Shown here one piece after another: positions 1 through 64,000 of a stretch of DNA of 64,000 nt (positions are counted from its first letter, which is position 1; each line of letters begins with the position of its first letter). The stretch comes from Terriglobia bacterium. GTDB taxonomy: Bacteria; Acidobacteriota; Terriglobia; JAJPHL01. The notes below the pieces were generated by a model. It did not search any database, had not been told where the DNA came from, and saw only the letters and a list, made by a program, of their open reading frames with translations. Location: contig JAJPHL010000010.1 of the NCBI GenBank assembly GCA_021325275.1, positions 1 to 64,000 on the forward strand, read 5' to 3'. The position numbers and the translations under genes were made by a program.

Positions 1-127
1 AGCCTCCTTGAGTTTGTTTCTGAATCAGCGTCCCGCTGAGTTCAGCTCTTTGTAAACCCTGGAGGCTCCTCGAGTTTGCGTACTTATACATTCAAACAGC
101 CTGATCTTCAACAGTCAGGGAAACATT

Positions 128-820
128 GTGTGGGACAGCTTCGGCAGCAACGTTCTGGGGCTCTATGACACCACCACCCAGACCCAATCCACGGTGGAAA
201 GTTTCGGCAACGGCCCGGCCGACATGGCGCTGGAACCGAGTGGCAATACGCTCCTGGTGGCGAATGCGGGAAGCGACTATATTTCTCGCGTGAACGCGAC
301 TACGCTGGCCGATCAGCAGGACCTCACGATCGGCGCGCGCCCCGATGGTTTGGCGTATGACGACAACGGGGATCTCTTCGCCGTGCTGGGCGTGAGCGAA
401 GTCGCGCAAATCGATCCGACCACCGGTGCGATCCTCAACTTTATCGGCAACCTGTCGGAGGCCGATGGTTTAACCTTCGATTCCTCCACCGGCATGTTGT
501 ACGTTGGATCGGATGCCGGCGGCTTCTACACCGTCGACACCGGCCTGACCAGCGCGGTTTTCACGGATCTCGGAATCACTACCGATGGCATCGCTAGCTC
601 CGGAAACCTTCTGTATCTGATCAATCGCGGAGTCGGCGGAGTTCAGTACAATCTTTCGGACCAGTCCACCCTCGTCAGTCCCGGCATCACGGGCGCGGAC
701 GATATCGCGCCGGTGGCCGGCCTGGGATCGCAGCAAACCACTCCCGAGCCGGGGTCGATGATGCTTCTTGCGACGGGGTTGCTGGCGCTCAAGCGAGTGA
801 TTCGGCGAAAGAGCGCCTAG
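128..820 (+). CDS. PEP-CTERM-tailed beta-propeller-like protein, possibly 5'-truncated
   Basis: The body reads like repeated YncE/NHL-type propeller blades, for example LEPSGNTLLVANAGS and LTFDSSTGMLYVG. The last 26 residues show PEP-CTERM layout: TPEPGSMM, a hydrophobic stretch, then basic residues (RRKSA). In that family the tail is cut by an exosortase and the protein goes to the cell surface; no exosortase gene lies in this window. The GTG at 128 is only the first usable start. The frame stays open upstream to a TAA at 53-55, and the residues there (NSLIFNSQGNIVWDSFG) still look like propeller sequence, but no start codon with a signal peptide is visible. The gene may have lost its 5' end or may be broken at the TAA. 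The tail is convincing; the start is not. Confidence 0.6.
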   Translation: MWDSFGSNVLGLYDTTTQTQSTVESFGNGPADMALEPSGNTLLVANAGSDYISRVNATTLADQQDLTIGARPDGLAYDDNGDLFAVLGVSEVAQIDPTTGAILNFIGNLSEADGLTFDSSTGMLYVGSDAGGFYTVDTGLTSAVFTDLGITTDGIASSGNLLYLINRGVGGVQYNLSDQSTLVSPGITGADDIAPVAGLGSQQTTPEPGSMMLLATGLLALKRVIRRKSA

Positions 821-863
821 CTTGGTTCGCCGTCACCAACGAACGGGCGGGCCCAGCAACGGG

Positions 864-893
864 TCGACGCCAACGCAGGAATGACGATATAAT
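864..893 (+). promoter_or_regulatory. Probable sigma-70-type promoter of the cyclophilin pair
   Basis: TCGACG (864-869), an 18-base spacer and a perfect TATAAT (888-893) stand about 30 bases before the ATG at 925. An AGGGGAGG ribosome site at 908-915 follows, so this gene has a conventional leader, unlike several others in the window. Confidence 0.5.
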
Positions 894-924
894 CCTCTCT
901 TAACATCAGGGGAGGCGTAGACTC

Positions 925-1569
925 ATGCGGTGGGGAAGGCTGTTGTTGGCGCTGGCAGTCACCGCAGCAAGCGCCTACTCTGCGCCGTTGCAATCCACAA
1001 AACCGCCGGCCAAGTCATCGAGCAAATCCGCCACGAAAAAACGCGACCCCGGGCTCTACGCGATTCTGCAAACGTCGATGGGCACCATCGTGTGCGAATT
1101 GTTCGAGAAGGAGACGCCGCTGGCCGTCGAGAATTTCGTGGGACTCGCCGAAGGAACCAAGGACTGGACCGATCCCCGCACTAAAGAAGTGAAATCCAAG
1201 GTTCCGTTTTACAACAATACGATTTTTCATCGCGTCTATCCGAAGTTCATGATTCAAGGCGGCGATCCGTTGGAGAACGGCAAGGGTGGTCCGGGATACA
1301 AGTTCAACGACGAGATCCTTCCGTCGCTGCGCTTCAACATTCCTGGGCGCTTGGCGATGGCCAACAGCCAGCCGAACGCCGCGGGCAGCCAGTTTTTTAT
1401 CACGGTGGCGCCGGCTCAGCACTTGGACGGCCGGCACACGATTTTCGGAACGGTGGTAGAAGGCCTCGATGTGGCGGCGCGCATCGCGGCCGTGGCGCGC
1501 GATCGCCACGACAAGCCGCTCACGCAGGTGCAACTCGATAAAATTACCATTCAAAGGATCAAAAAATGA
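925..1569 (+). CDS. Secreted cyclophilin-type peptidyl-prolyl isomerase
   Basis: Catalyses cis-trans isomerisation of X-Pro bonds, probably outside the inner membrane. The N-terminus (MRWGRLLLALAVTAASAYSA) is a typical signal peptide, followed by a Lys/Ser/Pro linker to about residue 40. The cyclophilin core then shows FHRVYPKFMIQGGDP, GGPGYKF, AMANSQPNAAGSQFFIT and HTIFGTVVEG. It carries the catalytic Arg of FHRV and the Gln-Phe-Phe pocket motif. Its stop overlaps the next cyclophilin's start (ATGA at 1566-1569), so the two are cotranslated; the downstream copy lacks a signal peptide. Length (214 aa) is normal for a secreted bacterial cyclophilin. Confidence 0.93.
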   Translation: MRWGRLLLALAVTAASAYSAPLQSTKPPAKSSSKSATKKRDPGLYAILQTSMGTIVCELFEKETPLAVENFVGLAEGTKDWTDPRTKEVKSKVPFYNNTIFHRVYPKFMIQGGDPLENGKGGPGYKFNDEILPSLRFNIPGRLAMANSQPNAAGSQFFITVAPAQHLDGRHTIFGTVVEGLDVAARIAAVARDRHDKPLTQVQLDKITIQRIKK

Positions 1570-2045
1570 AAGCTACTTTCCATACGTCGCTCGGAAATAT
1601 CGTTTGTGAGTTGTATCCGAAGGAAGCTCCCAAGACCGTCGAGAATTTTACGGGACTCGCCGAGGGAACCAAGGCGTGGAAGAATCCGCGCACCGGAAAA
1701 GCGGGCGAAGGCCCGCTCTACAGCAACACGGTGTTTCATCGCGTGATTCCGGAGTTCATGATTCAAGGCGGATGTCCGCTCGCCAACGGCACGGGCGGTC
1801 CCGGCTATCAGTTCGAAGATGAGTTCGCGCCGAACCTCGCGTTCGATCGTCCGGGGCGCTTGGCGATGGCCAACGCGGGACCGGGAACCAACGGCAGCCA
1901 ATTCTTCATCACCGAAGTGCCGACAACGTGGCTGAATCGCAAGCACACGATTTTCGGTCAAGTGACCGAAGGCCAGGAGTTGGTCGCGAAAATTGCACGC
2001 AGCGCGGGCAAAGTGTCGCTGGAAAAAATCACGATCGAGAAATAA
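1566..2045 (+). CDS. Cytoplasmic cyclophilin-type peptidyl-prolyl isomerase
   Basis: A 159-residue single-domain cyclophilin with no signal peptide, probably cytoplasmic. FHRVIPEFMIQGG, GGPGYQFEDE, AMANAGPGTNGSQFFIT and HTIFGQVTEGQ cover the active site. It overlaps the secreted paralogue by four bases (ATGA), and the two share long stretches such as 'VENFxGLAEGTKxW', so they look like a tandem duplication in which one copy is exported. The short C-terminus (SLEKITIEK) matches the paralogue's LDKITIQRIKK. Confidence 0.93.
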   Translation: MKATFHTSLGNIVCELYPKEAPKTVENFTGLAEGTKAWKNPRTGKAGEGPLYSNTVFHRVIPEFMIQGGCPLANGTGGPGYQFEDEFAPNLAFDRPGRLAMANAGPGTNGSQFFITEVPTTWLNRKHTIFGQVTEGQELVAKIARSAGKVSLEKITIEK

Positions 2046-2069
2046 CGCGTTGCGCATGGCGCCTCTTCA

Positions 2070-2085
2070 GCTGACCAAGGTCAGC
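2070..2085. terminator. Short hairpin between convergent genes
   Basis: GCTGACC-AA-GGTCAGC is a perfect 7-bp stem in the 35-base gap between the cyclophilin stop and the reverse-strand barrel gene, overlapping the latter's stop codon. It has no clear U-tract on either side, so a termination role is only possible. Confidence 0.3.
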
Positions 2086-4240
2086 GGAACAGATTCACCA
2101 CGTCCAACTTGAAGTACACCGCTCCTGCCGGCTCCGCGCCATTGTGCGAGGGATTGAACGCATACGCTAGAGTGAAATTCGCGATGGCCAGAGTGAAGCG
2201 GACACCACCGCCGGCGGCGTAGCGCGTCCCAACGCCTGTGGGCCAATCGCGCGCTACGTCGAAAATCGCCACCGGCGCGACGGAATAGACGTTGAGTTGG
2301 TGCAAGAACACATTTAGGGCGCGAATGCCGGGCGCCAATGTCTCTTGCGCCTGCTGAACATAAATCGGCGAATCAATCTGCGCGAGGCTCGCTTGAATCG
2401 CTTTCCGCGATTGCGTCACCGGCGCCAGTAGCGATTGCATCTGCGAAGCCAGTGCCGCCTGGGAGCCCGCATCGAGACTTGCGATCAGCTTTTGGACGTT
2501 CGCTTCCAAAGCCGGCACGCTTTGGTTGGCGAGGGTTCCCGCCGTTGTGGGGTTGGGGTTGGCCACGATCAACGGGACGCCGAAGCGGATGTTGAGAAGC
2601 TCGCTTCTCATGCTCGATAGCACTTGTGCAGTCGCCGGCTGCGACGCGACATCCGCGGGGATTTCGGGCAGCTTGTCTTCCAGATTCTTCGCCGCCGCGG
2701 CGAGTTCCGTCGCATTCTTCGATATCGCGGCGAAGGCTCCAGCCGCTTTTTGATCTTTCGCTTTATTGGAATTGGCGATGGCTGTCAGCGCGGTATTGAA
2801 CTGGCCGTTCAGGATCGGCAGAAATTGCGGGTCCTTCGCCAAGTCGCCCGGCAGCATGGGAAGTCCCCACAAATGAAATGCGATCGTGGCATTGGCGGAG
2901 TAGAAACGGCTGCCGCCCAAGCCCGCTACAGGCGAAAGCGCGCCCATTTGGTTTTCTCGAATGCTCCGAATGTACGGCTCGCTCTGGATGATCCACGAGT
3001 CGTCGGTGACGAAGGGCCGAACTTGATTTCCACCGAGAAAGCGCTCCGCAAGCGGCGCGCCGCTGGCGTCAACGATCAGGCCGCCGGCCCATCGGGTCTC
3101 CAGGTCGATCGATTTGTGGACCGTCGCACACAAAGGTCCTTTGAAAAATCCGCTGCCCCCGGCCGGTTCTTGGTCCGGCGCTTTCGCTCCGCACGGCAAC
3201 TGAAATGTCGCGTTGTACCCAAGGTCCAAGATGTGTTTCTGAAACGTGGGAGCGCCCGACTGCATCATCCTGCCGAGTTGCAAACCATACGATGCCGTGA
3301 AGGCGCCGTCGCCCGGACGTCCACTGACTCCAGCCAGTAGTTTGAGCGATCCGTATGCGGAATTCTGAAGCAGTCCGGCGGGCGCCTGCGGATCATTGGC
3401 CTGCTGATGTCCGCCTTCGAGCACGCCGCCGTAACGGAAAATCATGTGCACGGCCGTGGACTCTTTGGTGGACGCCGAGAATCTGGCAGTGAGTTTTCCT
3501 TCCTCGATACGCGCCGCGCCGGCCGGCGTGCCAAGATACTCGTACGTCGCGGCCCATGCGGCGCTGTTCCAAAAATCCGTGGCCGCGCCGATGGGATGGC
3601 CAAGGTCCAAGTGTCCCGACTGGCTATTCGCGGAGACTTCCGACTCGCCCTTGATCTGAAATCCGTTGGTTTGGGAGGAAAAGCTCAAACCGCCGAGGCT
3701 TCCGCGCGTTTGGCTGTATCCCGCCAACGGAACGACCAACCATCCACTGTCGGCGGCGCGAGTCGCGCCGGTGGCTGCGGGACGTGCGGCTTCGTTGGTT
3801 TGCTCTTCGATGGTGGATCCAAGCGACGCCGACGCCACGTTGGAAAAGATTGCATAAACCACGCGCAGCGTGCGCGTGGAAGGATCGCAATCGTAGATTT
3901 GCGCTCTGGCAAAGGAGAACTTGACTCGCTGCCGGCTAAAAGCGAAATTGGCGAGCATCCTGGCGCTGAGGTAGTCGTTATCCTGATTGAATTTGTCGAA
4001 CGAGAACGTGCCGTGGACCTTGAGCTGCAGCCCGTTCTGGAGAGCCGAGAAGCGCGACCCAAAGAGCGTCAAGAAGCCGGTGGGATCTTCGAGATCGAGT
4101 TTGGAAATTGTGTAGCCGTCATAGGCCGCCGACTTGAGGGGGCAGACTTCGCTGATTTCCCCAGTGGCGGCGGACAAACGGAGCGCCGGCACGAACAGCG
4201 TGGTCGCGATGATGGCGATTTGAAATCTCGCACGCGGCAC
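2081..4240 (-). CDS. Probable outer-membrane beta-barrel protein, Omp85-like, with a large helical insert
   Basis: A 719-residue exported protein with a signal peptide in residues 1-24 (IAIIATTLFVPALRLSA). From about residue 385 it resembles the Omp85/surface-antigen barrel: LAERFLGGNQVRPFV (family form GGxxxxRGF), then GGSRFYSANATIAFHL, then FDVARDW, GGGVRFTLAIANFTLAYAF and a C-terminal strand ending VVNLFR. Between the GGSRFY strand pair and FDVARDW lies an Ala/Gln/Leu-rich, apparently helical segment of about 185 residues (465-649), unusual in the middle of a barrel. No POTRA domain is obvious in the N-terminal half, which is beta-rich. A 122-residue gene ends 7 bases upstream, so the two are probably cotranscribed. 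The Omp85 assignment is by motif only; another porin family is possible. Confidence 0.55.
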   Translation of the reverse strand: MPRARFQIAIIATTLFVPALRLSAATGEISEVCPLKSAAYDGYTISKLDLEDPTGFLTLFGSRFSALQNGLQLKVHGTFSFDKFNQDNDYLSARMLANFAFSRQRVKFSFARAQIYDCDPSTRTLRVVYAIFSNVASASLGSTIEEQTNEAARPAATGATRAADSGWLVVPLAGYSQTRGSLGGLSFSSQTNGFQIKGESEVSANSQSGHLDLGHPIGAATDFWNSAAWAATYEYLGTPAGAARIEEGKLTARFSASTKESTAVHMIFRYGGVLEGGHQQANDPQAPAGLLQNSAYGSLKLLAGVSGRPGDGAFTASYGLQLGRMMQSGAPTFQKHILDLGYNATFQLPCGAKAPDQEPAGGSGFFKGPLCATVHKSIDLETRWAGGLIVDASGAPLAERFLGGNQVRPFVTDDSWIIQSEPYIRSIRENQMGALSPVAGLGGSRFYSANATIAFHLWGLPMLPGDLAKDPQFLPILNGQFNTALTAIANSNKAKDQKAAGAFAAISKNATELAAAAKNLEDKLPEIPADVASQPATAQVLSSMRSELLNIRFGVPLIVANPNPTTAGTLANQSVPALEANVQKLIASLDAGSQAALASQMQSLLAPVTQSRKAIQASLAQIDSPIYVQQAQETLAPGIRALNVFLHQLNVYSVAPVAIFDVARDWPTGVGTRYAAGGGVRFTLAIANFTLAYAFNPSHNGAEPAGAVYFKLDVVNLFR

Positions 4241-4247
4241 GTTGCAG

Positions 4248-4616
4248 CTAGCTGCCTTGGCCGGCTTGGAGGGGCGGCATCGCGCGCACGGCGATCACTT
4301 GCTGCAGCGCGTTATCCTTATCGGGCTTGCTGACGGTGTTGTCCTTGGCCATGGCGGCGGCAATCTGCGCTTGCCCTTGCTGATTGGCGTCCAGGCCTTT
4401 GGCGCCGGCCGTCGCCTCGGCTTGCGGGTGGTTGATAGGATCGATCTCCACGCTGAGCGCCACGACTGTGGCGAGCGGAGAGCCTTCCTTCAGCGTGAAC
4501 GACAGTTTCCACGTGGCTTGATCATTGGCGTTGCACGTCTTGCTCAGAGTGAAAAGAATCTGCTGCGTCTTGCTGGGATCGACCTCCAAATTCACCGAAA
4601 TCGGCCTGCACGGCAT
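4248..4616 (-). CDS. Small uncharacterised protein upstream of the barrel gene
   Basis: A 122-residue protein that I do not recognise. It starts MPCRPISVNLEVDPSK, has a beta-strand-rich first 65 residues (WKLSFTLKEG, VVALSVEIDP) and a polar Gln/Ala-rich tail. There is no signal peptide. The start is supported by AGGAGG five bases before the ATG. Only 7 bases separate it from the barrel gene, so it is probably a partner. A second gene pair of the same layout lies at 43816-45774, whose small protein also begins MPC followed by a VDP motif; the similarity is too weak to call homology by eye. Confidence 0.6.
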   Translation of the reverse strand: MPCRPISVNLEVDPSKTQQILFTLSKTCNANDQATWKLSFTLKEGSPLATVVALSVEIDPINHPQAEATAGAKGLDANQQGQAQIAAAMAKDNTVSKPDKDNALQQVIAVRAMPPLQAGQGS

Positions 4617-4688
4617 GCGCGCCTCCTATCAATCGCGTCAAATAACAGCGGGGTCATCGTACCACAGTGACGGCGGGGAGGCTCATTG

Positions 4689-5705
4689 TCACGGAAGAAA
4701 CGGCTTCAGTAATTCAGGCGTTTTTCCGCCGAGAATTATTTGTCCCAGGAGTTGCGCGCTCAGCGGCGCGAGCAAGATGCCGTTGCGCAAGTGTCCCACC
4801 GAAACGTAATAACCGGGAATTGTCGTCGCGCCGATCAGCGGCAATCCGGTGCGCGACGCCGGACGGAGTCCCGCCCACGACTCGACGATCGGAGCGTTGC
4901 GAATCTTCGGGACGAGTTTGGCTGCCCCTTCCAGCAACTTCGCGATCACGCCGGAATCGACGGATTTGTCGAAACCGACGTCTTCCATCGTGGCGCCGAC
5001 GACGATGCGGCCGTCTTCTCGCGGCACCAGATACACATGCTCGTCGCGGACCATGTATCGCAACTTCCAACCGTCGGCGCGCACGGCGCAAATTTGGCCT
5101 TTGACCGGGCGAATGTCGAGGTTTACGTGATGACGCCCGTCCTGCGCTGAGATCCGGCCGGACCACGCGCCGGCCGAGTTCACCACGGCGTCCGCTTCGG
5201 CCAACACGCGCGCCTCGGACGACACGCGCAATACTTCGCCCGAGCGCTCCACACGCGTCGCGGCCGCCTTGACAAACTCTACCCGATGCTTCTTGCACGA
5301 CTGCGCCAGCGCCGCGCAGAGCAATCGGTTGTCGACGGAATATTCGCCGGGAAAAAAAAGCGCCGGCTGCCAGACAAGCTCGGGTTCGCGCAGCGCGTCC
5401 TTGACCGTTCCCTTCGGCGACATCATCAGCAAGCCGTCGGTGCGCAGACCGACGCGGCGGCCCGTTTCCTTCTCCAGCGCGGCAACATATTCGGGATACC
5501 CGTCGCGCGCCGCGACTTGCAACGCGCGAAAATGGCGGTCGGGATGTTTCTCCGAATCGGGCGCCAGCATTCCGGCGGCCGCCCACGACGCTTCCAGTCC
5601 CGGCGCTTGCGGATCGAAGACGGTCACGCGCAGTTTGTGCGCGGCCAGTTCGCGGGCCAGCGCCAGGCCGACCACGCCGCCGCCCAAAATCGCGATGCTT
5701 TTCAT
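4689..5705 (-). CDS. thiO: Glycine oxidase ThiO-like FAD-dependent amine oxidase
   Basis: A DAO-family flavoenzyme of 338 residues. The N-terminal FAD-binding Rossmann motif is IAILGGGVVGLALARELA with the acidic end of the second strand (VFDPQ). The ThiO-type stretch SWAAAGMLAPDSE follows near residue 40, and the C-terminal FAD contacts read ESWAGLRPASRTGLPLIG and GHLRNGILLAP. In thiamine synthesis ThiO oxidises glycine to the imine used by ThiG for the thiazole ring. No other thi gene is in the window and no THI riboswitch is visible, so another small amine could be the substrate. It starts 7 bases after the stop of the preceding reverse-strand gene. Confidence 0.8.
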   Translation of the reverse strand: MKSIAILGGGVVGLALARELAAHKLRVTVFDPQAPGLEASWAAAGMLAPDSEKHPDRHFRALQVAARDGYPEYVAALEKETGRRVGLRTDGLLMMSPKGTVKDALREPELVWQPALFFPGEYSVDNRLLCAALAQSCKKHRVEFVKAAATRVERSGEVLRVSSEARVLAEADAVVNSAGAWSGRISAQDGRHHVNLDIRPVKGQICAVRADGWKLRYMVRDEHVYLVPREDGRIVVGATMEDVGFDKSVDSGVIAKLLEGAAKLVPKIRNAPIVESWAGLRPASRTGLPLIGATTIPGYYVSVGHLRNGILLAPLSAQLLGQIILGGKTPELLKPFLP

Positions 5706-5712
5706 TGGTCCG

Positions 5713-6471
5713 TTATGGGAGTGTGCGCTGTTCGAAACCGTAGCGCTCCAGGCGGTAATGATCGCCGATATGTCTCACCATGGCGAGTTTTCCTTCCCAT
5801 CGCGATTCCATAAAATAGGGAAACCACTCGCCTTCAAATTCTTTTTGCCGCATCTCGAACGTTCCGCCTTCCTTAATGCGGACCGCCAAGCCGCCCCAGA
5901 GCGCAAAATCCTTGAACGTTTTCGCCTCTATGCGCATCACGTTGTGGGTTTCCTTGTCGATCCACGCGCGGCCGCTCACGCTTTTCATCAGTTCGGTTGT
6001 TCGCGACGTCGCTTCGTAGTTCGGATTCGGCCTGATGTCGATGACGATCGCGGTGCGTCCGTCGAACGTGGTTTCGTTGACGAAGGTAAACGTGAAGGCC
6101 TTCAAGCATTGCTGCATGATGTCGATCTGGGTCTTGTGTCCTTCGCGGATTTTTTCGGCGCGTTTGCGCCATTCGGCGTCGGCCGGAGGAAATGGATCGG
6201 TCGGCTTCGCGCCTGTGGCTTTACCGTTGATTTCCAGGCGTTGATAAACCGGAACGCCGTCGCGAAAACAAACGTGCTCCAAGCGCGTTTCCTGCTTACG
6301 ATGGGGATTGTCGCCGGTGTCCTCCTGGAAAATGCGCATGGTGAAGCAGTGCTTCTCCACGTCGTCGAACATTTTCGTTTCGTGGGCGACGGCGTCGCGT
6401 GCCAGCGCGTTGACGTCGATAGGGGAGTCGGGCGGCGCGGCGAATGTCATCAGGATTCCAAGAAAGAACAT
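5713..6471 (-). CDS. Uncharacterised, possibly exported protein
   Basis: A 252-residue protein that I cannot name. It begins with a very short hydrophobic stretch (MFFLGILMTFAA), which could be a weak signal peptide. The rest has alternating beta-strand sequence such as RTAIVIDIRPNP, GRAWIDKETHNVMRIEAK and EGEWFPYFMESRWEGK. This reminds me of LolA/LolB-fold 'outer membrane lipoprotein-sorting' proteins, where a concave sheet binds a lipid, but no diagnostic motif is present. It precedes thiO by 7 bases. A TAGACT hexamer lies six bases before its ATG, so it may be read from a leaderless transcript. Confidence 0.55.
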   Translation of the reverse strand: MFFLGILMTFAAPPDSPIDVNALARDAVAHETKMFDDVEKHCFTMRIFQEDTGDNPHRKQETRLEHVCFRDGVPVYQRLEINGKATGAKPTDPFPPADAEWRKRAEKIREGHKTQIDIMQQCLKAFTFTFVNETTFDGRTAIVIDIRPNPNYEATSRTTELMKSVSGRAWIDKETHNVMRIEAKTFKDFALWGGLAVRIKEGGTFEMRQKEFEGEWFPYFMESRWEGKLAMVRHIGDHYRLERYGFEQRTLP

Positions 6472-6477
6472 GTCTCT

Positions 6478-6483
6478 AGTCTA
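6478..6483 (-). promoter_or_regulatory. -10-like hexamer six bases before a start codon
   Basis: On the reverse strand TAGACT is followed by six bases and the ATG at 6471. This spacing puts the expected transcription start at or beside the start codon. Confidence 0.4.
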
Positions 6484-6489
6484 TCGCCC

Positions 6490-6622
6490 TTTGGAGTGCG
6501 GCGACTTGTCGCCGCTTTGGACGCGCGAGGCTTGACTCGCGCGCTCGTTTGTAACTACGCGTATTCGCGGCCCGCGACAAGTCGCGGGCGAACAAAGCGG
6601 CGACAAGTCGCCGCACTCCAAA
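6490..6622. repeat. Compound palindromic element with four hairpins
   Basis: The 30-base ends (6490-6519 and 6593-6622) are exact reverse complements. Each contains its own hairpin, GCGGCGAC-TT-GTCGCCGC at 6498-6515 and its complement form at 6597-6614. Two more hairpins lie inside: GCGCGAG/CTCGCGC (6523-6542) and CCCGCGAC-AA-GTCGCGGG (6571-6588). It fills the gap between two reverse-strand genes and has no coding capacity. It looks like a REP/MITE-type non-autonomous element; no transposase is nearby. Confidence 0.75.
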
Positions 6623-6623
6623 T

Positions 6624-8552
6624 TTATCGGACCACGTTCGGGAGTTCCACGAAACTCGCTTGACCCGGAGAGTGATAGACGCGCTGCGTCGCTTTCTTGT
6701 AGTCGCCGGGCTTGGCCCAGAAAATGTTCGGCACGAACGTTTGTGGATTGCGATCGTAGAGCGGGAACCAACTCGACTGCACTTGAATCATGATGCGATG
6801 TCCCGGCTCGAAGACATGATTCACGGTCGGCAAGTTCCATTTGAAGAGCAATGGGGTGTTGGGAGTAAGTGCTTTGGCGGTTTCGAGACTTTCGCGATAG
6901 CGTCCGCGGAAAATATCCATTGAAACCGGCAGTTGATAGCCGCCGAGGTTCGGCTGTCCCGCGACTTCGTCAGGATAAACGTCGATCACTTTCACCACCC
7001 AATCGGAATCGGTGCCGCTGGTCGACGCAATCAAGTTGACCACTGGCTGTCCGTGAACCGAAACCGCTTCCGTGAGCACGTCTGACGTGAACGTCAGCAC
7101 GTCGGGACGCCCCGACGCTTCGCGCTGATCGTCGACCAGCCACTGCGTCCACGTGAGCGGAAATTCGTAGCCCACCGGCTGGCTGGGACGCGCGCGAAAC
7201 GGCACGGGCTTTGAAGGATCCGACACATACTCGTCGTAAGCAGAGTCACCGGTGGCCGGCGCACTGAAGCTGGCCTTCGATCCCGAGTGCAGATAGAGTC
7301 GCGCGCCCGGCGCATTGCAGGAATCGCCGCACGACGGCCACGATTTCAGGTGTTGCCATTCGTTGGCGCCGGTTTCAAATGCGGTCACCGTCGGAGTGTT
7401 CAGCGGCGGCGGATTGTCTTTCAAATAATGATCGAGAAACGGCAGCAAAATGTGACGCCGGAAGTACAGCCCCGTGTCGCTATCGAATTTGATCGCGCCC
7501 AACCTGCTCGCTTCGCCGATTTCCTGACCGTGATGCCACGGTCCCATGACGAGAAAAACCTTGTCGTTGGCGGTGTCCTTCGGCTTGATCGCTTTGTACA
7601 CGGCGATCGCGCCGTAAATGTCCTCTTGGTCCCACAAGCTGTGCACCAACATCACCGGGATTTTCAGCGGCTCTTTGGCGAGCACTTTGTCCATTGCTTG
7701 GTCGACCCACCACTTGTCGTAGGAGGGATGCTCGAGCAACTTGCGCCAGAATCCCACTTGGTCGAGACCACGCTGGCGCCCGAGTTCGCCCGCCGAGACG
7801 GCGTTCATGAACATGTCGTAATCGTCGAAGTTGCTGGTGAACCACTTGACGGAGTTGTCGCGCGTGCCGTCTTGCTCGAAGATGTACGGCATGTTCTGCT
7901 CGCGAAACGCCCCGTTGTGAAACCAATCGTCGCCCATCCACCCATCGACCATCGGATTCATCGGCACCGACACTTTCAACGCGGGATGCGGATTCACAAG
8001 AGCCATGAGCGGCAAGAATCCGTCATAGGAAATGCCGAGAATACCGACCTTACCGTTGGACTCCGGAATATTTTTCACGAGCCAATCGACGGTGTCGTAC
8101 GTGTCGGTCGCGTGATCGACAGGCGTAGGATTTTGCGGTCCATGGAGGGGGCGATTCATCACGTAGTCGCCTTCCGAGCCATATTTGCCGCGAATGTCTT
8201 CCACCACGCGGATGTATCCGCCCTCGATGATCGTTTCGACGGCGTTGTCGTAGCCTTGCAGAATTGGTCCCAGGTGTGAGCTGACCGCGTGCGACGTCAG
8301 CTCGGTGGCGTTGTACGGCGTGCGCGTCAACAGGATCGGGGCATGTGACGCGGCTCTTGGAACGAGTATAACAGCGTGTAACTTCACGCCGTCGCGCATC
8401 GGGATCATCACGTCGCGGCGCGAGTAGTCGAAGGAGTCGGTCTTAGGAACAAGTTGCGCCGGTGTTTCGCTGGGAAAATTGGGATACTGCTGAGCCGACA
8501 GAGTGAACGCGAGCAGCAACGTGCCGCACGCAAAAGTCAGTTTTTGAGACAT
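6624..8552 (-). CDS. CocE/NonD-family (S15-like) secreted acyl hydrolase
   Basis: An alpha/beta hydrolase of 642 residues in the X-Pro dipeptidyl-peptidase / cocaine esterase / glutaryl-7-ACA acylase superfamily. After a signal peptide (MSQKLTFACGTLLLAFTLSA) come RRDVMIPMRDGVKLHAVI, the YDTVDWLV helix and the nucleophile elbow GILGISYDGF (Ser). Later LVHSLWDQEDIYGA and GPWHHGQE probably supply Asp and His. The C-terminal jelly-roll domain (TFTSDVLTEAVSVHGQPVV) is typical of this family. I chose the ATG at 8552 over one 48 bases upstream because it gives a clean signal peptide and has TATATT five bases before it. The substrate cannot be told from sequence. Confidence 0.88.
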   Translation of the reverse strand: MSQKLTFACGTLLLAFTLSAQQYPNFPSETPAQLVPKTDSFDYSRRDVMIPMRDGVKLHAVILVPRAASHAPILLTRTPYNATELTSHAVSSHLGPILQGYDNAVETIIEGGYIRVVEDIRGKYGSEGDYVMNRPLHGPQNPTPVDHATDTYDTVDWLVKNIPESNGKVGILGISYDGFLPLMALVNPHPALKVSVPMNPMVDGWMGDDWFHNGAFREQNMPYIFEQDGTRDNSVKWFTSNFDDYDMFMNAVSAGELGRQRGLDQVGFWRKLLEHPSYDKWWVDQAMDKVLAKEPLKIPVMLVHSLWDQEDIYGAIAVYKAIKPKDTANDKVFLVMGPWHHGQEIGEASRLGAIKFDSDTGLYFRRHILLPFLDHYLKDNPPPLNTPTVTAFETGANEWQHLKSWPSCGDSCNAPGARLYLHSGSKASFSAPATGDSAYDEYVSDPSKPVPFRARPSQPVGYEFPLTWTQWLVDDQREASGRPDVLTFTSDVLTEAVSVHGQPVVNLIASTSGTDSDWVVKVIDVYPDEVAGQPNLGGYQLPVSMDIFRGRYRESLETAKALTPNTPLLFKWNLPTVNHVFEPGHRIMIQVQSSWFPLYDRNPQTFVPNIFWAKPGDYKKATQRVYHSPGQASFVELPNVVR

Positions 8553-8557
8553 GAGCG

Positions 8558-8563
8558 AATATA
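8558..8563 (-). promoter_or_regulatory. -10-like hexamer five bases before the CocE-type start
   Basis: Reverse-strand TATATT is followed by five bases and the ATG at 8552, with no ribosome-binding sequence between them. Confidence 0.4.
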
Positions 8564-8602
8564 GGCAATCCGGTGAAAGCGTGTCAAGCGCCCGCCGCAT
8601 TG

Positions 8603-9358
8603 TCAGGCAGTGCGTGACAACAATCCCGAGTCGAGGTCTTTGAGGCTATGCCATTCGTGACGGATATTTCGCATCAGCAGGGCGCAATCGAAGGTGACCG
8701 ATCCGGCCGGAAAGCGCGAGGTATCCGCGAAATAGCTAGAGTAAACCTCTTCGACCTCCAACGGCTCGACGAACCATTCCTCCGTTTGGAGCCGAATGCC
8801 GTCCAATCGGCGCGGATCGCGCGTGGCCGAATAACCCACCGATCCGCCCTCGAAAAATCGCGATGCTTCCTCGATCGACCGAAAACAGGACGTCGAGGGA
8901 AATGTCGAATCGAAGCGTCCTTTCAGACGAACGGAAACTTGCTTGTCATCGGAGCACATTTGAAAATCGAGGGTGCGCTCTTTTTCGGTAACGGCGAACG
9001 TTGCGTGATGTTGTTCACCCGGAAAGAGATGCGCGCCCGCCAAGTGCGTCACCATTGAGTTGGTGTCACGGCGTGGGATAAACACGCCCTCGCGTTGTGC
9101 GCCGTGATCGTCCCAGAGGACAGCGATACGATGAGCGGCATTCTCGCTGGACAACCCGAAAACGCCGCCCGCGATAGCCGGGAGCATCTTGGGCCGAAGC
9201 TCCTCCAGGCGAATCAGGCAAATTCCCGCGATGGCGAAACCCTCGTGTAATTTGGGACGGAACCGCGGTGCCAACTGCGCCTGAATCGCCTGTGGCGACA
9301 CGCGGAAGTTCACCAGGATACGGCGTCGAATGATCCCGTGCAAGATGGGCAGGGTCAT
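8603..9358 (-). CDS. DUF2071 (YqjF-like) family protein
   Basis: A 251-residue cytoplasmic protein matching the DUF2071 pattern: an early LPPxL-like region (VNFRVSPQAIQAQLAPRFRP), then AGICLIRLEELRPKMLP, a central NAAHRIAVLW and HLAGAHLFPG, and a C-terminal WFVEPLEVEEVYSSYF. The family's function is unknown (acetoacetate-decarboxylase-like fold). It lies 50 bases upstream of the CocE-type hydrolase on the same strand and 12 bases beyond the stop of the TPR gene, so a reverse-strand transcription unit is likely. Confidence 0.75.
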   Translation of the reverse strand: MTLPILHGIIRRRILVNFRVSPQAIQAQLAPRFRPKLHEGFAIAGICLIRLEELRPKMLPAIAGGVFGLSSENAAHRIAVLWDDHGAQREGVFIPRRDTNSMVTHLAGAHLFPGEQHHATFAVTEKERTLDFQMCSDDKQVSVRLKGRFDSTFPSTSCFRSIEEASRFFEGGSVGYSATRDPRRLDGIRLQTEEWFVEPLEVEEVYSSYFADTSRFPAGSVTFDCALLMRNIRHEWHSLKDLDSGLLSRTA

Positions 9359-9370
9359 GACTCAGCTATT

Positions 9371-11038
9371 CTAGCGCGTTTCGCTCGACACATGCGCGCG
9401 CGCCGCGCGGACCTGCGGAAGATCGCTGTCCGCGTGCGACCACGCGGCCAGAAATTCGCGATACGCTTTCGCCGCTTCCTCGTGCTTGCCTTCTTTTTCC
9501 CATGCGGCGGCGATTCCGTACAGCGCCCAGCCGGACTTGGGACGATCCTTCAGCACACGCGCAAATATCGCGCGCGCGTCTTCGAATTTTCCGGCGCGAA
9601 TGTATGCTTCGCCCAGGACTTCGAGCGCGGGACGCGCGTAATGCGGCGGCTCACTGTAGCCTAAATCCTTTTCCTTTTCGTAGGCTTGCTCCAGCAGTTT
9701 CTTGGCGCGATCCATGTCGCCCGCGCGACTCGCGATGTAGCCGCGCAACTCTAGCGACGCCGCGCCGAGAATCTTCGCGATGCGGTCGCGCCCGCTTTTC
9801 GCCGAATCCTTGAGATCTTCCTGCGAAATTCGCCACAAAAGGGCGTCGAGTTGGTCCGACTTCGCCGCGTCACCGGACTTCATGCCCGCCGCGTACATCA
9901 CCAATCCGTCGCGATACGCGCGAAACACGCCGCCGATTTCCGGCTGTGATACTTCCAGCGGCATGGGATGCGCGATCACGCGATCCCAGTCGCCGAAGCG
10001 GATCGCCAGACGATTTTCCGCCGGTTCGATTTGCAATACGTAGAAGCCGAACTCGTCGGGCTTCTCAACCGTCTTGTTGAACGACATCAGCTTCGCGGCG
10101 AACTCTTGGGCCTCACGATAGCGTCCGGCTTCGGCGAGATCGGCCATCAAGTACGCGATGTTGTGTTGATAATTCCAATCGTCCGACAACGCGACGTGCT
10201 GGCGCTCCATGTACTCGCGATCCACACGCACCGCGTCGAGGAAAATTTCGCGAGCCCGTTCGTAATCGCCGACGCGATAGAAAATGTGACCCGGCATGTG
10301 CACCATGTGACCCGACGAGGGCGCGAGTTTCCCGAGCTTTTCCGCGGCTGGGATCGCCCATTCCGGATGGCCGCTCGACTCGACGGCGTGAATCCAGTAA
10401 TGATTCGCGGCGGCGTTATCGGGATGGTCGCGCAAAATTTCGCGCAGCATCGCTTGCGTGCCGAGCGCGCCGGGACGCGGATCGCCCTTGACGTCGTAGC
10501 CGCCGAGTCGCGCGCCGGCGAGCAGGAGTTTCGCCTCCAGGTCGTCGGGATAGCGATCGATCAGCGCGGACATTTCGTGATCGAAAGCCTTTGAACCTTC
10601 CTCGCCGTCTTTTTCCTGCGATTCGAAGTACGCGCGGATGTAGCGTTGCTCGCGGTCGGTGGCTTTCGCGGCCAGCTCGTGCGCCTTCTTCATTTCCGAC
10701 TTCGCTTGTTCCTTCGCCGATCCGCGAAACGCCACGGCGTTCGAAACTCCCCAGTGGCACATGGCGCAATCGGGATCGAGGCGCACGGCTTGCTCGAACG
10801 CGCGGAGCGCTTCGTAATCCCAGAAGCAGTGCAGCAGCGCGAGTCCTTGATCGAACCACTGCTGCGCTTCCGGCGACTTCGTGGTGATGGCAATATGACT
10901 GTGGCCGATGCCGTCAATGTGCTGCGGCGCGGGCAAATGCTCGAGGTCGACGGTGGATTCACTCGCGGGCGGCGCGTGCTGATGGGTTTGTGCGAAGGAA
11001 ACGACGCCGAGCAAGAGGATCGCCGGGAGAATCTTCAT
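9371..11038 (-). CDS. Secreted tetratricopeptide-repeat protein
   Basis: A 555-residue exported protein. Residues 1-17 (MKILPAILLLGVVSFAQ) form a signal peptide, then a His-rich linker (THQHAPPA, DGIGHSHIAI). TPR units follow, for example QWFDQGLALLHCFWDYEALRAFEQAVRLDPDCAMCHWG near residues 62-100 and EAYIRAGKFEDARAIFARVLKDRPKSGWAL near the end. CAMC and HCFWDYEA are seen in a recognisable but unnamed acidobacterial TPR group. A TPR scaffold in the periplasm is the safest role. The first 69 codons occur again as a decayed copy at 15823-16035, beyond the neighbouring kinase cluster. Confidence 0.8.
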   Translation of the reverse strand: MKILPAILLLGVVSFAQTHQHAPPASESTVDLEHLPAPQHIDGIGHSHIAITTKSPEAQQWFDQGLALLHCFWDYEALRAFEQAVRLDPDCAMCHWGVSNAVAFRGSAKEQAKSEMKKAHELAAKATDREQRYIRAYFESQEKDGEEGSKAFDHEMSALIDRYPDDLEAKLLLAGARLGGYDVKGDPRPGALGTQAMLREILRDHPDNAAANHYWIHAVESSGHPEWAIPAAEKLGKLAPSSGHMVHMPGHIFYRVGDYERAREIFLDAVRVDREYMERQHVALSDDWNYQHNIAYLMADLAEAGRYREAQEFAAKLMSFNKTVEKPDEFGFYVLQIEPAENRLAIRFGDWDRVIAHPMPLEVSQPEIGGVFRAYRDGLVMYAAGMKSGDAAKSDQLDALLWRISQEDLKDSAKSGRDRIAKILGAASLELRGYIASRAGDMDRAKKLLEQAYEKEKDLGYSEPPHYARPALEVLGEAYIRAGKFEDARAIFARVLKDRPKSGWALYGIAAAWEKEGKHEEAAKAYREFLAAWSHADSDLPQVRAARAHVSSETR

Positions 11039-11091
11039 TTCCGGTCAGTCTAGCACGTCGAACCGATCGTGGTGGAGGTGCGGCCGGTTCC

Positions 11092-13203
11092 TCACGGATT
11101 TCCCACGTCAAAAGTATTGCCACTTCGGTGCCGTTCCAGCAGCGATCCCGCCTCGCTCGGCGTCAGGGGATGCGAGAAGTAGAATCCTTGCGCATATTCG
11201 CACTGCAGTTCCTTCAGGATGGCGATTTGTTCTCTTGTTTCCACACCTTCGGCGACTACGTTTAGGTTCAGATTGTTGGCCATCGGCAGTATCGTTCGGA
11301 CGATTTCCATACTCGCTCCTGCTTCACCCATCATTTTCGTGAAGGATCGGTCGATCTTCAGCGTGTCAAAGGGAAAACGATGCAGATAACTCAAGGAGGA
11401 GTAGCCTGTCCCGAAATCGTCGATGGACAATTGGATGCCCAGCGATTTAATCTCCAGCAACATTTGTGCGGCGGTGGCAGCATCCTCCATCACGGTGCCC
11501 TCGGTGATCTCAAGCTTGAGACTTCCACCTGGAAGGGTCAAATCATGAAGTAGTTTGCCGATCCGCTTGACCAAATGCGGCTCTAGAAATTGTCTCGCCG
11601 AGAGATTGACGCTCATGATCAAGGGAGGATTGGAACCGACCTGCTGTGCATTCCAGGCGCTAATCTGCCGGCAAGCTGTCTGCAGATTCCACCAGCCAAG
11701 CTCTCGAATCATGCCGGTCTCTTCCGCTAGAGGAATGAACTCCACGGGTTGAACGAGCCCTCTCGACGGATGCTGCCAGCGAAGCAAAGCTTCAAAGCCC
11801 ACGATCCGGCCCGATCTCAGCGAGACAATGGGCTGGTAGACATTCCGCAATTCCTCCCGCTCCACGGCTCGCCGCAAGTCGGTCTCAAGCTGCAGCCGCG
11901 CGATGACGCTGGCGCGCATGTCGGCGTCGAATACCGCATAGCGAGCTTTGCCCAGGGATTTGGCCCGATACATTGCTGTGTCGGCATCTCGAATCAGGTC
12001 TTCCGGTTGCTCGTAGCCAGCACTGCTCAATGCAATTCCGAAGCTGGCGGAAGTAAACACCTCCTTGCCCGCCACTTGGAACGGCAACGCCAGTGCGTGC
12101 AAGACTCTTTCCGCCACCAGAAAGGCATCTTCAGGGTCTTTGATGTGGTCCAGCAGGATCGCGAATTCATCTCCCCCCAGGCGTGCCGTGGTGGAAAGGT
12201 CCAGGAGGCGCGTGATTGTGTCGCATGTCCGGAGACAACGCGGCACACGAGCGGCAACTTCAACCAAGACTTGATCGCCGGCGCTGTGACCGAGGCTGTC
12301 GTTGATCGTTTTAAACCCGTCGAGATCAAGGAACAGCACGGCGAACAAATGATCTTTATGGCGTCTGGAATGTTCGATCAGCCGGCCGAGCCGATCCGTA
12401 AAAAGCAGGCGGTTGGGCAGGCCGGTGAGCCCATCGGCAACTTTCGCTCCGGTGATATCGGTCTGAGATCCGGCCATTCGCAGGGCCTTTCCTGCGGGAT
12501 CGTAAACGGCGGCACCTCGCGTCAGCATCCAGCGAAAGGAGCCGTCCTTGTACTGCACGCGGTTTTCGCTTTCGAATTGCGAGGTCAATCCTTGCTGATG
12601 CGCGTCAATCTCGCTCTTCACTCGCTCCCGGTCAGCGGGATGGATTCGGCCGAACCATTCTTGCAGATCATTTCCAATCTCGTCTTCCTGATAGCCCAGC
12701 ATCATCTTCCAGCGCGGTGAAAAATACACTAGGTTGTCTTGAAGATTCCAGTCCCAAAGACCATCGTTGGAACCGCGAGCCGCCAAGGCATAGCGCTCTT
12801 CGCTCTCGCGTTGGGCTTGCTCTGCTTTCTTGTGGGACAAGTGCGTGTTGATGCGCGCCAGGGCAACCGGAAAGTCGATCGGTTTCGTAACGTAGTCGTT
12901 CGCGCCGAGCTCGAGCGCTCTGACAATGTCCGCGCTCTGGTCCTTGGCCGTCACCATGATGATCGGCAGTTCGGTAGGTGAATAGCACGCGCGCAAACTC
13001 TGCAGAGCCTCAAATCCGCTGACTTCCGGCATTTCAATGTCCAATAGGACGAGATCCACGGCGTCTTGCTGGATTCGGCTCAGCAACCCCTGCGCACGCT
13101 CCACCTGGCTGACGACATAGCCCTTTCGTTCCAGCCGGCGCGCGAGCATGTCGCGATTCTTTTCGTTGTCATCCACAATCAGCACGCGCCATGGCGAGTT
13201 CAT
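11092..13203 (-). CDS. Response regulator with PAS, GGDEF and EAL domains
   Basis: A 703-residue c-di-GMP signalling protein. The receiver (1-125) has acidic DDN and the phospho-acceptor in LVLLDIEMPE. A PAS domain (about 135-255) reads DGLWDWNLQDNLVYFSPRWKMMLGY. The GGDEF domain (about 258-430) has an intact RLGGDEFAILLD. The EAL domain (about 440-690) has FEALLRWQHP, NLSARQF, EITEGTVMED, DDFGTGYSSL, KIDRSF and AEGVET. Both synthesis and breakdown of c-di-GMP are therefore possible. It overlaps the single-domain regulator upstream by four bases, and the MHYT kinase stands just before that, so the three form a phosphorelay operon. Confidence 0.95.
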   Translation of the reverse strand: MNSPWRVLIVDDNEKNRDMLARRLERKGYVVSQVERAQGLLSRIQQDAVDLVLLDIEMPEVSGFEALQSLRACYSPTELPIIMVTAKDQSADIVRALELGANDYVTKPIDFPVALARINTHLSHKKAEQAQRESEERYALAARGSNDGLWDWNLQDNLVYFSPRWKMMLGYQEDEIGNDLQEWFGRIHPADRERVKSEIDAHQQGLTSQFESENRVQYKDGSFRWMLTRGAAVYDPAGKALRMAGSQTDITGAKVADGLTGLPNRLLFTDRLGRLIEHSRRHKDHLFAVLFLDLDGFKTINDSLGHSAGDQVLVEVAARVPRCLRTCDTITRLLDLSTTARLGGDEFAILLDHIKDPEDAFLVAERVLHALALPFQVAGKEVFTSASFGIALSSAGYEQPEDLIRDADTAMYRAKSLGKARYAVFDADMRASVIARLQLETDLRRAVEREELRNVYQPIVSLRSGRIVGFEALLRWQHPSRGLVQPVEFIPLAEETGMIRELGWWNLQTACRQISAWNAQQVGSNPPLIMSVNLSARQFLEPHLVKRIGKLLHDLTLPGGSLKLEITEGTVMEDAATAAQMLLEIKSLGIQLSIDDFGTGYSSLSYLHRFPFDTLKIDRSFTKMMGEAGASMEIVRTILPMANNLNLNVVAEGVETREQIAILKELQCEYAQGFYFSHPLTPSEAGSLLERHRSGNTFDVGNP

Positions 13204-13577
13204 TGCGATTCTTTCTCTACCAGCAGGTCTCTGATCTTTTCGGTAAGGCGTGCGAAATCTACAGGCTTCGTGTCATAGTCGTTGCATCCAACTTCAAACG
13301 CCATGGCCTGGTCGCTGACCAAGGCACGAGCGGTCAGCGCGATGATGGGGATGTGGCGCGTCCTCTCATCCGTTTTTAGAAGACGCGTGGCTTCCCACCC
13401 GTCCATTTGAGGAAGAGTTATGTCCATGAGGATGAGATCCGGCAGTTCCATTCGCGCCAAGATAACTCCTTGTTCGCCCGTTTCCGCGGTGAGGATGGTG
13501 TATCCATTCCGCTGAAGGCGTCTCGAGAGCATGTCTCGATTCATTTCGTTATCTTCGATCAACAAGAGTTTAGGCAT
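13200..13577 (-). CDS. Single-domain CheY-like response regulator
   Basis: A 125-residue receiver with no output domain: LLIEDNEMNRDMLSRRLQRN (acidic pair), the phospho-acceptor Asp in LILMDITLPQMDG, the switch Thr/Ser region IIALTARALVSD and the conserved Lys in DTKPVDF. It sits between the MHYT kinase (9-base gap) and the GGDEF-EAL regulator (ATGA overlap). It may compete with, or relay to, the receiver of the downstream protein. The two receivers share NRDMLSRRLQRNGY / NRDMLARRLERKGY, which suggests they arose by duplication. Confidence 0.93.
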   Translation of the reverse strand: MPKLLLIEDNEMNRDMLSRRLQRNGYTILTAETGEQGVILARMELPDLILMDITLPQMDGWEATRLLKTDERTRHIPIIALTARALVSDQAMAFEVGCNDYDTKPVDFARLTEKIRDLLVEKESQ

Positions 13578-13586
13578 CTTGCTTTA

Positions 13587-15512
13587 CTAGAGGGCCGGCG
13601 CAGAAAACTCGCCGGACGAGTGAACGCGACGGTGCTGTTCGGAGGCAGCTTGCGCGGGAAGCCAGACCGTAAACGTCGATCCCTTGCCGGCCTCGCTCTC
13701 AAAGCTGATGTATCCGTCCATCATTTGAACAAACCTGTCGGTTATCGCCAGACCGAGACCCGTACCGCCATATTTTCGGGAGATCGAAGTATCGGCCTGA
13801 GAGAAATCTTGGAAAAGGGCCGCTTTCTGTTCTTCGGTAATTCCAATTCCGGTGTCACTGACTTGAAATTGCAGCCACTCCCGATCGTCCATGGTGTTTC
13901 GGGAGACATTCAGGCCAATCGTGCCATGATCGGTGAATTTGCAGGCATTGCTCAGGAGGTTTAGGAGAATCTGCCGCACTTTGGTCGAGTCGGCGCTCAT
14001 TTCGCCGACGTTTTCAGCCACGCGGACCTGAAGCGTATTCTTGTTCTTCGCCACGGTCGACTGAATGGTGCTCACGATCTGGTCGATCAGTCCGGCTACT
14101 ACAAAGGTCTCCAACTGGAGCCCCATTTTGCCGGCTTCAATCTTCGAGAGATCCAGGACATCGTTGATGAGCGACAGCAAGTGTTTGCCGGCCGCCTGGA
14201 TCTTCCGCAAGTCCTGTACAGATTCCACTTTCCCGGTCTCGGATGTTTCCTCTTCGAGCATCTCACTGTAGCCAATGATGGCATTCAGGGGTGTGCGCAA
14301 CTCGTGGCTCATTTTGGCGAGGAAGACGCTTTTCGCCCGGTTGGCGGCCTCGGCGCCATCTTTGGCTGCCAGCAATTCCTCCTGCGCACGCTTGTGCTGG
14401 GTGATGTCCCGAATAAACGCAGTGAATATCCATTGACCGCCAAAGTGGACGGGAGCAATGGCCAACTCGACCGGGAATTCGTGGCCGTCACGGTGCAGCG
14501 CTGTAATTTCCACTCTTTGGCGTACGACTTCCTCTTCACCCGTGTTCAAGAAGCGCAGCAGACCCTCTTCGTGAGACGCTCGATCTCGTGTGGGAATGAT
14601 CATCTCGAAAAGCTGTTGGCCAAACGCCTCGCGCGGGGGCCATCCGAAGGTTCTCTCGGCCTCGGAGTTCCAGTTCGTGATGCGCCCCTCCGCATTCAGG
14701 GTGACAACGGCATCGAGCGCCGTATTGAAGATCAAACGAAGCCGCTCTTCGCTGGATTCCAGCGCAGAGAATCGCCGGTCGACCAGCGAAGTGATCATGG
14801 CGAGGCCGAGGATCATGCTCGTCACCACCGTGATTCCTACGATTCCGAGCGACGATACGCTGACGGCATGGGAAACGTTTGGTGCCACGCCCGTGTAAGT
14901 GAAACTGGCCGCGGCCATTCCCGTATAGTGCATGACGGGTATCGCTGCGCCCATCAACGAAGCGCATGCGCTCTTCTGCAGCCATTTTCCCCGCACCACG
15001 TTACGGAAGTAGAAAGTCAAACACAGTGCAACAAGAGCAATGACGATGGCGAGGACCACCGAGAGAGTGACCAGGGCCGTGGAGTAGTGGCACATGGCCG
15101 GCAACCGCATCGCCTCCATGCCGGTGTAATGCATGGTCGCGATCCCGGAGCCCATGATCACGCTACCCGCCAAGGCATGATGCAACTTCATTCGCGGGCG
15201 GCTCACCACGAACAGGGCGCTGGCGGACGCAAAGACCGCCGCCAGAAACGAGACTAGAACCGTGGGCCAATCATAAAGCACTGGGACGGGCAGGCTGAAT
15301 GCCAGCATGCCGATGTAGTGCATCGACCAGATGCCGGTTCCCATGGCCGCTCCGCCTCCCAAGAGCCAAGCGAACCGGAGTCTGCCCCGAGCGGCCGTTA
15401 CTCGACCCGCCAGGTCGAGCGCCACGTACGAGGCGAACACTGCGATGAGGACGGACAGTGAAACGAGGCGATAATCATAGGATCCGATCAAGGCCATTTC
15501 ATTGCCATTCAT
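13587..15512 (-). CDS. MHYT-domain membrane sensor histidine kinase
   Basis: A 641-residue hybrid of a seven-helix MHYT sensor, PAS, HisKA and HATPase domains. Three MHYT motifs are visible (SMHYIGM, TMHYTGM, VMHYTGM) in the N-terminal membrane region (about 1-245); these are proposed to bind copper and sense O2, CO or NO. A PAS domain follows (LRLIFNTALDAVVTLNAEG), then HisKA with SHELRTPLNAIIGYSEML (His) and ATPase boxes NLLSNACKFT, SDTGIGI and GGTGLGLAIT. I chose the ATG at 15512 because GAGGAGAG lies just before it; a start 63 bases upstream has no such site. The downstream regulators are its probable partners. Confidence 0.93.
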   Translation of the reverse strand: MNGNEMALIGSYDYRLVSLSVLIAVFASYVALDLAGRVTAARGRLRFAWLLGGGAAMGTGIWSMHYIGMLAFSLPVPVLYDWPTVLVSFLAAVFASASALFVVSRPRMKLHHALAGSVIMGSGIATMHYTGMEAMRLPAMCHYSTALVTLSVVLAIVIALVALCLTFYFRNVVRGKWLQKSACASLMGAAIPVMHYTGMAAASFTYTGVAPNVSHAVSVSSLGIVGITVVTSMILGLAMITSLVDRRFSALESSEERLRLIFNTALDAVVTLNAEGRITNWNSEAERTFGWPPREAFGQQLFEMIIPTRDRASHEEGLLRFLNTGEEEVVRQRVEITALHRDGHEFPVELAIAPVHFGGQWIFTAFIRDITQHKRAQEELLAAKDGAEAANRAKSVFLAKMSHELRTPLNAIIGYSEMLEEETSETGKVESVQDLRKIQAAGKHLLSLINDVLDLSKIEAGKMGLQLETFVVAGLIDQIVSTIQSTVAKNKNTLQVRVAENVGEMSADSTKVRQILLNLLSNACKFTDHGTIGLNVSRNTMDDREWLQFQVSDTGIGITEEQKAALFQDFSQADTSISRKYGGTGLGLAITDRFVQMMDGYISFESEAGKGSTFTVWLPAQAASEQHRRVHSSGEFSAPAL

Positions 15513-15822
15513 GAATTCTCTCCTCGGACCTTCGCTCTTGAGTACCCGATCCAAGTAGTAGGGCGGGCGGATCACCTAACCCTACCAAGCAGAACTTCCG
15601 CGAACAAGCCACCCATTCGTACTAGCTCGTTCCAATAGATCAGATTGTAGCGTAGGCAGAGGTTGCCCGCATCCCACGGACGCCGGGTAGTGTCTCACTA
15701 GTAATCGCACCAAGCGCGATTCAGCGCCGCGACGCGCCGGCCGCGCTTCATACGGCCGATCGTCTTGCGGCTTCGGCGGACCCTGCCTTGGATTGTTCGA
15801 ACGCCCGCAAACGGCTGATAGT
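15513..15822. other. Non-coding stretch upstream of the kinase; nothing recognised
   Basis: About 310 bases between the kinase start and the decayed TPR fragment. I find no coding frame with family resemblance, no clear hairpin terminator and no repeat. It should hold the kinase promoter and the junction of whatever event left the TPR fragment. Confidence 0.4.
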
Positions 15823-16035
15823 TCAGAGGCAATGCAGCGCGAGTCCTTGATCGAACCACTGTCGCGGTTCCGGGGACTTTGTGGTGATCGAGATATGACT
15901 GTGACCGATGCCATCGATGTGCTGCGGCGCCGGCAACTGCTTGAGACCGACGGCGGATTCGGCGGACGGCGCGTGCTGATGCATTTGCGCGAACGAAACA
16001 ACGCCGAGGAAGAGAGTCGGCGGCAGTGTTTTCAT
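15823..16035 (-). pseudogene. 5' remnant of the TPR gene found at 9371-11038
   Basis: Seventy codons that match the first 70 or so residues of the secreted TPR protein: MKTLPPTLFLGVVSFAQMHQ here against MKILPAILLLGVVSFAQTHQ there, then QHIDGIGHSHISITTKSPEP and QWFDQGLAL. The match breaks at residue 68, where a 3-base loss and divergence give HCL and a stop. At the DNA level the likeness also covers about a dozen bases before the start (GGTCAGTCTAGC on the forward strand). The TPR domain itself is missing, so no function is expected, although a secreted peptide could still be made. Confidence 0.85.
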
Positions 16036-16099
16036 TTCTGGTCAGTCTAGCGCGCGAACGCGTGTTACTGTAATCGGCAGGCCGAGAACAATCGATGGA

Positions 16100-16981
16100 A
16101 TGCCTGTCAAACAACTGATCTTCACACAGCTATTGACGGCGGCGCTGAGCGCGCAAGCGGCGGCGCCTGCTACCAAGCTCGAATTCGACGTCGCCTCCGT
16201 CAAGGCGAACAAATCCGGATCGTCTCAAGTTGGCTCGAATATTCCGCTGGGACCCGGAAGCGTTTTTCCCGCGAACGGGGGACATCTCGTCATCCAAAAC
16301 ATTCCACTCTTCGGGCTCATCGCGTTCGCCTACAAGATCACCGGCGACCAGGAGCAAGCCTTGCGGTTGGAACTGCCGCCGTGGGTCCAGTCCGAACGCT
16401 TCGACGTGGAGGCGCGCTCTTCCGCGTCTCCCACCAAAGACGACATGCGCATGATGATGCGCGCGCTGCTCGCCGATCGTTTCCGCGCGGTGATTCGCAC
16501 CGAGGAGCGTCAACTTTCGATCTACAACCTTGTCTTACTGAAGGAAGGGAAGTTGGGACCGCGCTTGCGCCAGCATCCCGCTGGCGACGATGCCTGCGCG
16601 CCCCTGCCGCCGTCGGCCGAGTATCCTGAAAACTGCGGCGGACTTCTGCCGATGCCACACGGTCCGGGCCGACTCTCCAAGTTCGGCGCGCGAAACGTGA
16701 CCGTGCAATTCATGGCGAATCAATTGAGTATCATGGGACAGTTAAACCGTCACGTGACAGATAGAACCGGGCTTACCGGGACGTTCGATTTCGCCTTGGA
16801 GTGGTCGCCGGAGCCGAACGGTGGTGCTGGTCCGGCCGAAGCAAGCCCCTCGGACGATCCGCCACCGGGTCCGGGATTCTCGCAAGCGCTCGGAACGCAA
16901 CTGGGTCTGAAGCTCATTTCGGCCAAGGGTCCGGTGGAGATTCTGGTGGTTGACCACATCGAGCGGGCTTCGGGGAACTAA
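16100..16981 (+). CDS. TIGR03435-family exported protein
   Basis: A 293-residue protein of the family that is greatly expanded in Solibacter and relatives. After a signal-like N-terminus the signature runs FDVASVKANKSG, GGHLVIQNIPLFGLIAFAYK, WVQSERFDVEARSSAS, ALLADRFRAVIRTEERQLSI, YNLVLLKEGKLGPRL and VTDRTGLTGTFDFALEWSPE. The role of the family is unknown. It stands alone, reading away from the TPR remnant and toward mreB, with 108 bases before the mreB start. Confidence 0.9.
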   Translation: MPVKQLIFTQLLTAALSAQAAAPATKLEFDVASVKANKSGSSQVGSNIPLGPGSVFPANGGHLVIQNIPLFGLIAFAYKITGDQEQALRLELPPWVQSERFDVEARSSASPTKDDMRMMMRALLADRFRAVIRTEERQLSIYNLVLLKEGKLGPRLRQHPAGDDACAPLPPSAEYPENCGGLLPMPHGPGRLSKFGARNVTVQFMANQLSIMGQLNRHVTDRTGLTGTFDFALEWSPEPNGGAGPAEASPSDDPPPGPGFSQALGTQLGLKLISAKGPVEILVVDHIERASGN

Positions 16982-17089
16982 AAACCGGCGGTCCTTTTGG
17001 CCCGATTCGCACGTACCACGTTGCCTAAGACTTGCTCCTTGCCGCTCCACGGAGAGCGTGTTAGCCTATTAGCCACGGATTCAAATCAC

Positions 17090-18115
17090 ATGAACTTACG
17101 CTCTCTTTTCAGTCTTTTTTCATCGGATCTCGCGATCGATCTCGGGACGGCGAATACCCTCGTGTTTGCGCGCGGCAAAGGCATCGTGGTGAACGAACCA
17201 TCGATCGTGGCGATCAATCGATCGACCGGACAGGTGGAAGCGGTCGGCAAGGAAGCCAAAGATATGCTCGGGCGCACGCCCGGCAACATCGTGGCGATCC
17301 GGCCGATGAAGGACGGCGTGATCGCCGACTTCAAAGTCACCGAGAAGATGCTGAATTATTTCATTCACAAGGCGCACAACCGCAAGATGCTGGTGCATCC
17401 GCGCATCGTGATCGGCGTGCCAAGTGAAATCACGCAAGTGGAAAAACGCGCGGTGATGGATTCCGCGTATCGCGCCAAGGCCAGCGAAGTGCACTTGGTG
17501 GAACAAGCGATGGTCGCGGCGATCGGCGCGGGACTGCCGATCACCGAGCCTTCCGGCAACATGGTGGTGGACATCGGTGGAGGCACCACCGACATCGCGG
17601 TGATTTCGCTGAGCGGCATCGTCTACAGCCGTTCGGTGCGCGTCGCCGGAAATGAGATGGACGATGCGGTGACGCATTATCTCAAGCGCAAATACAATTT
17701 GCTGATCGGTGAACGCACCGCCGAAATGATCAAGATGGAAGTGGGATCGGCGTATCCGCTCGACAAACCGCTGACCTGCGAGATCAAGGGACGCAACCTG
17801 ATCGAAGGCGTGCCGATGACGCTTACCGTCGACGACACCGAAATCCGCGAGGCGCTTTCCGAATGCGTTTCCACGATCATGAACGCGATCCGCGTGGCGC
17901 TGGAACGCACGCCGCCCGAATTGAGCGCCGATATTTCCGACCGCGGCATCGTTCTCACCGGCGGCGGCGCGCTGCTGAAGAATCTCGACAAGCGCATCCG
18001 CGAGGAAACGGGATTGCCCGTGTCCATCGCCGACGACCCGCTGGCGTCGGTGGTTTTGGGCACCGGCCGCATGCTCAGCGATTTCAACTTGCTGCGGAAA
18101 ATCTCCGTCGAATAA
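17090..18115 (+). CDS. mreB: Rod-shape-determining actin homologue MreB
   Basis: Forms membrane-bound filaments that guide lateral wall synthesis. At 341 residues it has the family's usual length. Actin-fold motifs are clear: phosphate-1 DLGTANTLVFARGKGIV, phosphate-2 DIGGGTTDIAVISLSGIV and adenosine motif GIVLTGGGALLKNLD, with TPGNIVAIRPMKDGVIADF between. The N-terminus SLFSLFSSDLAIDLG resembles the amphipathic membrane-binding end of other MreBs, which supports the ATG at 17090. mreC follows 96 bases downstream across a period-7 inverted repeat. mreD, PBP2 and rodA are not adjacent. Confidence 0.97.
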   Translation: MNLRSLFSLFSSDLAIDLGTANTLVFARGKGIVVNEPSIVAINRSTGQVEAVGKEAKDMLGRTPGNIVAIRPMKDGVIADFKVTEKMLNYFIHKAHNRKMLVHPRIVIGVPSEITQVEKRAVMDSAYRAKASEVHLVEQAMVAAIGAGLPITEPSGNMVVDIGGGTTDIAVISLSGIVYSRSVRVAGNEMDDAVTHYLKRKYNLLIGERTAEMIKMEVGSAYPLDKPLTCEIKGRNLIEGVPMTLTVDDTEIREALSECVSTIMNAIRVALERTPPELSADISDRGIVLTGGGALLKNLDKRIREETGLPVSIADDPLASVVLGTGRMLSDFNLLRKISVE

Positions 18116-18123
18116 AAACACAA

Positions 18124-18200
18124 GTGCTGGGTGCTGAGTGCTGAGAAAACAGCTAGAGACTCGGCACTTAGGACTCAGGACTCAGCACTCAGCACTCAGC
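18124..18200. repeat. Period-7 tandem-word inverted repeat between mreB and mreC
   Basis: Three copies of GTGCTG(G/A) at 18124-18144 face six variants of ACTCAGC at 18159-18200, which are their reverse complement. The arms can pair across a 14-base loop. The unit fills almost the whole mreB-mreC gap and replaces any recognisable ribosome-binding leader for mreC. Confidence 0.8.
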
Positions 18201-18211
18201 ACTACGGGTTT

Positions 18212-19339
18212 ATGGACACGCTTCTTAGCCGGCACCGCAACATGGTGGTTCTGATCTCCGTGTTGTTCGTGCAGCTCATCGGATTGGCGTATCAGGTGCG
18301 CCGTCCCGATAGCGAAGTTCCCTTGATCCGCGAATGGGTGATGCTGGTGGTTTCGCCGCCGCAGCGTTTAGTGTCGAGCGCGCTGCACGGCGTCACCGGA
18401 GTTTGGAGTAACTACATCGACCTTCGCGGCGCCCGTCGCGACACGCTGTCGCTGGAAGAGCAACTCAACCAAGCGCGCATCCGCAATCACGAACTTCAAG
18501 AACAAGTGGAAGAGATGCATCGCGTGCAGGCGCTGGAATCGTTCCGCGAGACCAGTTCCTCCACCTTGCTTGTCGCGCGGATCATCGGCGGCGGCGCCAG
18601 CGAGCAATCGCGGGTGATTTTCCTCAACCGGGGGCGGGAGGACGGCGTGAAGCGCAACATGGCCGTGATCACCGCCGACGGAATTGTCGGCAAGGTCAAT
18701 GGCGTTTTCACGGGATTGAGTCAAGTGCTGCTGATCACCGACGAACAGAGCGGCGTCGGCGCGCTTCTCGAGAAAAGCCGCATTCACGGCGTGCTGCGCG
18801 GCCAGAATTCCGACGAATGCCAGTTGCGCTACGTGCTGAACGACGAGAAAATCGCGCCGGGCGAGCAGCTTTTCACGAGCGGCGAAGACCGCGTTTTTCC
18901 CAAGGGCTTTCCGATTGGATCGGTCACTGCCGTTGAGGCGGGATCGGATTTCAAACACATTACGGTAAAACCGGCGGTGCGCTTGAATCGCTTGGAAGAC
19001 GTGTTCATTGTGTTGCGCGGCCGGGAATTGGCGTTGCCGGGGCCGGCCGTGCCGAGCGCGGCGCAGAGCGCGTCGTCAGCGGAAGCTTTGGTTCCCGACG
19101 CGGCGGCGCAGGCCGCCGACAAGCCCGCACCCGACAAATCGGGCGACGCCGCATCCGAGCGTCCCGGAATCCCGCATGGCGTGCGTCCGGAGACGGAAGC
19201 GGATCGCTTGATGGGACAAGTTAAACAAAAGCCGATGCCGCCGGATCTGCAGCGCGGCAGGGCGACTCCAGCCGATCCGGCTGCAACGCCGGGGACGTCA
19301 CCGGCAGCGAAGAAACCGCCCACGAATCCGCAGCAATAA
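18212..19339 (+). CDS. mreC: Rod-shape-determining protein MreC
   Basis: A bitopic inner-membrane protein linking MreB to the elongation machinery. It is 375 residues long with one N-terminal membrane helix (MVVLISVLFVQLIGLAY), a coiled coil (about 65-105, LSLEEQLNQARIRNHELQEQ) and the MreC beta domains (VARIIGGGASEQSRVIFLNR, DGIVGKVNG, LITDEQSGVGALLE, EQLFTSGEDRVFPKGFPIG). The last 90 residues are a Pro/Ala-rich low-complexity tail, longer than in most MreCs. The ATG at 18212 precedes the membrane helix; a longer frame reads through the upstream repeat and is not credible. No mreD follows. Confidence 0.93.
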   Translation: MDTLLSRHRNMVVLISVLFVQLIGLAYQVRRPDSEVPLIREWVMLVVSPPQRLVSSALHGVTGVWSNYIDLRGARRDTLSLEEQLNQARIRNHELQEQVEEMHRVQALESFRETSSSTLLVARIIGGGASEQSRVIFLNRGREDGVKRNMAVITADGIVGKVNGVFTGLSQVLLITDEQSGVGALLEKSRIHGVLRGQNSDECQLRYVLNDEKIAPGEQLFTSGEDRVFPKGFPIGSVTAVEAGSDFKHITVKPAVRLNRLEDVFIVLRGRELALPGPAVPSAAQSASSAEALVPDAAAQAADKPAPDKSGDAASERPGIPHGVRPETEADRLMGQVKQKPMPPDLQRGRATPADPAATPGTSPAAKKPPTNPQQ

Positions 19340-19345
19340 AAACGA

Positions 19346-19435
19346 CTAGGACCGATACGCCTCTTAACGGTGTTGAACCCGCAGCACTTTGACGGTGTGC
19401 AGTCCGGCGGGGAGAAAGAACACGCGATAGTCACC
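19346..19435 (-). pseudogene. 3' remnant of a RelE/ParE-type toxin gene
   Basis: On the reverse strand these 30 codons read GDYRVFFLP, then LHTVKVLRVQHR, a TAA, EAYRS and a stop. The intact toxin at 23572-23823 ends VGDYRIRFSA, AIEILTVQHRSEAYR. The match includes GDYR, VQHR and EAYR at the same spacing, with a stop where the intact gene has Ser. A TGA two codons before GDYR also closes the frame. No antitoxin or 5' half is left. Confidence 0.75.
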
Positions 19436-19471
19436 TGTTCAAAACGCTTATCTTTGTGCGACAGTATCGGT

Positions 19472-20371
19472 ATGTCGACCGCCGCGTCACTGAATCGCCG
19501 CCATTTTCTCGCTGCCGCCGCATCCGCGCCCGCCGCGTTTGCCGCCTCGTCACCCAGCGTATCCCGCGAATCCGGCGTGAAACTCAAACTGGGGCTCAAC
19601 GCTTACTCCTTCGACCGCGCGTTGCGCGACGGCAGCATGACGCTCGCCGATGCCGTTCACTATTGCGCGCAACACGGCGTCGACGCGCTTGATCCCACGG
19701 GATACTACTTTCCCGGATATCCCGCCGTGCCTCCCGACGATTACGTTTACGCTCTCAAGCGCACCGCGTTCGTGAACGGCGTGGGGATCTCGGGCACTGG
19801 TGTCCGCAATAATTTTGCGACCGCCGACGCCGCAGCGCGCGCCAAGGACGTGCAGATGATCAAGGACTGGATCGTCGTAGCCAGCAAACTCGGCGCGCCG
19901 GTAATCCGCGTCTTCAGCGGTCCCACGCGGCCGGAAGGTCACACCTTCGACGAAGCGATGGCCTGGATGATCGCCGATTTCAAGGAGTGCGCGGCGTTCG
20001 GGCGAGAGCATGGAGTGGTTCTCGCGATCCAACAGCACAACGATTTCCTGAAAACCGCCGCCGAGACGATTCGCTTGATCGAAGCGGTTGATTCCGACTA
20101 TTTCGCGTGCATTCTCGACATCGGCAGCTTGCGCTCCGGTGATCCTTACGCGGAAATCGAGAAGATGGTGCCTTACGCGGTGTCGTGGCAGATCAAAGAG
20201 CAAGTGGGCCGCGATGGAAAAGATGAGCCGACCGATCTTGCGAAGATCAAAGCGATCATCGACCGCTCGGGATACCGCGGCTACGTGCCGTTTGAAGCGT
20301 TGGGCGGCGGCGATCCGAAGGTGAAGGTCGCGGCGTTCCTGGAAAAAATCCGCCGGGCCTTTGGAATTTAG
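19472..20371 (+). CDS. Tat-exported xylose-isomerase-like TIM-barrel protein
   Basis: A sugar-phosphate isomerase/epimerase (AP endonuclease family 2 fold) of 299 residues. The N-terminus SLNRRHFLAAAASAPAAFAA is a twin-arginine signal (RRHFL), which supports the ATG at 19472. The barrel shows KLKLGLNAYSFDRAL, GVDALDPTGYYFPGYP, GAPVIRVFSG, HGVVLAIQQHNDFLKTAAET, FACILDIGSLRSGDPYAEIE and YVPFEALGGGDPK. The usual metal ligands Glu/Asp/His are plausible: the Glu of FEALGGGD and the Asp of LDIGS are visible. Substrate unknown; such proteins often act on sugars or inositols. It appears to stand alone. Confidence 0.85.
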   Translation: MSTAASLNRRHFLAAAASAPAAFAASSPSVSRESGVKLKLGLNAYSFDRALRDGSMTLADAVHYCAQHGVDALDPTGYYFPGYPAVPPDDYVYALKRTAFVNGVGISGTGVRNNFATADAAARAKDVQMIKDWIVVASKLGAPVIRVFSGPTRPEGHTFDEAMAWMIADFKECAAFGREHGVVLAIQQHNDFLKTAAETIRLIEAVDSDYFACILDIGSLRSGDPYAEIEKMVPYAVSWQIKEQVGRDGKDEPTDLAKIKAIIDRSGYRGYVPFEALGGGDPKVKVAAFLEKIRRAFGI

Positions 20372-20418
20372 GAGCTCGGTCTTCCGAGGAACGGGACAGG
20401 CAAGGAAGCCTGTTCTAC

Positions 20419-20787
20419 TTAGGGTTTCCGCAGATCGTAACGTTTGACTTTGTTGTACAGCGTGGCGCGATCGATATCGAGAATGCGCGCGGCACGGCTC
20501 ATGTTCCAGGTGCAGTGCTCAAGAACACGGCTGATGTGGTGCTTCTCCATCGTTTCCAGCGTCAACGAGGCTTCCTGCACGGGCGAGAACGCGAATTGTT
20601 GCCGCATGGCGGCGTGTTCCGGCATCATCACGTCGATCAGCGCGCGATCCCAGGCGCGCTCATGGAAGCGGCGCGCAGCATCACCGGCGGTCACCGCGAT
20701 TTCCGCCTCGTGGCCGAGCGTTCGCAGGTGCGTCTGCAGCGATTGTGCGGTGGTCGCGTCGGCGGTAACAATGAGCGTGCTGGCCAT
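20419..20787 (-). CDS. Short receiver-Fis regulator lacking an AAA+ domain
   Basis: A 122-residue protein. Residues 1-56 are half a receiver: LIVTADATTAQSLQTHLRTL and the phospho-acceptor-like Asp52 in ALIDVMMPE. The usual acidic pair near residue 10 is reduced to one Asp (TADA). After about 20 linker residues comes a Fis-type DNA-binding helix-turn-helix, LETMEKHHISRVLEHC and MSRAARILDIDRATLYNKVK, of the NtrC C-terminal kind. The second half of the receiver (switch Thr, Lys) and the whole sigma-54 ATPase are absent. It could be the remains of an NtrC-type activator or a compact PrrA/ActR-like repressor. I chose the ATG at 20787, which starts the first strand. Confidence 0.7.
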   Translation of the reverse strand: MASTLIVTADATTAQSLQTHLRTLGHEAEIAVTAGDAARRFHERAWDRALIDVMMPEHAAMRQQFAFSPVQEASLTLETMEKHHISRVLEHCTWNMSRAARILDIDRATLYNKVKRYDLRKP

Positions 20788-20913
20788 GAGTTCTGTAAAA
20801 GTGCACGTGGCCTGCCATTGAAAAATGCGTGCAAAATGCACGAGATAGGACCGTCGGGTAAGGGCCGCTACATTGCAGTTGAGCGATTTGGCGCTACGCC
20901 TGCGGCAATTGGC

Positions 20914-22272
20914 TCAGTTTGATTCATCGAGCAAGGCCGGCGGCGCCGGAGGTTTCGCGGCGAAATACCAAAGCGTTCCGGCGATGAGTCCCGCCGCTAG
21001 CACCTCGACGGCGATCTTGATGAACGCGACTTTCGCGGTAAAGAAAATGTAACACCAGCCGCCCAACGCGATCACCGCCGGCACGGGGTACAACCACATC
21101 CGATACTGCATCCGCGCGCCGGTTCTTCGCAGGATCATGAGCGCCACGATTTGTCCCGCGAATTGCACGAGTACGCGCACCACCATCAATATGTCGATGA
21201 CGTCCTCGAGCGCAAACAGACTCGCCGCCGCCGACAAGACGGCCAGCACGATCAGCGCAAAATGCGGGAAGTCGCCGGTGGGATGCAGGCGCGCGAAGAT
21301 GCGGAAGAAGCAGCCGTCGCGCGCCGCGGCCATCAGCACGCGCGATCCGCCGAGCAGCAGCGCGAACGTGGAGGCGAGCGAGGTCCACAGGATCATGTAC
21401 GTCACCACGACCGCCGCGCCGCGCCCAGCGACTTTCTCCATGAAGTCGCTGGCCAGGTATTCCGATTTCATCGCGTCGCGCCACGGCACCACCGCGATCA
21501 TGCTGATGTTCATCAACATGTAGAGTGCGGCGATCACACACACCGAAAACAGAATCGATCGCGGGATTGTCCGGCGCGGCTCGGCCACTTCCTCGGCGAC
21601 CAAACAGACGTCGTAGTATCCGAGATAGTCGTACATCGCCACGAGCATCGCCGCGCCCAAGCCGCGATAGAACGCGCGATTCAACGTGAACGCGCCCGGC
21701 GGCGGCGTGAGATTCGAAACCTCGAAATGACGCAGCCCGAGGAAAATGATTACGCCCATGGTGGCCATCATGCCGACCCACAAAATCACGGCGAGTTTCC
21801 CCACGCTTTCGATCCGGCGATAGAGCAGCACAAGACACACCAGGCACACAAACGGCGGCATCAGATGCGCCAGCATCGTGGTGTTGCCGTGGAATTGCGG
21901 ATCGAGGTAGCCGTAATACTGGCGGAATCCGATGGCGCCGCTGGCGATTTCCGCCGTGCCGCTGACGAGAAATTGCCAGATGAACAGAAACGCGACGATC
22001 TGCCCGAGTCCGCGAATAGGCAATCGTCCAAAAGCTTCGCGCAAATACACGTAGCTGCCGCCGGAGTAGGGAAGCGCGGTGGCCAGCTCCGCCCACACCA
22101 TGCCGTCGCAAACGGCGAGCACGAGTCCCGCGATCCAGCCGACCATCGCTTGCGGTCCGCCCATCGCGCCGAGGATCAGTGGGATGGTGATGAACGGTCC
22201 GCTGCCCACCATGTTGGCCATGTTGAGCGCGGACGCTTGGAGCAGATTGAGTCGTCGATGAAGAGCGGCCAT
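20914..22272 (-). CDS. APC-family amino acid permease
   Basis: An integral membrane protein of 452 residues with about 12 helices. The APC signature is clear at the N-terminus: LNLLQASALNMANMVGSGPF, then GGPQAMVGWIAGLVLAVCDG, WAELATALPYSGGSYVYLREAFG and later YDYLGYYDVCLVAEEVAEPRRTIP. It resembles LAT/YfnA-type amino acid transporters; substrate cannot be told. Its start is 3 bases after the mutM stop, so the two genes are cotranscribed. Confidence 0.9.
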   Translation of the reverse strand: MAALHRRLNLLQASALNMANMVGSGPFITIPLILGAMGGPQAMVGWIAGLVLAVCDGMVWAELATALPYSGGSYVYLREAFGRLPIRGLGQIVAFLFIWQFLVSGTAEIASGAIGFRQYYGYLDPQFHGNTTMLAHLMPPFVCLVCLVLLYRRIESVGKLAVILWVGMMATMGVIIFLGLRHFEVSNLTPPPGAFTLNRAFYRGLGAAMLVAMYDYLGYYDVCLVAEEVAEPRRTIPRSILFSVCVIAALYMLMNISMIAVVPWRDAMKSEYLASDFMEKVAGRGAAVVVTYMILWTSLASTFALLLGGSRVLMAAARDGCFFRIFARLHPTGDFPHFALIVLAVLSAAASLFALEDVIDILMVVRVLVQFAGQIVALMILRRTGARMQYRMWLYPVPAVIALGGWCYIFFTAKVAFIKIAVEVLAAGLIAGTLWYFAAKPPAPPALLDESN

Positions 22273-22275
22273 GGG

Positions 22276-23169
22276 TTAAGCTGCCGCCTCTCGTGCCTTT
22301 CGACTTTTGCTTTTTAACTTTTGACTTTTGCCTTTTGATTTTTGATTTTTGATTTCGCCGTTTGCCTTCACGCACTTTCCACACCACACTGTGGTTCTGC
22401 CTGCAACAACTCCCGTCTTCAGCACGATGCCGCAGCGCGTGCATGGCTCGCCCGCGCGCCCGTAGACCAAATGCTCGTACTGGTAATTACCGGATTCGCC
22501 GCCGCCGTAGAGATACGTGCGCACAGAAGACCCCTTGCTTTCGATTGCCTCGCGCAACACTGCTTGTAACTCGCGATGCAGCGCCGCGGCGCGATCGGGT
22601 TTCACGCGCGCGCCGACGGTGCGCGGATCAAGCATGGCGCGGAACAAACTCTCGTCCGCGTAGATGTTGCCGACGCCGCGCACGAAGGATTGATCGAGCA
22701 AAAGAGCCTTCACGCGCGTGCGCCGCGCGCGGAGTCCCTCGACAAACTCCGCTTCCGCGATTTCCAGGGGCTCAGGACCAAGCTTCTTCAAGCGCGCCGG
22801 GATGTCGCGCGTCACTTCGATGCGTCCAAACATGCGGGGATCGCTGTAACGCAGCTCGTATTCGCCCGAATCGAGCGCAAATACGCCGTGCGTGTGCGGC
22901 GGACGCGCTTCTGACGCCGGGGAGACCGCGAGGCGCCCCGACATTCCCAAGTGAATCAGCCACCAGGCCCCGCCTTGCAAACGAATGACAATGTTTTTGC
23001 CCCAGCGCTCCACCGACTCCACGGTCGCGTCTTCGAGCAACTCGACAATCTTTCGCGGCGGCGTCTTCAGCGGCTGGCGCCGGCCCAACTCCACGCGCGT
23101 GATGCGTCGTCCCACAAGATGCGGGCGCACGTCGCGAACCACGGTTTCGACTTCAGGAAGTTCGGGCAC
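22276..23169 (-). CDS. mutM: Formamidopyrimidine-DNA glycosylase (MutM/Fpg)
   Basis: Removes oxidised purines such as 8-oxoguanine and nicks the abasic site. The catalytic N-terminus PELPEVETVVRDVRPHLVG (Pro and Glu after the start) is intact. HLGMSGRL, RYSDPRMFGRIEV, FVRGVGNIYADESLFRA and GNYQYEHLVYGRAGEPC follow, and the zinc finger is CTRC...WCGKC. The start is GTG at 23169, six bases after TACACT. The last 25 or so residues (a Lys/Ser/Gln-rich tail) are encoded by the period-7 DNA repeat at 22298-22353 and are not part of the family fold. Confidence 0.96.
   Translation of the reverse strand: MPELPEVETVVRDVRPHLVGRRITRVELGRRQPLKTPPRKIVELLEDATVESVERWGKNIVIRLQGGAWWLIHLGMSGRLAVSPASEARPPHTHGVFALDSGEYELRYSDPRMFGRIEVTRDIPARLKKLGPEPLEIAEAEFVEGLRARRTRVKALLLDQSFVRGVGNIYADESLFRAMLDPRTVGARVKPDRAAALHRELQAVLREAIESKGSSVRTYLYGGGESGNYQYEHLVYGRAGEPCTRCGIVLKTGVVAGRTTVWCGKCVKANGEIKNQKSKGKSQKLKSKSRKAREAAA
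22298..22353. repeat. Eight tandem 7-base words inside the mutM 3' end
   Basis: Forward strand: TTTCGAC, TTTTGCT, TTTTAAC, TTTTGAC, TTTTGCC and three TTTTGAT in a row, 56 bases in all. The same word family occurs between tdh and kbl at 34801-34835. Here it is translated as the basic tail of MutM. Confidence 0.85.
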
Positions 23170-23175
23170 CGAGTC

Positions 23176-23203
23176 AGTGTATCAACATCGCAAGTTGGTA
23201 CAA
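23176..23203 (-). promoter_or_regulatory. Promoter of mutM, probably leaderless
   Basis: Reverse strand: TTGTAC (23198-23203), a 16-base spacer, TACACT (23176-23181), then six bases and the GTG start. There is no room for a ribosome-binding leader. Confidence 0.5.
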
Positions 23204-23254
23204 AATGAGCGACAATTCCGATATCATAACCTCAGGTCAGCGGAAGGCCAGCCC

Positions 23255-23560
23255 ATGGATATTGTCACGGACAAACAGCACGTTCACGATTTGATCGAGC
23301 GTTTACCGCCTGCGCAGTTGAACGCCGTAGCCGGCCTACTGGAAGCCATTCTCGATCGAAAGGCCTATTCGCTTCGCGAGGCGCCGTGGGAAGACGAACT
23401 CGTGAGCGAAAAAGAGGAGTCCGCCGCGGCCGAGTCACGCGAATGGCGGAAAAACAATCCGCCGATTGCGAACGAGGCCGTGTTGACCGAGTTCGGTCTC
23501 ACGCCGGAAGATTTTGAACGCATGAGCCACACTCCGTTTTCGCGTTCTCCGCGAAGCTAA
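23255..23560 (+). CDS. Antitoxin-like protein partnered with a RelE/ParE toxin
   Basis: A 101-residue acidic protein. It begins MDIVTDKQHVHDLIERLPPA and continues with an amphipathic helix (QLNAVAGLLEAILD), which resembles the N-terminus of antitoxin-like partners of RelE toxins. The C-terminal half is charged and probably flexible, as expected for the toxin-wrapping part. The toxin gene starts 11 bases after its stop. GGAAGG stands 7 bases before the ATG at 23255. The call depends on position as well as sequence. Confidence 0.7.
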   Translation: MDIVTDKQHVHDLIERLPPAQLNAVAGLLEAILDRKAYSLREAPWEDELVSEKEESAAAESREWRKNNPPIANEAVLTEFGLTPEDFERMSHTPFSRSPRS

Positions 23561-23571
23561 CGCGGGCAAAC

Positions 23572-23823
23572 ATGTCGAAGAAGATTATCTGGACCGAACG
23601 GGCCAAGAGAGATATTCGGGCTATCGATCGGGATACAGCGCTGGACATTCTTCACAGCTTAGCCCGTTTCGTCTTCACCGAAATAGGCGACATCAAGTGC
23701 TTGCAGGGCGTAGACCCGCCGGAGTTCCGGCTTCGAGTTGGCGACTACCGCATCCGCTTTTCAGCCCACCACGATGCGATTGAGATCCTCACCGTTCAGC
23801 ATCGGTCCGAAGCTTATCGCTGA
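23572..23823 (+). CDS. RelE/ParE-family toxin
   Basis: An 83-residue toxin of the RelE/ParE superfamily. It begins KIIWTERAKRDIRAIDRDTA and ends VGDYRIRFSAHHDAIEILTV followed by QHRSEAYR, the strand pair and C-terminal Arg/Tyr that carry the activity in mRNA-cleaving members. Whether it cuts mRNA or blocks gyrase cannot be decided. It follows the antitoxin by 11 bases and reads convergently with lptFG. A remnant of a close relative lies at 19346-19435. Confidence 0.85.
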   Translation: MSKKIIWTERAKRDIRAIDRDTALDILHSLARFVFTEIGDIKCLQGVDPPEFRLRVGDYRIRFSAHHDAIEILTVQHRSEAYR

Positions 23824-23836
23824 TTTTGGATCAACC

Positions 23837-26242
23837 TTAGGTACGCACTTTCAAAAGCAAATAAAGTCCGCTCATGCCGAACAGCGCGGCGGGGATCCAC
23901 GCGGCGAGCGGCGCGGGCAGTTCGTTGATGTTGCCCATCTTCTCGAATAGCACGGTCACCGTCCAATACGCCATCGCGATGGCCATACTCGCGCCGATTC
24001 CGGCGAGCGCGCCTTTGCGTCCCACGCTGAAGGCGAACGGCACGCCGATCAACGCCATGATCGGCGCGTAGATGGGGAACGCAAACTTTTTGTGCAATTG
24101 CACCAGCAGCGGCACCACGTCGGAGCCGCTTTGCTGCAAGTCGTCGATGTAGCGCCGCAACTCGCGATAATTCATCTGCTGCGACGTTTGCACGGTCTTC
24201 TTGAAGTACGTGGGTTTTTCCTCGAGCTCCGGAAAATCTTTCACCGTAAACGCCGTGAATTTCGTCAAGTCGGACCCTTTGAAGTCCCGGATCCAACCTT
24301 GTTCGAGCACCCAGCAATTCAGCTTCTCGTCCCAGTGCGCGCGATCGGCGGAGATGCGGCGGCGGATCTGGAACGTGGCGCGATCGAGTTCGTACACGGT
24401 TACGCCGGCCATCAAATCGTTGGAAGAATCGAAATAGTTGTAGTAGTAGATGCGCCGCGAATCCTTGCCGAGAATCCACGGGCGGTCGGGACGCAGATAG
24501 GTTTGCGGCGCTTTGCCTTTGATCTGACTGCGCAGCGCGTCCTGCTTGCGGTTGGCATCCGGCAAGTAGGAATAATCGAACGCGAAAAGCGCGCCGCTGA
24601 TCGCGACCGCCGCCAGGAACACCGGCACGCTGATGCGATACAAGCTCACGCCGCACGCGCGCATCGCGATAATCTCGTTGTCTTTGGTGAGTAGCGCGAA
24701 ACTCACCAGCGCGCCCACCAGCACCGCCAGCGGCGCGGTGAGATAGATCAACTGCGGCGCCACATAAAAGAAATAGCTCAGCACCATGCTCCACGGCGAG
24801 TGATAACGGAAAATGTCGGTGAGCAAATCGAAGAGCGTGACGATTTCCGCCAGCATCACGAACGCCGCCAGGCACATCACGAAATAAAACAGGAAGGCGC
24901 GTAGCACGTAGCCGTCGAGAATCTGAGGAAATCCCGCACCGAAGCGGCGAAACGCCGAGCGGCTGCCGACCGCGCCGGTTTTGGCGAAGTGGCCTTCGAT
25001 CTCTTTGAGCCAGGCGTTCAACGTCGACGCGATTCCCGCGCCGCGGCGCTGGCGTTCCGCGCGCGCCACGGTGATCGCGCCCCACGCCGCGAACACAATG
25101 TTGGGCAGCCATGCGCCGAGTCCCGCGGGAAGGCGGCCGTCGCGCGCGAAACTAAGACCCATCATCCAGAGCACGTAGTAGAAAAGCACGAGCGCCAGTG
25201 CCAAGACGACGCCGGCGGACTTTCCACCCTTGCGCGAGGAAAGGCCCAGAGGAATCGCCACGAGCGAAAGCACCAGCGCCGCTGCCGGCCACGCCAGGCG
25301 GCGATGGAACTCGATGCGCGCGCCGCGTCCTTCGTCGGTGTTCGGCGGCACGCGCCACAACTCGTGCATGCTTTGCGCCGTGAACGGACGCGCCTTACTC
25401 ACTTCCGGCGCGGGCAACTCCATGTTGATGTCGCTTTCGCTGAATCCATAAATGACGTAATCGTCTTTTCCCGATCCCGCGACGGACCCAGATGTCTTTG
25501 GCGCCTCGCCCGACGCCGGCTCCGGTTCATTGAGCGAATGCGTCGCGCCTTCGATCATGTGCAACTGAAAATGACTCTTGCCCGGCTCGGCGAGAATCAC
25601 CGCGCTCGAGGCCACGGTGATTTTCGGGCCGATTGGCGTAGCAGACGCCGGCGCACCCGCGGCCCGTCCCGGCGCCGCGCCGCCTTGCGACGAGGGTTGC
25701 AGATCCGCGAGAAAAAGTCCGCGCCAGTGGTCGGCGTCGGTGGACGACGTGTCGTTTACGTACAACACCATGTTGGGGAATCGCTCTTCAAAAATGCGCG
25801 GCTGGATTTCCGCGGTCACTTGCAGCGCCGCCATCGTATTTTCGATGCGCACCAGTTCGCGGTACGAGCGCGGCCCCAGATAGGTGGCCGAAACCAAGCC
25901 CATCGAGCACCCGAGCACCGCCAGAATCGCTACCGGTTTGCAAAACGTGGCGATGTTCATGCCGCTGGCGCGCACCGCGGTGACTTCACTGTCCGATCCC
26001 ATGCGGCTCAAACCGATGAGCGTTCCGACCAGCACGCCCATGGGAAGTGTGACGGTTAGAATCGGCGGCAGCAGCAGAACGAAGAGCCATGCGACCATGC
26101 CCGGCGTCGTGGTCGATCGCACCAGCAAGTCGACCAGACGGCCGACTTCGCGCGTGAACAGCACGAAAGTGAACATGCCCACGCCCAGCAGCGAGTGGGA
26201 GGCGATCTCCTTGAAGATGTACCGGGTGAGAATTCGCACCAT
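23837..26242 (-). CDS. Fused LptF-LptG lipopolysaccharide export permease
   Basis: An 801-residue protein holding two YjgP/YjgQ permease units that are separate 360-residue proteins in most bacteria. Unit one (about 1-395) starts LTRYIFKEIASHSLLG and has LPPILTVTLPMGVLVGTLIG, SDSEVTAVRASGMN and the end helices (EFHRRLAWPAAALVLSLVAI). Unit two (about 425-801) starts LDGYVLRAFLFYFVM and has TAPLAVLVGALVSFALLTKD, NEIIAMRACGVSLYRI and a second set of end helices. Each has a periplasmic beta domain between helix groups. It should work with an LptB ATPase encoded elsewhere to lift LPS from the inner membrane. It is divergent from the DsbA-like gene with a 19-base gap. Confidence 0.9.
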   Translation of the reverse strand: MVRILTRYIFKEIASHSLLGVGMFTFVLFTREVGRLVDLLVRSTTTPGMVAWLFVLLLPPILTVTLPMGVLVGTLIGLSRMGSDSEVTAVRASGMNIATFCKPVAILAVLGCSMGLVSATYLGPRSYRELVRIENTMAALQVTAEIQPRIFEERFPNMVLYVNDTSSTDADHWRGLFLADLQPSSQGGAAPGRAAGAPASATPIGPKITVASSAVILAEPGKSHFQLHMIEGATHSLNEPEPASGEAPKTSGSVAGSGKDDYVIYGFSESDINMELPAPEVSKARPFTAQSMHELWRVPPNTDEGRGARIEFHRRLAWPAAALVLSLVAIPLGLSSRKGGKSAGVVLALALVLFYYVLWMMGLSFARDGRLPAGLGAWLPNIVFAAWGAITVARAERQRRGAGIASTLNAWLKEIEGHFAKTGAVGSRSAFRRFGAGFPQILDGYVLRAFLFYFVMCLAAFVMLAEIVTLFDLLTDIFRYHSPWSMVLSYFFYVAPQLIYLTAPLAVLVGALVSFALLTKDNEIIAMRACGVSLYRISVPVFLAAVAISGALFAFDYSYLPDANRKQDALRSQIKGKAPQTYLRPDRPWILGKDSRRIYYYNYFDSSNDLMAGVTVYELDRATFQIRRRISADRAHWDEKLNCWVLEQGWIRDFKGSDLTKFTAFTVKDFPELEEKPTYFKKTVQTSQQMNYRELRRYIDDLQQSGSDVVPLLVQLHKKFAFPIYAPIMALIGVPFAFSVGRKGALAGIGASMAIAMAYWTVTVLFEKMGNINELPAPLAAWIPAALFGMSGLYLLLKVRT

Positions 26243-26249
26243 CTTCGAT

Positions 26250-26255
26250 TATAAT
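26250..26255 (+). promoter_or_regulatory. Perfect TATAAT six bases before a GTG start
   Basis: TATAAT, six bases, then the GTG at 26262. The only ATG nearby (26254) meets a stop after three codons. The site lies in a 19-base divergent gap, so the -35 region overlaps the start of lptFG. Confidence 0.5.
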
Positions 26256-26261
26256 GCCAGT

Positions 26262-27167
26262 GTGAAGTCCACCTTAGCTTGCTTGATTTGTTTTGCGGCC
26301 GGCGTACTGTGCATGGCCGTGGTGCAGGGTCCGCTACCGACGCCAGGCAGGGCGCTGGCCGATGGCGGGCCGGACGCGGCGTCGCTGGAACGCTTTCTGC
26401 GGCGCTACTACGCTTGGCCCACCGATTTGCTGTCGCTGAAGGTGTCGCCGTTCAAGGTCGCGCAAATGCCGGGAATGCTCTCGGCGTCGGTGCAAGCGGT
26501 GCCGAAGCAGGGCAAGGGCGAGGTGGAAACCATCGACTTCCAGATTTCCGCCGACGGCAAGTTCCTGCTGGAGAAAGCGCCGATCAAAGTGCAGCCGGAT
26601 CCCTTCAAGGACGTGCGCGACCAAATCGATTTGCGCAATCAGCCGGCGTTCGGGTCGGCCGTGCCGCGGGTGACGATCGTGGAGTACGGCGATTTGCAAT
26701 GCGCGTATTGCAAGCAAGTGGTCACCGTGGTGCGCCAGGAGATTCCGCGGGAATTCGGGCGCGACGTGCGGATTGTCTTCAAGGATTATCCGCTGTGGCA
26801 AATCCATCCCTGGGCGTGGGACGCCGCGGCGTCGGGCCGCTGCATCTACAAGCAAAACGCCGAGGCGTTTTGGCCGTATCACGATTGGGCGTACGAGCAG
26901 CAGGGCCGCTTCAATCCCGAGCAATTCAAGAAAGCCGCGGCGGCGTTCGCGCAACAGTTGAAAATCGACATGAAGCAGTACGACGCGTGTCTCGCGAATC
27001 CCGACACGCGCGCCGAAGTCGAGCGCTCCTTGCAAGAGGGCCGCGCGGTGGGCGTCGAGGGCACGCCGTCATTCTTCATCAACGGGCGTCACGTGGAAGG
27101 GTCGCAGACGTTCGGGGACATGAAGCGCTACATCAACGCCGAGTTGGAGTTCTTAGCATCGAAGTAA
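26262..27167 (+). CDS. DsbA-like thioredoxin-fold thiol oxidoreductase
   Basis: A 301-residue exported protein with a signal peptide or anchor (LACLICFAAGVLCMAVV). The thioredoxin domain begins near residue 135: VTIVEYGDLQCAYCKQV with a CAYC redox pair at residues 147-150, then VFKDYPLWQIHPWAWDAA and the cis-Pro loop GVEGTPSFFINGRHVEG. This matches the DsbA/BdbD 'Thioredoxin_4' group, which oxidises or isomerises disulfides in the envelope. An N-terminal region (about 40-115) with SLERFLRRYYAWPTDLLSL is an extra domain seen in some acidobacterial members. The start is GTG, directly after a TATAAT. Confidence 0.87.
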   Translation: MKSTLACLICFAAGVLCMAVVQGPLPTPGRALADGGPDAASLERFLRRYYAWPTDLLSLKVSPFKVAQMPGMLSASVQAVPKQGKGEVETIDFQISADGKFLLEKAPIKVQPDPFKDVRDQIDLRNQPAFGSAVPRVTIVEYGDLQCAYCKQVVTVVRQEIPREFGRDVRIVFKDYPLWQIHPWAWDAAASGRCIYKQNAEAFWPYHDWAYEQQGRFNPEQFKKAAAAFAQQLKIDMKQYDACLANPDTRAEVERSLQEGRAVGVEGTPSFFINGRHVEGSQTFGDMKRYINAELEFLASK

Positions 27168-27186
27168 GCCCGCCACTGGGTCATAG

Positions 27187-27192
27187 TACAAT
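27187..27192 (+). promoter_or_regulatory. TACAAT seven bases before a TTG start
   Basis: TACAAT, seven bases, then TTG at 27200, inside the 32-base gap after the DsbA-like gene. It is used here to choose the otherwise uncertain start of the sigma-54 activator. Confidence 0.4.
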
Positions 27193-27199
27193 CCCCCAG

Positions 27200-28711
27200 T
27201 TGACTCCCGCTCCCGCGTTTCAATCCGAAGAACTCGCTTTGCTGTACGGCGTGGCGCGCACGCTGCTGTCGGAATCCGATTACGGCGAGCTTCTCGCGCG
27301 ACTCTTGGACGCCGCCATCGACGCATTCGGCGCCGATCGCGGATTCGTGGTGGTGCGTGAAGGCGAGCGCTTCCGTGCCGCCGTGTCGCGCCATTTCAAA
27401 AGCGATGCGCTCACGGCGGCCGAGGAGGAAGTCAGCACGTCGATTTCGTCAGCCGTCATGTCAGGGAGCCGCGCCCTGTTGATCGACGATGCCGCCGATT
27501 CCCAACGTTTTCGCGACGAACCGAGCGTCAAGCGCTTGGCCATGCGCTCCGTGTTGTGCGCGCCGCTGGCCGCGAGCGAAGATGCCTTCGCGCTGATCTA
27601 TCTGGAAAATCGCGACGTGGCGAATCGGTTTACCGAGCGGCAGCGTGTGCTGCTCGACGAAATCTGCGCGTTGGCCGCGCCGCGGCTCCGCGCCGCCGTT
27701 GCCATCGAGCATGCCCGCCGGCGCGCACGGGAACTGGAGCGCGATCTCGGCGACACCGATGGCTTCGTCACCGCCGATGCCGCCATGGCGCGTTTCATCG
27801 AAACGTTACGGCAGGTGGCGGCGTCCGACTTGCCGGTGCTGATCCAAGGTGAAACGGGTACGGGCAAGGAATTGGCGGCGCGCGCAATTTACCGGCGCAG
27901 CGGGCGCGCGCACGGCGCGTTTGTGGTGCTGAATTGCGCGGCCCTGCCGGCCACGCTGATCGAATCGGAACTTTTCGGATACGTTCGTGGCGCGTTCACC
28001 GGCGCGTTGCAGGATCGCATCGGACTGGTCGCCGCGGCGCATCGCGGAACGCTGTTTCTCGACGAAATCGGTGAGATGCCGTTGGAGTTGCAGCCGCGTT
28101 TGCTGCGCGTGCTGCAATCGGGCGAACTGATGCGCGTGGGATCGGTGCGCGCCGAGACCGTCGACGTGCGCGTGATCGCCGCCACCAACCGCAATCTCGA
28201 AGCGGAAGTGGAAGAAGGACGGTTCCGCAGCGATTTGTTCTATCGCCTGTGTGGCGTCACGCTGAAAATCCCGCCGTTGCGGGACCGCCGCCACGATATC
28301 GAGTTGCTGGCCGGCCATTTCTTGCGCGTTTACGCCGCCCGACTCGGCCGTCCCACGCCGCGATTGAGCGGCGGGGCGCTCAGCGCGCTGGCGTCGTGGT
28401 CGTTCCCCGGAAATGTGCGCGAGCTGGAAGGCGAAATCGCGCGACTCGTCACGCTTTCGCCGGCGGGCGCGGAAGTCGGCGTCGACGCCTTGAACGATCG
28501 CATTCGCGGCGTGGGCCGCAAGGCTCCAGTGGAAGTCGCGCCGATGTCGCTGGCGGAAATGGAGAAAAAACTGATCCTCACGGTGCTCGAATCCACCGGC
28601 GGAAATCGCACCCGCGCGGCGGAGATTCTGGGAATCAGCCGCGAAGGTCTGCGGACCAAGATGCAGCGACTATTTCCCCGCGCCGCGGAATCGCTTCCGG
28701 AGGACGAGTAG
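27200..28711 (+). CDS. Sigma-54-dependent activator with GAF, AAA+ and Fis domains
   Basis: A 503-residue enhancer-binding protein. A GAF sensor domain (about 15-165) includes LARLLDAAIDAFGADRGFVV and FALIYLENRDVANRFTERQR. The AAA+ domain (about 195-430) has Walker A GETGTGKE, the sigma-54 contact loop GAFTGA, Walker B GTLFLDEIGEM and the arginine-finger region FRSDLFYRL. The C-terminus is a Fis helix-turn-helix (NRTRAAEILGISREGLRTKM). There is no receiver, so the signal probably enters through GAF. The start is uncertain: no ATG is in frame before residue 70 or so, and the TTG at 27200 is preferred. Its end overlaps the convergent TPR gene by 42 bases. Confidence 0.92.
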   Translation: MTPAPAFQSEELALLYGVARTLLSESDYGELLARLLDAAIDAFGADRGFVVVREGERFRAAVSRHFKSDALTAAEEEVSTSISSAVMSGSRALLIDDAADSQRFRDEPSVKRLAMRSVLCAPLAASEDAFALIYLENRDVANRFTERQRVLLDEICALAAPRLRAAVAIEHARRRARELERDLGDTDGFVTADAAMARFIETLRQVAASDLPVLIQGETGTGKELAARAIYRRSGRAHGAFVVLNCAALPATLIESELFGYVRGAFTGALQDRIGLVAAAHRGTLFLDEIGEMPLELQPRLLRVLQSGELMRVGSVRAETVDVRVIAATNRNLEAEVEEGRFRSDLFYRLCGVTLKIPPLRDRRHDIELLAGHFLRVYAARLGRPTPRLSGGALSALASWSFPGNVRELEGEIARLVTLSPAGAEVGVDALNDRIRGVGRKAPVEVAPMSLAEMEKKLILTVLESTGGNRTRAAEILGISREGLRTKMQRLFPRAAESLPEDE

Positions 28712-30913
28712 CGCGTTGACGGCGAACAACACCGCGGGCGCCGCGTACATTTGCATCCAGCCGGGGTTCAACGGATTCGCCGGCGCGAGCGCGCTCAAAG
28801 GAAAGGGCTCCACTCCATAGTTTCTGACTAGGCTTGGCACGCTGAGCAGCGTGATTACGTACGGCGTTCCGTACTTGGCGAATAGCCCAAGCTGGATCGG
28901 TAGGTAGCACCAGACCAACAGCACCACGATACCGAGCGGTCCCCACGCGCGACCCAAGCCGGGGACGAGCGCTTCCCAAATCCATTGCGTATTCGGCGGA
29001 GGCAAGGTGACGTCGCGCCGCGGAACCACCGTCACGACTGAAATCGCCAGCAGGAGCCCGGCCAGCGCTAAGATGAGCATCACCAGGATCGGCGTGGAGG
29101 ACTGATTGTCGCCGCGGAAAAGCTGAACGAATGTCAGCGACTCGACCGGATGGGTCATCGCAAGCAGCATCGCGCTTGGGAGGGAGCCGCCCTGAAAAGC
29201 GTGCAGATAGTTTTCGGTTCGAGGAACGGCGATCATCGGACGCCCGGGGAAGTAGTGTTGATATTGCGTGGTCCAAAGATCGCGCGCGCCCAGTCCAAGA
29301 TTCAGCGCCGCCTCATTCAACTGCGGGTCCACGTCCAACGCCTTGGCGAAGGCCTGACGCGCATCGCCTTCCTTGCCTTGCTGTTTCAGAATCACACCGA
29401 GATTGTTCCAACTTTCCGCGAAGTCCGGCAGAACGCGGTAGATCTTTTCCGCCGCGGCAAAATCGCCGCTTTGCTGCGCGGAGAGCGCTCGAATCAGGTC
29501 GCGTTCGGGACTGGCCGGCAGAGTTTCCAAAAAGTGCCGGCTTCCGGCGCCGGCCCAATTTCCTTCGAAAGGCGTGATCGGCGTACGGGCAGCATTGAGC
29601 GTCCTCAGGGCGAAGGCGCTAAAGAATGCGAATCCGATCCAAAACGTGAGGACGAGCAGGAGAACGGTGGTTCGTTCCCAGCGATCCCAGTATTCCGCGC
29701 CGAAGAGTACGGCGCGGCGGCCTTGCGCTTGATCGAGCCGGCGCTGCGCGCGGTAATGAAAAATCTGATAGATCAGGAACAGGGCCAGCGCCGCCAGAGC
29801 CGTGACGAACACGAGGAGGCAGAGATCCAGTGCTCTCGTGGAGTGCGAGTCGAGGATCGGGCTCAAGGTTTTCCGCGCCTCCGCGGAACGCTCGCGCCAT
29901 GCGCGCGCGGCTTCTACGTTTCCGGCACGCTCCCACTCCCGGGCGCGCGACTCCCAGGCGAGATCGGCCCACTCCAGGCTCGGACCTAGGCGGTAGATGC
30001 GAATCATTTGTTCTTCGTGCTGCGCCGGTGTCAAAGCATCCCACCGGTCGCTGCCCCGGGGCTGTCCGTAGACGCCAAGCGGCGCGCCGTACAGGATCAA
30101 CTCCGAGATCAGTGCCGTGTGCAAACGTGGGTCGTAGCCGCGATCGAGGTAATCGCGGTAGGCGCGCTCGTAGGTTTCGGCGGCCAGTTGTGATTCGCCC
30201 GCTTTGTCGAGCAGCGCGGAGAGATAGAAGAGTTCGGTGAAATCGACATTCTCGAGGCGCGCCGCTTGCTCGAAGAGCCCGTGCGCGCGCTCGTCGTGCG
30301 CCGCCTGCAGCAGGCGTCCGAACGCCGCGCGCAGGAACGGTTGAAAAGGATCTCGACGGATCGCGTCTTCCATCACCGGAATCATCGCAGGGATTTTCTC
30401 CGCGGCAACCCTCGTGAACTCGGTGTCGTCGAGCGGGCCAGAAGCCTCGCGTCGCGACAAGCGCAGCCACACCAGCGAGGTCATGGGCTCGTCGGGGAGC
30501 TTCGGCGCGGACGGGTCGAATGTCACCGTTTTCCGGAAGCGCAGGTCTCGCGAGGTCGGATTCTCGAACTCGATTTGCACGGTCTTCCCTTGCGGCGTCA
30601 GTTGCAGAATGCTTCCGGGCACCCGCCAGCGTCCCAGCACCACTCCCTGGCGCGAGTCGAGCAACCGCAACCAGCACCCATGACTGAACCACGTGCGATC
30701 GTCTCCCGCATCGGCCAGGAGCCACCTTTCTTCCGAATTCGGCGCGACTCCATACTTCAACGTCCACGCCTGGGCGCCGCTTCCGCCGGAGACTTCCGCC
30801 ATCAATTGTTCGAGCTTCAGGCGAGGCTGCGTAGTGGGCGCTGCTGCCAGGAATGCAGGCAGCAGCATTGCCAGAATTCCTGCCGTTGCGACGTTGCCGC
30901 GTTGCATTCTCAT
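28670..30913 (-). CDS. Membrane protein with TPR-like repeats, coupled to a Ser/Thr kinase
   Basis: A 747-residue protein of unknown role. A signal peptide (NVATAGILAMLLPAFLAAA) leads to a periplasmic N-terminal domain with TPR-like helices (about 180-330, LFEQAARLENVDFTELFYLS). Two membrane helices follow (ALDLCLLVFVTALAALALFL and TTVLLLVLTFWIGFAFF), then TPR units (FAESWNNLGVILKQQGKEGD) and four or so further helices to the C-terminus. I chose the ATG at 30913, which has GGAG six bases upstream. Another ATG at 30958 overlaps the kinase stop as TAATG, so coupled translation is likely whichever start is used. Its 3' end overlaps the sigma-54 activator gene. Confidence 0.72.
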   Translation of the reverse strand: MRMQRGNVATAGILAMLLPAFLAAAPTTQPRLKLEQLMAEVSGGSGAQAWTLKYGVAPNSEERWLLADAGDDRTWFSHGCWLRLLDSRQGVVLGRWRVPGSILQLTPQGKTVQIEFENPTSRDLRFRKTVTFDPSAPKLPDEPMTSLVWLRLSRREASGPLDDTEFTRVAAEKIPAMIPVMEDAIRRDPFQPFLRAAFGRLLQAAHDERAHGLFEQAARLENVDFTELFYLSALLDKAGESQLAAETYERAYRDYLDRGYDPRLHTALISELILYGAPLGVYGQPRGSDRWDALTPAQHEEQMIRIYRLGPSLEWADLAWESRAREWERAGNVEAARAWRERSAEARKTLSPILDSHSTRALDLCLLVFVTALAALALFLIYQIFHYRAQRRLDQAQGRRAVLFGAEYWDRWERTTVLLLVLTFWIGFAFFSAFALRTLNAARTPITPFEGNWAGAGSRHFLETLPASPERDLIRALSAQQSGDFAAAEKIYRVLPDFAESWNNLGVILKQQGKEGDARQAFAKALDVDPQLNEAALNLGLGARDLWTTQYQHYFPGRPMIAVPRTENYLHAFQGGSLPSAMLLAMTHPVESLTFVQLFRGDNQSSTPILVMLILALAGLLLAISVVTVVPRRDVTLPPPNTQWIWEALVPGLGRAWGPLGIVVLLVWCYLPIQLGLFAKYGTPYVITLLSVPSLVRNYGVEPFPLSALAPANPLNPGWMQMYAAPAVLFAVNALLVLRKRFRGAGK

Positions 30914-30957
30914 GATCTTCTCCAGCACTCGCCAAAAGAGAGGCACGCCGCGTGCCA

Positions 30958-32310
30958 TTAGCGCTTCACCGCCGCGACGAGATGCGCCACAATTTCGCCG
31001 GCTGTCTTCTTCGGTCCCGCCACGGCATCCTCGGCATCCGCGGTGAACGTTTCACTCCACACCTGAAAGCCGGTGCGAGTGTTGATCAACTCCGCGTAGA
31101 CTTTGTACTTCGAGCCGTAACTGCGGACATTTCCCGCGAGCACCGCATCCACCCCAAGCTGCGCGCCGGCGCTCTTGGGATCGTCCTCGGAAACGCGTTT
31201 CACCGCGCTCATCGACGCAACTTGAAATCCGTTTTGCGCCAGTGCGCTCGAGAGTTCCTCGGGGAGTCCTTCGAGCACCGGGCTGGCGCGCGCGTCGTCG
31301 TTAGGTGCGCGCAGGCTGATCACCGCGATGGAACGAATCGGCGGGCCGCTCGTGTTCGGCGACGGCCGTAGGTACCACACGGCTCCGGCGGCGAGCAGCG
31401 CGATGGCCAGCACGCCGGCAAGAACGGCGGCGATCGGCCAACGGGCCTTGCGTGTCGCCGGCGGATCGCTGCCGGTGGCCATCGTCCCAGTGAGTTTGAG
31501 CGCCGCCGACAACTCGCCGGCCGACGCAAAACGCTCGGCGGCGTTCTTGCGCAACGCGCGCGACACGGTTTCAGTCGCCGTAGCGCACGGTGGAGGCTCT
31601 TTCGTGATGATGGCATTGAGCGTGTCGAGCACGGTTGCCTGGCGAAAGGGATGCGCGCCGCAAAACAACTCGTACAGAATGATGCCGAGCGAAAAAACGT
31701 CCGAGGCCGGCGTGACCTCCTGACCGCGCGCCTGTTCCGGCGACATGTACGTGTACGTGCCCAGCAACTGGCCCGTTTGCGTACCCGCGCTGAGCGTTGC
31801 GCCGATGTCGTTTTCGGCGGCGTCCGGCTGCGCCCAAGGCATGGTCTTCGCCAAGCCGAAGTCGACGATCTTTACGATGCCATCGGCGCGAATCATGATG
31901 TTTTCCGGCTTCAGATCGCGGTGCAGAATGCCCTCGCGATGCGCCGCCGCCAAGCCGTCGGCGACTTGACGCGCGATGTCGCGCGCTTCTTCAATCGCGA
32001 ACGGTCCGCGCGACATGCGTGTCTTCAGCGTTTCGCCTTGCACGTACTCCATGGCGAGAAACGTGGAATCCTGACTGTCGCCAACTTCAAAGACTGTGAT
32101 GATGTTGGGATGATTCAACGCCGAGGCCGCGCGCGCCTCGCGCAGCAAGTCGCGTGTGGTGGACGATCCATCGCGTTCCTTCAAAATGAATTTGAGCGCG
32201 ACCACGCGATTCAATCGGCGGTCGCGCGCCTTCCACACTTCGCCGATACCGCCCGCTCCCAGCTTTTCCAACAGGGTGTAGTTGCCGATTTGTTGGTCGT
32301 GTTGCGGCAT
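30958..32310 (-). CDS. PknB-type Ser/Thr protein kinase with a TolB-like sensor domain
   Basis: A 450-residue membrane kinase. The N-terminal kinase domain (about 10-265) has the P-loop LGAGGIGEV, catalytic Lys in VALKFIL, HRDLKPENIMI, DFG and the activation-loop end MSPEQARG. A single membrane helix (WPIAAVLAGVLAIALLAAGA) is followed by an extracytoplasmic domain of about 130 residues (RSIAVISLRAPNDD, GVDAVLAGNVRSYGSKYKVY, GFQVWSETF) like the TolB-N/FlgO domain attached to many acidobacterial kinases. The next gene starts on its stop (TAATG), so the TPR membrane protein is a likely partner or substrate. Confidence 0.93.
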   Translation of the reverse strand: MPQHDQQIGNYTLLEKLGAGGIGEVWKARDRRLNRVVALKFILKERDGSSTTRDLLREARAASALNHPNIITVFEVGDSQDSTFLAMEYVQGETLKTRMSRGPFAIEEARDIARQVADGLAAAHREGILHRDLKPENIMIRADGIVKIVDFGLAKTMPWAQPDAAENDIGATLSAGTQTGQLLGTYTYMSPEQARGQEVTPASDVFSLGIILYELFCGAHPFRQATVLDTLNAIITKEPPPCATATETVSRALRKNAAERFASAGELSAALKLTGTMATGSDPPATRKARWPIAAVLAGVLAIALLAAGAVWYLRPSPNTSGPPIRSIAVISLRAPNDDARASPVLEGLPEELSSALAQNGFQVASMSAVKRVSEDDPKSAGAQLGVDAVLAGNVRSYGSKYKVYAELINTRTGFQVWSETFTADAEDAVAGPKKTAGEIVAHLVAAVKR

Positions 32311-32434
32311 GACCGAAAAGGTGGCGGCGACGCCAGAATTCTTGGCAGCGGAGCTTGTGTTGCGCCTCTGGAGGAGCCGCCGAGAAATTCAGACGCACGT
32401 TGGTTGCCAGACGCGCCCCAAGCCCCGCGCGAGT

Positions 32435-33502
32435 TTACCACGCGCGCAGATACTGTGGTGGAACCGGAGAGTCACCTTTTGCGTGGAGGGTCTTGAACGC
32501 GCGCAGGGGCCAGTAGGGATCGCGCAGGAGCTCGCGCGCCAACAGCACCAGATCGGCGCGGCCGTTGCGGATGATGTCGTCGGCTTGCATCGCTTCGGTG
32601 ATCATGCCGACCGCGGCGGTAGGAATGTCCGCCCGATTGCGGATGGCTTCCGCAAACGGCACTTGATAACTCGCGCCCGGCACCACGTTCGGCTTCGGCG
32701 TGTTGCCCGCCGAACTGCAATCGATCAGGTCGATGCCGCTGGCCTTCAGCAGACCGGCCAGCGCGACCGAATCGTCGAGAGTCCAGCCGCCGGGTTCCCA
32801 GTCAGTGGAGGAAATGCGCACGGAAATCGGTTTATCGTCAGGCCACTCGGAGCGGGCGAGCTTGGCGACTTCCAAAAGCAGCCGCGTACGATTCTCGAAG
32901 CTGCCGCCGTATTGGTCGCTGCGATGATTCGAGAGCGGCGAGTAAAAGCTGTGCAGAAGGTATCCGTGTGCCGCGTGGATTTCCAGCCACTCAAAGCCGG
33001 CGTCGCGCGCGCGCCGGATCGCCGCAACAAACGCCTCACGAATACGCGCGAGCCCGTGATCGTCGAGTGGTTCCGGAGTGCGCCATCCTTCGTCGAAGGG
33101 AATCGCGCTCGCGCCGGCGATTGGCCATCCGCCCGTTTCGTTCGGCACGTGATGTCCGCCTTCCCATGGACGTCCGCGCGAAGCTTTTCTGCCGGCGTGG
33201 GCAAGCTGTATTCCGGGCACCGCGCCGTGAGCCTTCACGAATCGCGCGACCCGCGCCAATGGCTCGGTGTGCGCGTCGGTCCAGATCCCCATGTCATGCG
33301 GCGAAATGCGGCCGATTGCTTCCACGGCGGTCGCCTCGACGATCACCAGCGCCGCGCCGCCGACGGCGCGCGATCCCAGATGCACAAGATGCCAGTCGGT
33401 GGCGAGTCCGTTCTCGCAACTGTATTGGCACATCGGAGATACTCCGATGCGATTCCGCAGGCTCACTCCGCGAAACGCGATGGGTTCAAAGAGATGGGGC
33501 AT
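32435..33502 (-). CDS. Old yellow enzyme (NamA/YqjM-type NADPH:flavin ene-reductase)
   Basis: A 355-residue FMN-dependent TIM barrel. YqjM-type features are clear: the redox-tuning Cys in SPMCQYS (residue 25), HLGSRAVGGAALVIVEATAV, GIQLAHAGRKAS, the substrate-binding His pair in EIHAAHGYLLHSF, and LSNHRSDQYGGSFENRTR. The C-terminal FMN phosphate site is GMITEAMQAD and LLARELLRDPYW. It reduces activated C=C bonds; the physiological substrate is usually unknown, often linked to stress. It stands alone, with a period-9 inverted repeat beyond its start. Confidence 0.93.
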   Translation of the reverse strand: MPHLFEPIAFRGVSLRNRIGVSPMCQYSCENGLATDWHLVHLGSRAVGGAALVIVEATAVEAIGRISPHDMGIWTDAHTEPLARVARFVKAHGAVPGIQLAHAGRKASRGRPWEGGHHVPNETGGWPIAGASAIPFDEGWRTPEPLDDHGLARIREAFVAAIRRARDAGFEWLEIHAAHGYLLHSFYSPLSNHRSDQYGGSFENRTRLLLEVAKLARSEWPDDKPISVRISSTDWEPGGWTLDDSVALAGLLKASGIDLIDCSSAGNTPKPNVVPGASYQVPFAEAIRNRADIPTAAVGMITEAMQADDIIRNGRADLVLLARELLRDPYWPLRAFKTLHAKGDSPVPPQYLRAW

Positions 33503-33519
33503 GTGTTCAAAGAACTTCT

Positions 33520-33596
33520 ATCCACAGATTACACAGATTTCACAGATGAAGACCTAGCTTGTTCCGAATCTGTGCAATCTGTGTAATCTGTGGATC
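33520..33596. repeat. Period-9 tandem-word inverted repeat
   Basis: ATCCACAGATTACACAGATT with a third CACAGAT unit (33520-33548) faces AATCTGTGC, AATCTGTGT and AATCTGTGGAT (33566-33594), their reverse complement. The arms enclose a 17-base loop. It occupies the gap between kbl and the old yellow enzyme gene. Confidence 0.8.
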
Positions 33597-34800
33597 AAAT
33601 TCCGAGTTCTTGTTTTGCTTCAGCGAAACACTTCACGGCAAATTCCAGATCCTCGCGCGTGTGTGCCGCCGACACCTGCACGCGAATCCGCGCCTTGTCT
33701 TTTGGCACCACCGGAAACGAAAACGCGATCACGTAAACGCCTTTCGCCAGCATCGCCTCGGCCAGTTTTCCCGCCACCACCGCATCGCCAATCATTACGG
33801 GGACGATGGGATGCTCCCCTGGCAGGATCTCGTAGCCCACCGCGTTCATTTGCGCACGGAAAAACGCGGCGTTGTCGCGCAGTTTGTCGCGCAGTCCGGA
33901 AGACTGCGTCAGAAGATCGAGCACTTTCAGCGACGCGCCGGCGACCACCGGCGGCACCGAGTTCGAAAACAAGTACGGCCGCGAGCGTTGCCGCAAATAG
34001 GCGATGATTTCGCGCCGGCCACTGGTGTATCCACCGCTCGCGCCGCCCAGCGCCTTGCCGAGCGTGCCCGTCACGATGTCCACGCGGCCGTCCACGCCGC
34101 AGTACTCCGGCGTCCCGCGCCCGTTGGCGCCCACAAATCCCACGGCGTGCGAGTCGTCGACCATCACCATCGCTTTGTACTCGTCGGCGAGATCGCAGAT
34201 CTCGCGGAGTTTGGCGATGTAGCCGTCCATGGAGAAAACGCCGTCGGTGGCGATTAAAACTCTGCGGGCCCCGCGCGCCTCTTCCAGTTTCGCGCGCAGA
34301 CCGGCCATATCGCCGTTGCGATAGCGGAAGCGTTGGCATTTCGCGAGACGAATGCCATCGATGATACTGGCGTGATTCAACTCGTCGGAAATCACGGCGT
34401 CTTGTTCCTCGAGTAGGGTTTCGAACAGTCCGCCGTTGGCGTCGAAGCACGATCCATAGAGGATGGTGTCGTCTGTTTTCAAAAATGTCGATAAGCGTGC
34501 TTCCAGCTCTTTGTGAATCGCTTGCGTGCCGCAAATGAAGCGCACCGACGACAAGCCGTATCCCCAGCGATCGAGCGCGTCATGCGCCGCGCGAATGACA
34601 TCGGGGTGGCTCGCGAGTCCCAGATAGTTGTTCGCGCACATGTTCAGCACCGGCTTGTTCACCGGCGCCGTCGTCGTATGTGTTCCCACACCGATGCGCG
34701 AACGCTGCGGCGTTTGAATCACGCGTTCGTTTTTCGTCAAGCCGGCCTTCGCGATCTCTTCCAGCTTCGCCGCAAACTGTGCCTTCGCGTCTCCGAACAT
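33595..34800 (-). CDS. kbl: Glycine C-acetyltransferase (2-amino-3-ketobutyrate CoA ligase)
   Basis: Cleaves 2-amino-3-ketobutyrate with CoA to glycine and acetyl-CoA, the second step of threonine breakdown. It is a 401-residue PLP enzyme of the alpha-oxoamine synthase family: [69 protein letters not shown] and the PLP Lys in [16 protein letters not shown]. It follows tdh, which makes its substrate, by 43 bases. The start at 34800 is preceded only by a period-7 repeat and has no ribosome-binding sequence. Confidence 0.96.
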
Positions 34801-34835
34801 TTTTGATTTTTGCCTTTTGATCTTTGATTTTTGAT
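34801..34835. repeat. Five tandem 7-base words between tdh and kbl
   Basis: Forward strand: TTTTGAT, TTTTGCC, TTTTGAT, CTTTGAT, TTTTGAT, directly against the kbl ATG. In mRNA sense this is an A-rich leader (ATCAAAA repeated) that replaces the ribosome-binding region. The same word family is in the mutM 3' end. Confidence 0.85.
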
Positions 34836-34843
34836 TTGACGCC

Positions 34844-35872
34844 CTACTTGGCCCACGAAATAACAACCTTGCCGCACTGCCCCGATTCCATCACGCAAAA
34901 ACCTTCTTCCCAGCCGTCGAGAGGGAAGCGATGCGTGATCACCGGAGAAATATCCAAGCCCGATTGCAGCATGACGGTCATCTTGTACCACGTCTCGTAC
35001 ATTTCGCGACCGTAGATGCCCTTGATCGTGAGCATGTTGAAAATCACCGTTCGCCAGTCGATCGCCATTTCTCCCGAGGGAATTCCCAGCATCGCGATCT
35101 TCGCGCCGTGACTCATGTTCGCGAGCATGTCGCGAAACGCCGCCGGACTTCCGGACATTTCGAGACCCACGTCGAAGCCTTCGGTCATGCCGAGTTGTTT
35201 CTGCACGCCGGCGAGCGATCCGTCCTTCACGTTTAGCGCGACGTCGGCACCCAACTTTTTGGCGAGGGCTAGTCTGGCAGGATTCATGTCCGTCACCACG
35301 ACGTAGCGTGCGCCGGCGTGCTTCACGACGGCGGCGGCCATCAGCCCAATCGGTCCGGCGCCGGTGATCAGCACGTCTTCGCCGAGCACGGGAAAAGACA
35401 GCGCGGTGTGAACCGCGTTACCGAAAGGATCGAAGATGGCCGCCAGGTCGAGGTCGACGCCTTCATGATGCCGCCACAAATTCGTCATGGGTAGCGCGAT
35501 GTATTCGGCGAACGCGCCGGGCCGGTTCACGCCCACGCCGGAGGTATGCGCGCACAGATGACGGCGTCCCGCGAAACAGTTGCGGCAGCGCCCGCAAACC
35601 ACGTGTCCTTCGCCACTGACGATCTCGCCGGGATGAAAGTCGGAGACGTTCGAGCCGATTTCGACGATGCGTCCGACAAATTCGTGGCCGATCGCCATGG
35701 GGATGGGAATGGTGCGTTGCGCCCAATCGTCCCATTGATAAATGTGTACGTCGGTGCCGCAGATTCCGGTGCGCAGCACTTGGATCAGTACGTCGTTGAT
35801 GCCGATCTTCGGTTCGTCGATGTTTTGGAGCGCGAGGCCGCGATCGGGCTTGTTCTTGACGAGTGCTTTCAT
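34844..35872 (-). CDS. tdh: L-threonine 3-dehydrogenase
   Basis: Oxidises L-threonine to 2-amino-3-ketobutyrate with NAD+. It is a 342-residue zinc alcohol-dehydrogenase-type enzyme beginning [15 protein letters not shown]. The catalytic zinc and substrate motif is [19 protein letters not shown], then [12 protein letters not shown]. The structural zinc Cys run is [15 protein letters not shown] and the nucleotide site is [19 protein letters not shown]. The second ATG (35872) is preferred over 35884 because homologues begin MKAL. It lies upstream of kbl on the same strand, giving the two-step threonine-to-glycine pathway. Confidence 0.96.
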
Positions 35873-35996
35873 GGGAAATCCCATTGTATCCCAGAGGCCT
35901 TTTCTCGCAGCGAAGTCGCGCGCGTACGAGACCGGACGCCGGTCGCGTCTGGAATGGTCATGCTCATTTCATTTAGAAACGATCAGTTTTTTAAGA

Positions 35997-36026
35997 TTGC
36001 CTTTACAAACACGAGTGAGTTAAATT
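35997..36026 (+). promoter_or_regulatory. Promoter of the first TonB receptor
   Basis: TTGCCT (35997-36002), 18 bases, TAAATT (36021-36026), preceded by a T-run. The promoter of the second receptor at 39315-39343 has the same order of elements: T-run, AA, TTGC-T, ACAnAC-like bases, GTTA(A/G)ATTAC and CGCA. The two genes may share a regulator. Confidence 0.5.
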
Positions 36027-36099
36027 ACACGCAACAGCTTGGTAGAGCCTGAGAGGGGACTAGTCGGGTCGTAGCGTTCAAATCAAAGGAGGATTTCTT

Positions 36100-39000
36100 A
36101 TGAGGGGCAAGACGATTGCTTTCCTGCTCATCGCGGGTTTCTTGTGCGTTGGCGCGGGAAGCCTTGTTGGGCAAGTGAACGCCACAGGCGTTCTGACTGG
36201 TACGGTGACCGACAAAAGCGGCGGAGTGATCGCGAGCGCTGAGGTCAAGGTCACCGATAAGGAGAACGGCGCGTCTCGTGACATGAAGACGAACGCGGCC
36301 GGACAGTATCGGTTCGACCTGCTGCCTACGGGAACGTACACCGTAAGGGTCACTACGTCTGGTTTCGCGACCGAGGTGATCCAAAATGTACAAGTCGCCG
36401 TAAGTCAGACTACAACGGTTGACGCCACGCTGGTTCCGAGCGCGCAGACGCAGGTGATTACGGTTGAATCGGCCGGAATCCAACTGGTGGACACCCAGCG
36501 GCAGGATGTCAGCCTGTCGATTGCAACCACGCAAATCGAAGATTTGCCCGTGAATGGGCGCGACTTTGTGAACCTGGCCGTTCTCGCGCCGGGCGCCAAG
36601 CCGCAAAATTCCTACGATCCGACCAAGAATCGCTATGGTGTCTTCGCCGTCGACGGCAGCAACGGCCGTAATGTGAACGTGACGGTAAACGGCATCGACG
36701 ACAAGGACAACACGGTGGGCGGTCCCGTGATGCAGCTCCCCATGGAGGCCGTGGAAGGTTTCGTCATCAGCACGCAGCGTTTTTCGGCGGCCAACGGTCG
36801 CAGTGAAGGCGCGCTGATCACCACCATCACCAAGGCCGGAACGAATGAGTTTCATGGATCGCTGTACCTCTTCGATCGCAACCAGGCGTTGAACGCCAAC
36901 GATCATCTGAACGCTGCCGCCGGCAACCCTAAGGCGGACTACGGCCGGCAGCAGTTCGGCGGTTCCATCGGCGGTCCGGTTCGCAAGGAAAAGGATTTCC
37001 TGTTTTTCGCTTTGGAGCGGGAACGGGAGTCGACCAACCTGAACGAGAATCCGACGTTCTACAACGAACTGGCGATCGCCGCGGCCAACGGCTTGTCCGC
37101 GCAGCCGGCCAAGACGATTCCCACGCCTTACTTCGACTGGCGCTACAACGGCCGCTGGGATCATCGCTTCAACGACAAGAACAATTTTTTCGCCAGCTAT
37201 ACCGCGCAGAACAATAACGGCCTGAACGATCAATCCACCGGCAGCAGCGATCTGACGGCGGGAAACTTCACCACCAACCATCTCATCCTTTCGAGCGTGA
37301 ACCTGAACTCGGTGCTGTCCCCGACCGTGGTCAACTCGCTGACCGTGGGTTATCAGTATTGGGACAATTTGATCGATTCGACCACGCGCGCTCCAACGGT
37401 GAGCTTCGCCAGCGGCGAAAGTTTCGGCACCAACGGTAACGTGCCGCAGCAAAGCTTCCAAAAGAAATGGCAGTTCAAGGACGACATCTCCCTAATCCGC
37501 GGCAAGCACAACTTCAAGGCCGGATTCGACTACGTGTGGGAACCGGTGCTGGGAGGATTCTTCGAGTTCACGCCCACACCGTCGGTGACCTTTGCGGCGG
37601 ACCCCAGCCAGATCATCGGAAATCCCACTCTCTACCCGCAGAAATTCGCGACTCCGGGCTTGATCACGAACATCAGCGAAACGGCGGGCAACCCCTATTT
37701 CCTGCTGTCCACAAAAATGTTCGGCCTGTATTTCCAGGACGATTGGAAGGTCAGCAAGCGCCTCTCGGTGAGTCTCGGGTTGCGTTGGGACAAGGACTTC
37801 AACTTGGTGGGCGGATCGGCGCAAGGAGCCAGCCGGACTTACGGGCTGCTGAAGGCGATCAAGAGTCCCTATGTCGGCATCCCACAAGATGACAGCAAGG
37901 ACTTCAGCCCGCGCATCGGATTCTCCTACGATCTCACCGGATCGGGCAAGCACATCCTGCGTGGCGGCTTCGGTCTGTACTACGGACAGATTTTCGAGAA
38001 CATCACGCTGTTCATGGTGCAGCAGGCCAATCCCACCGTTTTCGCGACTACGCTGAACCTGAACAGCGCCGGAATCGGCGACACCACCGCGGATATTGTG
38101 CCAACCACCGGCAAGCCACTTTCGCAGTGGCGTTACGGTGTGGATCCGCTCCCCACTCCTCCGCCGCCGCCAACGATCCTACCGGCGGGTTCGACAGCTC
38201 GCTACATCGATCCGAACTTCCACAATCCCTACACCGAGCAGTTCAACGGCGGGTACACGTGGGTGCTGAACGACAGCAACGTGATCGAAGTCGATTACGT
38301 GCATGTGTTGGGACTGCGTGCCGCGAAGTCGGTGCAGTTGAATCCCAAGGATCCCACTTTGGGTGGCGCGCGCATCCTGGCGTCCGCTTTCGCAGCGGCC
38401 GGCGTGGCCGCTCCGGGATCGGTGCAAATGTACGCATCGATCGACCGGTCGCGGTATGACGGTCTCAACTTCGTCTACCGCCGGCGTCTTTCGAGGCGCG
38501 TCAGCTTGAATGCCAGCTATGTGTTGTCGAGATCGATGGGTTACAACGGTTACGCCGCCGGCTTCGGCAACACGCCCACCGATTTGAGCAATTGGTTTGC
38601 GCCGCACGATTTTGGTCCCACTCCCAACGACGAGCGCAGCCGGTTTGTGGTCAGCGGCGTCTTCAACCTGCCGTGGGGAATCCGCTTTACTCCCATCATG
38701 CAGGCGGCTACCGCGCGACCCTACGCAGCGCGGGAAGGCACGGACTATTTCGGCAACGGAAACTCCAGTACAGCGGAACTCGCCGTTCTCCTCAACAGCG
38801 CTCCAAGCAACTACACCGCCACCGCCACGATGAGTGCGGCGGCGATTCGTACTTGCCTGGCCGCCAACAGCTGCAGCATCGCCAGCTATGACAGTCTGCG
38901 TGGTTCGGCGTTCTTCCAACTGGACACCCGCTTCAGCAAACTGTTTACGTTCAAGGATCGGATGCACTTGGAGTTGTTCTTCCAGGCGTTCGATTTGACC

Positions 39001-39141
39001 AACCATACCAACTACGGCGCCAACTACGGCACCAACATCCGGAGCGGCAGCTTCCAACAACCGCTAGGCTATTTTGCGGCGTCGAGCGTGTTGCAGCCGG
39101 TTGCGTTCCAAGGGGAAGCGGGATTCACGTTCCGTTTCTAG
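36100..39141 (+). CDS. Oar-like TonB-dependent outer-membrane receptor (first)
   Basis: A 1013-residue outer-membrane protein. After a signal peptide (TIAFLLIAGFLCVGAGSLVG) comes a carboxypeptidase-regulatory-like domain (about 27-120: GVLTGTVTDKSGGVIASAEV, GQYRFDLLPTGTYTVRV). The plug region has IEDLPVNGRDFVNLAVLAPG, VNGIDDKDN and GALITTITKAGTNEFHGSLY, followed by a long 22-strand-type barrel (LGLRWDKDFN, FSPRIGFSYDL, LRGGFGLYYGQ) that ends FTFRF. Such acidobacterial receptors are thought to import glycans or other large nutrients. AAAGGAGG stands 8 bases before the ATG. A strong terminator follows, so it is its own unit. Confidence 0.92.
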   Translation: MRGKTIAFLLIAGFLCVGAGSLVGQVNATGVLTGTVTDKSGGVIASAEVKVTDKENGASRDMKTNAAGQYRFDLLPTGTYTVRVTTSGFATEVIQNVQVAVSQTTTVDATLVPSAQTQVITVESAGIQLVDTQRQDVSLSIATTQIEDLPVNGRDFVNLAVLAPGAKPQNSYDPTKNRYGVFAVDGSNGRNVNVTVNGIDDKDNTVGGPVMQLPMEAVEGFVISTQRFSAANGRSEGALITTITKAGTNEFHGSLYLFDRNQALNANDHLNAAAGNPKADYGRQQFGGSIGGPVRKEKDFLFFALERERESTNLNENPTFYNELAIAAANGLSAQPAKTIPTPYFDWRYNGRWDHRFNDKNNFFASYTAQNNNGLNDQSTGSSDLTAGNFTTNHLILSSVNLNSVLSPTVVNSLTVGYQYWDNLIDSTTRAPTVSFASGESFGTNGNVPQQSFQKKWQFKDDISLIRGKHNFKAGFDYVWEPVLGGFFEFTPTPSVTFAADPSQIIGNPTLYPQKFATPGLITNISETAGNPYFLLSTKMFGLYFQDDWKVSKRLSVSLGLRWDKDFNLVGGSAQGASRTYGLLKAIKSPYVGIPQDDSKDFSPRIGFSYDLTGSGKHILRGGFGLYYGQIFENITLFMVQQANPTVFATTLNLNSAGIGDTTADIVPTTGKPLSQWRYGVDPLPTPPPPPTILPAGSTARYIDPNFHNPYTEQFNGGYTWVLNDSNVIEVDYVHVLGLRAAKSVQLNPKDPTLGGARILASAFAAAGVAAPGSVQMYASIDRSRYDGLNFVYRRRLSRRVSLNASYVLSRSMGYNGYAAGFGNTPTDLSNWFAPHDFGPTPNDERSRFVVSGVFNLPWGIRFTPIMQAATARPYAAREGTDYFGNGNSSTAELAVLLNSAPSNYTATATMSAAAIRTCLAANSCSIASYDSLRGSAFFQLDTRFSKLFTFKDRMHLELFFQAFDLTNHTNYGANYGTNIRSGSFQQPLGYFAASSVLQPVAFQGEAGFTFRF

Positions 39142-39167
39142 AGTAGCTTTCGATTTGTTCGGCCGAT

Positions 39168-39205
39168 TTGTACGAAAAAGAGCCGCTTGTACGAAAAAGA
39201 GCCGC
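39168..39205 (+). repeat. Tandem 19-base duplication of a terminator arm
   Basis: TTGTACGAAAAAGAGCCGC occurs twice head to tail (39168-39186 and 39187-39205). The second copy is the left arm of the terminator that follows; the first could pair with the same right arm. Confidence 0.8.
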
Positions 39206-39227
39206 CGGGAAACCGGCGGCTCTTTTG
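39195..39227 (+). terminator. Intrinsic terminator after the first TonB receptor
   Basis: AAAAGAGCCGCCGG pairs with CCGGCGGCTCTTTT around a GAAA loop; the right arm ends in a T-run. A strong stem, correctly placed about 55 bases after the stop. Confidence 0.9.
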
Positions 39228-39314
39228 TCCGTAGTGCCGCGCATCGCCCCAGCGCGATCGCGCGAGGGTAAGCGGCAATGCATAGTGCAAATTGCTGTAA
39301 TCATTTTTTTAACC

Positions 39315-39343
39315 TTGCTTTAACACTCATCGTGCGTTAGATT
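39315..39343 (+). promoter_or_regulatory. Promoter of the second TonB receptor
   Basis: TTGCTT (39315-39320), 17 bases, TAGATT (39338-39343), preceded by TTTTTTTAA. It resembles the first receptor's promoter base by base over about 50 bases. Confidence 0.5.
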
Positions 39344-39434
39344 ACGTCGCAGGACTTTGGGTGGGTTAGGGTTTGGTTTTGCTAGGCGTGCAGAAGAGTA
39401 CCCACCGGTTCAAAACACAATTGGAGGATCTCCC

Positions 39435-42400
39435 ATGAAATTTGGGAAGAGCTTGTTTCTCTTTCTAGCGGCAGTGGTGTGCCTGGCGGGCGTGTCCGTC
39501 ATGGCGCAGACGCTGACCACGGGCGAGATATTAGGAACCGTTCGTGATTCCTCGGGCGCTGTTGTGCCCGGCGCGGTCGTCACCTTGACGCTTACTGAAA
39601 CCAAGGACATTCGCACCGCCACGACAAACGCCAAGGGCGAGTATCACTTTGCGCTCATCCCGCCCGGCGAATGCACAATTTCGGCGGAGGCTTCGTCCCT
39701 GAAATCGGGCATCACGAAATTCACCTCGCAGGTGGGGCAGGAGCAGCAGATCAACATCACGGTGACGGTCCAGGCCACGCAGGAAGTCATTGAAGTGACC
39801 GGCGAAACGCTGGCACTCCAGACGGAAAATGCGAACTTGGCCACGGCCGTCTCCACCAAGCAACTCCGCGAACTGCCCGTAGCAGGCGGCGACCTCACCA
39901 CGGTCGCGATGACCGTGCCGGGCGTGCGCGTGAACGTCAAGGGCGGATCGGGCAACATGAACGCCGACGGCGTTCCGGGTAGCACCGTGAATTTCACGCT
40001 GAACGGTGCGGACGTAATGGATCCGTACAACAATCTGAACAACTCCGGCGCCAGCAACAACCTGCTCGGACAAATGGAAGTCGCCGAAGCATCGGTGATT
40101 TTGAACGCCTTCTCCGCGGAGTATGGACGCCTGGCCGGCGGCCAAGTGAACCTCACGGGCAAGGGCGGAACGAACGACTACCACGTCAACCTGCTGTACA
40201 ACTACAATGACGGCGCGTTCAACTCCAACGATTTCTTCAATAATCGCAACGGCGTGCCGTACGGACGCGCGGACGCCAATCAATGGGGCGCTTCGGGCGG
40301 AGGACGCATCCTCCGCGACAAGTTGTTTTTCTTCACCGATTGGGAATCGCTCCGCTACGTTCTGCCGAGCAGCGGCGTGGTTAGCGTGCCGACGCAGCAA
40401 TTCCAAACGTACGTCCTTTCGCACGTGCCCTCGTCCTCCGTGCCGGTCTATCAGGATGCGTTTAACCTATGGAACGGCGCGCCTGGTTTGAATCGCGCGG
40501 TTCCGGTGACCACCGGCAACGGATCGTTGCAGGATTCCAGCGGACGCCTCGGCTGCGGCACCAAGGGTACTTTTACCGGTACGTTCGTGAACGGCGGTTC
40601 GGGTCCCAAGTTCGGTGTCGATGTCCCGTGCGCTCAGGCGTTCGGAACCAACGTAGTGGGATACAATCGCGAGTCGCTGATCATCGAACGCGTCGATTGG
40701 AACATCAACTCGAAGGAGAAGGTGGCCTTCCGCTACGAGTACGATTGGGGCTTGCAGCCCACCTCCACCAGTCCGCTGAACCCGGCCTTCAATTCCATCA
40801 GCTTGCAGCCGCAGCCGGCGGGATCGGTCATCATCACCAGCATCCTGACGTCGAGAATGACCAACGTCTTCAATGCGTCGGCGAGCCACTACATCGCGAC
40901 CTTCGGCGTGGCTGATTTCGCGGGCGATCAGACCAAGATGCCGGTGATCATGACGTTCTCCGACGGCGGAACGAACTCCGGCAATTTTGCCAGCCTCGGC
41001 GCGGGCTTCCCGAACGGCCGCAACGTGGGCCAAGCGCAGTTCATCGACGATATCGCCTATCAGAGGGGAAGCCACAACATCAAGGCCGGTGTCAATTGGC
41101 GCTGGAACAAGCTGACGGTTACCAGCAACGACAGCGGCGCCTTCATCGGAACGTATGCGTTCTCCGATCTCACCGACTTCGCCAACGGCGTGGTCAACAA
41201 GACCGGAAAAGGCGACACGTTCTCGGAGAAATATCCGATCCTGGGCGCGGCGCACCTGCGCGAGTACTCGCTGAATTTCTACATTCAAGACGAGTGGGCC
41301 ATCAACAGCAAGATCAAGGCGACCTACGGAATGCGCTTCGAGCGCGACAAGAATCCGTATTGCGTGGATCTGTGCATGTCGCGCGCCGAACCTCAATTCG
41401 GCATGGCCGGCTATCAGGGCGGCGCCGGTATCCCGTACAACGCGACCATCCAGAGCGGACTGGGATCGGCCTTCAAGAGCATCGATGGCATGATCTTCGA
41501 ACCGCGCTTCGGAATCGCCTTTAAGCCGTTCGGCGACCGCAAGATGGTGATCCGTGGCGGAATCGGTCTGTTCTCCAGCTTGTTCGCGGGCAGCATCGCC
41601 AACAACATTTTCGGCAATCCGCCGGACGTGTTCACGCCGACCGTGTCGCCGGCGAGCAGCTCGGCCTCGTTCCCGGTGGTCGACGTTCCGACGAATCCGC
41701 TGAGCGCGGGCGCCGTGGCGCAGGCTTCGTACAACGCGTTCATCAACAACTTCAAGAGCGGTGGAACGCTGGCGCAGATCAAGGCGGCGTTGCCGGCCGG
41801 CGTGAGCTTCGCGTTGCCCGCGCTGTATTCGCCGCCCGACAATTTCCACGCTCCTCGCGTGTTGCAATGGAACATGGAAGTCGAGCAGCCCATCGGCACG
41901 AAGAACGTGCTCGCGGTCACCTACACCGGTAATCACGGTTACGACGAGCAGTTGACGAACGCCGATGCCAACAACTACTACTCGCCGACGAACTATCCAA
42001 ACGGTTTCGGCGGATTGCCGAATGCGGCTCCCGATCCGCGCTTCCTGACGGTCAGCCAGGTGTTGACGCAATTCAAATCCAACTACGACGCCATGATCGT
42101 GCAGTTGCGTCATAGCTGGCAGTATGGCTTCTCCGGCCAACTCGGCTATACCTGGAGCCATGCGCTCGGCAACGTCGCGATTTACAATCCGAACTACCTG
42201 AACCAGGGGTACGGAAGCTTGAGCTTCGACACGCGTCACATGCTTTCGAGCGACCTCATCTGGAATTCGCCGAAGTTCTCGAATCCCGGCTTGCAGTGGG
42301 TCGCCGGCGGATGGAGCATCGGCGCGAAGCTGTACGCTTACTCCGGTTCGCCGTTCTCGGTGAGCAATTCTCAGTTGGCGGCCCGCGTCAATTCAGCGGA

Positions 42401-42821
42401 CAGCAGCGGCAAGAACACCTTCTTGGCCGACGTTGTGAATCCGGGCATTCTGGGCGTTCACTGCACGAATGCCGCCGTGAACACGGCGTGCATCACCGCA
42501 GCGTCGTTCGCCACCACCGCCACACAAACCGACTGGGGAAACACCGCGCCCAACATGTTCTGGGGTACGGGATACTTCGACGTCGATACGCAGGTCACCA
42601 AGGCCGTCCCGATCAAGGAGAAGTACAAATTCGAAATCGGCGCGGGCTTCTACAACCTGCTCAACCATCCGAACTTCGCCAGTCCGAGCGGCAGCGTCAC
42701 GTCGAGCGGCTTGGGCCTGATCACCTCCACGATTGGTCCTCCCACGAGCATCTACGGCTCGTTCGAGGGCGCGGGCGTTTCCGGCCGCGTGATCGTGCTG
42801 GTCGGGAAGTTCAGCTTCTAA
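39435..42821 (+). CDS. Oar-like TonB-dependent outer-membrane receptor (second)
   Basis: A 1128-residue relative of the preceding gene. Signal peptide MKFGKSLFLFLAAVVCLAGV, then a regulatory-like domain (GEILGTVRDSSGAVVPGAVV, GEYHFALIPPGECTISA). The plug has LRELPVAGGDLTTVAMTVPG, LNGADVMDPYNN and GRLAGGQVNLTGKGGTNDYH, and the large barrel ends IVLVGKFSF with the terminal Phe. GGAGG stands 9 bases before the ATG at 39435; an upstream start in the same frame has no signal peptide. The plug motifs differ enough from the first receptor to suggest a different ligand. A terminator follows. Confidence 0.92.
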   Translation: MKFGKSLFLFLAAVVCLAGVSVMAQTLTTGEILGTVRDSSGAVVPGAVVTLTLTETKDIRTATTNAKGEYHFALIPPGECTISAEASSLKSGITKFTSQVGQEQQINITVTVQATQEVIEVTGETLALQTENANLATAVSTKQLRELPVAGGDLTTVAMTVPGVRVNVKGGSGNMNADGVPGSTVNFTLNGADVMDPYNNLNNSGASNNLLGQMEVAEASVILNAFSAEYGRLAGGQVNLTGKGGTNDYHVNLLYNYNDGAFNSNDFFNNRNGVPYGRADANQWGASGGGRILRDKLFFFTDWESLRYVLPSSGVVSVPTQQFQTYVLSHVPSSSVPVYQDAFNLWNGAPGLNRAVPVTTGNGSLQDSSGRLGCGTKGTFTGTFVNGGSGPKFGVDVPCAQAFGTNVVGYNRESLIIERVDWNINSKEKVAFRYEYDWGLQPTSTSPLNPAFNSISLQPQPAGSVIITSILTSRMTNVFNASASHYIATFGVADFAGDQTKMPVIMTFSDGGTNSGNFASLGAGFPNGRNVGQAQFIDDIAYQRGSHNIKAGVNWRWNKLTVTSNDSGAFIGTYAFSDLTDFANGVVNKTGKGDTFSEKYPILGAAHLREYSLNFYIQDEWAINSKIKATYGMRFERDKNPYCVDLCMSRAEPQFGMAGYQGGAGIPYNATIQSGLGSAFKSIDGMIFEPRFGIAFKPFGDRKMVIRGGIGLFSSLFAGSIANNIFGNPPDVFTPTVSPASSSASFPVVDVPTNPLSAGAVAQASYNAFINNFKSGGTLAQIKAALPAGVSFALPALYSPPDNFHAPRVLQWNMEVEQPIGTKNVLAVTYTGNHGYDEQLTNADANNYYSPTNYPNGFGGLPNAAPDPRFLTVSQVLTQFKSNYDAMIVQLRHSWQYGFSGQLGYTWSHALGNVAIYNPNYLNQGYGSLSFDTRHMLSSDLIWNSPKFSNPGLQWVAGGWSIGAKLYAYSGSPFSVSNSQLAARVNSADSSGKNTFLADVVNPGILGVHCTNAAVNTACITAASFATTATQTDWGNTAPNMFWGTGYFDVDTQVTKAVPIKEKYKFEIGAGFYNLLNHPNFASPSGSVTSSGLGLITSTIGPPTSIYGSFEGAGVSGRVIVLVGKFSF

Positions 42822-42845
42822 CGAGTCGCGCTAGCAGTACAATTG

Positions 42846-42890
42846 GAAACCGCCGGTCGGGGAACGATCCCGCCGGCGGTTTCGTCTTTC
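42846..42890 (+). terminator. Intrinsic terminator after the second TonB receptor
   Basis: GAAACCGCCGG and CCGGCGGTTTC pair around an inner GGGG/CCC stem, followed by a T-rich GTCTTTCC run, 25 bases after the stop. Confidence 0.85.
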
Positions 42891-42901
42891 CTGGAAGAAA
42901 T

Positions 42902-43696
42902 ATGCGCCGATTCCTTCTCGCAATCAGCGTCACCGTTCTTTGTTCCGCTGAAAGTGGCCTGACCATCGAGAACAGGCGCACGGAACCCGGCCGCGGAACA
43001 GTCATCGACGTGGTGAATCACTACAGCGCGAGCGCCACGGCGTACGTGATCAAGTTCGATATTGTGAAGCAAGGCATCGTTTTCCCCATCAAGACTCAGT
43101 GGGTCGAAAGCATTCCCGGCGCGAGTACCAGCGGCGCGCTGGCTCCCGGAAAGTCGCGTACGTTCTCGACAGGCGTGGGACAATGGCCGCCGCCGGACCG
43201 CGTGCGCGTCGCCTGTGTGATTTTCGCGGACGGTGCGACAGAGGGCGAGTCGCCGTGCCTGCAACGGCTCGTGGGTGAGCGGGCCCGTGAGTTCAGCGAT
43301 CTTCCGGAAGCCCGCACGCAACTGGTTCAGGTGCTCGCTGGAGCGCTTCCCGTTGATAAAGTCGTGGCCGATGCGAAGGCTGTGAACGAAAAGCGCAAGA
43401 AGACAGCCGAGGACAATGCCGCCGCCGCGCAAAAGGCCGTCGCGCGGCTCTTCAAAGCGTGGAGAGAGAACGTCCCGCCCGATTCCGATGAAGCAAAGTT
43501 TCTTGCCGCACAGGATTGGAACCTGAACAGCTACCTCGCCGGCGATATTGCGAATTCAATGTCGCGCGTATATCAGACCGTGATTGTGAACTTGGACAAG
43601 ACCGGCAGCGATCCAACCTTGGCGATCAAGGGCGTTCTGAACATATTCGATCGCATGCAAGCGAACGCCCCGGCGAATCCGCCGAAACTCCCGTAG
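42902..43696 (+). CDS. Uncharacterised exported protein downstream of the TonB receptors
   Basis: A 264-residue protein that I do not recognise. It has a short signal peptide (MRRFLLAISVTVLCSA), a beta-rich domain (about 18-115: DVVNHYSASATAYVIKFDIV, GALAPGKSRTF, RVRVACVIFADGA) like an adhesion or chaperone-type sandwich, then a charged helical segment (NEKRKKTAEDNAAAAQKAVA) and a helical C-terminus. The start at 42902 is preceded by GGAAG. Terminators lie on both sides, so it may be a single-gene unit, though no promoter is evident in the 11 bases after the upstream hairpin. Confidence 0.65.
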   Translation: MRRFLLAISVTVLCSAESGLTIENRRTEPGRGTVIDVVNHYSASATAYVIKFDIVKQGIVFPIKTQWVESIPGASTSGALAPGKSRTFSTGVGQWPPPDRVRVACVIFADGATEGESPCLQRLVGERAREFSDLPEARTQLVQVLAGALPVDKVVADAKAVNEKRKKTAEDNAAAAQKAVARLFKAWRENVPPDSDEAKFLAAQDWNLNSYLAGDIANSMSRVYQTVIVNLDKTGSDPTLAIKGVLNIFDRMQANAPANPPKLP

Positions 43697-43723
43697 GACC
43701 CGCGTCCTCCGCACATCGCCGTG

Positions 43724-43759
43724 AAATGGCCGCCAGGCAACTGGCGGCCGTTCTGTTTT
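43724..43759 (+). terminator. Intrinsic terminator
   Basis: ATGGCCGCCAG, loop GCAA-type, CTGGCGGCCGT, then TCTGTTTTT. It follows the uncharacterised exported gene by 28 bases. Confidence 0.88.
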
Positions 43760-43815
43760 TCCGGTCGAAAGGGTTTCCGCCATGGCTGTCGTTCTAGGTG
43801 GTGGAGGAACTCTAA

Positions 43816-44136
43816 ATGCCTTGCAAACTTTCAGTTGATCCAGCCAATTTCGCCTGTCCCTACAGTGCCACGGCCGGTGACACGATCACCCTCAAGATCA
43901 GAGACGAGACCGGAGCTGTCAAGTTCGAGTCGGCGAGCTACAACGGCGCGAACGTACCCATCGACGCCAACGGGCAAATCACGATCACCGTCGCGGCCGG
44001 CCATAACAAACTTTTCGTCATCTACAGGTTCAGTGACCCCGTCAATGGTTCCGGCACATTGCTGGAAGTCTGCGATCAAGAGTTGGCGTCGATTAGCGTC
44101 AACCGCCCGGCTGTTGCCTACATGATCTGCGCCTAA
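43816..44136 (+). CDS. Small beta-rich protein upstream of an envelope protein gene
   Basis: A 106-residue protein that I cannot assign. It starts MPCKLSVDPANFACPYS and continues with strand-like stretches (TITLKIRDE, AVKFESASYNG, GQITITVAAGHNKLFVIYRF) in the manner of an immunoglobulin-like sandwich. Cys residues are near 3, 14, 88 and 105. There is no signal peptide. GGAGG lies 8 bases before the ATG. The next gene begins 9 bases after its stop, so the two should be made together. The arrangement repeats that at 4616-2081 (small MPC protein, then large exported protein). Confidence 0.6.
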   Translation: MPCKLSVDPANFACPYSATAGDTITLKIRDETGAVKFESASYNGANVPIDANGQITITVAAGHNKLFVIYRFSDPVNGSGTLLEVCDQELASISVNRPAVAYMICA

Positions 44137-44145
44137 GGAGCCCCC

Positions 44146-45774
44146 ATGAACAAATCACTCACTTTCACTCTTTTCATCGTTGGTTCCGTCGCTGCGATGG
44201 GCCAGCCAACGCCATCGGCTCAACCGCCTGCCCAACCGAAGTTTTCATGCCGGGGCTTGAACGACGTCCATAAGGCTCGCGCGAAATCAGCCGCAGAGTT
44301 GTCCAAAGCGATCATGACCTCTCTGAGAATCGACCAGACTCCTGAATGCTTCGCGAAAGTGCTCGCGACAGACAGCGACGTGGCGAAGCTGTCATTTGGC
44401 GATTTTGCCAAGGCGCTGGAAGCGAAGCGATCCGACAAGCAAGCCGGTTCATCGGCGGGCACGGGCGGATCAAGCAGCCTCGTGTCGAAGGGCGTCGTTG
44501 CGGAAACATTGTCGCTGGCGGCGGAATACGGCGCGCTCACCGAATCGACGAATCAACAGGTCGTCACCGTCCAAGGAAGTTTGGGAGGATTGGTTTCGCC
44601 GTTGGTTGGGGCGAACTTGCTTCGCTATTGTCCCACCGATTCACCAGACAAAGGCTGCGTTACCGCAAACGGTCTGCGTCTCTTGCGGCGGATTTCTTAT
44701 GGAGTTTCGTTCGACACGAGCGCGAACTCCACTGGCACGACAGCCACAGCGCCTTCGAGTTCATCCAGTTCCACAACCGGGAGCTCGACCACTCCGGTCA
44801 CTTTCTCGGCGAACGGCCACAACATCACCGCCTTCACGGGCAAGGTCATTCTTTGGAGTACTCGCGACGCCAGTTCGGATAAGTTCCAGACGAAGTGGAA
44901 AAACACGGTAAGCTCGGCGGGGCTGAGCGCCGCCGGCAGCGACCTTATGACCTCGTTGATCGCTTTTCTCGGCACGATCACGGTGACGCCGGAGGATGTA
45001 GCATGGTTTCCGACCGCCAGGGACGAGATTGCCCGAGAAGCCTCCAAAAGCGAGGCAGAGCTAACCAACGCTGATCTCGACGAACTCTGGCGGACGCACG
45101 CGACGGAATACGTCAACCGGTTGAAAAAGGCCCAGCCCGATATCGTCGCAAAGGCCGCCGACTTCCTGCGGAAGACCGACGCCTACCGCGCGGCTCAGCA
45201 AGAATTCATCGAGGACATCGCGAACCAACCGGTTCTCACCTTCGAATACGACGACAACCGTCCCGCCGGAAAGACGCCGACGTCAACGTTCCGCCTGATC
45301 TTCGACAAGACGCTCGATAAAGCAGGCAAAACTTCATTGACTGTCAACGCCGGCGCGACGATTTACAACACGGCGCAGATGGGCGTACCGGCTGGCGGCA
45401 GCCGTTTCCGCGATGCCCAAGTTGCCGCGCAACTCCAACACGACCTCGGCAATCTGCCGACCATAGGCGCCGCCTCGATCGCCGCAGCGTACTACTATCA
45501 GGACCAAACAACGGCGGATGCGTTGAGTGCGACGCCAGGGAATCCGGTGGCCGGCGTTACGTTTGTCGGATTGCCGAGCACCGCAACGACCGTCTTTGGA
45601 CAGAAGGGCAACATCAACGTCTTCCAGGCGCGATTGGTTTTGGGAGCCGGTACAAGTAGCATGCGTTTTCCGATCGCGGTGAGCTGGTCGAATCGGACCG
45701 AACTGATCGCGAAGCCTACTTGGAAGGCGCAACTCGGGGTCTCTTACGATCTCGACTCGCTCTTTGCGAAGTAG
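44146..45774 (+). CDS. Large exported, probably outer-membrane, protein of unknown family
   Basis: A 542-residue protein with a signal peptide (MNKSLTFTLFIVGSVAAMG) and a Pro-rich linker. A helical segment follows (about 40-110, HKARAKSAAELSKAIMTSLR), then from about residue 125 strand-like sequence with aromatic residues (LRLLRRISYGVSFDTS, TFEYDDNRPAGKTPTSTFRL, ASIAAAYYYQDQT, FPIAVSWSNRTELI). The end VSYDLDSLFAK resembles a final barrel strand. A Thr/Ser-rich run near residue 200 is low complexity. I see no named domain; a porin-like barrel with a periplasmic helical region is the best description. Confidence 0.6.
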   Translation: MNKSLTFTLFIVGSVAAMGQPTPSAQPPAQPKFSCRGLNDVHKARAKSAAELSKAIMTSLRIDQTPECFAKVLATDSDVAKLSFGDFAKALEAKRSDKQAGSSAGTGGSSSLVSKGVVAETLSLAAEYGALTESTNQQVVTVQGSLGGLVSPLVGANLLRYCPTDSPDKGCVTANGLRLLRRISYGVSFDTSANSTGTTATAPSSSSSSTTGSSTTPVTFSANGHNITAFTGKVILWSTRDASSDKFQTKWKNTVSSAGLSAAGSDLMTSLIAFLGTITVTPEDVAWFPTARDEIAREASKSEAELTNADLDELWRTHATEYVNRLKKAQPDIVAKAADFLRKTDAYRAAQQEFIEDIANQPVLTFEYDDNRPAGKTPTSTFRLIFDKTLDKAGKTSLTVNAGATIYNTAQMGVPAGGSRFRDAQVAAQLQHDLGNLPTIGAASIAAAYYYQDQTTADALSATPGNPVAGVTFVGLPSTATTVFGQKGNINVFQARLVLGAGTSSMRFPIAVSWSNRTELIAKPTWKAQLGVSYDLDSLFAK

Positions 45775-45785
45775 ATTGCGGAACG

Positions 45786-45815
45786 GGGATCGCGCGACTC
45801 TATGTGCGCGGTCCC
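45786..45815. terminator. Hairpin between convergent genes
   Basis: GGGATCGCGC and GCGCGGTCCC pair with one G-U wobble around a 10-base loop, between the convergent envelope gene and K+ channel gene. There is no T-run, so it is a weak terminator candidate. Confidence 0.35.
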
Positions 45816-46849
45816 TATGCCCGCCGCACGACTTCCGCCGACGCCGCAGTTCGCGCCGCGTGAATGTCGTCGACGTTGCCGATCACCAGCACCACGCTGT
45901 TGCCGCGGCAGATTTCGGCGTCGTGCGGATTGTAGCGGAAGGCTTCGACGCCCGGTTCGCGGAACGCCAGGCAACTGAGATTGTAGCGTTCCCGCAGACC
46001 CACTTCGCCGAGCGAATGCCCGACCCATGCGGAGTGGAACGGCACCGGAATTTCCTCGATCCGCAGCGTCGATTCGGTATCGCGAAGCATCATGTCGAGG
46101 AACGTCACTACGTTCGGCCGGATCATCTCGGAAGCCAAGCGCATTCCGCCAATCGAGTTCGGCGACACGGTCGAACTGGCGCCGGCGCGCAGCATCTTGT
46201 CGGCCATCTTCGCGTCCATGCAGCGGGCGACAATGCGCACGTTAGGATGCTTCTGACGTACCGTGACCACCACCACGAGATTATCTTTGTCGTTGGGCAG
46301 CGCGGGAATCACGCCGCCCGCAAAATCGAGGCCGGCGAGTTCCAGCACATCTTCGTCGCTGGCGTCGCCTTCGATGACCGGGACCTCGCCGTAGAGCTGC
46401 GCGACGCGCTCGAGGCGTTGCGGGTCGCGGTCGATCACCACCATTTCGCGATGGGTCTTTTGCAGCTCCTCGATCACCCGCAGGCCCGTGGTGCCCGCGC
46501 CGCATATGATCGTGTGATTCCGCAATGCTTTGATGCGCTTCAGCATTTTCTTCTTCCAGAATAACCGTTGCAGGTCGCCTTCCACAACAAAAGCGGTGCC
46601 CACCGAAAAGGTGTACAACATGATGCCTAAGCCGAAGATCAACACGAAAATGTTGAAGATCCGCAGCGCATGGTTCCTTGACGTGTCGACGATTTCGCCG
46701 TACCCCACGCTGGTGAGCGACACGACCGTCATGTAGAACGCGTCGAGCCACGATACGTTCTGGCCCAGCACGCGATATCCGACTGTCGCCGCCACCACCA
46801 CCACCGAGAGCGCCGTCAGCGCCTTGTACAAGCGATTGCGATTGTCCAT
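45815..46849 (-). CDS. Two-helix potassium channel with RCK domains
   Basis: A 344-residue MthK/Kch-like channel. Two membrane helices flank a pore loop with the selectivity filter TSVGYG (residues 46-51). The cytoplasmic RCK-N domain has the nucleotide-binding motif HTIICGAGTTGLRVIEEL, VVIDRDPQRL and VIEGDASDEDVL. The C-terminal TrkA-C domain (about 265-335) includes WVGHSLGEVGLRERYNLSCL. Ligand binding to RCK should gate K+ flow. Its start is 10 bases after the S45 acylase stop, so the two are cotranscribed. Confidence 0.94.
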   Translation of the reverse strand: MDNRNRLYKALTALSVVVVAATVGYRVLGQNVSWLDAFYMTVVSLTSVGYGEIVDTSRNHALRIFNIFVLIFGLGIMLYTFSVGTAFVVEGDLQRLFWKKKMLKRIKALRNHTIICGAGTTGLRVIEELQKTHREMVVIDRDPQRLERVAQLYGEVPVIEGDASDEDVLELAGLDFAGGVIPALPNDKDNLVVVVTVRQKHPNVRIVARCMDAKMADKMLRAGASSTVSPNSIGGMRLASEMIRPNVVTFLDMMLRDTESTLRIEEIPVPFHSAWVGHSLGEVGLRERYNLSCLAFREPGVEAFRYNPHDAEICRGNSVVLVIGNVDDIHAARTAASAEVVRRA

Positions 46850-46859
46850 TTATATCGAA

Positions 46860-49298
46860 TCAATCAGGCCGCAGTGTGAGTTTGTCGCGACCTTCGGCCG
46901 ACGGCACAAACGATAGCTGCGCGCCTTCGCCCGCTTTCCACAGCGGAAATTGATCGCGATAGTGACTGGAGAGCGGATGCCCCGATTCTCCCGTGGTAAT
47001 CGTCAACGTGGTCTTCACGAGATCGCCGAAATCGACCACGAAACGCATCGACGGTCCCAGCGTGCGCGTGATTTGCTTCACCGTGTAGGCCGTACCGCCT
47101 TGTTCGAACGGTCCCAGGTTGAAAAGCCGCCTTGCGACGGGCAGGGAATTGCCGATGGGATGAAGCCACGTCATTTCCTGGATCTTGCCCCAGTGCCATT
47201 CTTCCATCTTCGGCGTGGCGAAGCGTTTTTCCAGCGCGACCATCGCAGCGGCCAACGAATCGGCTAGCAGTTGATCGTAATTCGGAACGCCTTCAGCCGA
47301 ATCAAGAGCCGGAGTCTGGCTGGATGGGCCAGGCAACCATTGCGGCGGTCGATGGTCGATCACGTTTTCCAGGAACGCGGTTTGCATGTGCCAGTCGTAG
47401 CGCGCGTAAACATCGCCCAGCGGACCACGCAGCAATCGCTGCTTGAATTCCTCACGCGCGAAATGCGCCAAGCTCGCCGCGTAGGAATCGGCGCCGGCCA
47501 CGCCGTCCCATTTGTTGAGTGCAGCGGCGGCTTCCGATAGTCGTGGATTCGGCTTGTCTTTCGTCTCCACGGCAACGGCGGCGGCCACCGCGCGCGCGAT
47601 CTTCAGATGGTGCGCGTCGAACAAATCGACTTGGATGCGCCGGAAATCGTCGGGCGTGATCTTGTGCTTCTCCGCGGCCATTTTCGCCAGGATCTCGTTG
47701 ATGCGATCGACGCGGTTCGGCGCTTCCCAGCGCGTCGCGACGACGTACGGATAATTGTCCGGCGTCACGCGCGCGTTGGCCGTGGCGATGAATCCTTGCG
47801 GCGGATTGTAGACGTGCGGAAGTTGGTCGAAAGGAATGTAGCCCTTCCAATCGTTGGAAGATTCGTTGCCGGTGAGCGGAAAACTGCCGTCACCCTTCGG
47901 ACGAATAGGAATCAGCCCCGCGCCGTAATATCCGATATTGCCGGCGGCGTCGGCGTAGACGAAATTTTGCGCCGGTCCCGCGTAATCGCGCAGTCCCGCG
48001 GTGAATTCGTCCCAATTGGCGGCGGCGTTGATCTTCGCGAACGGAAATTTCCAAATGCCCGGCTCGGTGGCCACCCATCGCAGTGCGTATCGCTCGCCCG
48101 GCTGATTCACCATCAGCGGTCCATGGCGCGTGATGACCACGTCGAGTTCGTGATCGCGCTCGCCGCGAACATGGATCGCTTCGTGGCGCACTTGCGCGTC
48201 TTTCCATTCGCCGTCGACCAGATAGCGCCGCGGATTGTCGGGATCGAACGATTCGAGATACAAGTCCTGAACGTCCGCGCCGAGATTGGTCATGCCCCAC
48301 GCGATTTTTTCGTTGTGGCCGATTACCACGCACGGCAATCCGGGCAGGGAAACGCCCGCCACGTTCATGCCAGGCGCCGAGAGTTGCACCGTATACCAAA
48401 TTCCCGGCACGGAAAACTCGAGATGCGGATCGTTCGCCAGCATGGCTCTGCCGGACGCGGTTAGCGAGGGCGCCGCAACCCAATTGTTGCTGCCGGGTGT
48501 TCCTTCGGTGTGATCCGGCAGCCAGTCGAGCGTCAGCGATTTCGCCGCCGCAGCCGTGGCGCCTGGTAACGGCTGGCCCGGCGGCTCATCGTGATCTGTG
48601 CGCGTCGGCAACAACTCGGCGGTGCGATTCGGTCCCACGCGGCCGATCAGCGCGGTCTTCAGCAACTCGTCTTTCCAAGTTGTCGTGAGATTGCGGAACA
48701 TGTGCAATCCGATCACCAGGGAATCGGACTCTTCCCACGGGCGCGGATTCAGTCCAATGAGTTTGAATTCTACCGGCAAGCTGTGCGCGTGCGTCGAGAT
48801 GTACGCGTTCACGCCTTTCGTGTACGCCGTAATCCAGCGATGTTGGTCCAGCGGTAAGGTTTTCACCGCGGCTTCGGCGGCTTGCTTCATGCCGAGCGTG
48901 CGGGAATCGATGTCGAGCGGCAATCCGCGTGCGCCCGCGATTTCCGCGATCTCGCCGCGCGCGACGCGGCGCAACAAATCCATCTGCCACAAGCGGTCTT
49001 GCGCCGTAACGTAACCCTGCGCGAGATACAAATCGTCGAGCGATTGCGCGGTGAAGTGCGGAATCCCCAGGCGGTCGCGTTCCACCTGCACGGGAGCTTT
49101 TAGTTCAGGAACCTTGATCGTGCCAGTCGTCTTGGGCAGGGGAAGAACGAGGAACCAAACGAAAATGCCGGCGGCGGCCAGCACCACGAGCGCGGCGAGG
49201 GCCGCGATGCCGTAGCCGACGCGGCGCAAGATTACGTCGCGCGATAGCGGCGGTGCTTCGTGTTCAACGATGTCAGGAGAGGGTTCGAGCGAATCCAC
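46860..49298 (-). CDS. Penicillin-acylase-family (S45) N-terminal nucleophile hydrolase
   Basis: An 812-residue Ntn hydrolase anchored by an N-terminal membrane helix (about 28-53). The pre-nucleophile chain has VERDRLGIPHFTAQSLDDLY and GYVTAQDRLWQMDLLRR. Self-cleavage should occur before Ser270 in GTPGSNNWV. The beta chain shows ANDPHLEFSVPGIWYTVQLS, GVSLPGLPCVVIGHNEKIAW and TRHGPLMV. Family members cleave amides such as penicillins or acyl-homoserine lactones; the natural substrate here is unknown. The GTG start is placed by TACACT seven bases upstream. Confidence 0.93.
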   Translation of the reverse strand: MDSLEPSPDIVEHEAPPLSRDVILRRVGYGIAALAALVVLAAAGIFVWFLVLPLPKTTGTIKVPELKAPVQVERDRLGIPHFTAQSLDDLYLAQGYVTAQDRLWQMDLLRRVARGEIAEIAGARGLPLDIDSRTLGMKQAAEAAVKTLPLDQHRWITAYTKGVNAYISTHAHSLPVEFKLIGLNPRPWEESDSLVIGLHMFRNLTTTWKDELLKTALIGRVGPNRTAELLPTRTDHDEPPGQPLPGATAAAAKSLTLDWLPDHTEGTPGSNNWVAAPSLTASGRAMLANDPHLEFSVPGIWYTVQLSAPGMNVAGVSLPGLPCVVIGHNEKIAWGMTNLGADVQDLYLESFDPDNPRRYLVDGEWKDAQVRHEAIHVRGERDHELDVVITRHGPLMVNQPGERYALRWVATEPGIWKFPFAKINAAANWDEFTAGLRDYAGPAQNFVYADAAGNIGYYGAGLIPIRPKGDGSFPLTGNESSNDWKGYIPFDQLPHVYNPPQGFIATANARVTPDNYPYVVATRWEAPNRVDRINEILAKMAAEKHKITPDDFRRIQVDLFDAHHLKIARAVAAAVAVETKDKPNPRLSEAAAALNKWDGVAGADSYAASLAHFAREEFKQRLLRGPLGDVYARYDWHMQTAFLENVIDHRPPQWLPGPSSQTPALDSAEGVPNYDQLLADSLAAAMVALEKRFATPKMEEWHWGKIQEMTWLHPIGNSLPVARRLFNLGPFEQGGTAYTVKQITRTLGPSMRFVVDFGDLVKTTLTITTGESGHPLSSHYRDQFPLWKAGEGAQLSFVPSAEGRDKLTLRPD

Positions 49299-49305
49299 GC
49301 ACTCC

Positions 49306-49311
49306 AGTGTA
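49306..49311 (-). promoter_or_regulatory. TACACT seven bases before the S45 acylase start
   Basis: Reverse strand TACACT, seven bases, then GTG at 49298. A GGAG in between lies only three bases from the GTG, too close to act as a normal ribosome site. Confidence 0.4.
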
Positions 49312-49335
49312 GCAGCAACCGCCGAACAAAAATGA

Positions 49336-49405
49336 AACCGCAGATAAACGCAGATCGCGGATGAGGCGCCATCCTATCTGCGTTCATCTGCGTTTATCTG
49401 CGGTT
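49336..49405. repeat. Period-10 tandem-word inverted repeat
   Basis: AACCGCAGATAAACGCAGAT (49336-49355) is the exact reverse complement of ATCTGCGTTTATCTGCGGTT (49386-49405). The right side carries a third ATCTGCGTTC unit. It fills the gap between the response regulator and the acylase gene. Confidence 0.85.
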
Positions 49406-49420
49406 ACTTGTTGTTTGTGT

Positions 49421-50020
49421 TTACAGCGCCTGGTTCCGTGCGACCTCGGCTTCCAACTCTTCAAATTGCGGACGGATGTATTTGTCCTCGCATTCCGGAC
49501 AAATGCCGTGCGTGAAATCGGCGTCGGAATGCTCGGAGACATACGCTTCCACTTGGGTCCAGAGATTGTCGTCGTTGCGGATGCGTTTACAGTAACTGCA
49601 AATCGGAAGCATGCCTTGGAGTTGGCGGACTTCGGCTTGCAAATCGAGAATGCGTTGCGCCACAAAGAGGCGTGCGCGCAGCATGTCGGGATCGAATGGC
49701 TTGGTGAGGAAATCGTCTGCGCCTGCTTCGATGCCTTCCAGGTACGATCCTTTGCCGGCCATCACCGTAATCAAAATGATGTAGGTGTACTTTTGCCGGC
49801 CGAGGCCGCGGATCATCTGGCACAGCCGTACGCCATCGACTTCCGGCATGATCCAATCGGTGATTACGAGCGAGATGTTTTCCTTGCGGAAAATGTCCCA
49901 GGCCTCGCGGCCGTTGGACGCCGTCACAACCTGGTAGCCCTGCTGCTGCAGCAATCCTTCGAGCTTGCGGCGCGACACGGGATCGTCGTCGACCACCAGA
50001 ATCTTTGTAGGGCTGTTCAC
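49421..50020 (-). CDS. Response regulator with a C-terminal four-Cys domain
   Basis: A 199-residue protein. The receiver (1-125) has ILVVDDDPVSRRKLEGLL, phospho-acceptor Asp in LVITDWIMPEVDG, and Lys in DFLTKPFDPD. After a short helix the C-terminus has LPICSYCKRIRNDDNLW and FTHGICPECEDKY: four Cys as CxxC pairs plus a His, a probable zinc ribbon found at the end of some response regulators and histidine kinases. No DNA-binding or enzymatic output is present. The start is GTG at 50020. No kinase is adjacent. Confidence 0.88.
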   Translation of the reverse strand: MNSPTKILVVDDDPVSRRKLEGLLQQQGYQVVTASNGREAWDIFRKENISLVITDWIMPEVDGVRLCQMIRGLGRQKYTYIILITVMAGKGSYLEGIEAGADDFLTKPFDPDMLRARLFVAQRILDLQAEVRQLQGMLPICSYCKRIRNDDNLWTQVEAYVSEHSDADFTHGICPECEDKYIRPQFEELEAEVARNQAL

Positions 50021-50051
50021 ATTGGGTACATCGGCTGAAAACGCGAAATCG

Positions 50052-50912
50052 TTAGGTAGGACAAGTGTCCGCGCTTGTCCATTTGCGCGCCGCCAGCGCC
50101 GCCGCGCCCAAGATTCCCGCGTCGTCGCCGAGGCGCGAGAGATAGAGCGGCACGCTACGGAATCGCGGCTGGCAAAAACTTTTTAACTGACCGGCAACAT
50201 CGGCCAGGAACGGCTGACCTCCGGCGGCGCATACCTTGCCGCCCAGCACGACGGCCTGCGGTTCGTAGAGCACACAAAATGTCGCCAGACCCATGCCGAG
50301 CCACATCGCGGCGTCGGCCGCGACCTCGGGCTTTTCGATGCCACCGCGTTCGCCGATCGACCATCCGGATACTTTCGTCTCGAGACAACCGCGCGCGCCA
50401 CACCGGCACGTCGCGCCGTGCGCGTCGACGACGATGTGCCCGGGATCGCCGAGGCTGCCGCCCGCAGGCCGCAGCAGTTCGCCGTTCGCCACGGCCGCCG
50501 CACCGATCCCTGTCCCGAGCGCGACCACAAGCAATCTCGTAACGCCGTAGTTTCCATAGCGCGACTCGCCGAAGGCCAGCGCGTTCAAATCATTTTCCAT
50601 GCATGACGGCCAACCGAAGTCCCTCGCGAGTTCACGATCGATCGCCACGCCGCAGAGTCCCGGCAAATTGCTTGCTTCCGTGACGCGCCCTGCGGAATCC
50701 TGCAAGCCCGGCATGCCCACGCCGAGCGCGACCGCTGCGCCCTCCGCCGCAACGCGAGACACGGCCGCGCGAAACGCGGGCATCAGCGTCTCGGCACGCG
50801 AATCGTAGCCCGTAGGCACCACTTCGCGCGCCAGAATCGCCGCGGTGGCGGTGTCAACCAGCCCGATGCGCGCGCTGGTCCCACCGATGTCGATTCCGAT
50901 CACGAGCGGCAT
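50052..50912 (-). CDS. ROK-family sugar kinase
   Basis: A 286-residue glucokinase-like enzyme. ATP-site motif VIGIDIGGTSARIGLVD, sugar-site MENDLNALAFGE, the ROK motif VVALGTGIGAAAV, and the zinc-binding CRCGARGCLET run near residue 165. It has no helix-turn-helix, so it is a kinase and not a NagC-type repressor. Substrate is likely glucose or a related hexose. It starts one base after the stop of the tricorn protease gene, so they form one unit. Confidence 0.9.
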   Translation of the reverse strand: MPLVIGIDIGGTSARIGLVDTATAAILAREVVPTGYDSRAETLMPAFRAAVSRVAAEGAAVALGVGMPGLQDSAGRVTEASNLPGLCGVAIDRELARDFGWPSCMENDLNALAFGESRYGNYGVTRLLVVALGTGIGAAAVANGELLRPAGGSLGDPGHIVVDAHGATCRCGARGCLETKVSGWSIGERGGIEKPEVAADAAMWLGMGLATFCVLYEPQAVVLGGKVCAAGGQPFLADVAGQLKSFCQPRFRSVPLYLSRLGDDAGILGAAALAARKWTSADTCPT

Positions 50913-50913
50913 G

Positions 50914-53900
50914 CTATTTCTTGGCCGTCTCGCGCAATAATTCCTTCACTGCCGCATCCAACTGGCTGTCGTGACCGCTGTAGCTTTCGCCGACGGGGCG
51001 CGTCACGGGAATATCCACGGGGCGTGGATGCATTTCCATCGGTTCGCCATTGCGCGTGGTGATGCGGATGAACGGCAAGCGCAACTGCGAGCCGTCGATC
51101 AGGCCCACGCCGCCCGTGTAGATGATCCAACCGGCCGTCGGCTCGCCGACCACCTTGCCCAGGCCGAGCGCGCGATACCCTTCGGTGAAATCCTCCGCAT
51201 CGGAGAGGGAATGCTGATTGGTCACCAGAATCGTGGGCAATTCGAGCGCGCGCTGACCCAACGCGGTGCGCGCCGGCGCCGTCGCCGTGTCGCGCGGTGT
51301 CATGTTGAGGTAGTGGCGGCGCGCCAGAATATCGATCGCGTAGACGTTCACGAATCCACCGTTGTTGTTGCGCACGTCCACCACCACGCCCTCGCGCTGG
51401 TGCATTTCGGAATCGAGATCGAGCGTCATTTGCGCCAACGTGCCGGGGGACATGTCGATCAAGTGTACGTAACCAAGCTTGCCGCCGCTGGTTTTGTCGA
51501 CGTACTCGCGGTTGTGATCCACCCACGCGCGGTACACGAGAGTCTTTTCGGCTTGCGTCGAAATCGGACGCACCACAAGCGTCTTCGTTTCGCCGGACGG
51601 CGATGGCGCCATCGAAAGCTCCACGCGACGGCCGGACTTGTGATCGAGGAGTTGATCGAGGTTCGCGCGCGCGCCGATTTTCTCGCCGTCGACGGCTATG
51701 AGATAGTCGCCGGCCTTCACACCCGCGAGCGCCCCGGGTCCCAGCGCGATCACTTCGCTGACTTTCAACCGGCCCGACGTTTCGAACTCCAGCCGATCGA
51801 AGCGCAATCCCAGTTTGCCCGTGCCGTCGCCGCCTCCGCCGCCGGGCGCGCCGATTCCCGAGTGCGACGCATTCAATTCGCCGAGCATCAGGGAAATGAT
51901 GCGGCGCACTTCGTCAGGCGATCCCGCACCGGCCACGCGCGGCTCGTATTCGGCGCCCATCTTTTCCCAGTCCACGCCGTTGAACTTGGGATCGAAGAAC
52001 GTGTCATGAATGTAGCGCCACGCTTCGTGGAAAACTTCCATCTTTTCGGTCGCGAAATCCACGTCCATCGCCGCCGTGACGCTCACGGCGCGGGGACGTT
52101 GCTGATCGAGGTTGTAGGATTGCACGCGCCCCTGTTCGAGGAAGTAAATCTCCTTGGAGTCGGGTGAAAACTGGGCGTCCGATTTTCCGCCGGGCGTCGA
52201 CGTGACCTGCTTCGCCACCGGCCTCTCTCTGGCCAACTCGTCGAGCGAATACGTGTACAAATTGAATTGACCCGCGGCCGCCGCGGCGACGAGTAACGTT
52301 TTTCCGTCGGGACTGATCGTCGTTTCTCCGGCGTCGAGACCGAGCGGGATTAACGTGAGACGCTGGCGGATTCCTTCGAACTGGATTTCCACTTTCGGCG
52401 GCGTTTTGTCGTCGGCAGGTTTCGCGGCGCCTTTTGCGTCCGCTTGCGAGGCGTCGCCCGAAGGCTTCTTGTCCGGCGCGAACAGCTCGCGGAATTGATC
52501 TTCGCGGAACCTCGGTTCGCGCGGCACCAAATCGATCCGTGCGACTTGTCCTTCTTCGGTGCGCTGGCTCGACGTGAAGTAAATCGACTTGCCGTCTTTC
52601 GGCCACACGATCGAGGTTCCAAAAGAATTTGCGAGGTACGTCACTTGCTTCGACTCGCCGCCCTCGGCCGGCACGACGAACACGTTAGTGAAGTTCTTGC
52701 CCGATTGCGAAAGATACGCGATCCACTTACTGTCCGGCGACCACGCCACCGCTTGCCGCGACTCGAACGGCGCGCGTTCGAGAATCCCGTGAGCCACCAC
52801 TTTCTGCGATCCGCCGTCGGCGTCCATCACGACGAGGTCCTTGCCGTCGCGATCGAACGCCAGCTTCTTTCCGTCCGGCGAAAAGTGCGGCAGCAGATCG
52901 GATTGGCCGCCGTTCGTAAGACGTTTCTCAGCGTTCGTAGAGAAATCGTAGAGATACACGTGTGAAATGCCCTCGCGATCGGAAACATAGGCGAGGCGCT
53001 TACTGTCGGGCGACCACTCGAGATCGCCGGCGCGGCCCGCCGCGTGCGTCACTCGGAAACCATCGCCGCCGTCTTTGGACGACGCGGCGAAAACCTCGCC
53101 GTGCGCGACAAACGCGATCTTCTTGCCGTCGGGCGAAAGCGCCAGGTCGCGAAATTGATTGCTCAACGTGAGATGCTCGACGGCCGGCGACGCCGGCATT
53201 CCGCGGCGCTCGATTTTCACGGGTGCGGCGGCGCCTCCGCTGGTGTTCATTTTCCAAATCTGAAAATCGCGTTCGAAAACAATCTCTTTGCCGTCGTAGG
53301 AAATGTTCGGCCACAAGACGCGGCCATTGGTGAACTTGGTCAGTTGCCGGGGTTGCCCGCCGACAGGCCGGAACCAGATATTCTCCGCGCCGCCGCGATC
53401 GGACATGTAATAAATGCCGCGGCCGTCTCCGGCCCACATGGGCCAAATGGTTTTCTCGCCGCCCGGCGTGTTTTCGCCGCCGGCGAATTTCTCATACGCC
53501 GGCGCGGGCGATGCGATGCCGCGCAACAGCCAGATTTCCGACTCGTCGAGATGGCTATGTCCCTTGCGCCACCACTGCGACGATGGCGTTCCGCGGGCCG
53601 TGATCGCCAGCATCGCGCCGTCCGGCGACGGCGCCGCGAAATATTCTGACGCGTAACGGTCGCCGGCCACTTGCATCGGCGTGCCGCCCTCGGAACTGAC
53701 GCGATACACGTCCTGCATGCCGGAAATATCGCGCGCGTTCGAGGAGAAATAAATCCATTTTCCGTCATGCGACCATGCGTTGAGCTGTTCGGGCGCGTCG
53801 TCGAAGGTGAGGCGTTGGAGTTCGCCGGTGGAGAACGTCAGCACATAGATGTCGCCGCCGCCGGTGCGTGTCGAGACAAACGCAAGCCTTTTGCCGTCGG

Positions 53901-54129
53901 GCGAAAACAGCGGCCGCGATTCGGCGGCCGGATGCGACACGACCAGATGCGCTTCGCCGCCCGCCGCGGGCACGGTCCAAATGTCGCCGCCCGAGACGAA
54001 GGCGATCTCCGAGCGATCCGGTGAAAGGGCCGGTTCGAAAAAAGAAACTTTGGGATCCGCTGCGAAAAGTGTGAAGGGAAGTAATGTCGCAGTAAGGAAC
54101 AAGACCGTGAGAATGATGCGTGGAGACAT
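50914..54129 (-). CDS. Tricorn-like S41 protease with WD40/PD40 propellers and PDZ
   Basis: A 1071-residue exported peptidase. A signal peptide (IILTVLFLTATLLPFTLFAA) leads to a propeller of TolB/PD40 repeats (ALSPDRSEIAFVSGGDIWTV, PLFSPDGKRLAFVSTRTGGG and many later copies), to about residue 680. A helical S41 domain follows (HEAWRYIHDTFFDPKFNGVD), then PDZ (VIALGPGALAGVKAGDYLIA) and the protease core (VVVDVRNNNGGFV, TNQHSLSDAEDFTEGYRALG) with a probable nucleophile Ser. It should trim peptides in the periplasm. The ATG at 54129 is six bases after TTTAAT; an ATG 18 bases upstream would add six residues. Confidence 0.93.
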   Translation of the reverse strand: MSPRIILTVLFLTATLLPFTLFAADPKVSFFEPALSPDRSEIAFVSGGDIWTVPAAGGEAHLVVSHPAAESRPLFSPDGKRLAFVSTRTGGGDIYVLTFSTGELQRLTFDDAPEQLNAWSHDGKWIYFSSNARDISGMQDVYRVSSEGGTPMQVAGDRYASEYFAAPSPDGAMLAITARGTPSSQWWRKGHSHLDESEIWLLRGIASPAPAYEKFAGGENTPGGEKTIWPMWAGDGRGIYYMSDRGGAENIWFRPVGGQPRQLTKFTNGRVLWPNISYDGKEIVFERDFQIWKMNTSGGAAAPVKIERRGMPASPAVEHLTLSNQFRDLALSPDGKKIAFVAHGEVFAASSKDGGDGFRVTHAAGRAGDLEWSPDSKRLAYVSDREGISHVYLYDFSTNAEKRLTNGGQSDLLPHFSPDGKKLAFDRDGKDLVVMDADGGSQKVVAHGILERAPFESRQAVAWSPDSKWIAYLSQSGKNFTNVFVVPAEGGESKQVTYLANSFGTSIVWPKDGKSIYFTSSQRTEEGQVARIDLVPREPRFREDQFRELFAPDKKPSGDASQADAKGAAKPADDKTPPKVEIQFEGIRQRLTLIPLGLDAGETTISPDGKTLLVAAAAAGQFNLYTYSLDELARERPVAKQVTSTPGGKSDAQFSPDSKEIYFLEQGRVQSYNLDQQRPRAVSVTAAMDVDFATEKMEVFHEAWRYIHDTFFDPKFNGVDWEKMGAEYEPRVAGAGSPDEVRRIISLMLGELNASHSGIGAPGGGGGDGTGKLGLRFDRLEFETSGRLKVSEVIALGPGALAGVKAGDYLIAVDGEKIGARANLDQLLDHKSGRRVELSMAPSPSGETKTLVVRPISTQAEKTLVYRAWVDHNREYVDKTSGGKLGYVHLIDMSPGTLAQMTLDLDSEMHQREGVVVDVRNNNGGFVNVYAIDILARRHYLNMTPRDTATAPARTALGQRALELPTILVTNQHSLSDAEDFTEGYRALGLGKVVGEPTAGWIIYTGGVGLIDGSQLRLPFIRITTRNGEPMEMHPRPVDIPVTRPVGESYSGHDSQLDAAVKELLRETAKK

Positions 54130-54135
54130 TCCCGT

Positions 54136-54141
54136 ATTAAA
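54136..54141 (-). promoter_or_regulatory. TTTAAT six bases before the tricorn protease start
   Basis: Reverse strand TTTAAT, six bases, then ATG at 54129. The upstream repeat arm begins at 54152, so the -35 region would lie inside that repeat. Confidence 0.4.
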
Positions 54142-54151
54142 GCACAACCGA

Positions 54152-54282
54152 AGGTTTTCTCCGCGTCTCTGCGTCTCTGCGGTAAGAAAACCTTCTGGCC
54201 TTTCGCTAAACCAAGTTCATCGGGATGCTCTTTGGACCCGCGGTTTTTTCAACGCAGAGACGCAGAGACGCGGAGAAAACCT
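54152..54282. repeat. Period-8 tandem-word inverted repeat, first copy
   Basis: AGGTTTTCTCCGCGTCTCTG and its continuation (54152-54181) is the reverse complement of 54253-54282, which holds CGCAGAGA tandem words. A 71-base loop lies between. The same words form a second inverted repeat at 55346-55443; the two flank glpX. Confidence 0.85.
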
Positions 54283-54289
54283 ACTCGAC

Positions 54290-55279
<990 letters not shown>

Positions 55280-55345
55280 TCAGTTATTGTTTGCCGGATC
55301 GCGCGGGGATTGCAACTGTCAGTAGAACTAGGCGGTTGTATTTTT

Positions 55346-55443
55346 CTCTGTGCGCCTCTGCGTCTCTGCGGTAAAACAACCGTTAGCCTTTGATCTAACT
55401 GTTTTTTCAACGCAGAGACGCAGAGACGCAGAGGAACGCAGAG
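55346..55443. repeat. Period-8 tandem-word inverted repeat, second copy
   Basis: CTCTGTGCGCCTCTGCGTCT plus TCTGCGG (55346-55371) faces CGCAGAGACGCAGAGACGCA plus GAGGAACGCAGAG (55410-55443), imperfectly complementary. The right arm runs into the promoter of the O-methyltransferase gene. Confidence 0.8.
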
Positions 55444-55448
55444 GAAGC

Positions 55449-55454
55449 TATACT
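55449..55454 (+). promoter_or_regulatory. TATACT seven bases before an ATG
   Basis: TATACT, seven bases, then ATG at 55462. The -35 position falls within the right arm of the inverted repeat, so repeat and promoter overlap. Confidence 0.45.
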
Positions 55455-55461
55455 GATTCCC

Positions 55462-56091
55462 ATGGGCGAAATCCTACAAACTCCGATTGAGAATTACATC
55501 TCCACATTGATTCCTCCACGCGACGCCGTTCTCGCCGAGATGGAAGCATACGCCGCCGAGCACAAGGTGCCGATCATCGGTCCCGCGTGCGGATCGCTTC
55601 TGTATTTCCTGGCGAAGACCCTCGGCGCCAAGCGCATCTTCGAGATGGGATCGGCCATCGGTTACTCGACCATCTGGTGGGCGCGAGCGCTGGGCGATGG
55701 CGGGGAAGTGTTTTACTCCGACGGAAGCCAAGCCAACGCTGATCGCGCGGCCGCGTACATCAACCGCGCGGGCGTGGCGGCGCGCGTGAAAATGGGCGTG
55801 GGATACGCGCAAGACATTTTGCTCGCGACTCCTGGCGAATTCGACATCGTGTTCGTCGACGTCGACAAGCACTACTATCCGGAATGCTTCGAACTGGCGT
55901 TGCCGCGCGTACGCAAAGGCGGATTCCTGGTGGCCGACAACATCCTGTGGCACGGACTCGTAGTCGCGCCGCCGGAAACCGACGACACGCGAGGGATTTT
56001 GGAGTGGAACCGCCTGGTCACGACGTCGCCGGATTTGGTCACGACGATCGTGCCGCTGCGCGATGGCGTTACGGTGTCGCTGAAGAAGTGA
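55462..56091 (+). CDS. Class I SAM-dependent O-methyltransferase (CCoAMT-like)
   Basis: A 209-residue soluble enzyme of the caffeoyl-CoA/catechol O-methyltransferase group. The SAM-binding site reads IFEMGSAIGYSTIWWARALG; YSDGSQANADRAAAYINRAG follows. The metal-binding region is FDIVFVDVDKHYYPECFELA and DNILWHG. Such enzymes methylate catechols or small phenols with a divalent cation; the substrate is unknown. It is isolated, with a converging toxin-antitoxin pair 3 bases downstream. Confidence 0.9.
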   Translation: MGEILQTPIENYISTLIPPRDAVLAEMEAYAAEHKVPIIGPACGSLLYFLAKTLGAKRIFEMGSAIGYSTIWWARALGDGGEVFYSDGSQANADRAAAYINRAGVAARVKMGVGYAQDILLATPGEFDIVFVDVDKHYYPECFELALPRVRKGGFLVADNILWHGLVVAPPETDDTRGILEWNRLVTTSPDLVTTIVPLRDGVTVSLKK

Positions 56092-56094
56092 TGG

Positions 56095-56331
56095 TTATGA
56101 CACTCGCCGTTGTTCGCCGCGCGCCCGATTTTCCTTATGCAATGCCTCCAGGAGCTTTGTGTAAGGAAGACCTGTCTCGCGCTTTCGACGCTCGATGAGT
56201 TCGGTTAGAGTAGTCAGTTTTCCGCCCTTCGCCGCCTCTTCCATCCATTCGGCGGTTTCGTCGCGATGCTCGTACCACCATTCGGCTTCTTCCGCTTCGG
56301 AATGAAACTTCGGGATCTCTCGTTTGATCAT
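56095..56331 (-). CDS. Antitoxin-like partner of the BrnT-type toxin
   Basis: A 78-residue protein beginning MIKREIPKFHSEAEEAEWWY, the N-terminal pattern of short CopG/BrnA-type antitoxins (IPKFxSEAEEAEWW). The remaining residues are charged and helical (LIERRKRETGLPYTKLLEAL). It overlaps the toxin stop by four bases (ATGA at 56328-56331), with the toxin first, the order typical of brnTA. Confidence 0.82.
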   Translation of the reverse strand: MIKREIPKFHSEAEEAEWWYEHRDETAEWMEEAAKGGKLTTLTELIERRKRETGLPYTKLLEALHKENRARGEQRRVS

Positions 56332-56627
56332 CGTCTGCCCTTTAAATAAACCTCGACATCCTTGGGCGTTGCGTCGTAAGCCGTGATCGGCCGAACCAGG
56401 CCTTTTCGAAAAGTGAAGAGAACTGTCAAGATTCGACCGGCTTTCGTCATGCCCACTATCTTGCTGCGCTCTTCCACCTCCAAATACTGGATGTCGAGCA
56501 TAGCCGCATGCGGATCACAAATCGCTTGCTCCGCTTCCCCACGGCTTACAGCGTGGCGTGCCACGTGATCGTGGTTTGCATCGTCCCAGTCAAACTGTGG
56601 CTCCGCACTCACGACCCCTGTCGGCAC
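56328..56627 (-). CDS. BrnT-type ribonuclease toxin
   Basis: A 99-residue protein with the BrnT pattern: FDWDDANHDHVARHAVSRGE near the N-terminus, EERSKIVGMTKAGRILTVLF and a C-terminal VRPITAYDATPKDVEVYLKG. BrnT toxins are RelE-fold ribonucleases held by a DNA-binding antitoxin. The GTG start is provisional; another GTG lies five codons in. The toxin-first order and the four-base overlap with the antitoxin fit the family. It sits 15 bases after the ftsY stop. Confidence 0.8.
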   Translation of the reverse strand: MPTGVVSAEPQFDWDDANHDHVARHAVSRGEAEQAICDPHAAMLDIQYLEVEERSKIVGMTKAGRILTVLFTFRKGLVRPITAYDATPKDVEVYLKGRR

Positions 56628-56642
56628 CCGAACGATCCTATT

Positions 56643-57605
56643 TTACTCAAACAACGAGTCCACGTACAGCTTGGGATTGAACGGCACGAGATCGTCGCGC
56701 TGTTCGCCGATTCCCACGTAGCGGATCGGCAAATTCAACTCTCGCGCGATCGCCACGGCGACGCCGCCTTTCGCCGTGCCGTCGAGTTTGGTCAGCACGA
56801 TGCCGGTGACGCCCGCCGCTTGCAGAAACTCGCGAGCTTGCAAGACGCCGTTTTGTCCCGTGGTGGCGTCAAGGATCAGGAGCACCTCGTGCGGCGCGCC
56901 GGGAATCAGGCGCCCCGCAGTGCGTTTCATCTTTTCGAGTTCCGCCATCAAGTTGGACTTGTTGTGCAGGCGGCCGGCTGTGTCGACAATCACGTAATCC
57001 ACGCCGCGCGACTTCGCGGCGGCCAGCGCGTCGTAAAGCACCGCGCTGGGATCGGCGCCCGGCTTTTGGCGGATCATTTCCGTATGCGAACGCTGCGCCC
57101 ACACTTCAAGCTGTTCGTTGGCGGCGGCGCGGAAAGTGTCGGCGGCGCACAAGAGCACCTCCTTGCCGTTGCCTTTCAGTTGATGCGCGAGTTTTCCGAT
57201 CGTGGTGGTCTTGCCGACGCCGTTTACGCCAACAAGCATCAATACGACAGGGGGTTCGGCCGTGGGATTCGCGGGCGCGCCCGATCCCGAGCGCGTGAGG
57301 ATGCCGAGCAACTCATCCTTTAAAATGTCCCGCACTTGCGTGGACGTATCGCCGGCCTGCGCCGTCGTTGACGACGCGCGCGTTTTCACGGCCTTCAGTA
57401 ACTCCGTTGTCGTTGTGATCCCCAAATCGGCGGCGAGCAGCGTCACTTCCAGTTGATCGAGCAGCGCTTGATCGACTTCGATTTTTCCGCGTGTCGCTTC
57501 TTCCAGTTTCGCGGCCAGCGTGTCGCGCGTGGACGTCACCGCCTTCTTGAAGCGATCAAAGAGACTGGGCGGGGGAGGCGGGCCAAACAGCGATTGAATC
57601 GGCAT
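56643..57605 (-). CDS. ftsY: Signal recognition particle receptor FtsY
   Basis: The SRP-docking GTPase at the inner membrane. It is a 320-residue NG-domain form without a long acidic A domain: N-domain helices to about residue 110, then the G domain with P-loop [76 protein letters not shown] and [15 protein letters not shown]. The initial [20 protein letters not shown] may be the membrane-binding helix. It lies between the frameshifted ABC-F gene and the BrnT pair. Confidence 0.96.
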
Positions 57606-57618
57606 CGTGAAGAGTCAA

Positions 57619-59111
57619 TCATATCGCGGATAGGTCCAAGATCTGCGGACCGAGCGCCGCGAGAAAGCTGCGGTCGTGCGACACGGCGATGATCGTGCCA
57701 GGATAGCGAATCAACGCTTGTTCCAGCGCTTCTTGCGCTTCGATTTCCAGATAATTTGTCGGTTCGTCAAGCAGCAGAAGATTTGCGCCGCACGAGAGCA
57801 GTCGCGCCAACGCGGTCTTTGCGCGCTCCCCGGGACTCAGCTCGCGCAGCGGACGCGCGATGCAGTCGGGCCGGACCTTCAGGCAGGCGAGCATCATGCG
57901 ACTCAGCGTTGAAGTGCTGCAAACGTCGATTGGCGTGCGATCGACGTCGAGCGCTTCCACTTCCTGCGAGAAGTAACCGGTGTCGACGTTGGCGCCGAAT
58001 TGCACTTCGCCGGTCGTCGCAGGTTCCAGCCCGAGCAAGATGCGCAGCAGCGTGGTTTTCCCGGATCCGTTCGCTCCGGCGATGGCGAGTCGCGCGCCGC
58101 GCGGCAGATGGAAGGTCACGTTTGCGAAGAGCGCGCGGCTGCCGAACGATTTTCCAAGATCACGAGCGGAAAGGGCGATGTCTCCCGAGCGGCGGACCGC
58201 CGAGAAATCGAGGTCCGGAATCGGTTGTTCGACCCACGGCTTTTCCACTTCCTCAAATTGCGCCGCGCGTTCCTTCAAGAGTCGCCCGGTGCGCGCGACC
58301 TTCTTGGCTTTGCGCGCGTAGAAATCGTTGTCGCCTTTTTCGCCGGCCGGGGGCGCCGAGATCTTGCGGGCCAGCGCGGCGCGACGTTCGCTGGCGCGCT
58401 CGAACGCGGCTTTGCGCCGTTGCGCGCCTTCGTACTTGTCCCACGCTTGACGCTCGAGCACCGCGCGACGCTCTAAGTAGTCGCGATAGCCGCCGGAAAG
58501 ACGCGAGCTGACCCACGGACTATTTCGATCACGCCTGATGCCACGCGATCAAGCAGCGTGCGGTCGTGCGATACGAAGACACACGCGCGCCCGTGATCAC
58601 GGCGCGTTAATTCTTCTTCGAGCCACTGGCGACCGGCAATGTCGAGGTGATTCGTCGGCTCGTCGAGCAGCAGCAGATCGGATGGTGTGAACAACGCGCG
58701 TGCCAATGCCGCGCGTGTCCGCTGGCCGCCGCTGAGACACGCAAGCGGCAGCGAGCGGTCGCCGGCGCTAAAGCCGAATCCACCAAGAATGCGTTCGGCA
58801 CACGATTCCGCCGCGTAGTCCTCGGGATCGCGGTTGGCGGAGAGCACGTAGTCGAACAGCGTGAGCGCCGCATCCGGTGCGGAGGTCTCCTGCGACAAAT
58901 ACGACACGCGCAGTCCACGCCGCCGGATCATTGTGCCCGATGTCGACTGCAACTCTCCGGAGAGCAACTTCAGCAGCGAGGATTTGCCCGCGCCGTTTGG
59001 TCCCACCAGCGCCAAGCGATCGCCCGGATCGACGGCAAACGTGAGGTCGCTGAAAAGGTCGATGGTAGACGGGTAATGAAAAGAGACTTCCGAAACGGTC
59101 AGTAATGACAT
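57619..59111 (-). pseudogene. ABC-F ATPase split by a one-base frameshift
   Basis: Two abutting frames together make one ABC-F protein of about 490 residues. The first (58473-59111) holds ATPase domain one: Walker A VGPNGAGKSSLLKL, signature LSGGQRTRAALARAL and DEPTNHLDIAGRQWLEEEL. The second (57619-58461) holds the linker and domain two: AGANGSGKTTLLRILLGLEP, LSPGERAKTALARL and DEPTNYLEIEAQEALEQALI. At about 58491-58496 (GCCGG) the first frame runs FPAAIATT to a stop; adding one G would read FPGGYRDYLERR, as ABC-F linkers do. No slippery run is present, so a mutation or assembly error is likelier than programmed shifting. ABC-F proteins act on the ribosome, often in antibiotic protection. 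Confidence 0.85.
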
Positions 59112-59224
59112 GGCCCACCGGCAGATGTGCCGGGATTACAGCGAGGTTGCGGTGAACGGACGGGGCGATGTCGTTAGATTTTCACTGTGAGATAAGGATA
59201 CCACGGCCGGCGCGCATTTGCAGT

Positions 59225-59336
59225 TGTCAGAACCATTCGCGGTAGCGAATGGGCTCGCTGGCCTGTCACCCAACGCAGACGTCCGAGCTTGCGGACAGGC
59301 CAGCGCGCCCATCCGCTACCGCGGATGGTTCTGACA
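59225..59336. repeat. Compound palindromic element upstream of purQ
   Basis: The 30-base ends (59225-59254 and 59307-59336) are reverse complements except at two positions. Each end also folds alone: CCATTCGC-GGTA-GCGAATGG on the left and CCATCCGC-TACC-GCGGATGG on the right. The two differences are a matched pair that keeps the right-hand hairpin perfect. An inner stem GCTGGCCTGTC/GACAGGCCAGC lies between. It ends 26 bases before the purQ -10. Confidence 0.8.
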
Positions 59337-59362
59337 GCGCATGCGGCCCACACGCGTTGAGT

Positions 59363-59368
59363 TATAAT
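59363..59368 (+). promoter_or_regulatory. Perfect TATAAT six bases before the purQ GTG
   Basis: TATAAT, six bases, then GTG at 59375. The geometry is the same as at 26250-26262. It is the only visible promoter for purQ-purL-purF. Confidence 0.55.
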
Positions 59369-59374
59369 TCTTTT

Positions 59375-60055
59375 GTGCCCACAAAATTTGGCGTGGTTGT
59401 TTTTCCTGGCAGCAACTGCGACGATGACGCGCTCCAGGCCGTGCGCCGTGGTGTCGGCGGTGTCGCCGATTTCATCTGGCACGGCTCGGAAGATTTGAAC
59501 GGCGCGGACGTCATTATTCTTCCCGGCGGATTTGCCTACGGCGACTACCTGCGCACCGGCGCCATCGCGCGATTTTCTCCGGTGATGTGCTCGGTTGCGA
59601 AGTTTGCGGCGAGCGGGGGAGTCGTATTGGGCATTTGCAACGGATTTCAGATTTTGCTCGAAGCCGGATTGCTACCCGGCGCGATGCTGAAGAATCGCGG
59701 ATCGCATTTTGTCTGCAAGCCCGTCGCGATGCGCGTGGAAAATAATCGCTTACCGTTCACGTCGGCGTACGAGATGGGTCAGCGGGTCACATTTCCCATC
59801 GCGCACGGCGAAGGAAATTACTTCTGCGATCCTGAAACGTTGCGCGAACTGCAACGGCGCGATCGCGTGGTCCTGCGCTATCTAGACAATCCCAATGGAT
59901 CGCTCGACGACATAGCGGGCATCGCGAACTGGGACGGCAATGTGATGGGATTGATGCCGCATCCGGAACGCGCCGCCGATCCGCTGCTGGGATCGTCGGA
60001 CGGCTTGGGGATTTTCAAGTCCTTAGTTGGCGCCATGAGCCTGACAGCACAATGA
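59375..60055 (+). CDS. purQ: Phosphoribosylformylglycinamidine synthase, glutaminase subunit
   Basis: Supplies ammonia from glutamine to PurL in step four of purine synthesis. It is a 226-residue class I amidotransferase: [40 protein letters not shown], nucleophile Cys in [18 protein letters not shown] and the His-Glu pair in LMPHPERA. The GTG at 59375 matches the family N-terminus and is right after TATAAT. Its stop overlaps the purL start (ATGA). PurS, the third subunit, is not found next to it. Confidence 0.96.
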
Positions 60056-62274
60056 CGATCACACCGGAGCTGGTGGCCGAACACCAGATCACGCCTGAAG
60101 AATACGAAAAAATCCTGCGCCTGCTCGGCCGCGAGCCGAGTGTCACCGAACTCGGCATCTTCAGTGTGATGTGGAGCGAGCATTGCTCGTACAAAAGCTC
60201 GCGCGCGCTGCTGAAGGGACTGCCCACAAAAAGTTCGCGCGTGCTTCAAGGACCCGGCGAGAACGCCGGCATCATCGACATTGGCGGCGGATGGGCGTGC
60301 GCGTTCAAGATCGAATCGCACAATCATCCGAGTTTCGTCGAACCGTTTCAGGGGGCGGCCACGGGCGTCGGCGGAATTTTGCGCGATATTTTCACCATGG
60401 GCGCGCGGCCCATCGCCGTCATGGACTCGCTGCGCTTCGGGCCGCTCACGGGACCCAATGGCGCGCGCAACGCGCGAATCTTGCAGGGCGTGGTCGGCGG
60501 CATCGGACATTACGGCAACGCGTTCGGCGTGCCGACGGTGGGCGGGGAAGCGGTTTTTGAACCGTGCTACAGCCAGAATCCGCTGGTGAATGCGTTCGCG
60601 CTGGGAATTTTCCGCGCCGACGGAATCTTTCGCGGCAACGCGTCGGGCGTGGGAAATCCCGTGATCTACGTGGGTGCGCGCACGGGCAAGGACGGCATTC
60701 ACGGCGCGACGATGGCGTCGGCGGAGTTTTCCGCGGACGATGAAGAATCGCGCGCCAAGCGGCCCAACGTGCAAGTGGGTGATCCGTTCATGGAAAAATT
60801 GCTGCTCGAAGCGTGCCTGGAAGCGATGAAGACCGGCGCGGTGGTGGGCATCCAAGACATGGGCGCCGCGGGACTGACCTGTTCGACGTGTGAAATGGGC
60901 GGACGCGCCGGCACGGGCGTAGAAATTGAAATCGACTTGGTGCCGCAGCGCGAGACGGGCATGACGCCGTACGAAATCATGCTCAGCGAATCGCAGGAGC
61001 GTATGCTTCTGGTCGCCGAGCGCGGACGCGAGCACGAAGTGCTGAACGTTTTCTACAAATGGGGATTGCAAGCTGTAGTGATCGGCGCGGTGATCGGCAA
61101 TCCGCACATGCGCGTGAAGCATCACGGACAAACGGTGGCGGACATTCCTAACGCCGCGCTCACCGACGAAGCGCCGATTTATCAGCGCCCGCGAGAAACG
61201 GCGAAAAGACCCGTGCCGATGGATCCGCCAGTGGAAATTCCCGAGCATTCCGACTACTTGGGGGATTTGAAAACGCTGCTCGCCGCGCCGACGATTGCGT
61301 CAAAGCGTTGGATTTGGGAACAGTACGATTATTCCGTTTGCACGAACACGATGGCCGGTCCCGGCGGCGACGCGGCGGTGTTGCGCCTCAAGGAAACCGG
61401 CGGCGCGCTGGCGATGTCGCTCGACGGCAATGGCCGCTACTGCTGGCTTGACGCGCGTGAGGGCGCGAAACTCGCGGTGGCCGAGGCCTGCCGCAACGTC
61501 AGCGCCGTCGGTGCGGAGCCGCTGGCGGCGACGAATTGCTTGAACTTCGGGAGTCCCGAAAACCCGCAGACCATGTGGCAATTCGCCGAAGCGGTCGGCG
61601 GAATGAGCGAAGCGTGCCAGGCGCTCGGTACGCCGATCACCGGCGGCAATGTGAGTTTTTACAATGAAACGTTAGGCGACCCGATTTATCCCACGCCCGT
61701 CATGGGCATTGTGGGATTGCTCGATGATGCGCATCAAGCGATCGGAAGCGCGTTTCGAAACGCCGGGAGAATCGTTGCCTTGCTCGGTGAATTCGGCGAT
61801 GCCAAAGACGCGGTGCGCTTTGGATCGTCGGAGTACGCCAAGAACGTTCTCGGCAGTGTGTGGGGATTGCCGCCGAAGCTCGATCTCGATTTCGAGAAGC
61901 GCGTGCAAGCGTGCTGCCGCGGCCTGGTGCGCGCGGGCGTCATCGAATCGGCGCACGACGCGAGCGACGGCGGCATCGCCGTGGCGCTGGCGGAATGCTG
62001 TTGGGGCGGCACGGGCGCGATGGTGGTGTTGCCGGGGCGGCCTTCCGTGATTGGGCTGTTTAACGAAACACCAAGCAGATATATTGTGAGTGTCGCGAAA
62101 GAGAATTGGGCCGAGGTGGAAGCGGCAGCGGCGCGGCACAACGTTCCGGCGCGCAAGTTGGGATTCACGGGCGGCGATCGGCTGGAGATCAACGGCGCGA
62201 TCAGCGCGCCGGTCGCGGAGTTGAAGGAAGTTTGGGAGACGAGTTTGGAAAAGTTACTGACCGCTCACAACTAA
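60052..62274 (+). CDS. purL: Phosphoribosylformylglycinamidine synthase, large subunit
   Basis: The 740-residue 'small' PurL that works with PurQ and PurS. Motifs: [104 protein letters not shown] and [19 protein letters not shown]. It converts FGAR, ATP and ammonia to FGAM. It overlaps purQ by four bases and ends 9 bases before purF. Confidence 0.97.
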
Positions 62275-62283
62275 CCCACCATC

Positions 62284-63675
62284 ATGTGCGCAATCTTCGG
62301 CGTCTACAATCACGCAGAGGCGGGTACGGAAGCGTACCTCGGTTTGTGCGCGCAGCAGCATCGCGGCCAGGAGAGCGCGGGCATCGTCTCGTGTAATAAC
62401 GGTGTTTTCCATGCGGAAAAAGGCATGGGCCACGTCGCGGACATTTTTTCCAAGCGCAAACTCGCGAAATTGCTGGGAACGGCGGCCGTGGGTCACACGC
62501 GCTACGCCACGGCCGGTGAAACGGCGCTAAAAAACGCGCAACCGCTCACAGTCGATTGCAACAAGGGCGTGCTGGCGCTGGCGCACAACGGAAATCTGAC
62601 CAACGCTCACGAAATCCGTTCGCGTTTAGAGGCCAGCGGCTCGATTTTCCAAACCACCTCCGACACCGAAGTGATCCTGCACCTGATCGCCCACTCACGG
62701 GAGAGCGATTTGACCGCGGCGATCTCGGAAGCGTTGAATCAAGTGGAAGGCGCGTACTCGCTGATCTTGCTCAGCGGCAATCGCCTGTACGCGATTCGCG
62801 ATCCGCGCGGATTTCGTCCCCTGGCGCACGGCGTGATGCCGGATGGCGCGCATGTTGTTGCGTCGGAAACCTGCGCGTTCGATTTGATCGGCGCGCGTTA
62901 CGAGAACGACGTGCGGCCCGGCACCATGTTGATCGCCGCGCTTGATTCTGACGGCGCCGGCGGTGTGAAGGAAGAGCGTTTTGCGGAAGCCCTGCCGCCC
63001 GCGGCGTGCATCTTCGAGCACGTTTATTTCTCGCGTCCCGACAGTTTGGTTTTTGGACGCCCCGTTTATCGCTCGCGCGAGGCGCTCGGGCGGTTGCTCG
63101 CGCGCGAGGCTCCCGCGGCCGCTGAAATCGTTGTGCCGGTGCCCGATTCCGGAACCGCGGCGGCGATCGGTTACTCGGCGGAGTCGAAACTACCGTTCAA
63201 GTGGGGATTGATCCGCAGCCACTATGCGGGACGCACCTTCATCGAGCCGGAGCAATCGATCCGTGACTTCGGCGTAAAGTTGAAACTGAATCCGGTGCGC
63301 GAAATTCTCGAAGGCCGCAGCGTTGTGCTGGTCGACGATTCCATCGTGCGCGGGACAACTTCGAAAAAAATCGTCCGTATGGTGCGCGAAGCGGGCGCGC
63401 GCGAAGTTCATGTGCGGATCAGTTGTCCGCCGACGATTTCGCCTTGCTATTACGGTGTGGACACGCCGACGCGCGACGAGTTGATCGCGGCGAATCTCTC
63501 AGTGGATGCGATCCGCGAATTTATCGGCGCGGATTCGTTGCAGTATCTTTCGCTCGACGGATTGCACGCCGCCGTGGAGGACTCCCCGACGTCGCGTTTC
63601 TGTAGCGCCTGCTATACGGGTGAGTATCCGACCAATTTGGTCCAAGAGAGCCAGATCGGAAGATGCCGCGGATAG
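62284..63675 (+). CDS. purF: Amidophosphoribosyltransferase
   Basis: Catalyses the first committed step of purine synthesis, PRPP plus glutamine to phosphoribosylamine. It has 463 residues. Cys2 of MCAIFGVYNHAEAG is the glutaminase nucleophile; RGQESAGIVS, GHTRYATAGE and LAHNGNLTNA follow. The PRPP motif is SVVLVDDSIVRGTTSKKIV. Cys residues in ACIFEHVYFSRPDS, SCPPTISPCYYG and SRFCSACYTG fit the four ligands of a [4Fe-4S] cluster, as in the Bacillus type. Confidence 0.96.
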   Translation: MCAIFGVYNHAEAGTEAYLGLCAQQHRGQESAGIVSCNNGVFHAEKGMGHVADIFSKRKLAKLLGTAAVGHTRYATAGETALKNAQPLTVDCNKGVLALAHNGNLTNAHEIRSRLEASGSIFQTTSDTEVILHLIAHSRESDLTAAISEALNQVEGAYSLILLSGNRLYAIRDPRGFRPLAHGVMPDGAHVVASETCAFDLIGARYENDVRPGTMLIAALDSDGAGGVKEERFAEALPPAACIFEHVYFSRPDSLVFGRPVYRSREALGRLLAREAPAAAEIVVPVPDSGTAAAIGYSAESKLPFKWGLIRSHYAGRTFIEPEQSIRDFGVKLKLNPVREILEGRSVVLVDDSIVRGTTSKKIVRMVREAGAREVHVRISCPPTISPCYYGVDTPTRDELIAANLSVDAIREFIGADSLQYLSLDGLHAAVEDSPTSRFCSACYTGEYPTNLVQESQIGRCRG

Positions 63676-63704
63676 GTTTGCACGCCATGAGACAATAGGC
63701 GGTC

Positions 63705-64000
63705 ATGGCGAGATTCCTTTCGATCCTGTGTGCGGTAGCCCTGCTTGTTTCGACCACTGATTTGCCCGCCGTGTCTGCGGCAGGACCAACGGTCACCGCC
63801 ATCTTGAGTGCCGCGCCGATGGCGCAGGTCACGGGCAACTTGGCGCGCGGCGAGTTAATCAGCATCTACGGACTGGGTCTCGCGACCGGTACGTCCAGCG
63901 CGACAACCGTACCTCTGCCGACAACTTTGGACGGCGCCACCGTTTCCATAGGTGGCATACCGGCGCCGATCGCATTCGCCAGTCCCACGCAGTTGAATGT
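63705..64000 (+). CDS. Exported protein with a TIGR03437-type domain, cut by the window edge
   Basis: The first 98 residues of a secreted protein. A signal peptide (MARFLSILCAVALLVSTT) is followed by the start of a TIGR03437 'Solibacter C-terminal' domain: AILSAAPMAQVTGNLARGEL, ISIYGLGLATGTSSA, PLPTTLDGATVSIGGIPAPI and FASPTQLNV. The family form is the same (lapGslvsifG..., plPttLgGvsV, SptQiN). Its role is unknown. GACAAT stands eight bases before the ATG at 63705. Confidence 0.85.
   Translation, partial: MARFLSILCAVALLVSTTDLPAVSAAGPTVTAILSAAPMAQVTGNLARGELISIYGLGLATGTSSATTVPLPTTLDGATVSIGGIPAPIAFASPTQLN

Follow-up and report, generated by a model that had tools for sequence, protein, structure and literature searches.

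We describe a two-gene outer-membrane module. Its larger protein is, by sequence profiles, a divergent member of the Omp85-type barrels and has a single POTRA-like region; its gene invariably comes immediately after that of a small protein that lacks a signal peptide. Omp85 proteins, the universal machines of outer-membrane assembly and export, are known to differ mainly in their N-terminal domains; what is new here is a variant in which a periplasmic turn of the barrel appears to have grown into a large helical domain and that comes with a small leaderless protein. The module was read from 64,000 nucleotides of a Terriglobia bacterium (contig JAJPHL010000010.1, hereafter the window), where the gene of the Omp85-like outer-membrane protein (719 aa, GTG start, assigned by profile homology) occupies positions 2081..4240 and the small partner gene (122 aa, ATG start) positions 4248..4616, both on the reverse strand. 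We consider this architecture of a two-gene outer-membrane module very probably correct as read. For its function, we infer with slightly less than even confidence that this Omp85 variant uses a periplasmic arm for docking and has a dedicated partner that probably works in the cytoplasm.

Barrel protein family and its relation to Omp85

Whole-genome searches with the window protein and then with profiles recovered the barrel protein from 17 genomes. Five overlapping searches gave 5 matches in 396 genomes (4 kept), 2 in 11 genomes, 1 in 15 genomes, 12 in 162 genomes (11 kept) and 5 in 399 genomes. In the searches of 396 to 399 genomes, 2 candidates were scored per genome for the barrel protein and up to 11 for the small protein, and genome counts are lower bounds because few candidates were scored per genome. 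Six weak barrel matches in the 396 genomes (5e-6 to 1e-3) and locus L022 (genome G409, E 9.4e-4) were left out of the member count, and L008 was rejected as a member, its frame being unrelated as judged by eye. Relatives were also sought in genome contigs and in plasmids, where none was found. We compared the 16 regions around members outside the window; loci L032, L038, L041, L035 and L042, being truncated or disrupted, do not enter all of the counts. In L038 (4513-6473), the barrel gene lies in two frames (4513-5223 and 5247-6473), through mutation or assembly error. The end of the barrel profile also gave weak matches in open frames of 2267-2300 aa at loci L104, L106, L108 and L109, perhaps very large Omp85-type proteins.

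Within the window protein (all positions on the reverse strand), a probable signal peptide covers residues about 1-25 (4166..4240), with a hydropathy peak of 2.35 compared to 0.20 in the small protein. It is followed by a POTRA-like region at residues 43-131 (3848..4114), by strands about 1-12 of the putative barrel at residues about 165-464 (2849..3748), whose borders were estimated from the profile alignment, and, after the insert described below, by strands about 13-16 at residues 648-719 (2084..2299), placed by comparison with relatives and profile alignment and ending in LFR. Two Cys columns are conserved, Cys33 before the POTRA-like region and Cys118 inside it.

To compare barrels, the insert was left out and 14 family sequences were aligned with 32 Omp85 barrels from the window's own and related genomes, yielding an hhalign score of 81.9 (P 7.5e-10) over 327 collinear columns that run to near the C-terminus. 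Controls stayed far lower: 17.0 for the reversed Omp85 profile, 18.8 and 15.9 for Oar/TonB-type barrels, and 10.4-17.1 for 20 column shuffles. The larger protein can thus be called an Omp85-type barrel from its profile, as the preliminary description had proposed. The N-terminal region scored 40.1 against the Omp85 POTRA region (reversed control 15.2), with an hhalign probability of only 60.7, and 30.3 against the Omp85 barrel set, the first part of which still includes POTRA sequence. We conclude that one POTRA-like region is present, on a comparison weaker than that of the barrel. When the insert was kept and only three Omp85 sequences were used, hhalign aligned the POTRA part alone. As a side observation, the Oar/TonB-type model PF25183 has 82 matches in the window's own genome, two of them in the window at 36826-39054 and 40161-42737 (forward strand).

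Homology to Omp85, clear by profiles, is nearly invisible in single sequences. When 10 members were searched singly with Pfam PF01103, one reached the cut-off (L033, 24.0 bits), two fell below it (part of L038, and L041) and 7 gave none; the window barrel protein had no Omp85 match in the Pfam scan. Apart from Omp85, the searches of NCBIfam for the barrel and of Pfam for 16 barrel members returned weak matches of single members only, and neither window protein had a match worth naming in Pfam and NCBIfam. Against solved structures, the barrel profile retrieved mostly helical proteins that match in the insert (best E 0.0061), which we took as helix background, with no Omp85 chain among the best 60 matches listed. 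AlphaFold2 run on the single window sequence gave pLDDT values below 50 for the barrel and for nearly all of the chain outside the insert.

In the lid lock of Omp85 proteins, as set out in passages of PMC4490367, the Arg of the loop 6 motif (V/I)RG(Y/F) binds the Asp of the strand 13 motif (F/G)xDxG. The preliminary description had pointed to GGNQVRPF (residues 403-410), GGSRFYSANATIAF (442-455) and FDVARDW (660-666) as Omp85 motifs. GGNQVRPF is present, but it is not the counterpart of VRGF, a place to which IRSI aligns instead (residues 424-427, 2960..2971, reverse strand); in the profile alignment, IRSIRENQ of the window is paired with DRAFPENQ of an Omp85 protein from the same genome. On strand 13, the Asp of VAIFDVARDW (residues 657-666, 2243..2272, reverse strand) is aligned with that of FxDxG. 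The lid-lock Arg is found in 15/15 family rows and the Asp in 15/16, with Glu in the remaining one, while both residues occur in 32/32 related Omp85 proteins. The Gly of the strand 13 motif is replaced by Ala in 16/16 family rows, no literal (V/I)RG(Y/F) occurs in any of 18 family sequences, and the literal (F/G)xDxG is absent at strand 13 throughout the family. The literal loop 6 motif is no strict criterion here because it is absent at the aligned place from 20/32 of the comparison Omp85 proteins (present in 12/32). In the alignments, the Arg and Asp that correspond to the lid lock are thus kept and both signature motifs are altered.

Helical insert between strands 12 and 13

Comparison with relatives delimits the insert of the window protein to residues 465-647 (2300..2848, reverse strand), in the turn that joins strand 12 to strand 13. 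It comprises 183 residues, with 20% Ala, 12% Leu, 9% Gln and 3% aromatic residues. Its length could be measured in 16 members, in which the turn spans 65-484 residues, compared to 4-8 residues in 32/32 related Omp85 proteins, so that the Ala/Gln-rich helical block reported earlier in place of a short loop is borne out. On its flanks, the family consensus reads GGxxF..NLT...W..PLxP on strand 12 and NLxSVxPvxxFDAAR on strand 13.

The single-sequence AlphaFold2 model places helices at residues 474-491, 497-522, 535-560, 564-591, 595-620 and 626-648, with block pLDDT values of 76-91 across most of 501-620, and the insert of the window protein is accordingly predicted to fold as a helical bundle with six main helices over 474-648. 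The inserts of other members are probably helical as well, judging from their composition, which is poor in Gly, Pro and aromatic residues. A fold search with the insert returned many helical bundles, at best with Z 13.3 and an rmsd of 3.4 over 126 residues (a talin fragment), which is within the background, since helical models reach Z about 14 by chance. The turn comes after strand 12, which itself succeeds the extracellular loop 6, and the POTRA end faces the periplasm; by known Omp85 topology, the turn and with it the insert are therefore likely to lie on the periplasmic side. With this topology, and with the small protein's lack of a signal-peptide-like start, the surface-display device suggested in the preliminary description is not supported.

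The insert could also be read differently, as a periplasmic sensor or binding domain on a barrel that kept the Omp85 fold and serves as an ordinary outer-membrane anchor or channel, with no translocase activity. The altered signature motifs would suit this, as would the variable length and poor conservation of the insert, whose identity follows that of the barrel with r = 0.29 only, and its likeness to helical bundles in general, which include the sensor domains of McpS, TorS and PilJ (the Pfam HBM model matches the insert weakly, E 0.51). We find this reading doubtful, as the lid-lock Arg and Asp are retained in nearly all rows and the helical-bundle matches do not rise above background.

Small partner gene and its pairing with the barrel gene

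In all 14 loci that have DNA upstream of the barrel gene (window included), the gene immediately preceding it on the same strand is a homologue of the small gene, which upholds the earlier suggestion of a dedicated small partner; the remaining three loci run into a contig end. A profile of three sequences detected thirteen of these homologues with E-values of 0.0027 or below, and the E-value of the fourteenth went from 0.05 to 5e-25 when the profile was built from the 13 others. The small-protein profile matched 4 of the 396 genomes searched in the phylum, the same 4 that have strong barrel matches. Since homologues of both genes keep their order and strand in other genomes, the pair does not consist of chance open reading frames. 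Pairwise identities of the small and large proteins are correlated (r = 0.77 over 12 loci, a value reached in 0/5000 permutations), although shared descent alone may give such a value.

Depending on the chosen starts, the small proteins measure 116-142 residues across the family. They have no signal peptide by N-terminal hydropathy, their peaks of 0.2-1.55 comparing with 1.45-3.08 in the barrel proteins. No known family fits the small protein (Pfam for 14 members; NCBIfam and PHROGs). Its model, of low confidence (pLDDT 52), has five strands followed by two helices; fold searches with this weak model stayed at or below Z 5.7 and, in Foldseek, at E-values no better than 0.96, a negative outcome that carries no weight. 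Its profile had a single match among solved structures, at E 7.3. A Cys pair (Cys3-Cys28) is present in 9/14 small proteins and wholly absent from the other 5, an all-or-none pattern such as a disulfide would leave; as this would imply export, it counts against the cytoplasmic reading.

This pattern of Cys residues and the strict pairing of the genes would agree with the small protein being exported cargo, which would cross the inner membrane without a classical signal and then leave the cell or reach its surface via the barrel, as a miniature two-partner pair. The genes of TpsB transporters, too, come with that of a single partner (as stated in a section of PMC11116518). The small proteins have no hydrophobic N-terminus, however, and no conserved inner-membrane exporter is encoded nearby. 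The substrates of two-partner secretion are, moreover, large and exported by Sec. We therefore regard export of the small protein as unlikely.

The earlier description of a strong ribosome site on a gene coupled upstream agrees with the translation signals. In the window, AGGAGG (4622..4627, reverse strand) stands 5 bases 5' of the ATG of the small gene, the stop of which is separated by 7 bases from the GTG of the barrel gene; no AGGAGG-type ribosome site precedes this GTG. Across loci, motifs resembling a ribosome site occur upstream of 11/14 small genes versus 3/14 barrel genes, and the two genes overlap or lie 16 bases or less apart in 6/14 loci. These signals would suit a small protein that is a mere translational leader or regulator setting the level of the barrel protein, but such a role is very unlikely, as gaps in the other loci reach 314 bases and its sequence, which a leader would not need to conserve, is 69% identical between the window and L043 (barrel protein 53%).

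We found no conserved neighbor genes around the pair across loci; blastp among the neighbors matched only a few of them, and these matches for the most part linked loci within a single genome family. The neighborhood thus points to no substrate, and function had to be argued from anatomy. Genes for a patatin, a peptidoglycan hydrolase and other proteins lie near single loci. Patatin-like phospholipase genes occur at L033:7232-9511 and L034:3-1868; a split PlpD was rejected as an explanation, these two loci being the only ones with a patatin and that of L034 not adjoining the pair. L038:7083-8693 and L041:1614-3230 are related membrane-protein-like genes that flank the pair (25% identity, no Pfam family), in loci that also carry amidase, M15 peptidase or peptidoglycan-binding genes. 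In the window, two cyclophilin-type peptidyl-prolyl isomerase genes that overlap by 4 bases (925-1569 and 1566-2045, forward strand), only one of which has a hydrophobic start, are convergent with the barrel gene, and a secreted-looking repeat protein is encoded at 128-820 (forward strand), the C-terminus of which (PEPGSMMLLATGLLALKRVIRRKSA) looks like a PEP-CTERM sorting signal.

Proposed function and comparison with known systems

The retained lid lock, the single POTRA-like region and the periplasmic helices together suggest a specialized assembly or export factor, and we lean slightly towards an Omp85-like export or assembly role for the barrel protein. The helical domain would hang in the periplasm beneath the mouth of the barrel, where it could assume part of the docking role of the POTRA row of BamA or TamA, with a substrate or else a partner in the envelope as what it receives. 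The small protein would be translated first, from the same mRNA, and stay in the cytoplasm as a dedicated partner; a chaperone-like role there is possible and is put forward tentatively, in which it would most likely act as a chaperone or targeting factor that maintains the export competence of the barrel precursor or of a substrate common to both. A turn of the barrel would in this way have taken over the docking surface from the POTRAs, and the partner in the cytoplasm would be co-translated. It is highly improbable that the module is instead an Omp85 export machine whose arm, of up to 484 residues, spans the periplasm and takes the leaderless small protein out via the barrel; were this true, a protein without a classical signal would exit the cell through an Omp85 barrel. 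With its docking arm and its partner, the module offers a compact natural system for studying POTRA function and whether a barrel turn can replace POTRAs, and it also poses the question of how a cytoplasmic protein gets tied to an outer-membrane machine.

Among the titles and openings of abstracts listed by our literature searches, which covered mostly open-access papers, we found no description of an Omp85 variant with this insert and partner, and a literature search joining Omp85 and Acidobacteriota returned no paper. The fold of SecB consists of strands followed by two helices, and the small protein resembles it by analogy, being small, leaderless and, in its low-confidence model, of the same order of strands and helices. 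There is no sequence-profile similarity between the two, and SecB was rejected as a relative (profile score of the hhalign type 11.5, versus 12.2 for the reversed profile and a mean of 11.0 and maximum of 15.1 for 50 shuffles).

FhaC and CdiB (TpsB) likewise belong to two-gene modules with an Omp85-superfamily barrel. TpsB proteins have two POTRAs, whereas the present module has a single POTRA-like region and its partner is small and leaderless; membership in TpsB was rejected, as the N-terminal part has room for one POTRA only and the partner measures 116-142 aa. PlpD-type patatin-Omp85 proteins also combine a POTRA and an Omp85 barrel with an additional periplasmic domain outside the barrel fold. 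In PlpD, this domain stands at the N-terminus and is an enzyme, whereas here it is helical and lies inside the barrel sequence; the patatin is not fused, its genes lying near 2/16 loci, and no patatin domain was matched in the same chain in 16 members at E 1. The extra domain of PlpD was once thought to be displayed and is actually kept in the periplasm (same section of PMC11116518).

Also close are BamA, TamA and the 'BamA-like' Omp85 proteins, with which the family shares collinear barrel homology, a POTRA-like N-terminus and the lid-lock Arg and Asp. In the main text of Heinz and Lithgow (2014, PMC4104836), Omp85 proteins are divided into ten subfamilies by their N-terminal domains, the 'BamA-like' ones having 1-3 POTRAs, and the words 'insert' and 'operon' were not found there. 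Compared to BamA and TamA, the present proteins have one POTRA-like region, altered motifs, an insert of 65-484 residues between strands 12 and 13 and a small partner gene whose product has no signal peptide.

Follow-up and report, generated by a model that had tools for sequence, protein, structure and literature searches.

A palindromic doublet upstream of purQ in a Terriglobia bacterium is very probably a mobile REP doublet of the class 3 Y1 transposase kind

A palindromic element of 112 bp lies between purQ and a divergent ABC-F type ATPase gene in the genome of a Terriglobia bacterium (assembly GCA_021325275.1). It was first described from the letters of one 64,000-nucleotide stretch (contig JAJPHL010000010.1, positions 1 to 64,000, here called the window). 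The preliminary description proposed that its ends are inverted copies apart from two paired changes, that these changes leave a perfect small hairpin in each arm, and that the hairpins are under selection in a REP-type or RNA element directly before the purQ promoter. This raises the question of whether the hairpins are kept for the sake of the neighboring purine gene or belong to something that moves around the genome.

The element and its position

The features of the locus are listed in Table 1. Matches to the arm in the window are limited to TGTCAGAACCATTCGCGGTAGCGAATGGG (59225-59253, + strand) and TGTCAGAACCATCCGCGGTAGCGGATGGG (59308-59336, - strand), where shuffled sequences lead one to expect none; other matches of the arm model within the window reach at most 10.7 bits and appear to be due to chance. 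Each arm is 29 bases long, and the two are unlike at two positions. The left arm carries ATTCGC/GCGAAT and the right arm ATCCGC/GCGGAT, and each is a perfect 8-bp Watson-Crick stem with a GGTA loop, so the arm search and the folds bear out the structure as first described. The doublet as a whole is an inverted repeat of 56+56 nt with a complementarity of 84%, and its fold compared with shuffled sequence gives z = -14 as RNA and z = -12 as DNA. No close match to the center of its spacer was found elsewhere in the genome by DNA search.

Table 1. Features of the element upstream of purQ and of the genes on either side
Feature	Coordinates	Strand	Remarks
Whole REP doublet (REPIN/BIME-like)	59225..59336	.	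112 bp; one of 27 inverted doublets in the genome
Left REP arm, T-type	59225..59253	+	Foot CAGA 59228-59231; hairpin 59233-59252 (CCATTCGC-GGTA-GCGAATGG)
Right REP arm, C-type	59308..59336	-	Hairpin 59309-59328 (CCATCCGC-GGTA-GCGGATGG, - strand); foot CAGA 59330-59333 (-)
Doublet spacer	59254..59307	.	Inner inverted repeat CGCTGGCCTGTC (59256-59267) / GACAGGCCAGCG (59294-59305)
TATAAT, possible purQ -10 box	59363..59368	+	Outside the element; not called by promoter scan
purQ (phosphoribosylformylglycinamidine synthase, glutaminase subunit)	59375..60055	+	Likely GTG start; not part of the element
ABC-F type ATPase gene, divergent from purQ	57619..59111	-	Reading frame broken near 58470; not part of the element

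A dispersed repeat family in the host genome

The host genome was searched as a draft of 6.86 Mb in 75 contigs that is 97.6% complete. A DNA search found the arm at more than 30 places, and 62 arms scored E<=0.01 against a covariance model for which 30 distinct arms had served as input. The preliminary description had suggested a genome-wide covariance search, in which many copies with compensatory changes would speak for a REP-type element, and this is the result that was obtained. The arm set was gathered by sequence similarity alone, with no paired stem required. In it, 92.9% of the stem cells are paired, and both sides have changed in six of the eight stem pairs, above all 500 shuffles; cells with changes on both sides number 26, compared with 9.6 +- 3.0 in the shuffles. 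The stem pair flagged at the purQ locus is U-A in 17 arms and C-G in 13, and is unpaired in none. Since these cells count sequences and not events, they demonstrate constraint and not the number of independent changes. A good part of the stem departures is uncompensated, which fits decay after insertion, so the constraint does not act on every copy.

Next to the stem is a foot region that reads GTCAGAA, in which C4, G6, and A7 are invariant in the arm alignment and A5 is variable. The CAGA foot ends one base short of the stem and fits the tetranucleotide CnGA, and GTCAGAA is not the GT[AG]G foot of the canonical class 2 TnpA-REP (E. coli type).

All 27 doublets in the host genome are inverted, with the arms face to face, and they come in sizes of 60-72, 81-82, 112 (the window copy), 153-182, and 208 bp. 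Every one of the six doublets of 81-112 bp, including the one at purQ, pairs a T-type arm with a C-type arm. As the exact difference between the two arms recurs in five other short-spacer doublets, its origin most likely lies with the subtype, from which the purQ copy inherited it, and not at purQ itself. The proposed selection on the small hairpins is therefore real for the family, as the covariation shows, while the paired changes probably did not arise at the purQ site; the hairpin constraint probably belongs to the mobile family and is not special to the purine gene. Most doublets of 153-182 bp consist of two T-type arms and have much inner sequence in common. Several of these long doublets (L033-L045) carry outer inverted repeats, GTCCTAAT..TGC and GC..AAATTAGGAC, as if a REP doublet were nested in a larger unit, MITE-like and roughly 235 bp long.

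The copies are found mostly between genes. According to a simple gene caller based on codon usage, for which the window was the training set, 25 of the 31 analyzed sites lie outside any gene; in the other six the overlap is with a gene end and does not exceed 41 nt. Convergent neighbors are less common beside the copies than divergent or tandem ones, a pattern at odds with a terminator.

Relatives and a linked transposase clade

In other genomes, more than 116 stretches contain the core of the repeat, GTCAGAACC-N4-GCGGTAGC-N4-GGG. With few exceptions their names are Pyrinomonadaceae, Blastocatellia, or Acidobacteria, and essentially all are from Acidobacteriota. The core is abundant in the Pyrinomonadaceae; ten of the core-bearing genomes have 3 to 65 cores each, and 0 for the reversed-pattern control. 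Across the phylum, 19 of 396 sampled genomes contain the core, namely, the host genome and 18 of one other family; weaker matches to the arm model were seen in two genomes of the host's class. In one other genome of the host's order, the covariance model found no arm, and purQ gave no match at the threshold used. With no close relative to compare, no empty site for a doublet could be shown. A word search found no paper on such repeats in Blastocatellia.

The link to an enzyme comes from twenty regions around Y1 transposase genes (PF01797) of core-bearing genomes. Ten of these genes are flanked directly on both sides by hairpin repeats with a GTCAG[AT]ACC head. They make up 10 of the 13 genes of one Y1 clade, compared to none of the seven Y1 genes of other clades, and the clade members without flanking repeats (L216, L229, and L233) are partly distant. 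At one locus (L215), the doublets on the flanks of the transposase gene have two different arms, each of them paired. Proteins of the repeat-flanked clade are about 170 aa long and have NHVH, PWA, and YVxxxQ motifs. All 11 aligned members match Y1_Tnp; the member shown in detail falls below the NCBIfam cut-offs, and a profile of the clade found no match by sequence among solved structures.

Class 3 TnpA-Y1 proteins have NHVH, W[TA], and YV...Q motifs, and on the flanks of their genes lie atypical structures whose foot is CnGA (Quentin et al. 2018, PMC6006769). The class occurs in Acidobacteria, with about 600 copies of the structures in Solibacter usitatus, and PMC6006769 describes these proteins and their repeats as rare and atypical and as needing study. 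The repeat-flanked clade fits class 3, an assignment made by motifs and foot and not by a tree with reference proteins. In genomes of the host's own class, class-3-like genes (L234-L249) have different repeat families on their flanks, whose feet are related; examples are CAGAGCCGCGACCGT and ACCGAGCCGCGAC.

Origin of the doublet

Dispersal, doublet geometry, covariation, intergenic placement, and a shared subtype in the host, together with the linkage of repeat and transposase in relatives, make it very probable that the purQ element belongs to the class-3 kind of REP doublets (REPINs) and was spread by an IS200-like Y1 transposase whose gene now appears to be missing. Such a doublet would be two facing copies of the 29-base repeat, each with the conserved foot GTCAGAA, which includes CAGA and is single-stranded, and an 8-bp hairpin whose loop is GGTA. 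As is described for TnpA-REP, an IS200-type Y1 (HUH) transposase would recognize foot and hairpin in single-stranded form. It would cut at both ends of the doublet and insert it at another site, in most cases between genes. With an enzyme that depends on the hairpin, master copies would keep the stem paired as their sequence drifts, and new copies would inherit the paired changes, giving rise to the T-type and C-type arms. The paired changes in spreading copies would thus be due to selection on the hairpin as a transposase substrate.

The host genome has five Y1 genes. A profile of the class-3-like clade gave no match in it even at E 10, in a draft where a gap is possible. Transposase genes can be lost (PMC3733652), so a cognate gene in the same genome is not a strict requirement. 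The repeats look orphaned, within the limits of the draft genome; the host may once have carried the transposase and then lost it, or the gene may sit in an assembly gap. One could also consider that the REP-transposase unit came horizontally, spread about 60 arms, and lost its transposase, leaving orphan repeats whose arm types had served as distinct left and right ends. This history is suggested by a core common to the Pyrinomonadaceae and a host of another class yet nearly absent from the sampled genomes between, and it is put forward tentatively, as possible and somewhat doubtful.

Mobilization of the copies today, in trans, by other Y1 genes of the host (C1:76165, C40:70020, or IS200-type genes) is unlikely. 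The C1 and C40 proteins do match NCBIfam REP_Tyr_transpos, with 86 and 73 bits (cut-off 80). However, both genes belong to other clades than the repeat-flanked one, no such repeats were found beside them, and relatives of these genes in Blastocatellia (L218, L231, and L232) have no repeats of this family on their flanks. An IS200-like transposase frame, possibly shortened (L065, C14:8776-9012), lies about 1.4 kb from a REP doublet, and its closeness to that doublet counts in favor of mobilization in trans.

It is very unlikely that the element is a MITE moved by a classical DDE transposase, bounded by terminal inverted repeats and containing the palindromes by chance. The outer repeats of several 153-182 bp doublets would agree with such a unit, but the purQ copy and the 60-82 bp doublets do not have them, single arms and short doublets disperse without them, and the linkage in relatives is to Y1 transposases.

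Is there a local role at purQ?

The placement of the element directly before the purQ promoter stands as a matter of position, since the TATAAT and the GTG follow it, but no promoter was called there by a simple sigma-70 scan. The promoter and terminator scan of 59050-59450 called nothing at all, and Rfam covariance models gave 0 matches in the window. Only 6 bases separate the TATAAT from the likely GTG, and the purQ mRNA may therefore be leaderless. The doublet is upstream of the TATAAT and so outside the likely purQ transcript. Three purQ genes from related genomes have no such element in their upstream sequence; these upstream regions display no clear common pattern. On the other side, the first ATPase half of the ABC-F gene stops near 58470, and the linker and second half are in another frame, which may reflect a pseudogene, a sequencing error, or a programmed shift.

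Another reading is that selection at the purQ locus itself has shaped a regulatory RNA or hairpin, be it a terminator, processing site, or transcript stabilizer, by which purQ or its divergent ABC-F neighbor is controlled. The strong fold and the likely purQ promoter next to the doublet are in favor of this reading, but it is highly improbable, given a window without an Rfam family or terminator-like site, a doublet upstream of the TATAAT between divergent genes, the same repeat subtype at unrelated genes, copies with no preference for gene 3' ends, and related purQ genes that do without it. Between the two kinds of element first proposed, the evidence is thus for the REP type, and an RNA or regulatory element for purQ is unsupported. 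The terminator, RNA-element, and DDE-MITE candidates were all set aside, on the lack of Rfam and terminator matches, the absence of outer repeats, and the Y1 linkage in relatives. A local role in the expression of purQ or the ABC-F gene may exist, but nothing found here calls for one.

Comparison with known systems

In Escherichia coli, BIMEs contain two REP variants (Y and Z) and have a GTAG-type foot. The doublets described here resemble them in having two arm types, each with an intact hairpin, and are unlike them in sequence, foot, and enzyme class. With the REPINs (Bertels and Rainey 2011, PMC3116915), they have in common inverted doublets of a short palindromic repeat that are intergenic, dispersed, and predicted to form a long hairpin. 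REPINs, however, were defined with repeats linked to RAYTs in Pseudomonas fluorescens, whereas the present doublets have a CAGA foot and, in relatives, a link to a different transposase clade.

The doublets are also like the class 3 TnpA-Y1 structures (PMC6006769), with a CnGA foot (here CAGA), a hairpin, high copy number, Acidobacteriota hosts, and, in relatives, repeats adjoining a transposase gene with NHVH and YVxxxQ motifs. In contrast to those systems, the host has the repeats and no class-3 gene that could be found, and its stem sequences are its own. The TIRtrons/TIRYT of Acidobacteria (Di Nocera et al. 2013, PMC3733652) also combine tyrosine transposase genes with inverted repeats, which can make up genomic families, a likeness drawn by description and not by comparison of protein clades.

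What the element means

The element is ordinary in kind, and what makes it useful is its link to a transposase class that has received little study. The data form a clean set of a common repeat core, ten transposase genes and their adjoining repeats, and stem variants that are kept paired, with which the roles of foot and hairpin in recognition become testable. As the purQ locus illustrates, a hairpin next to a biosynthetic gene need not regulate that gene.
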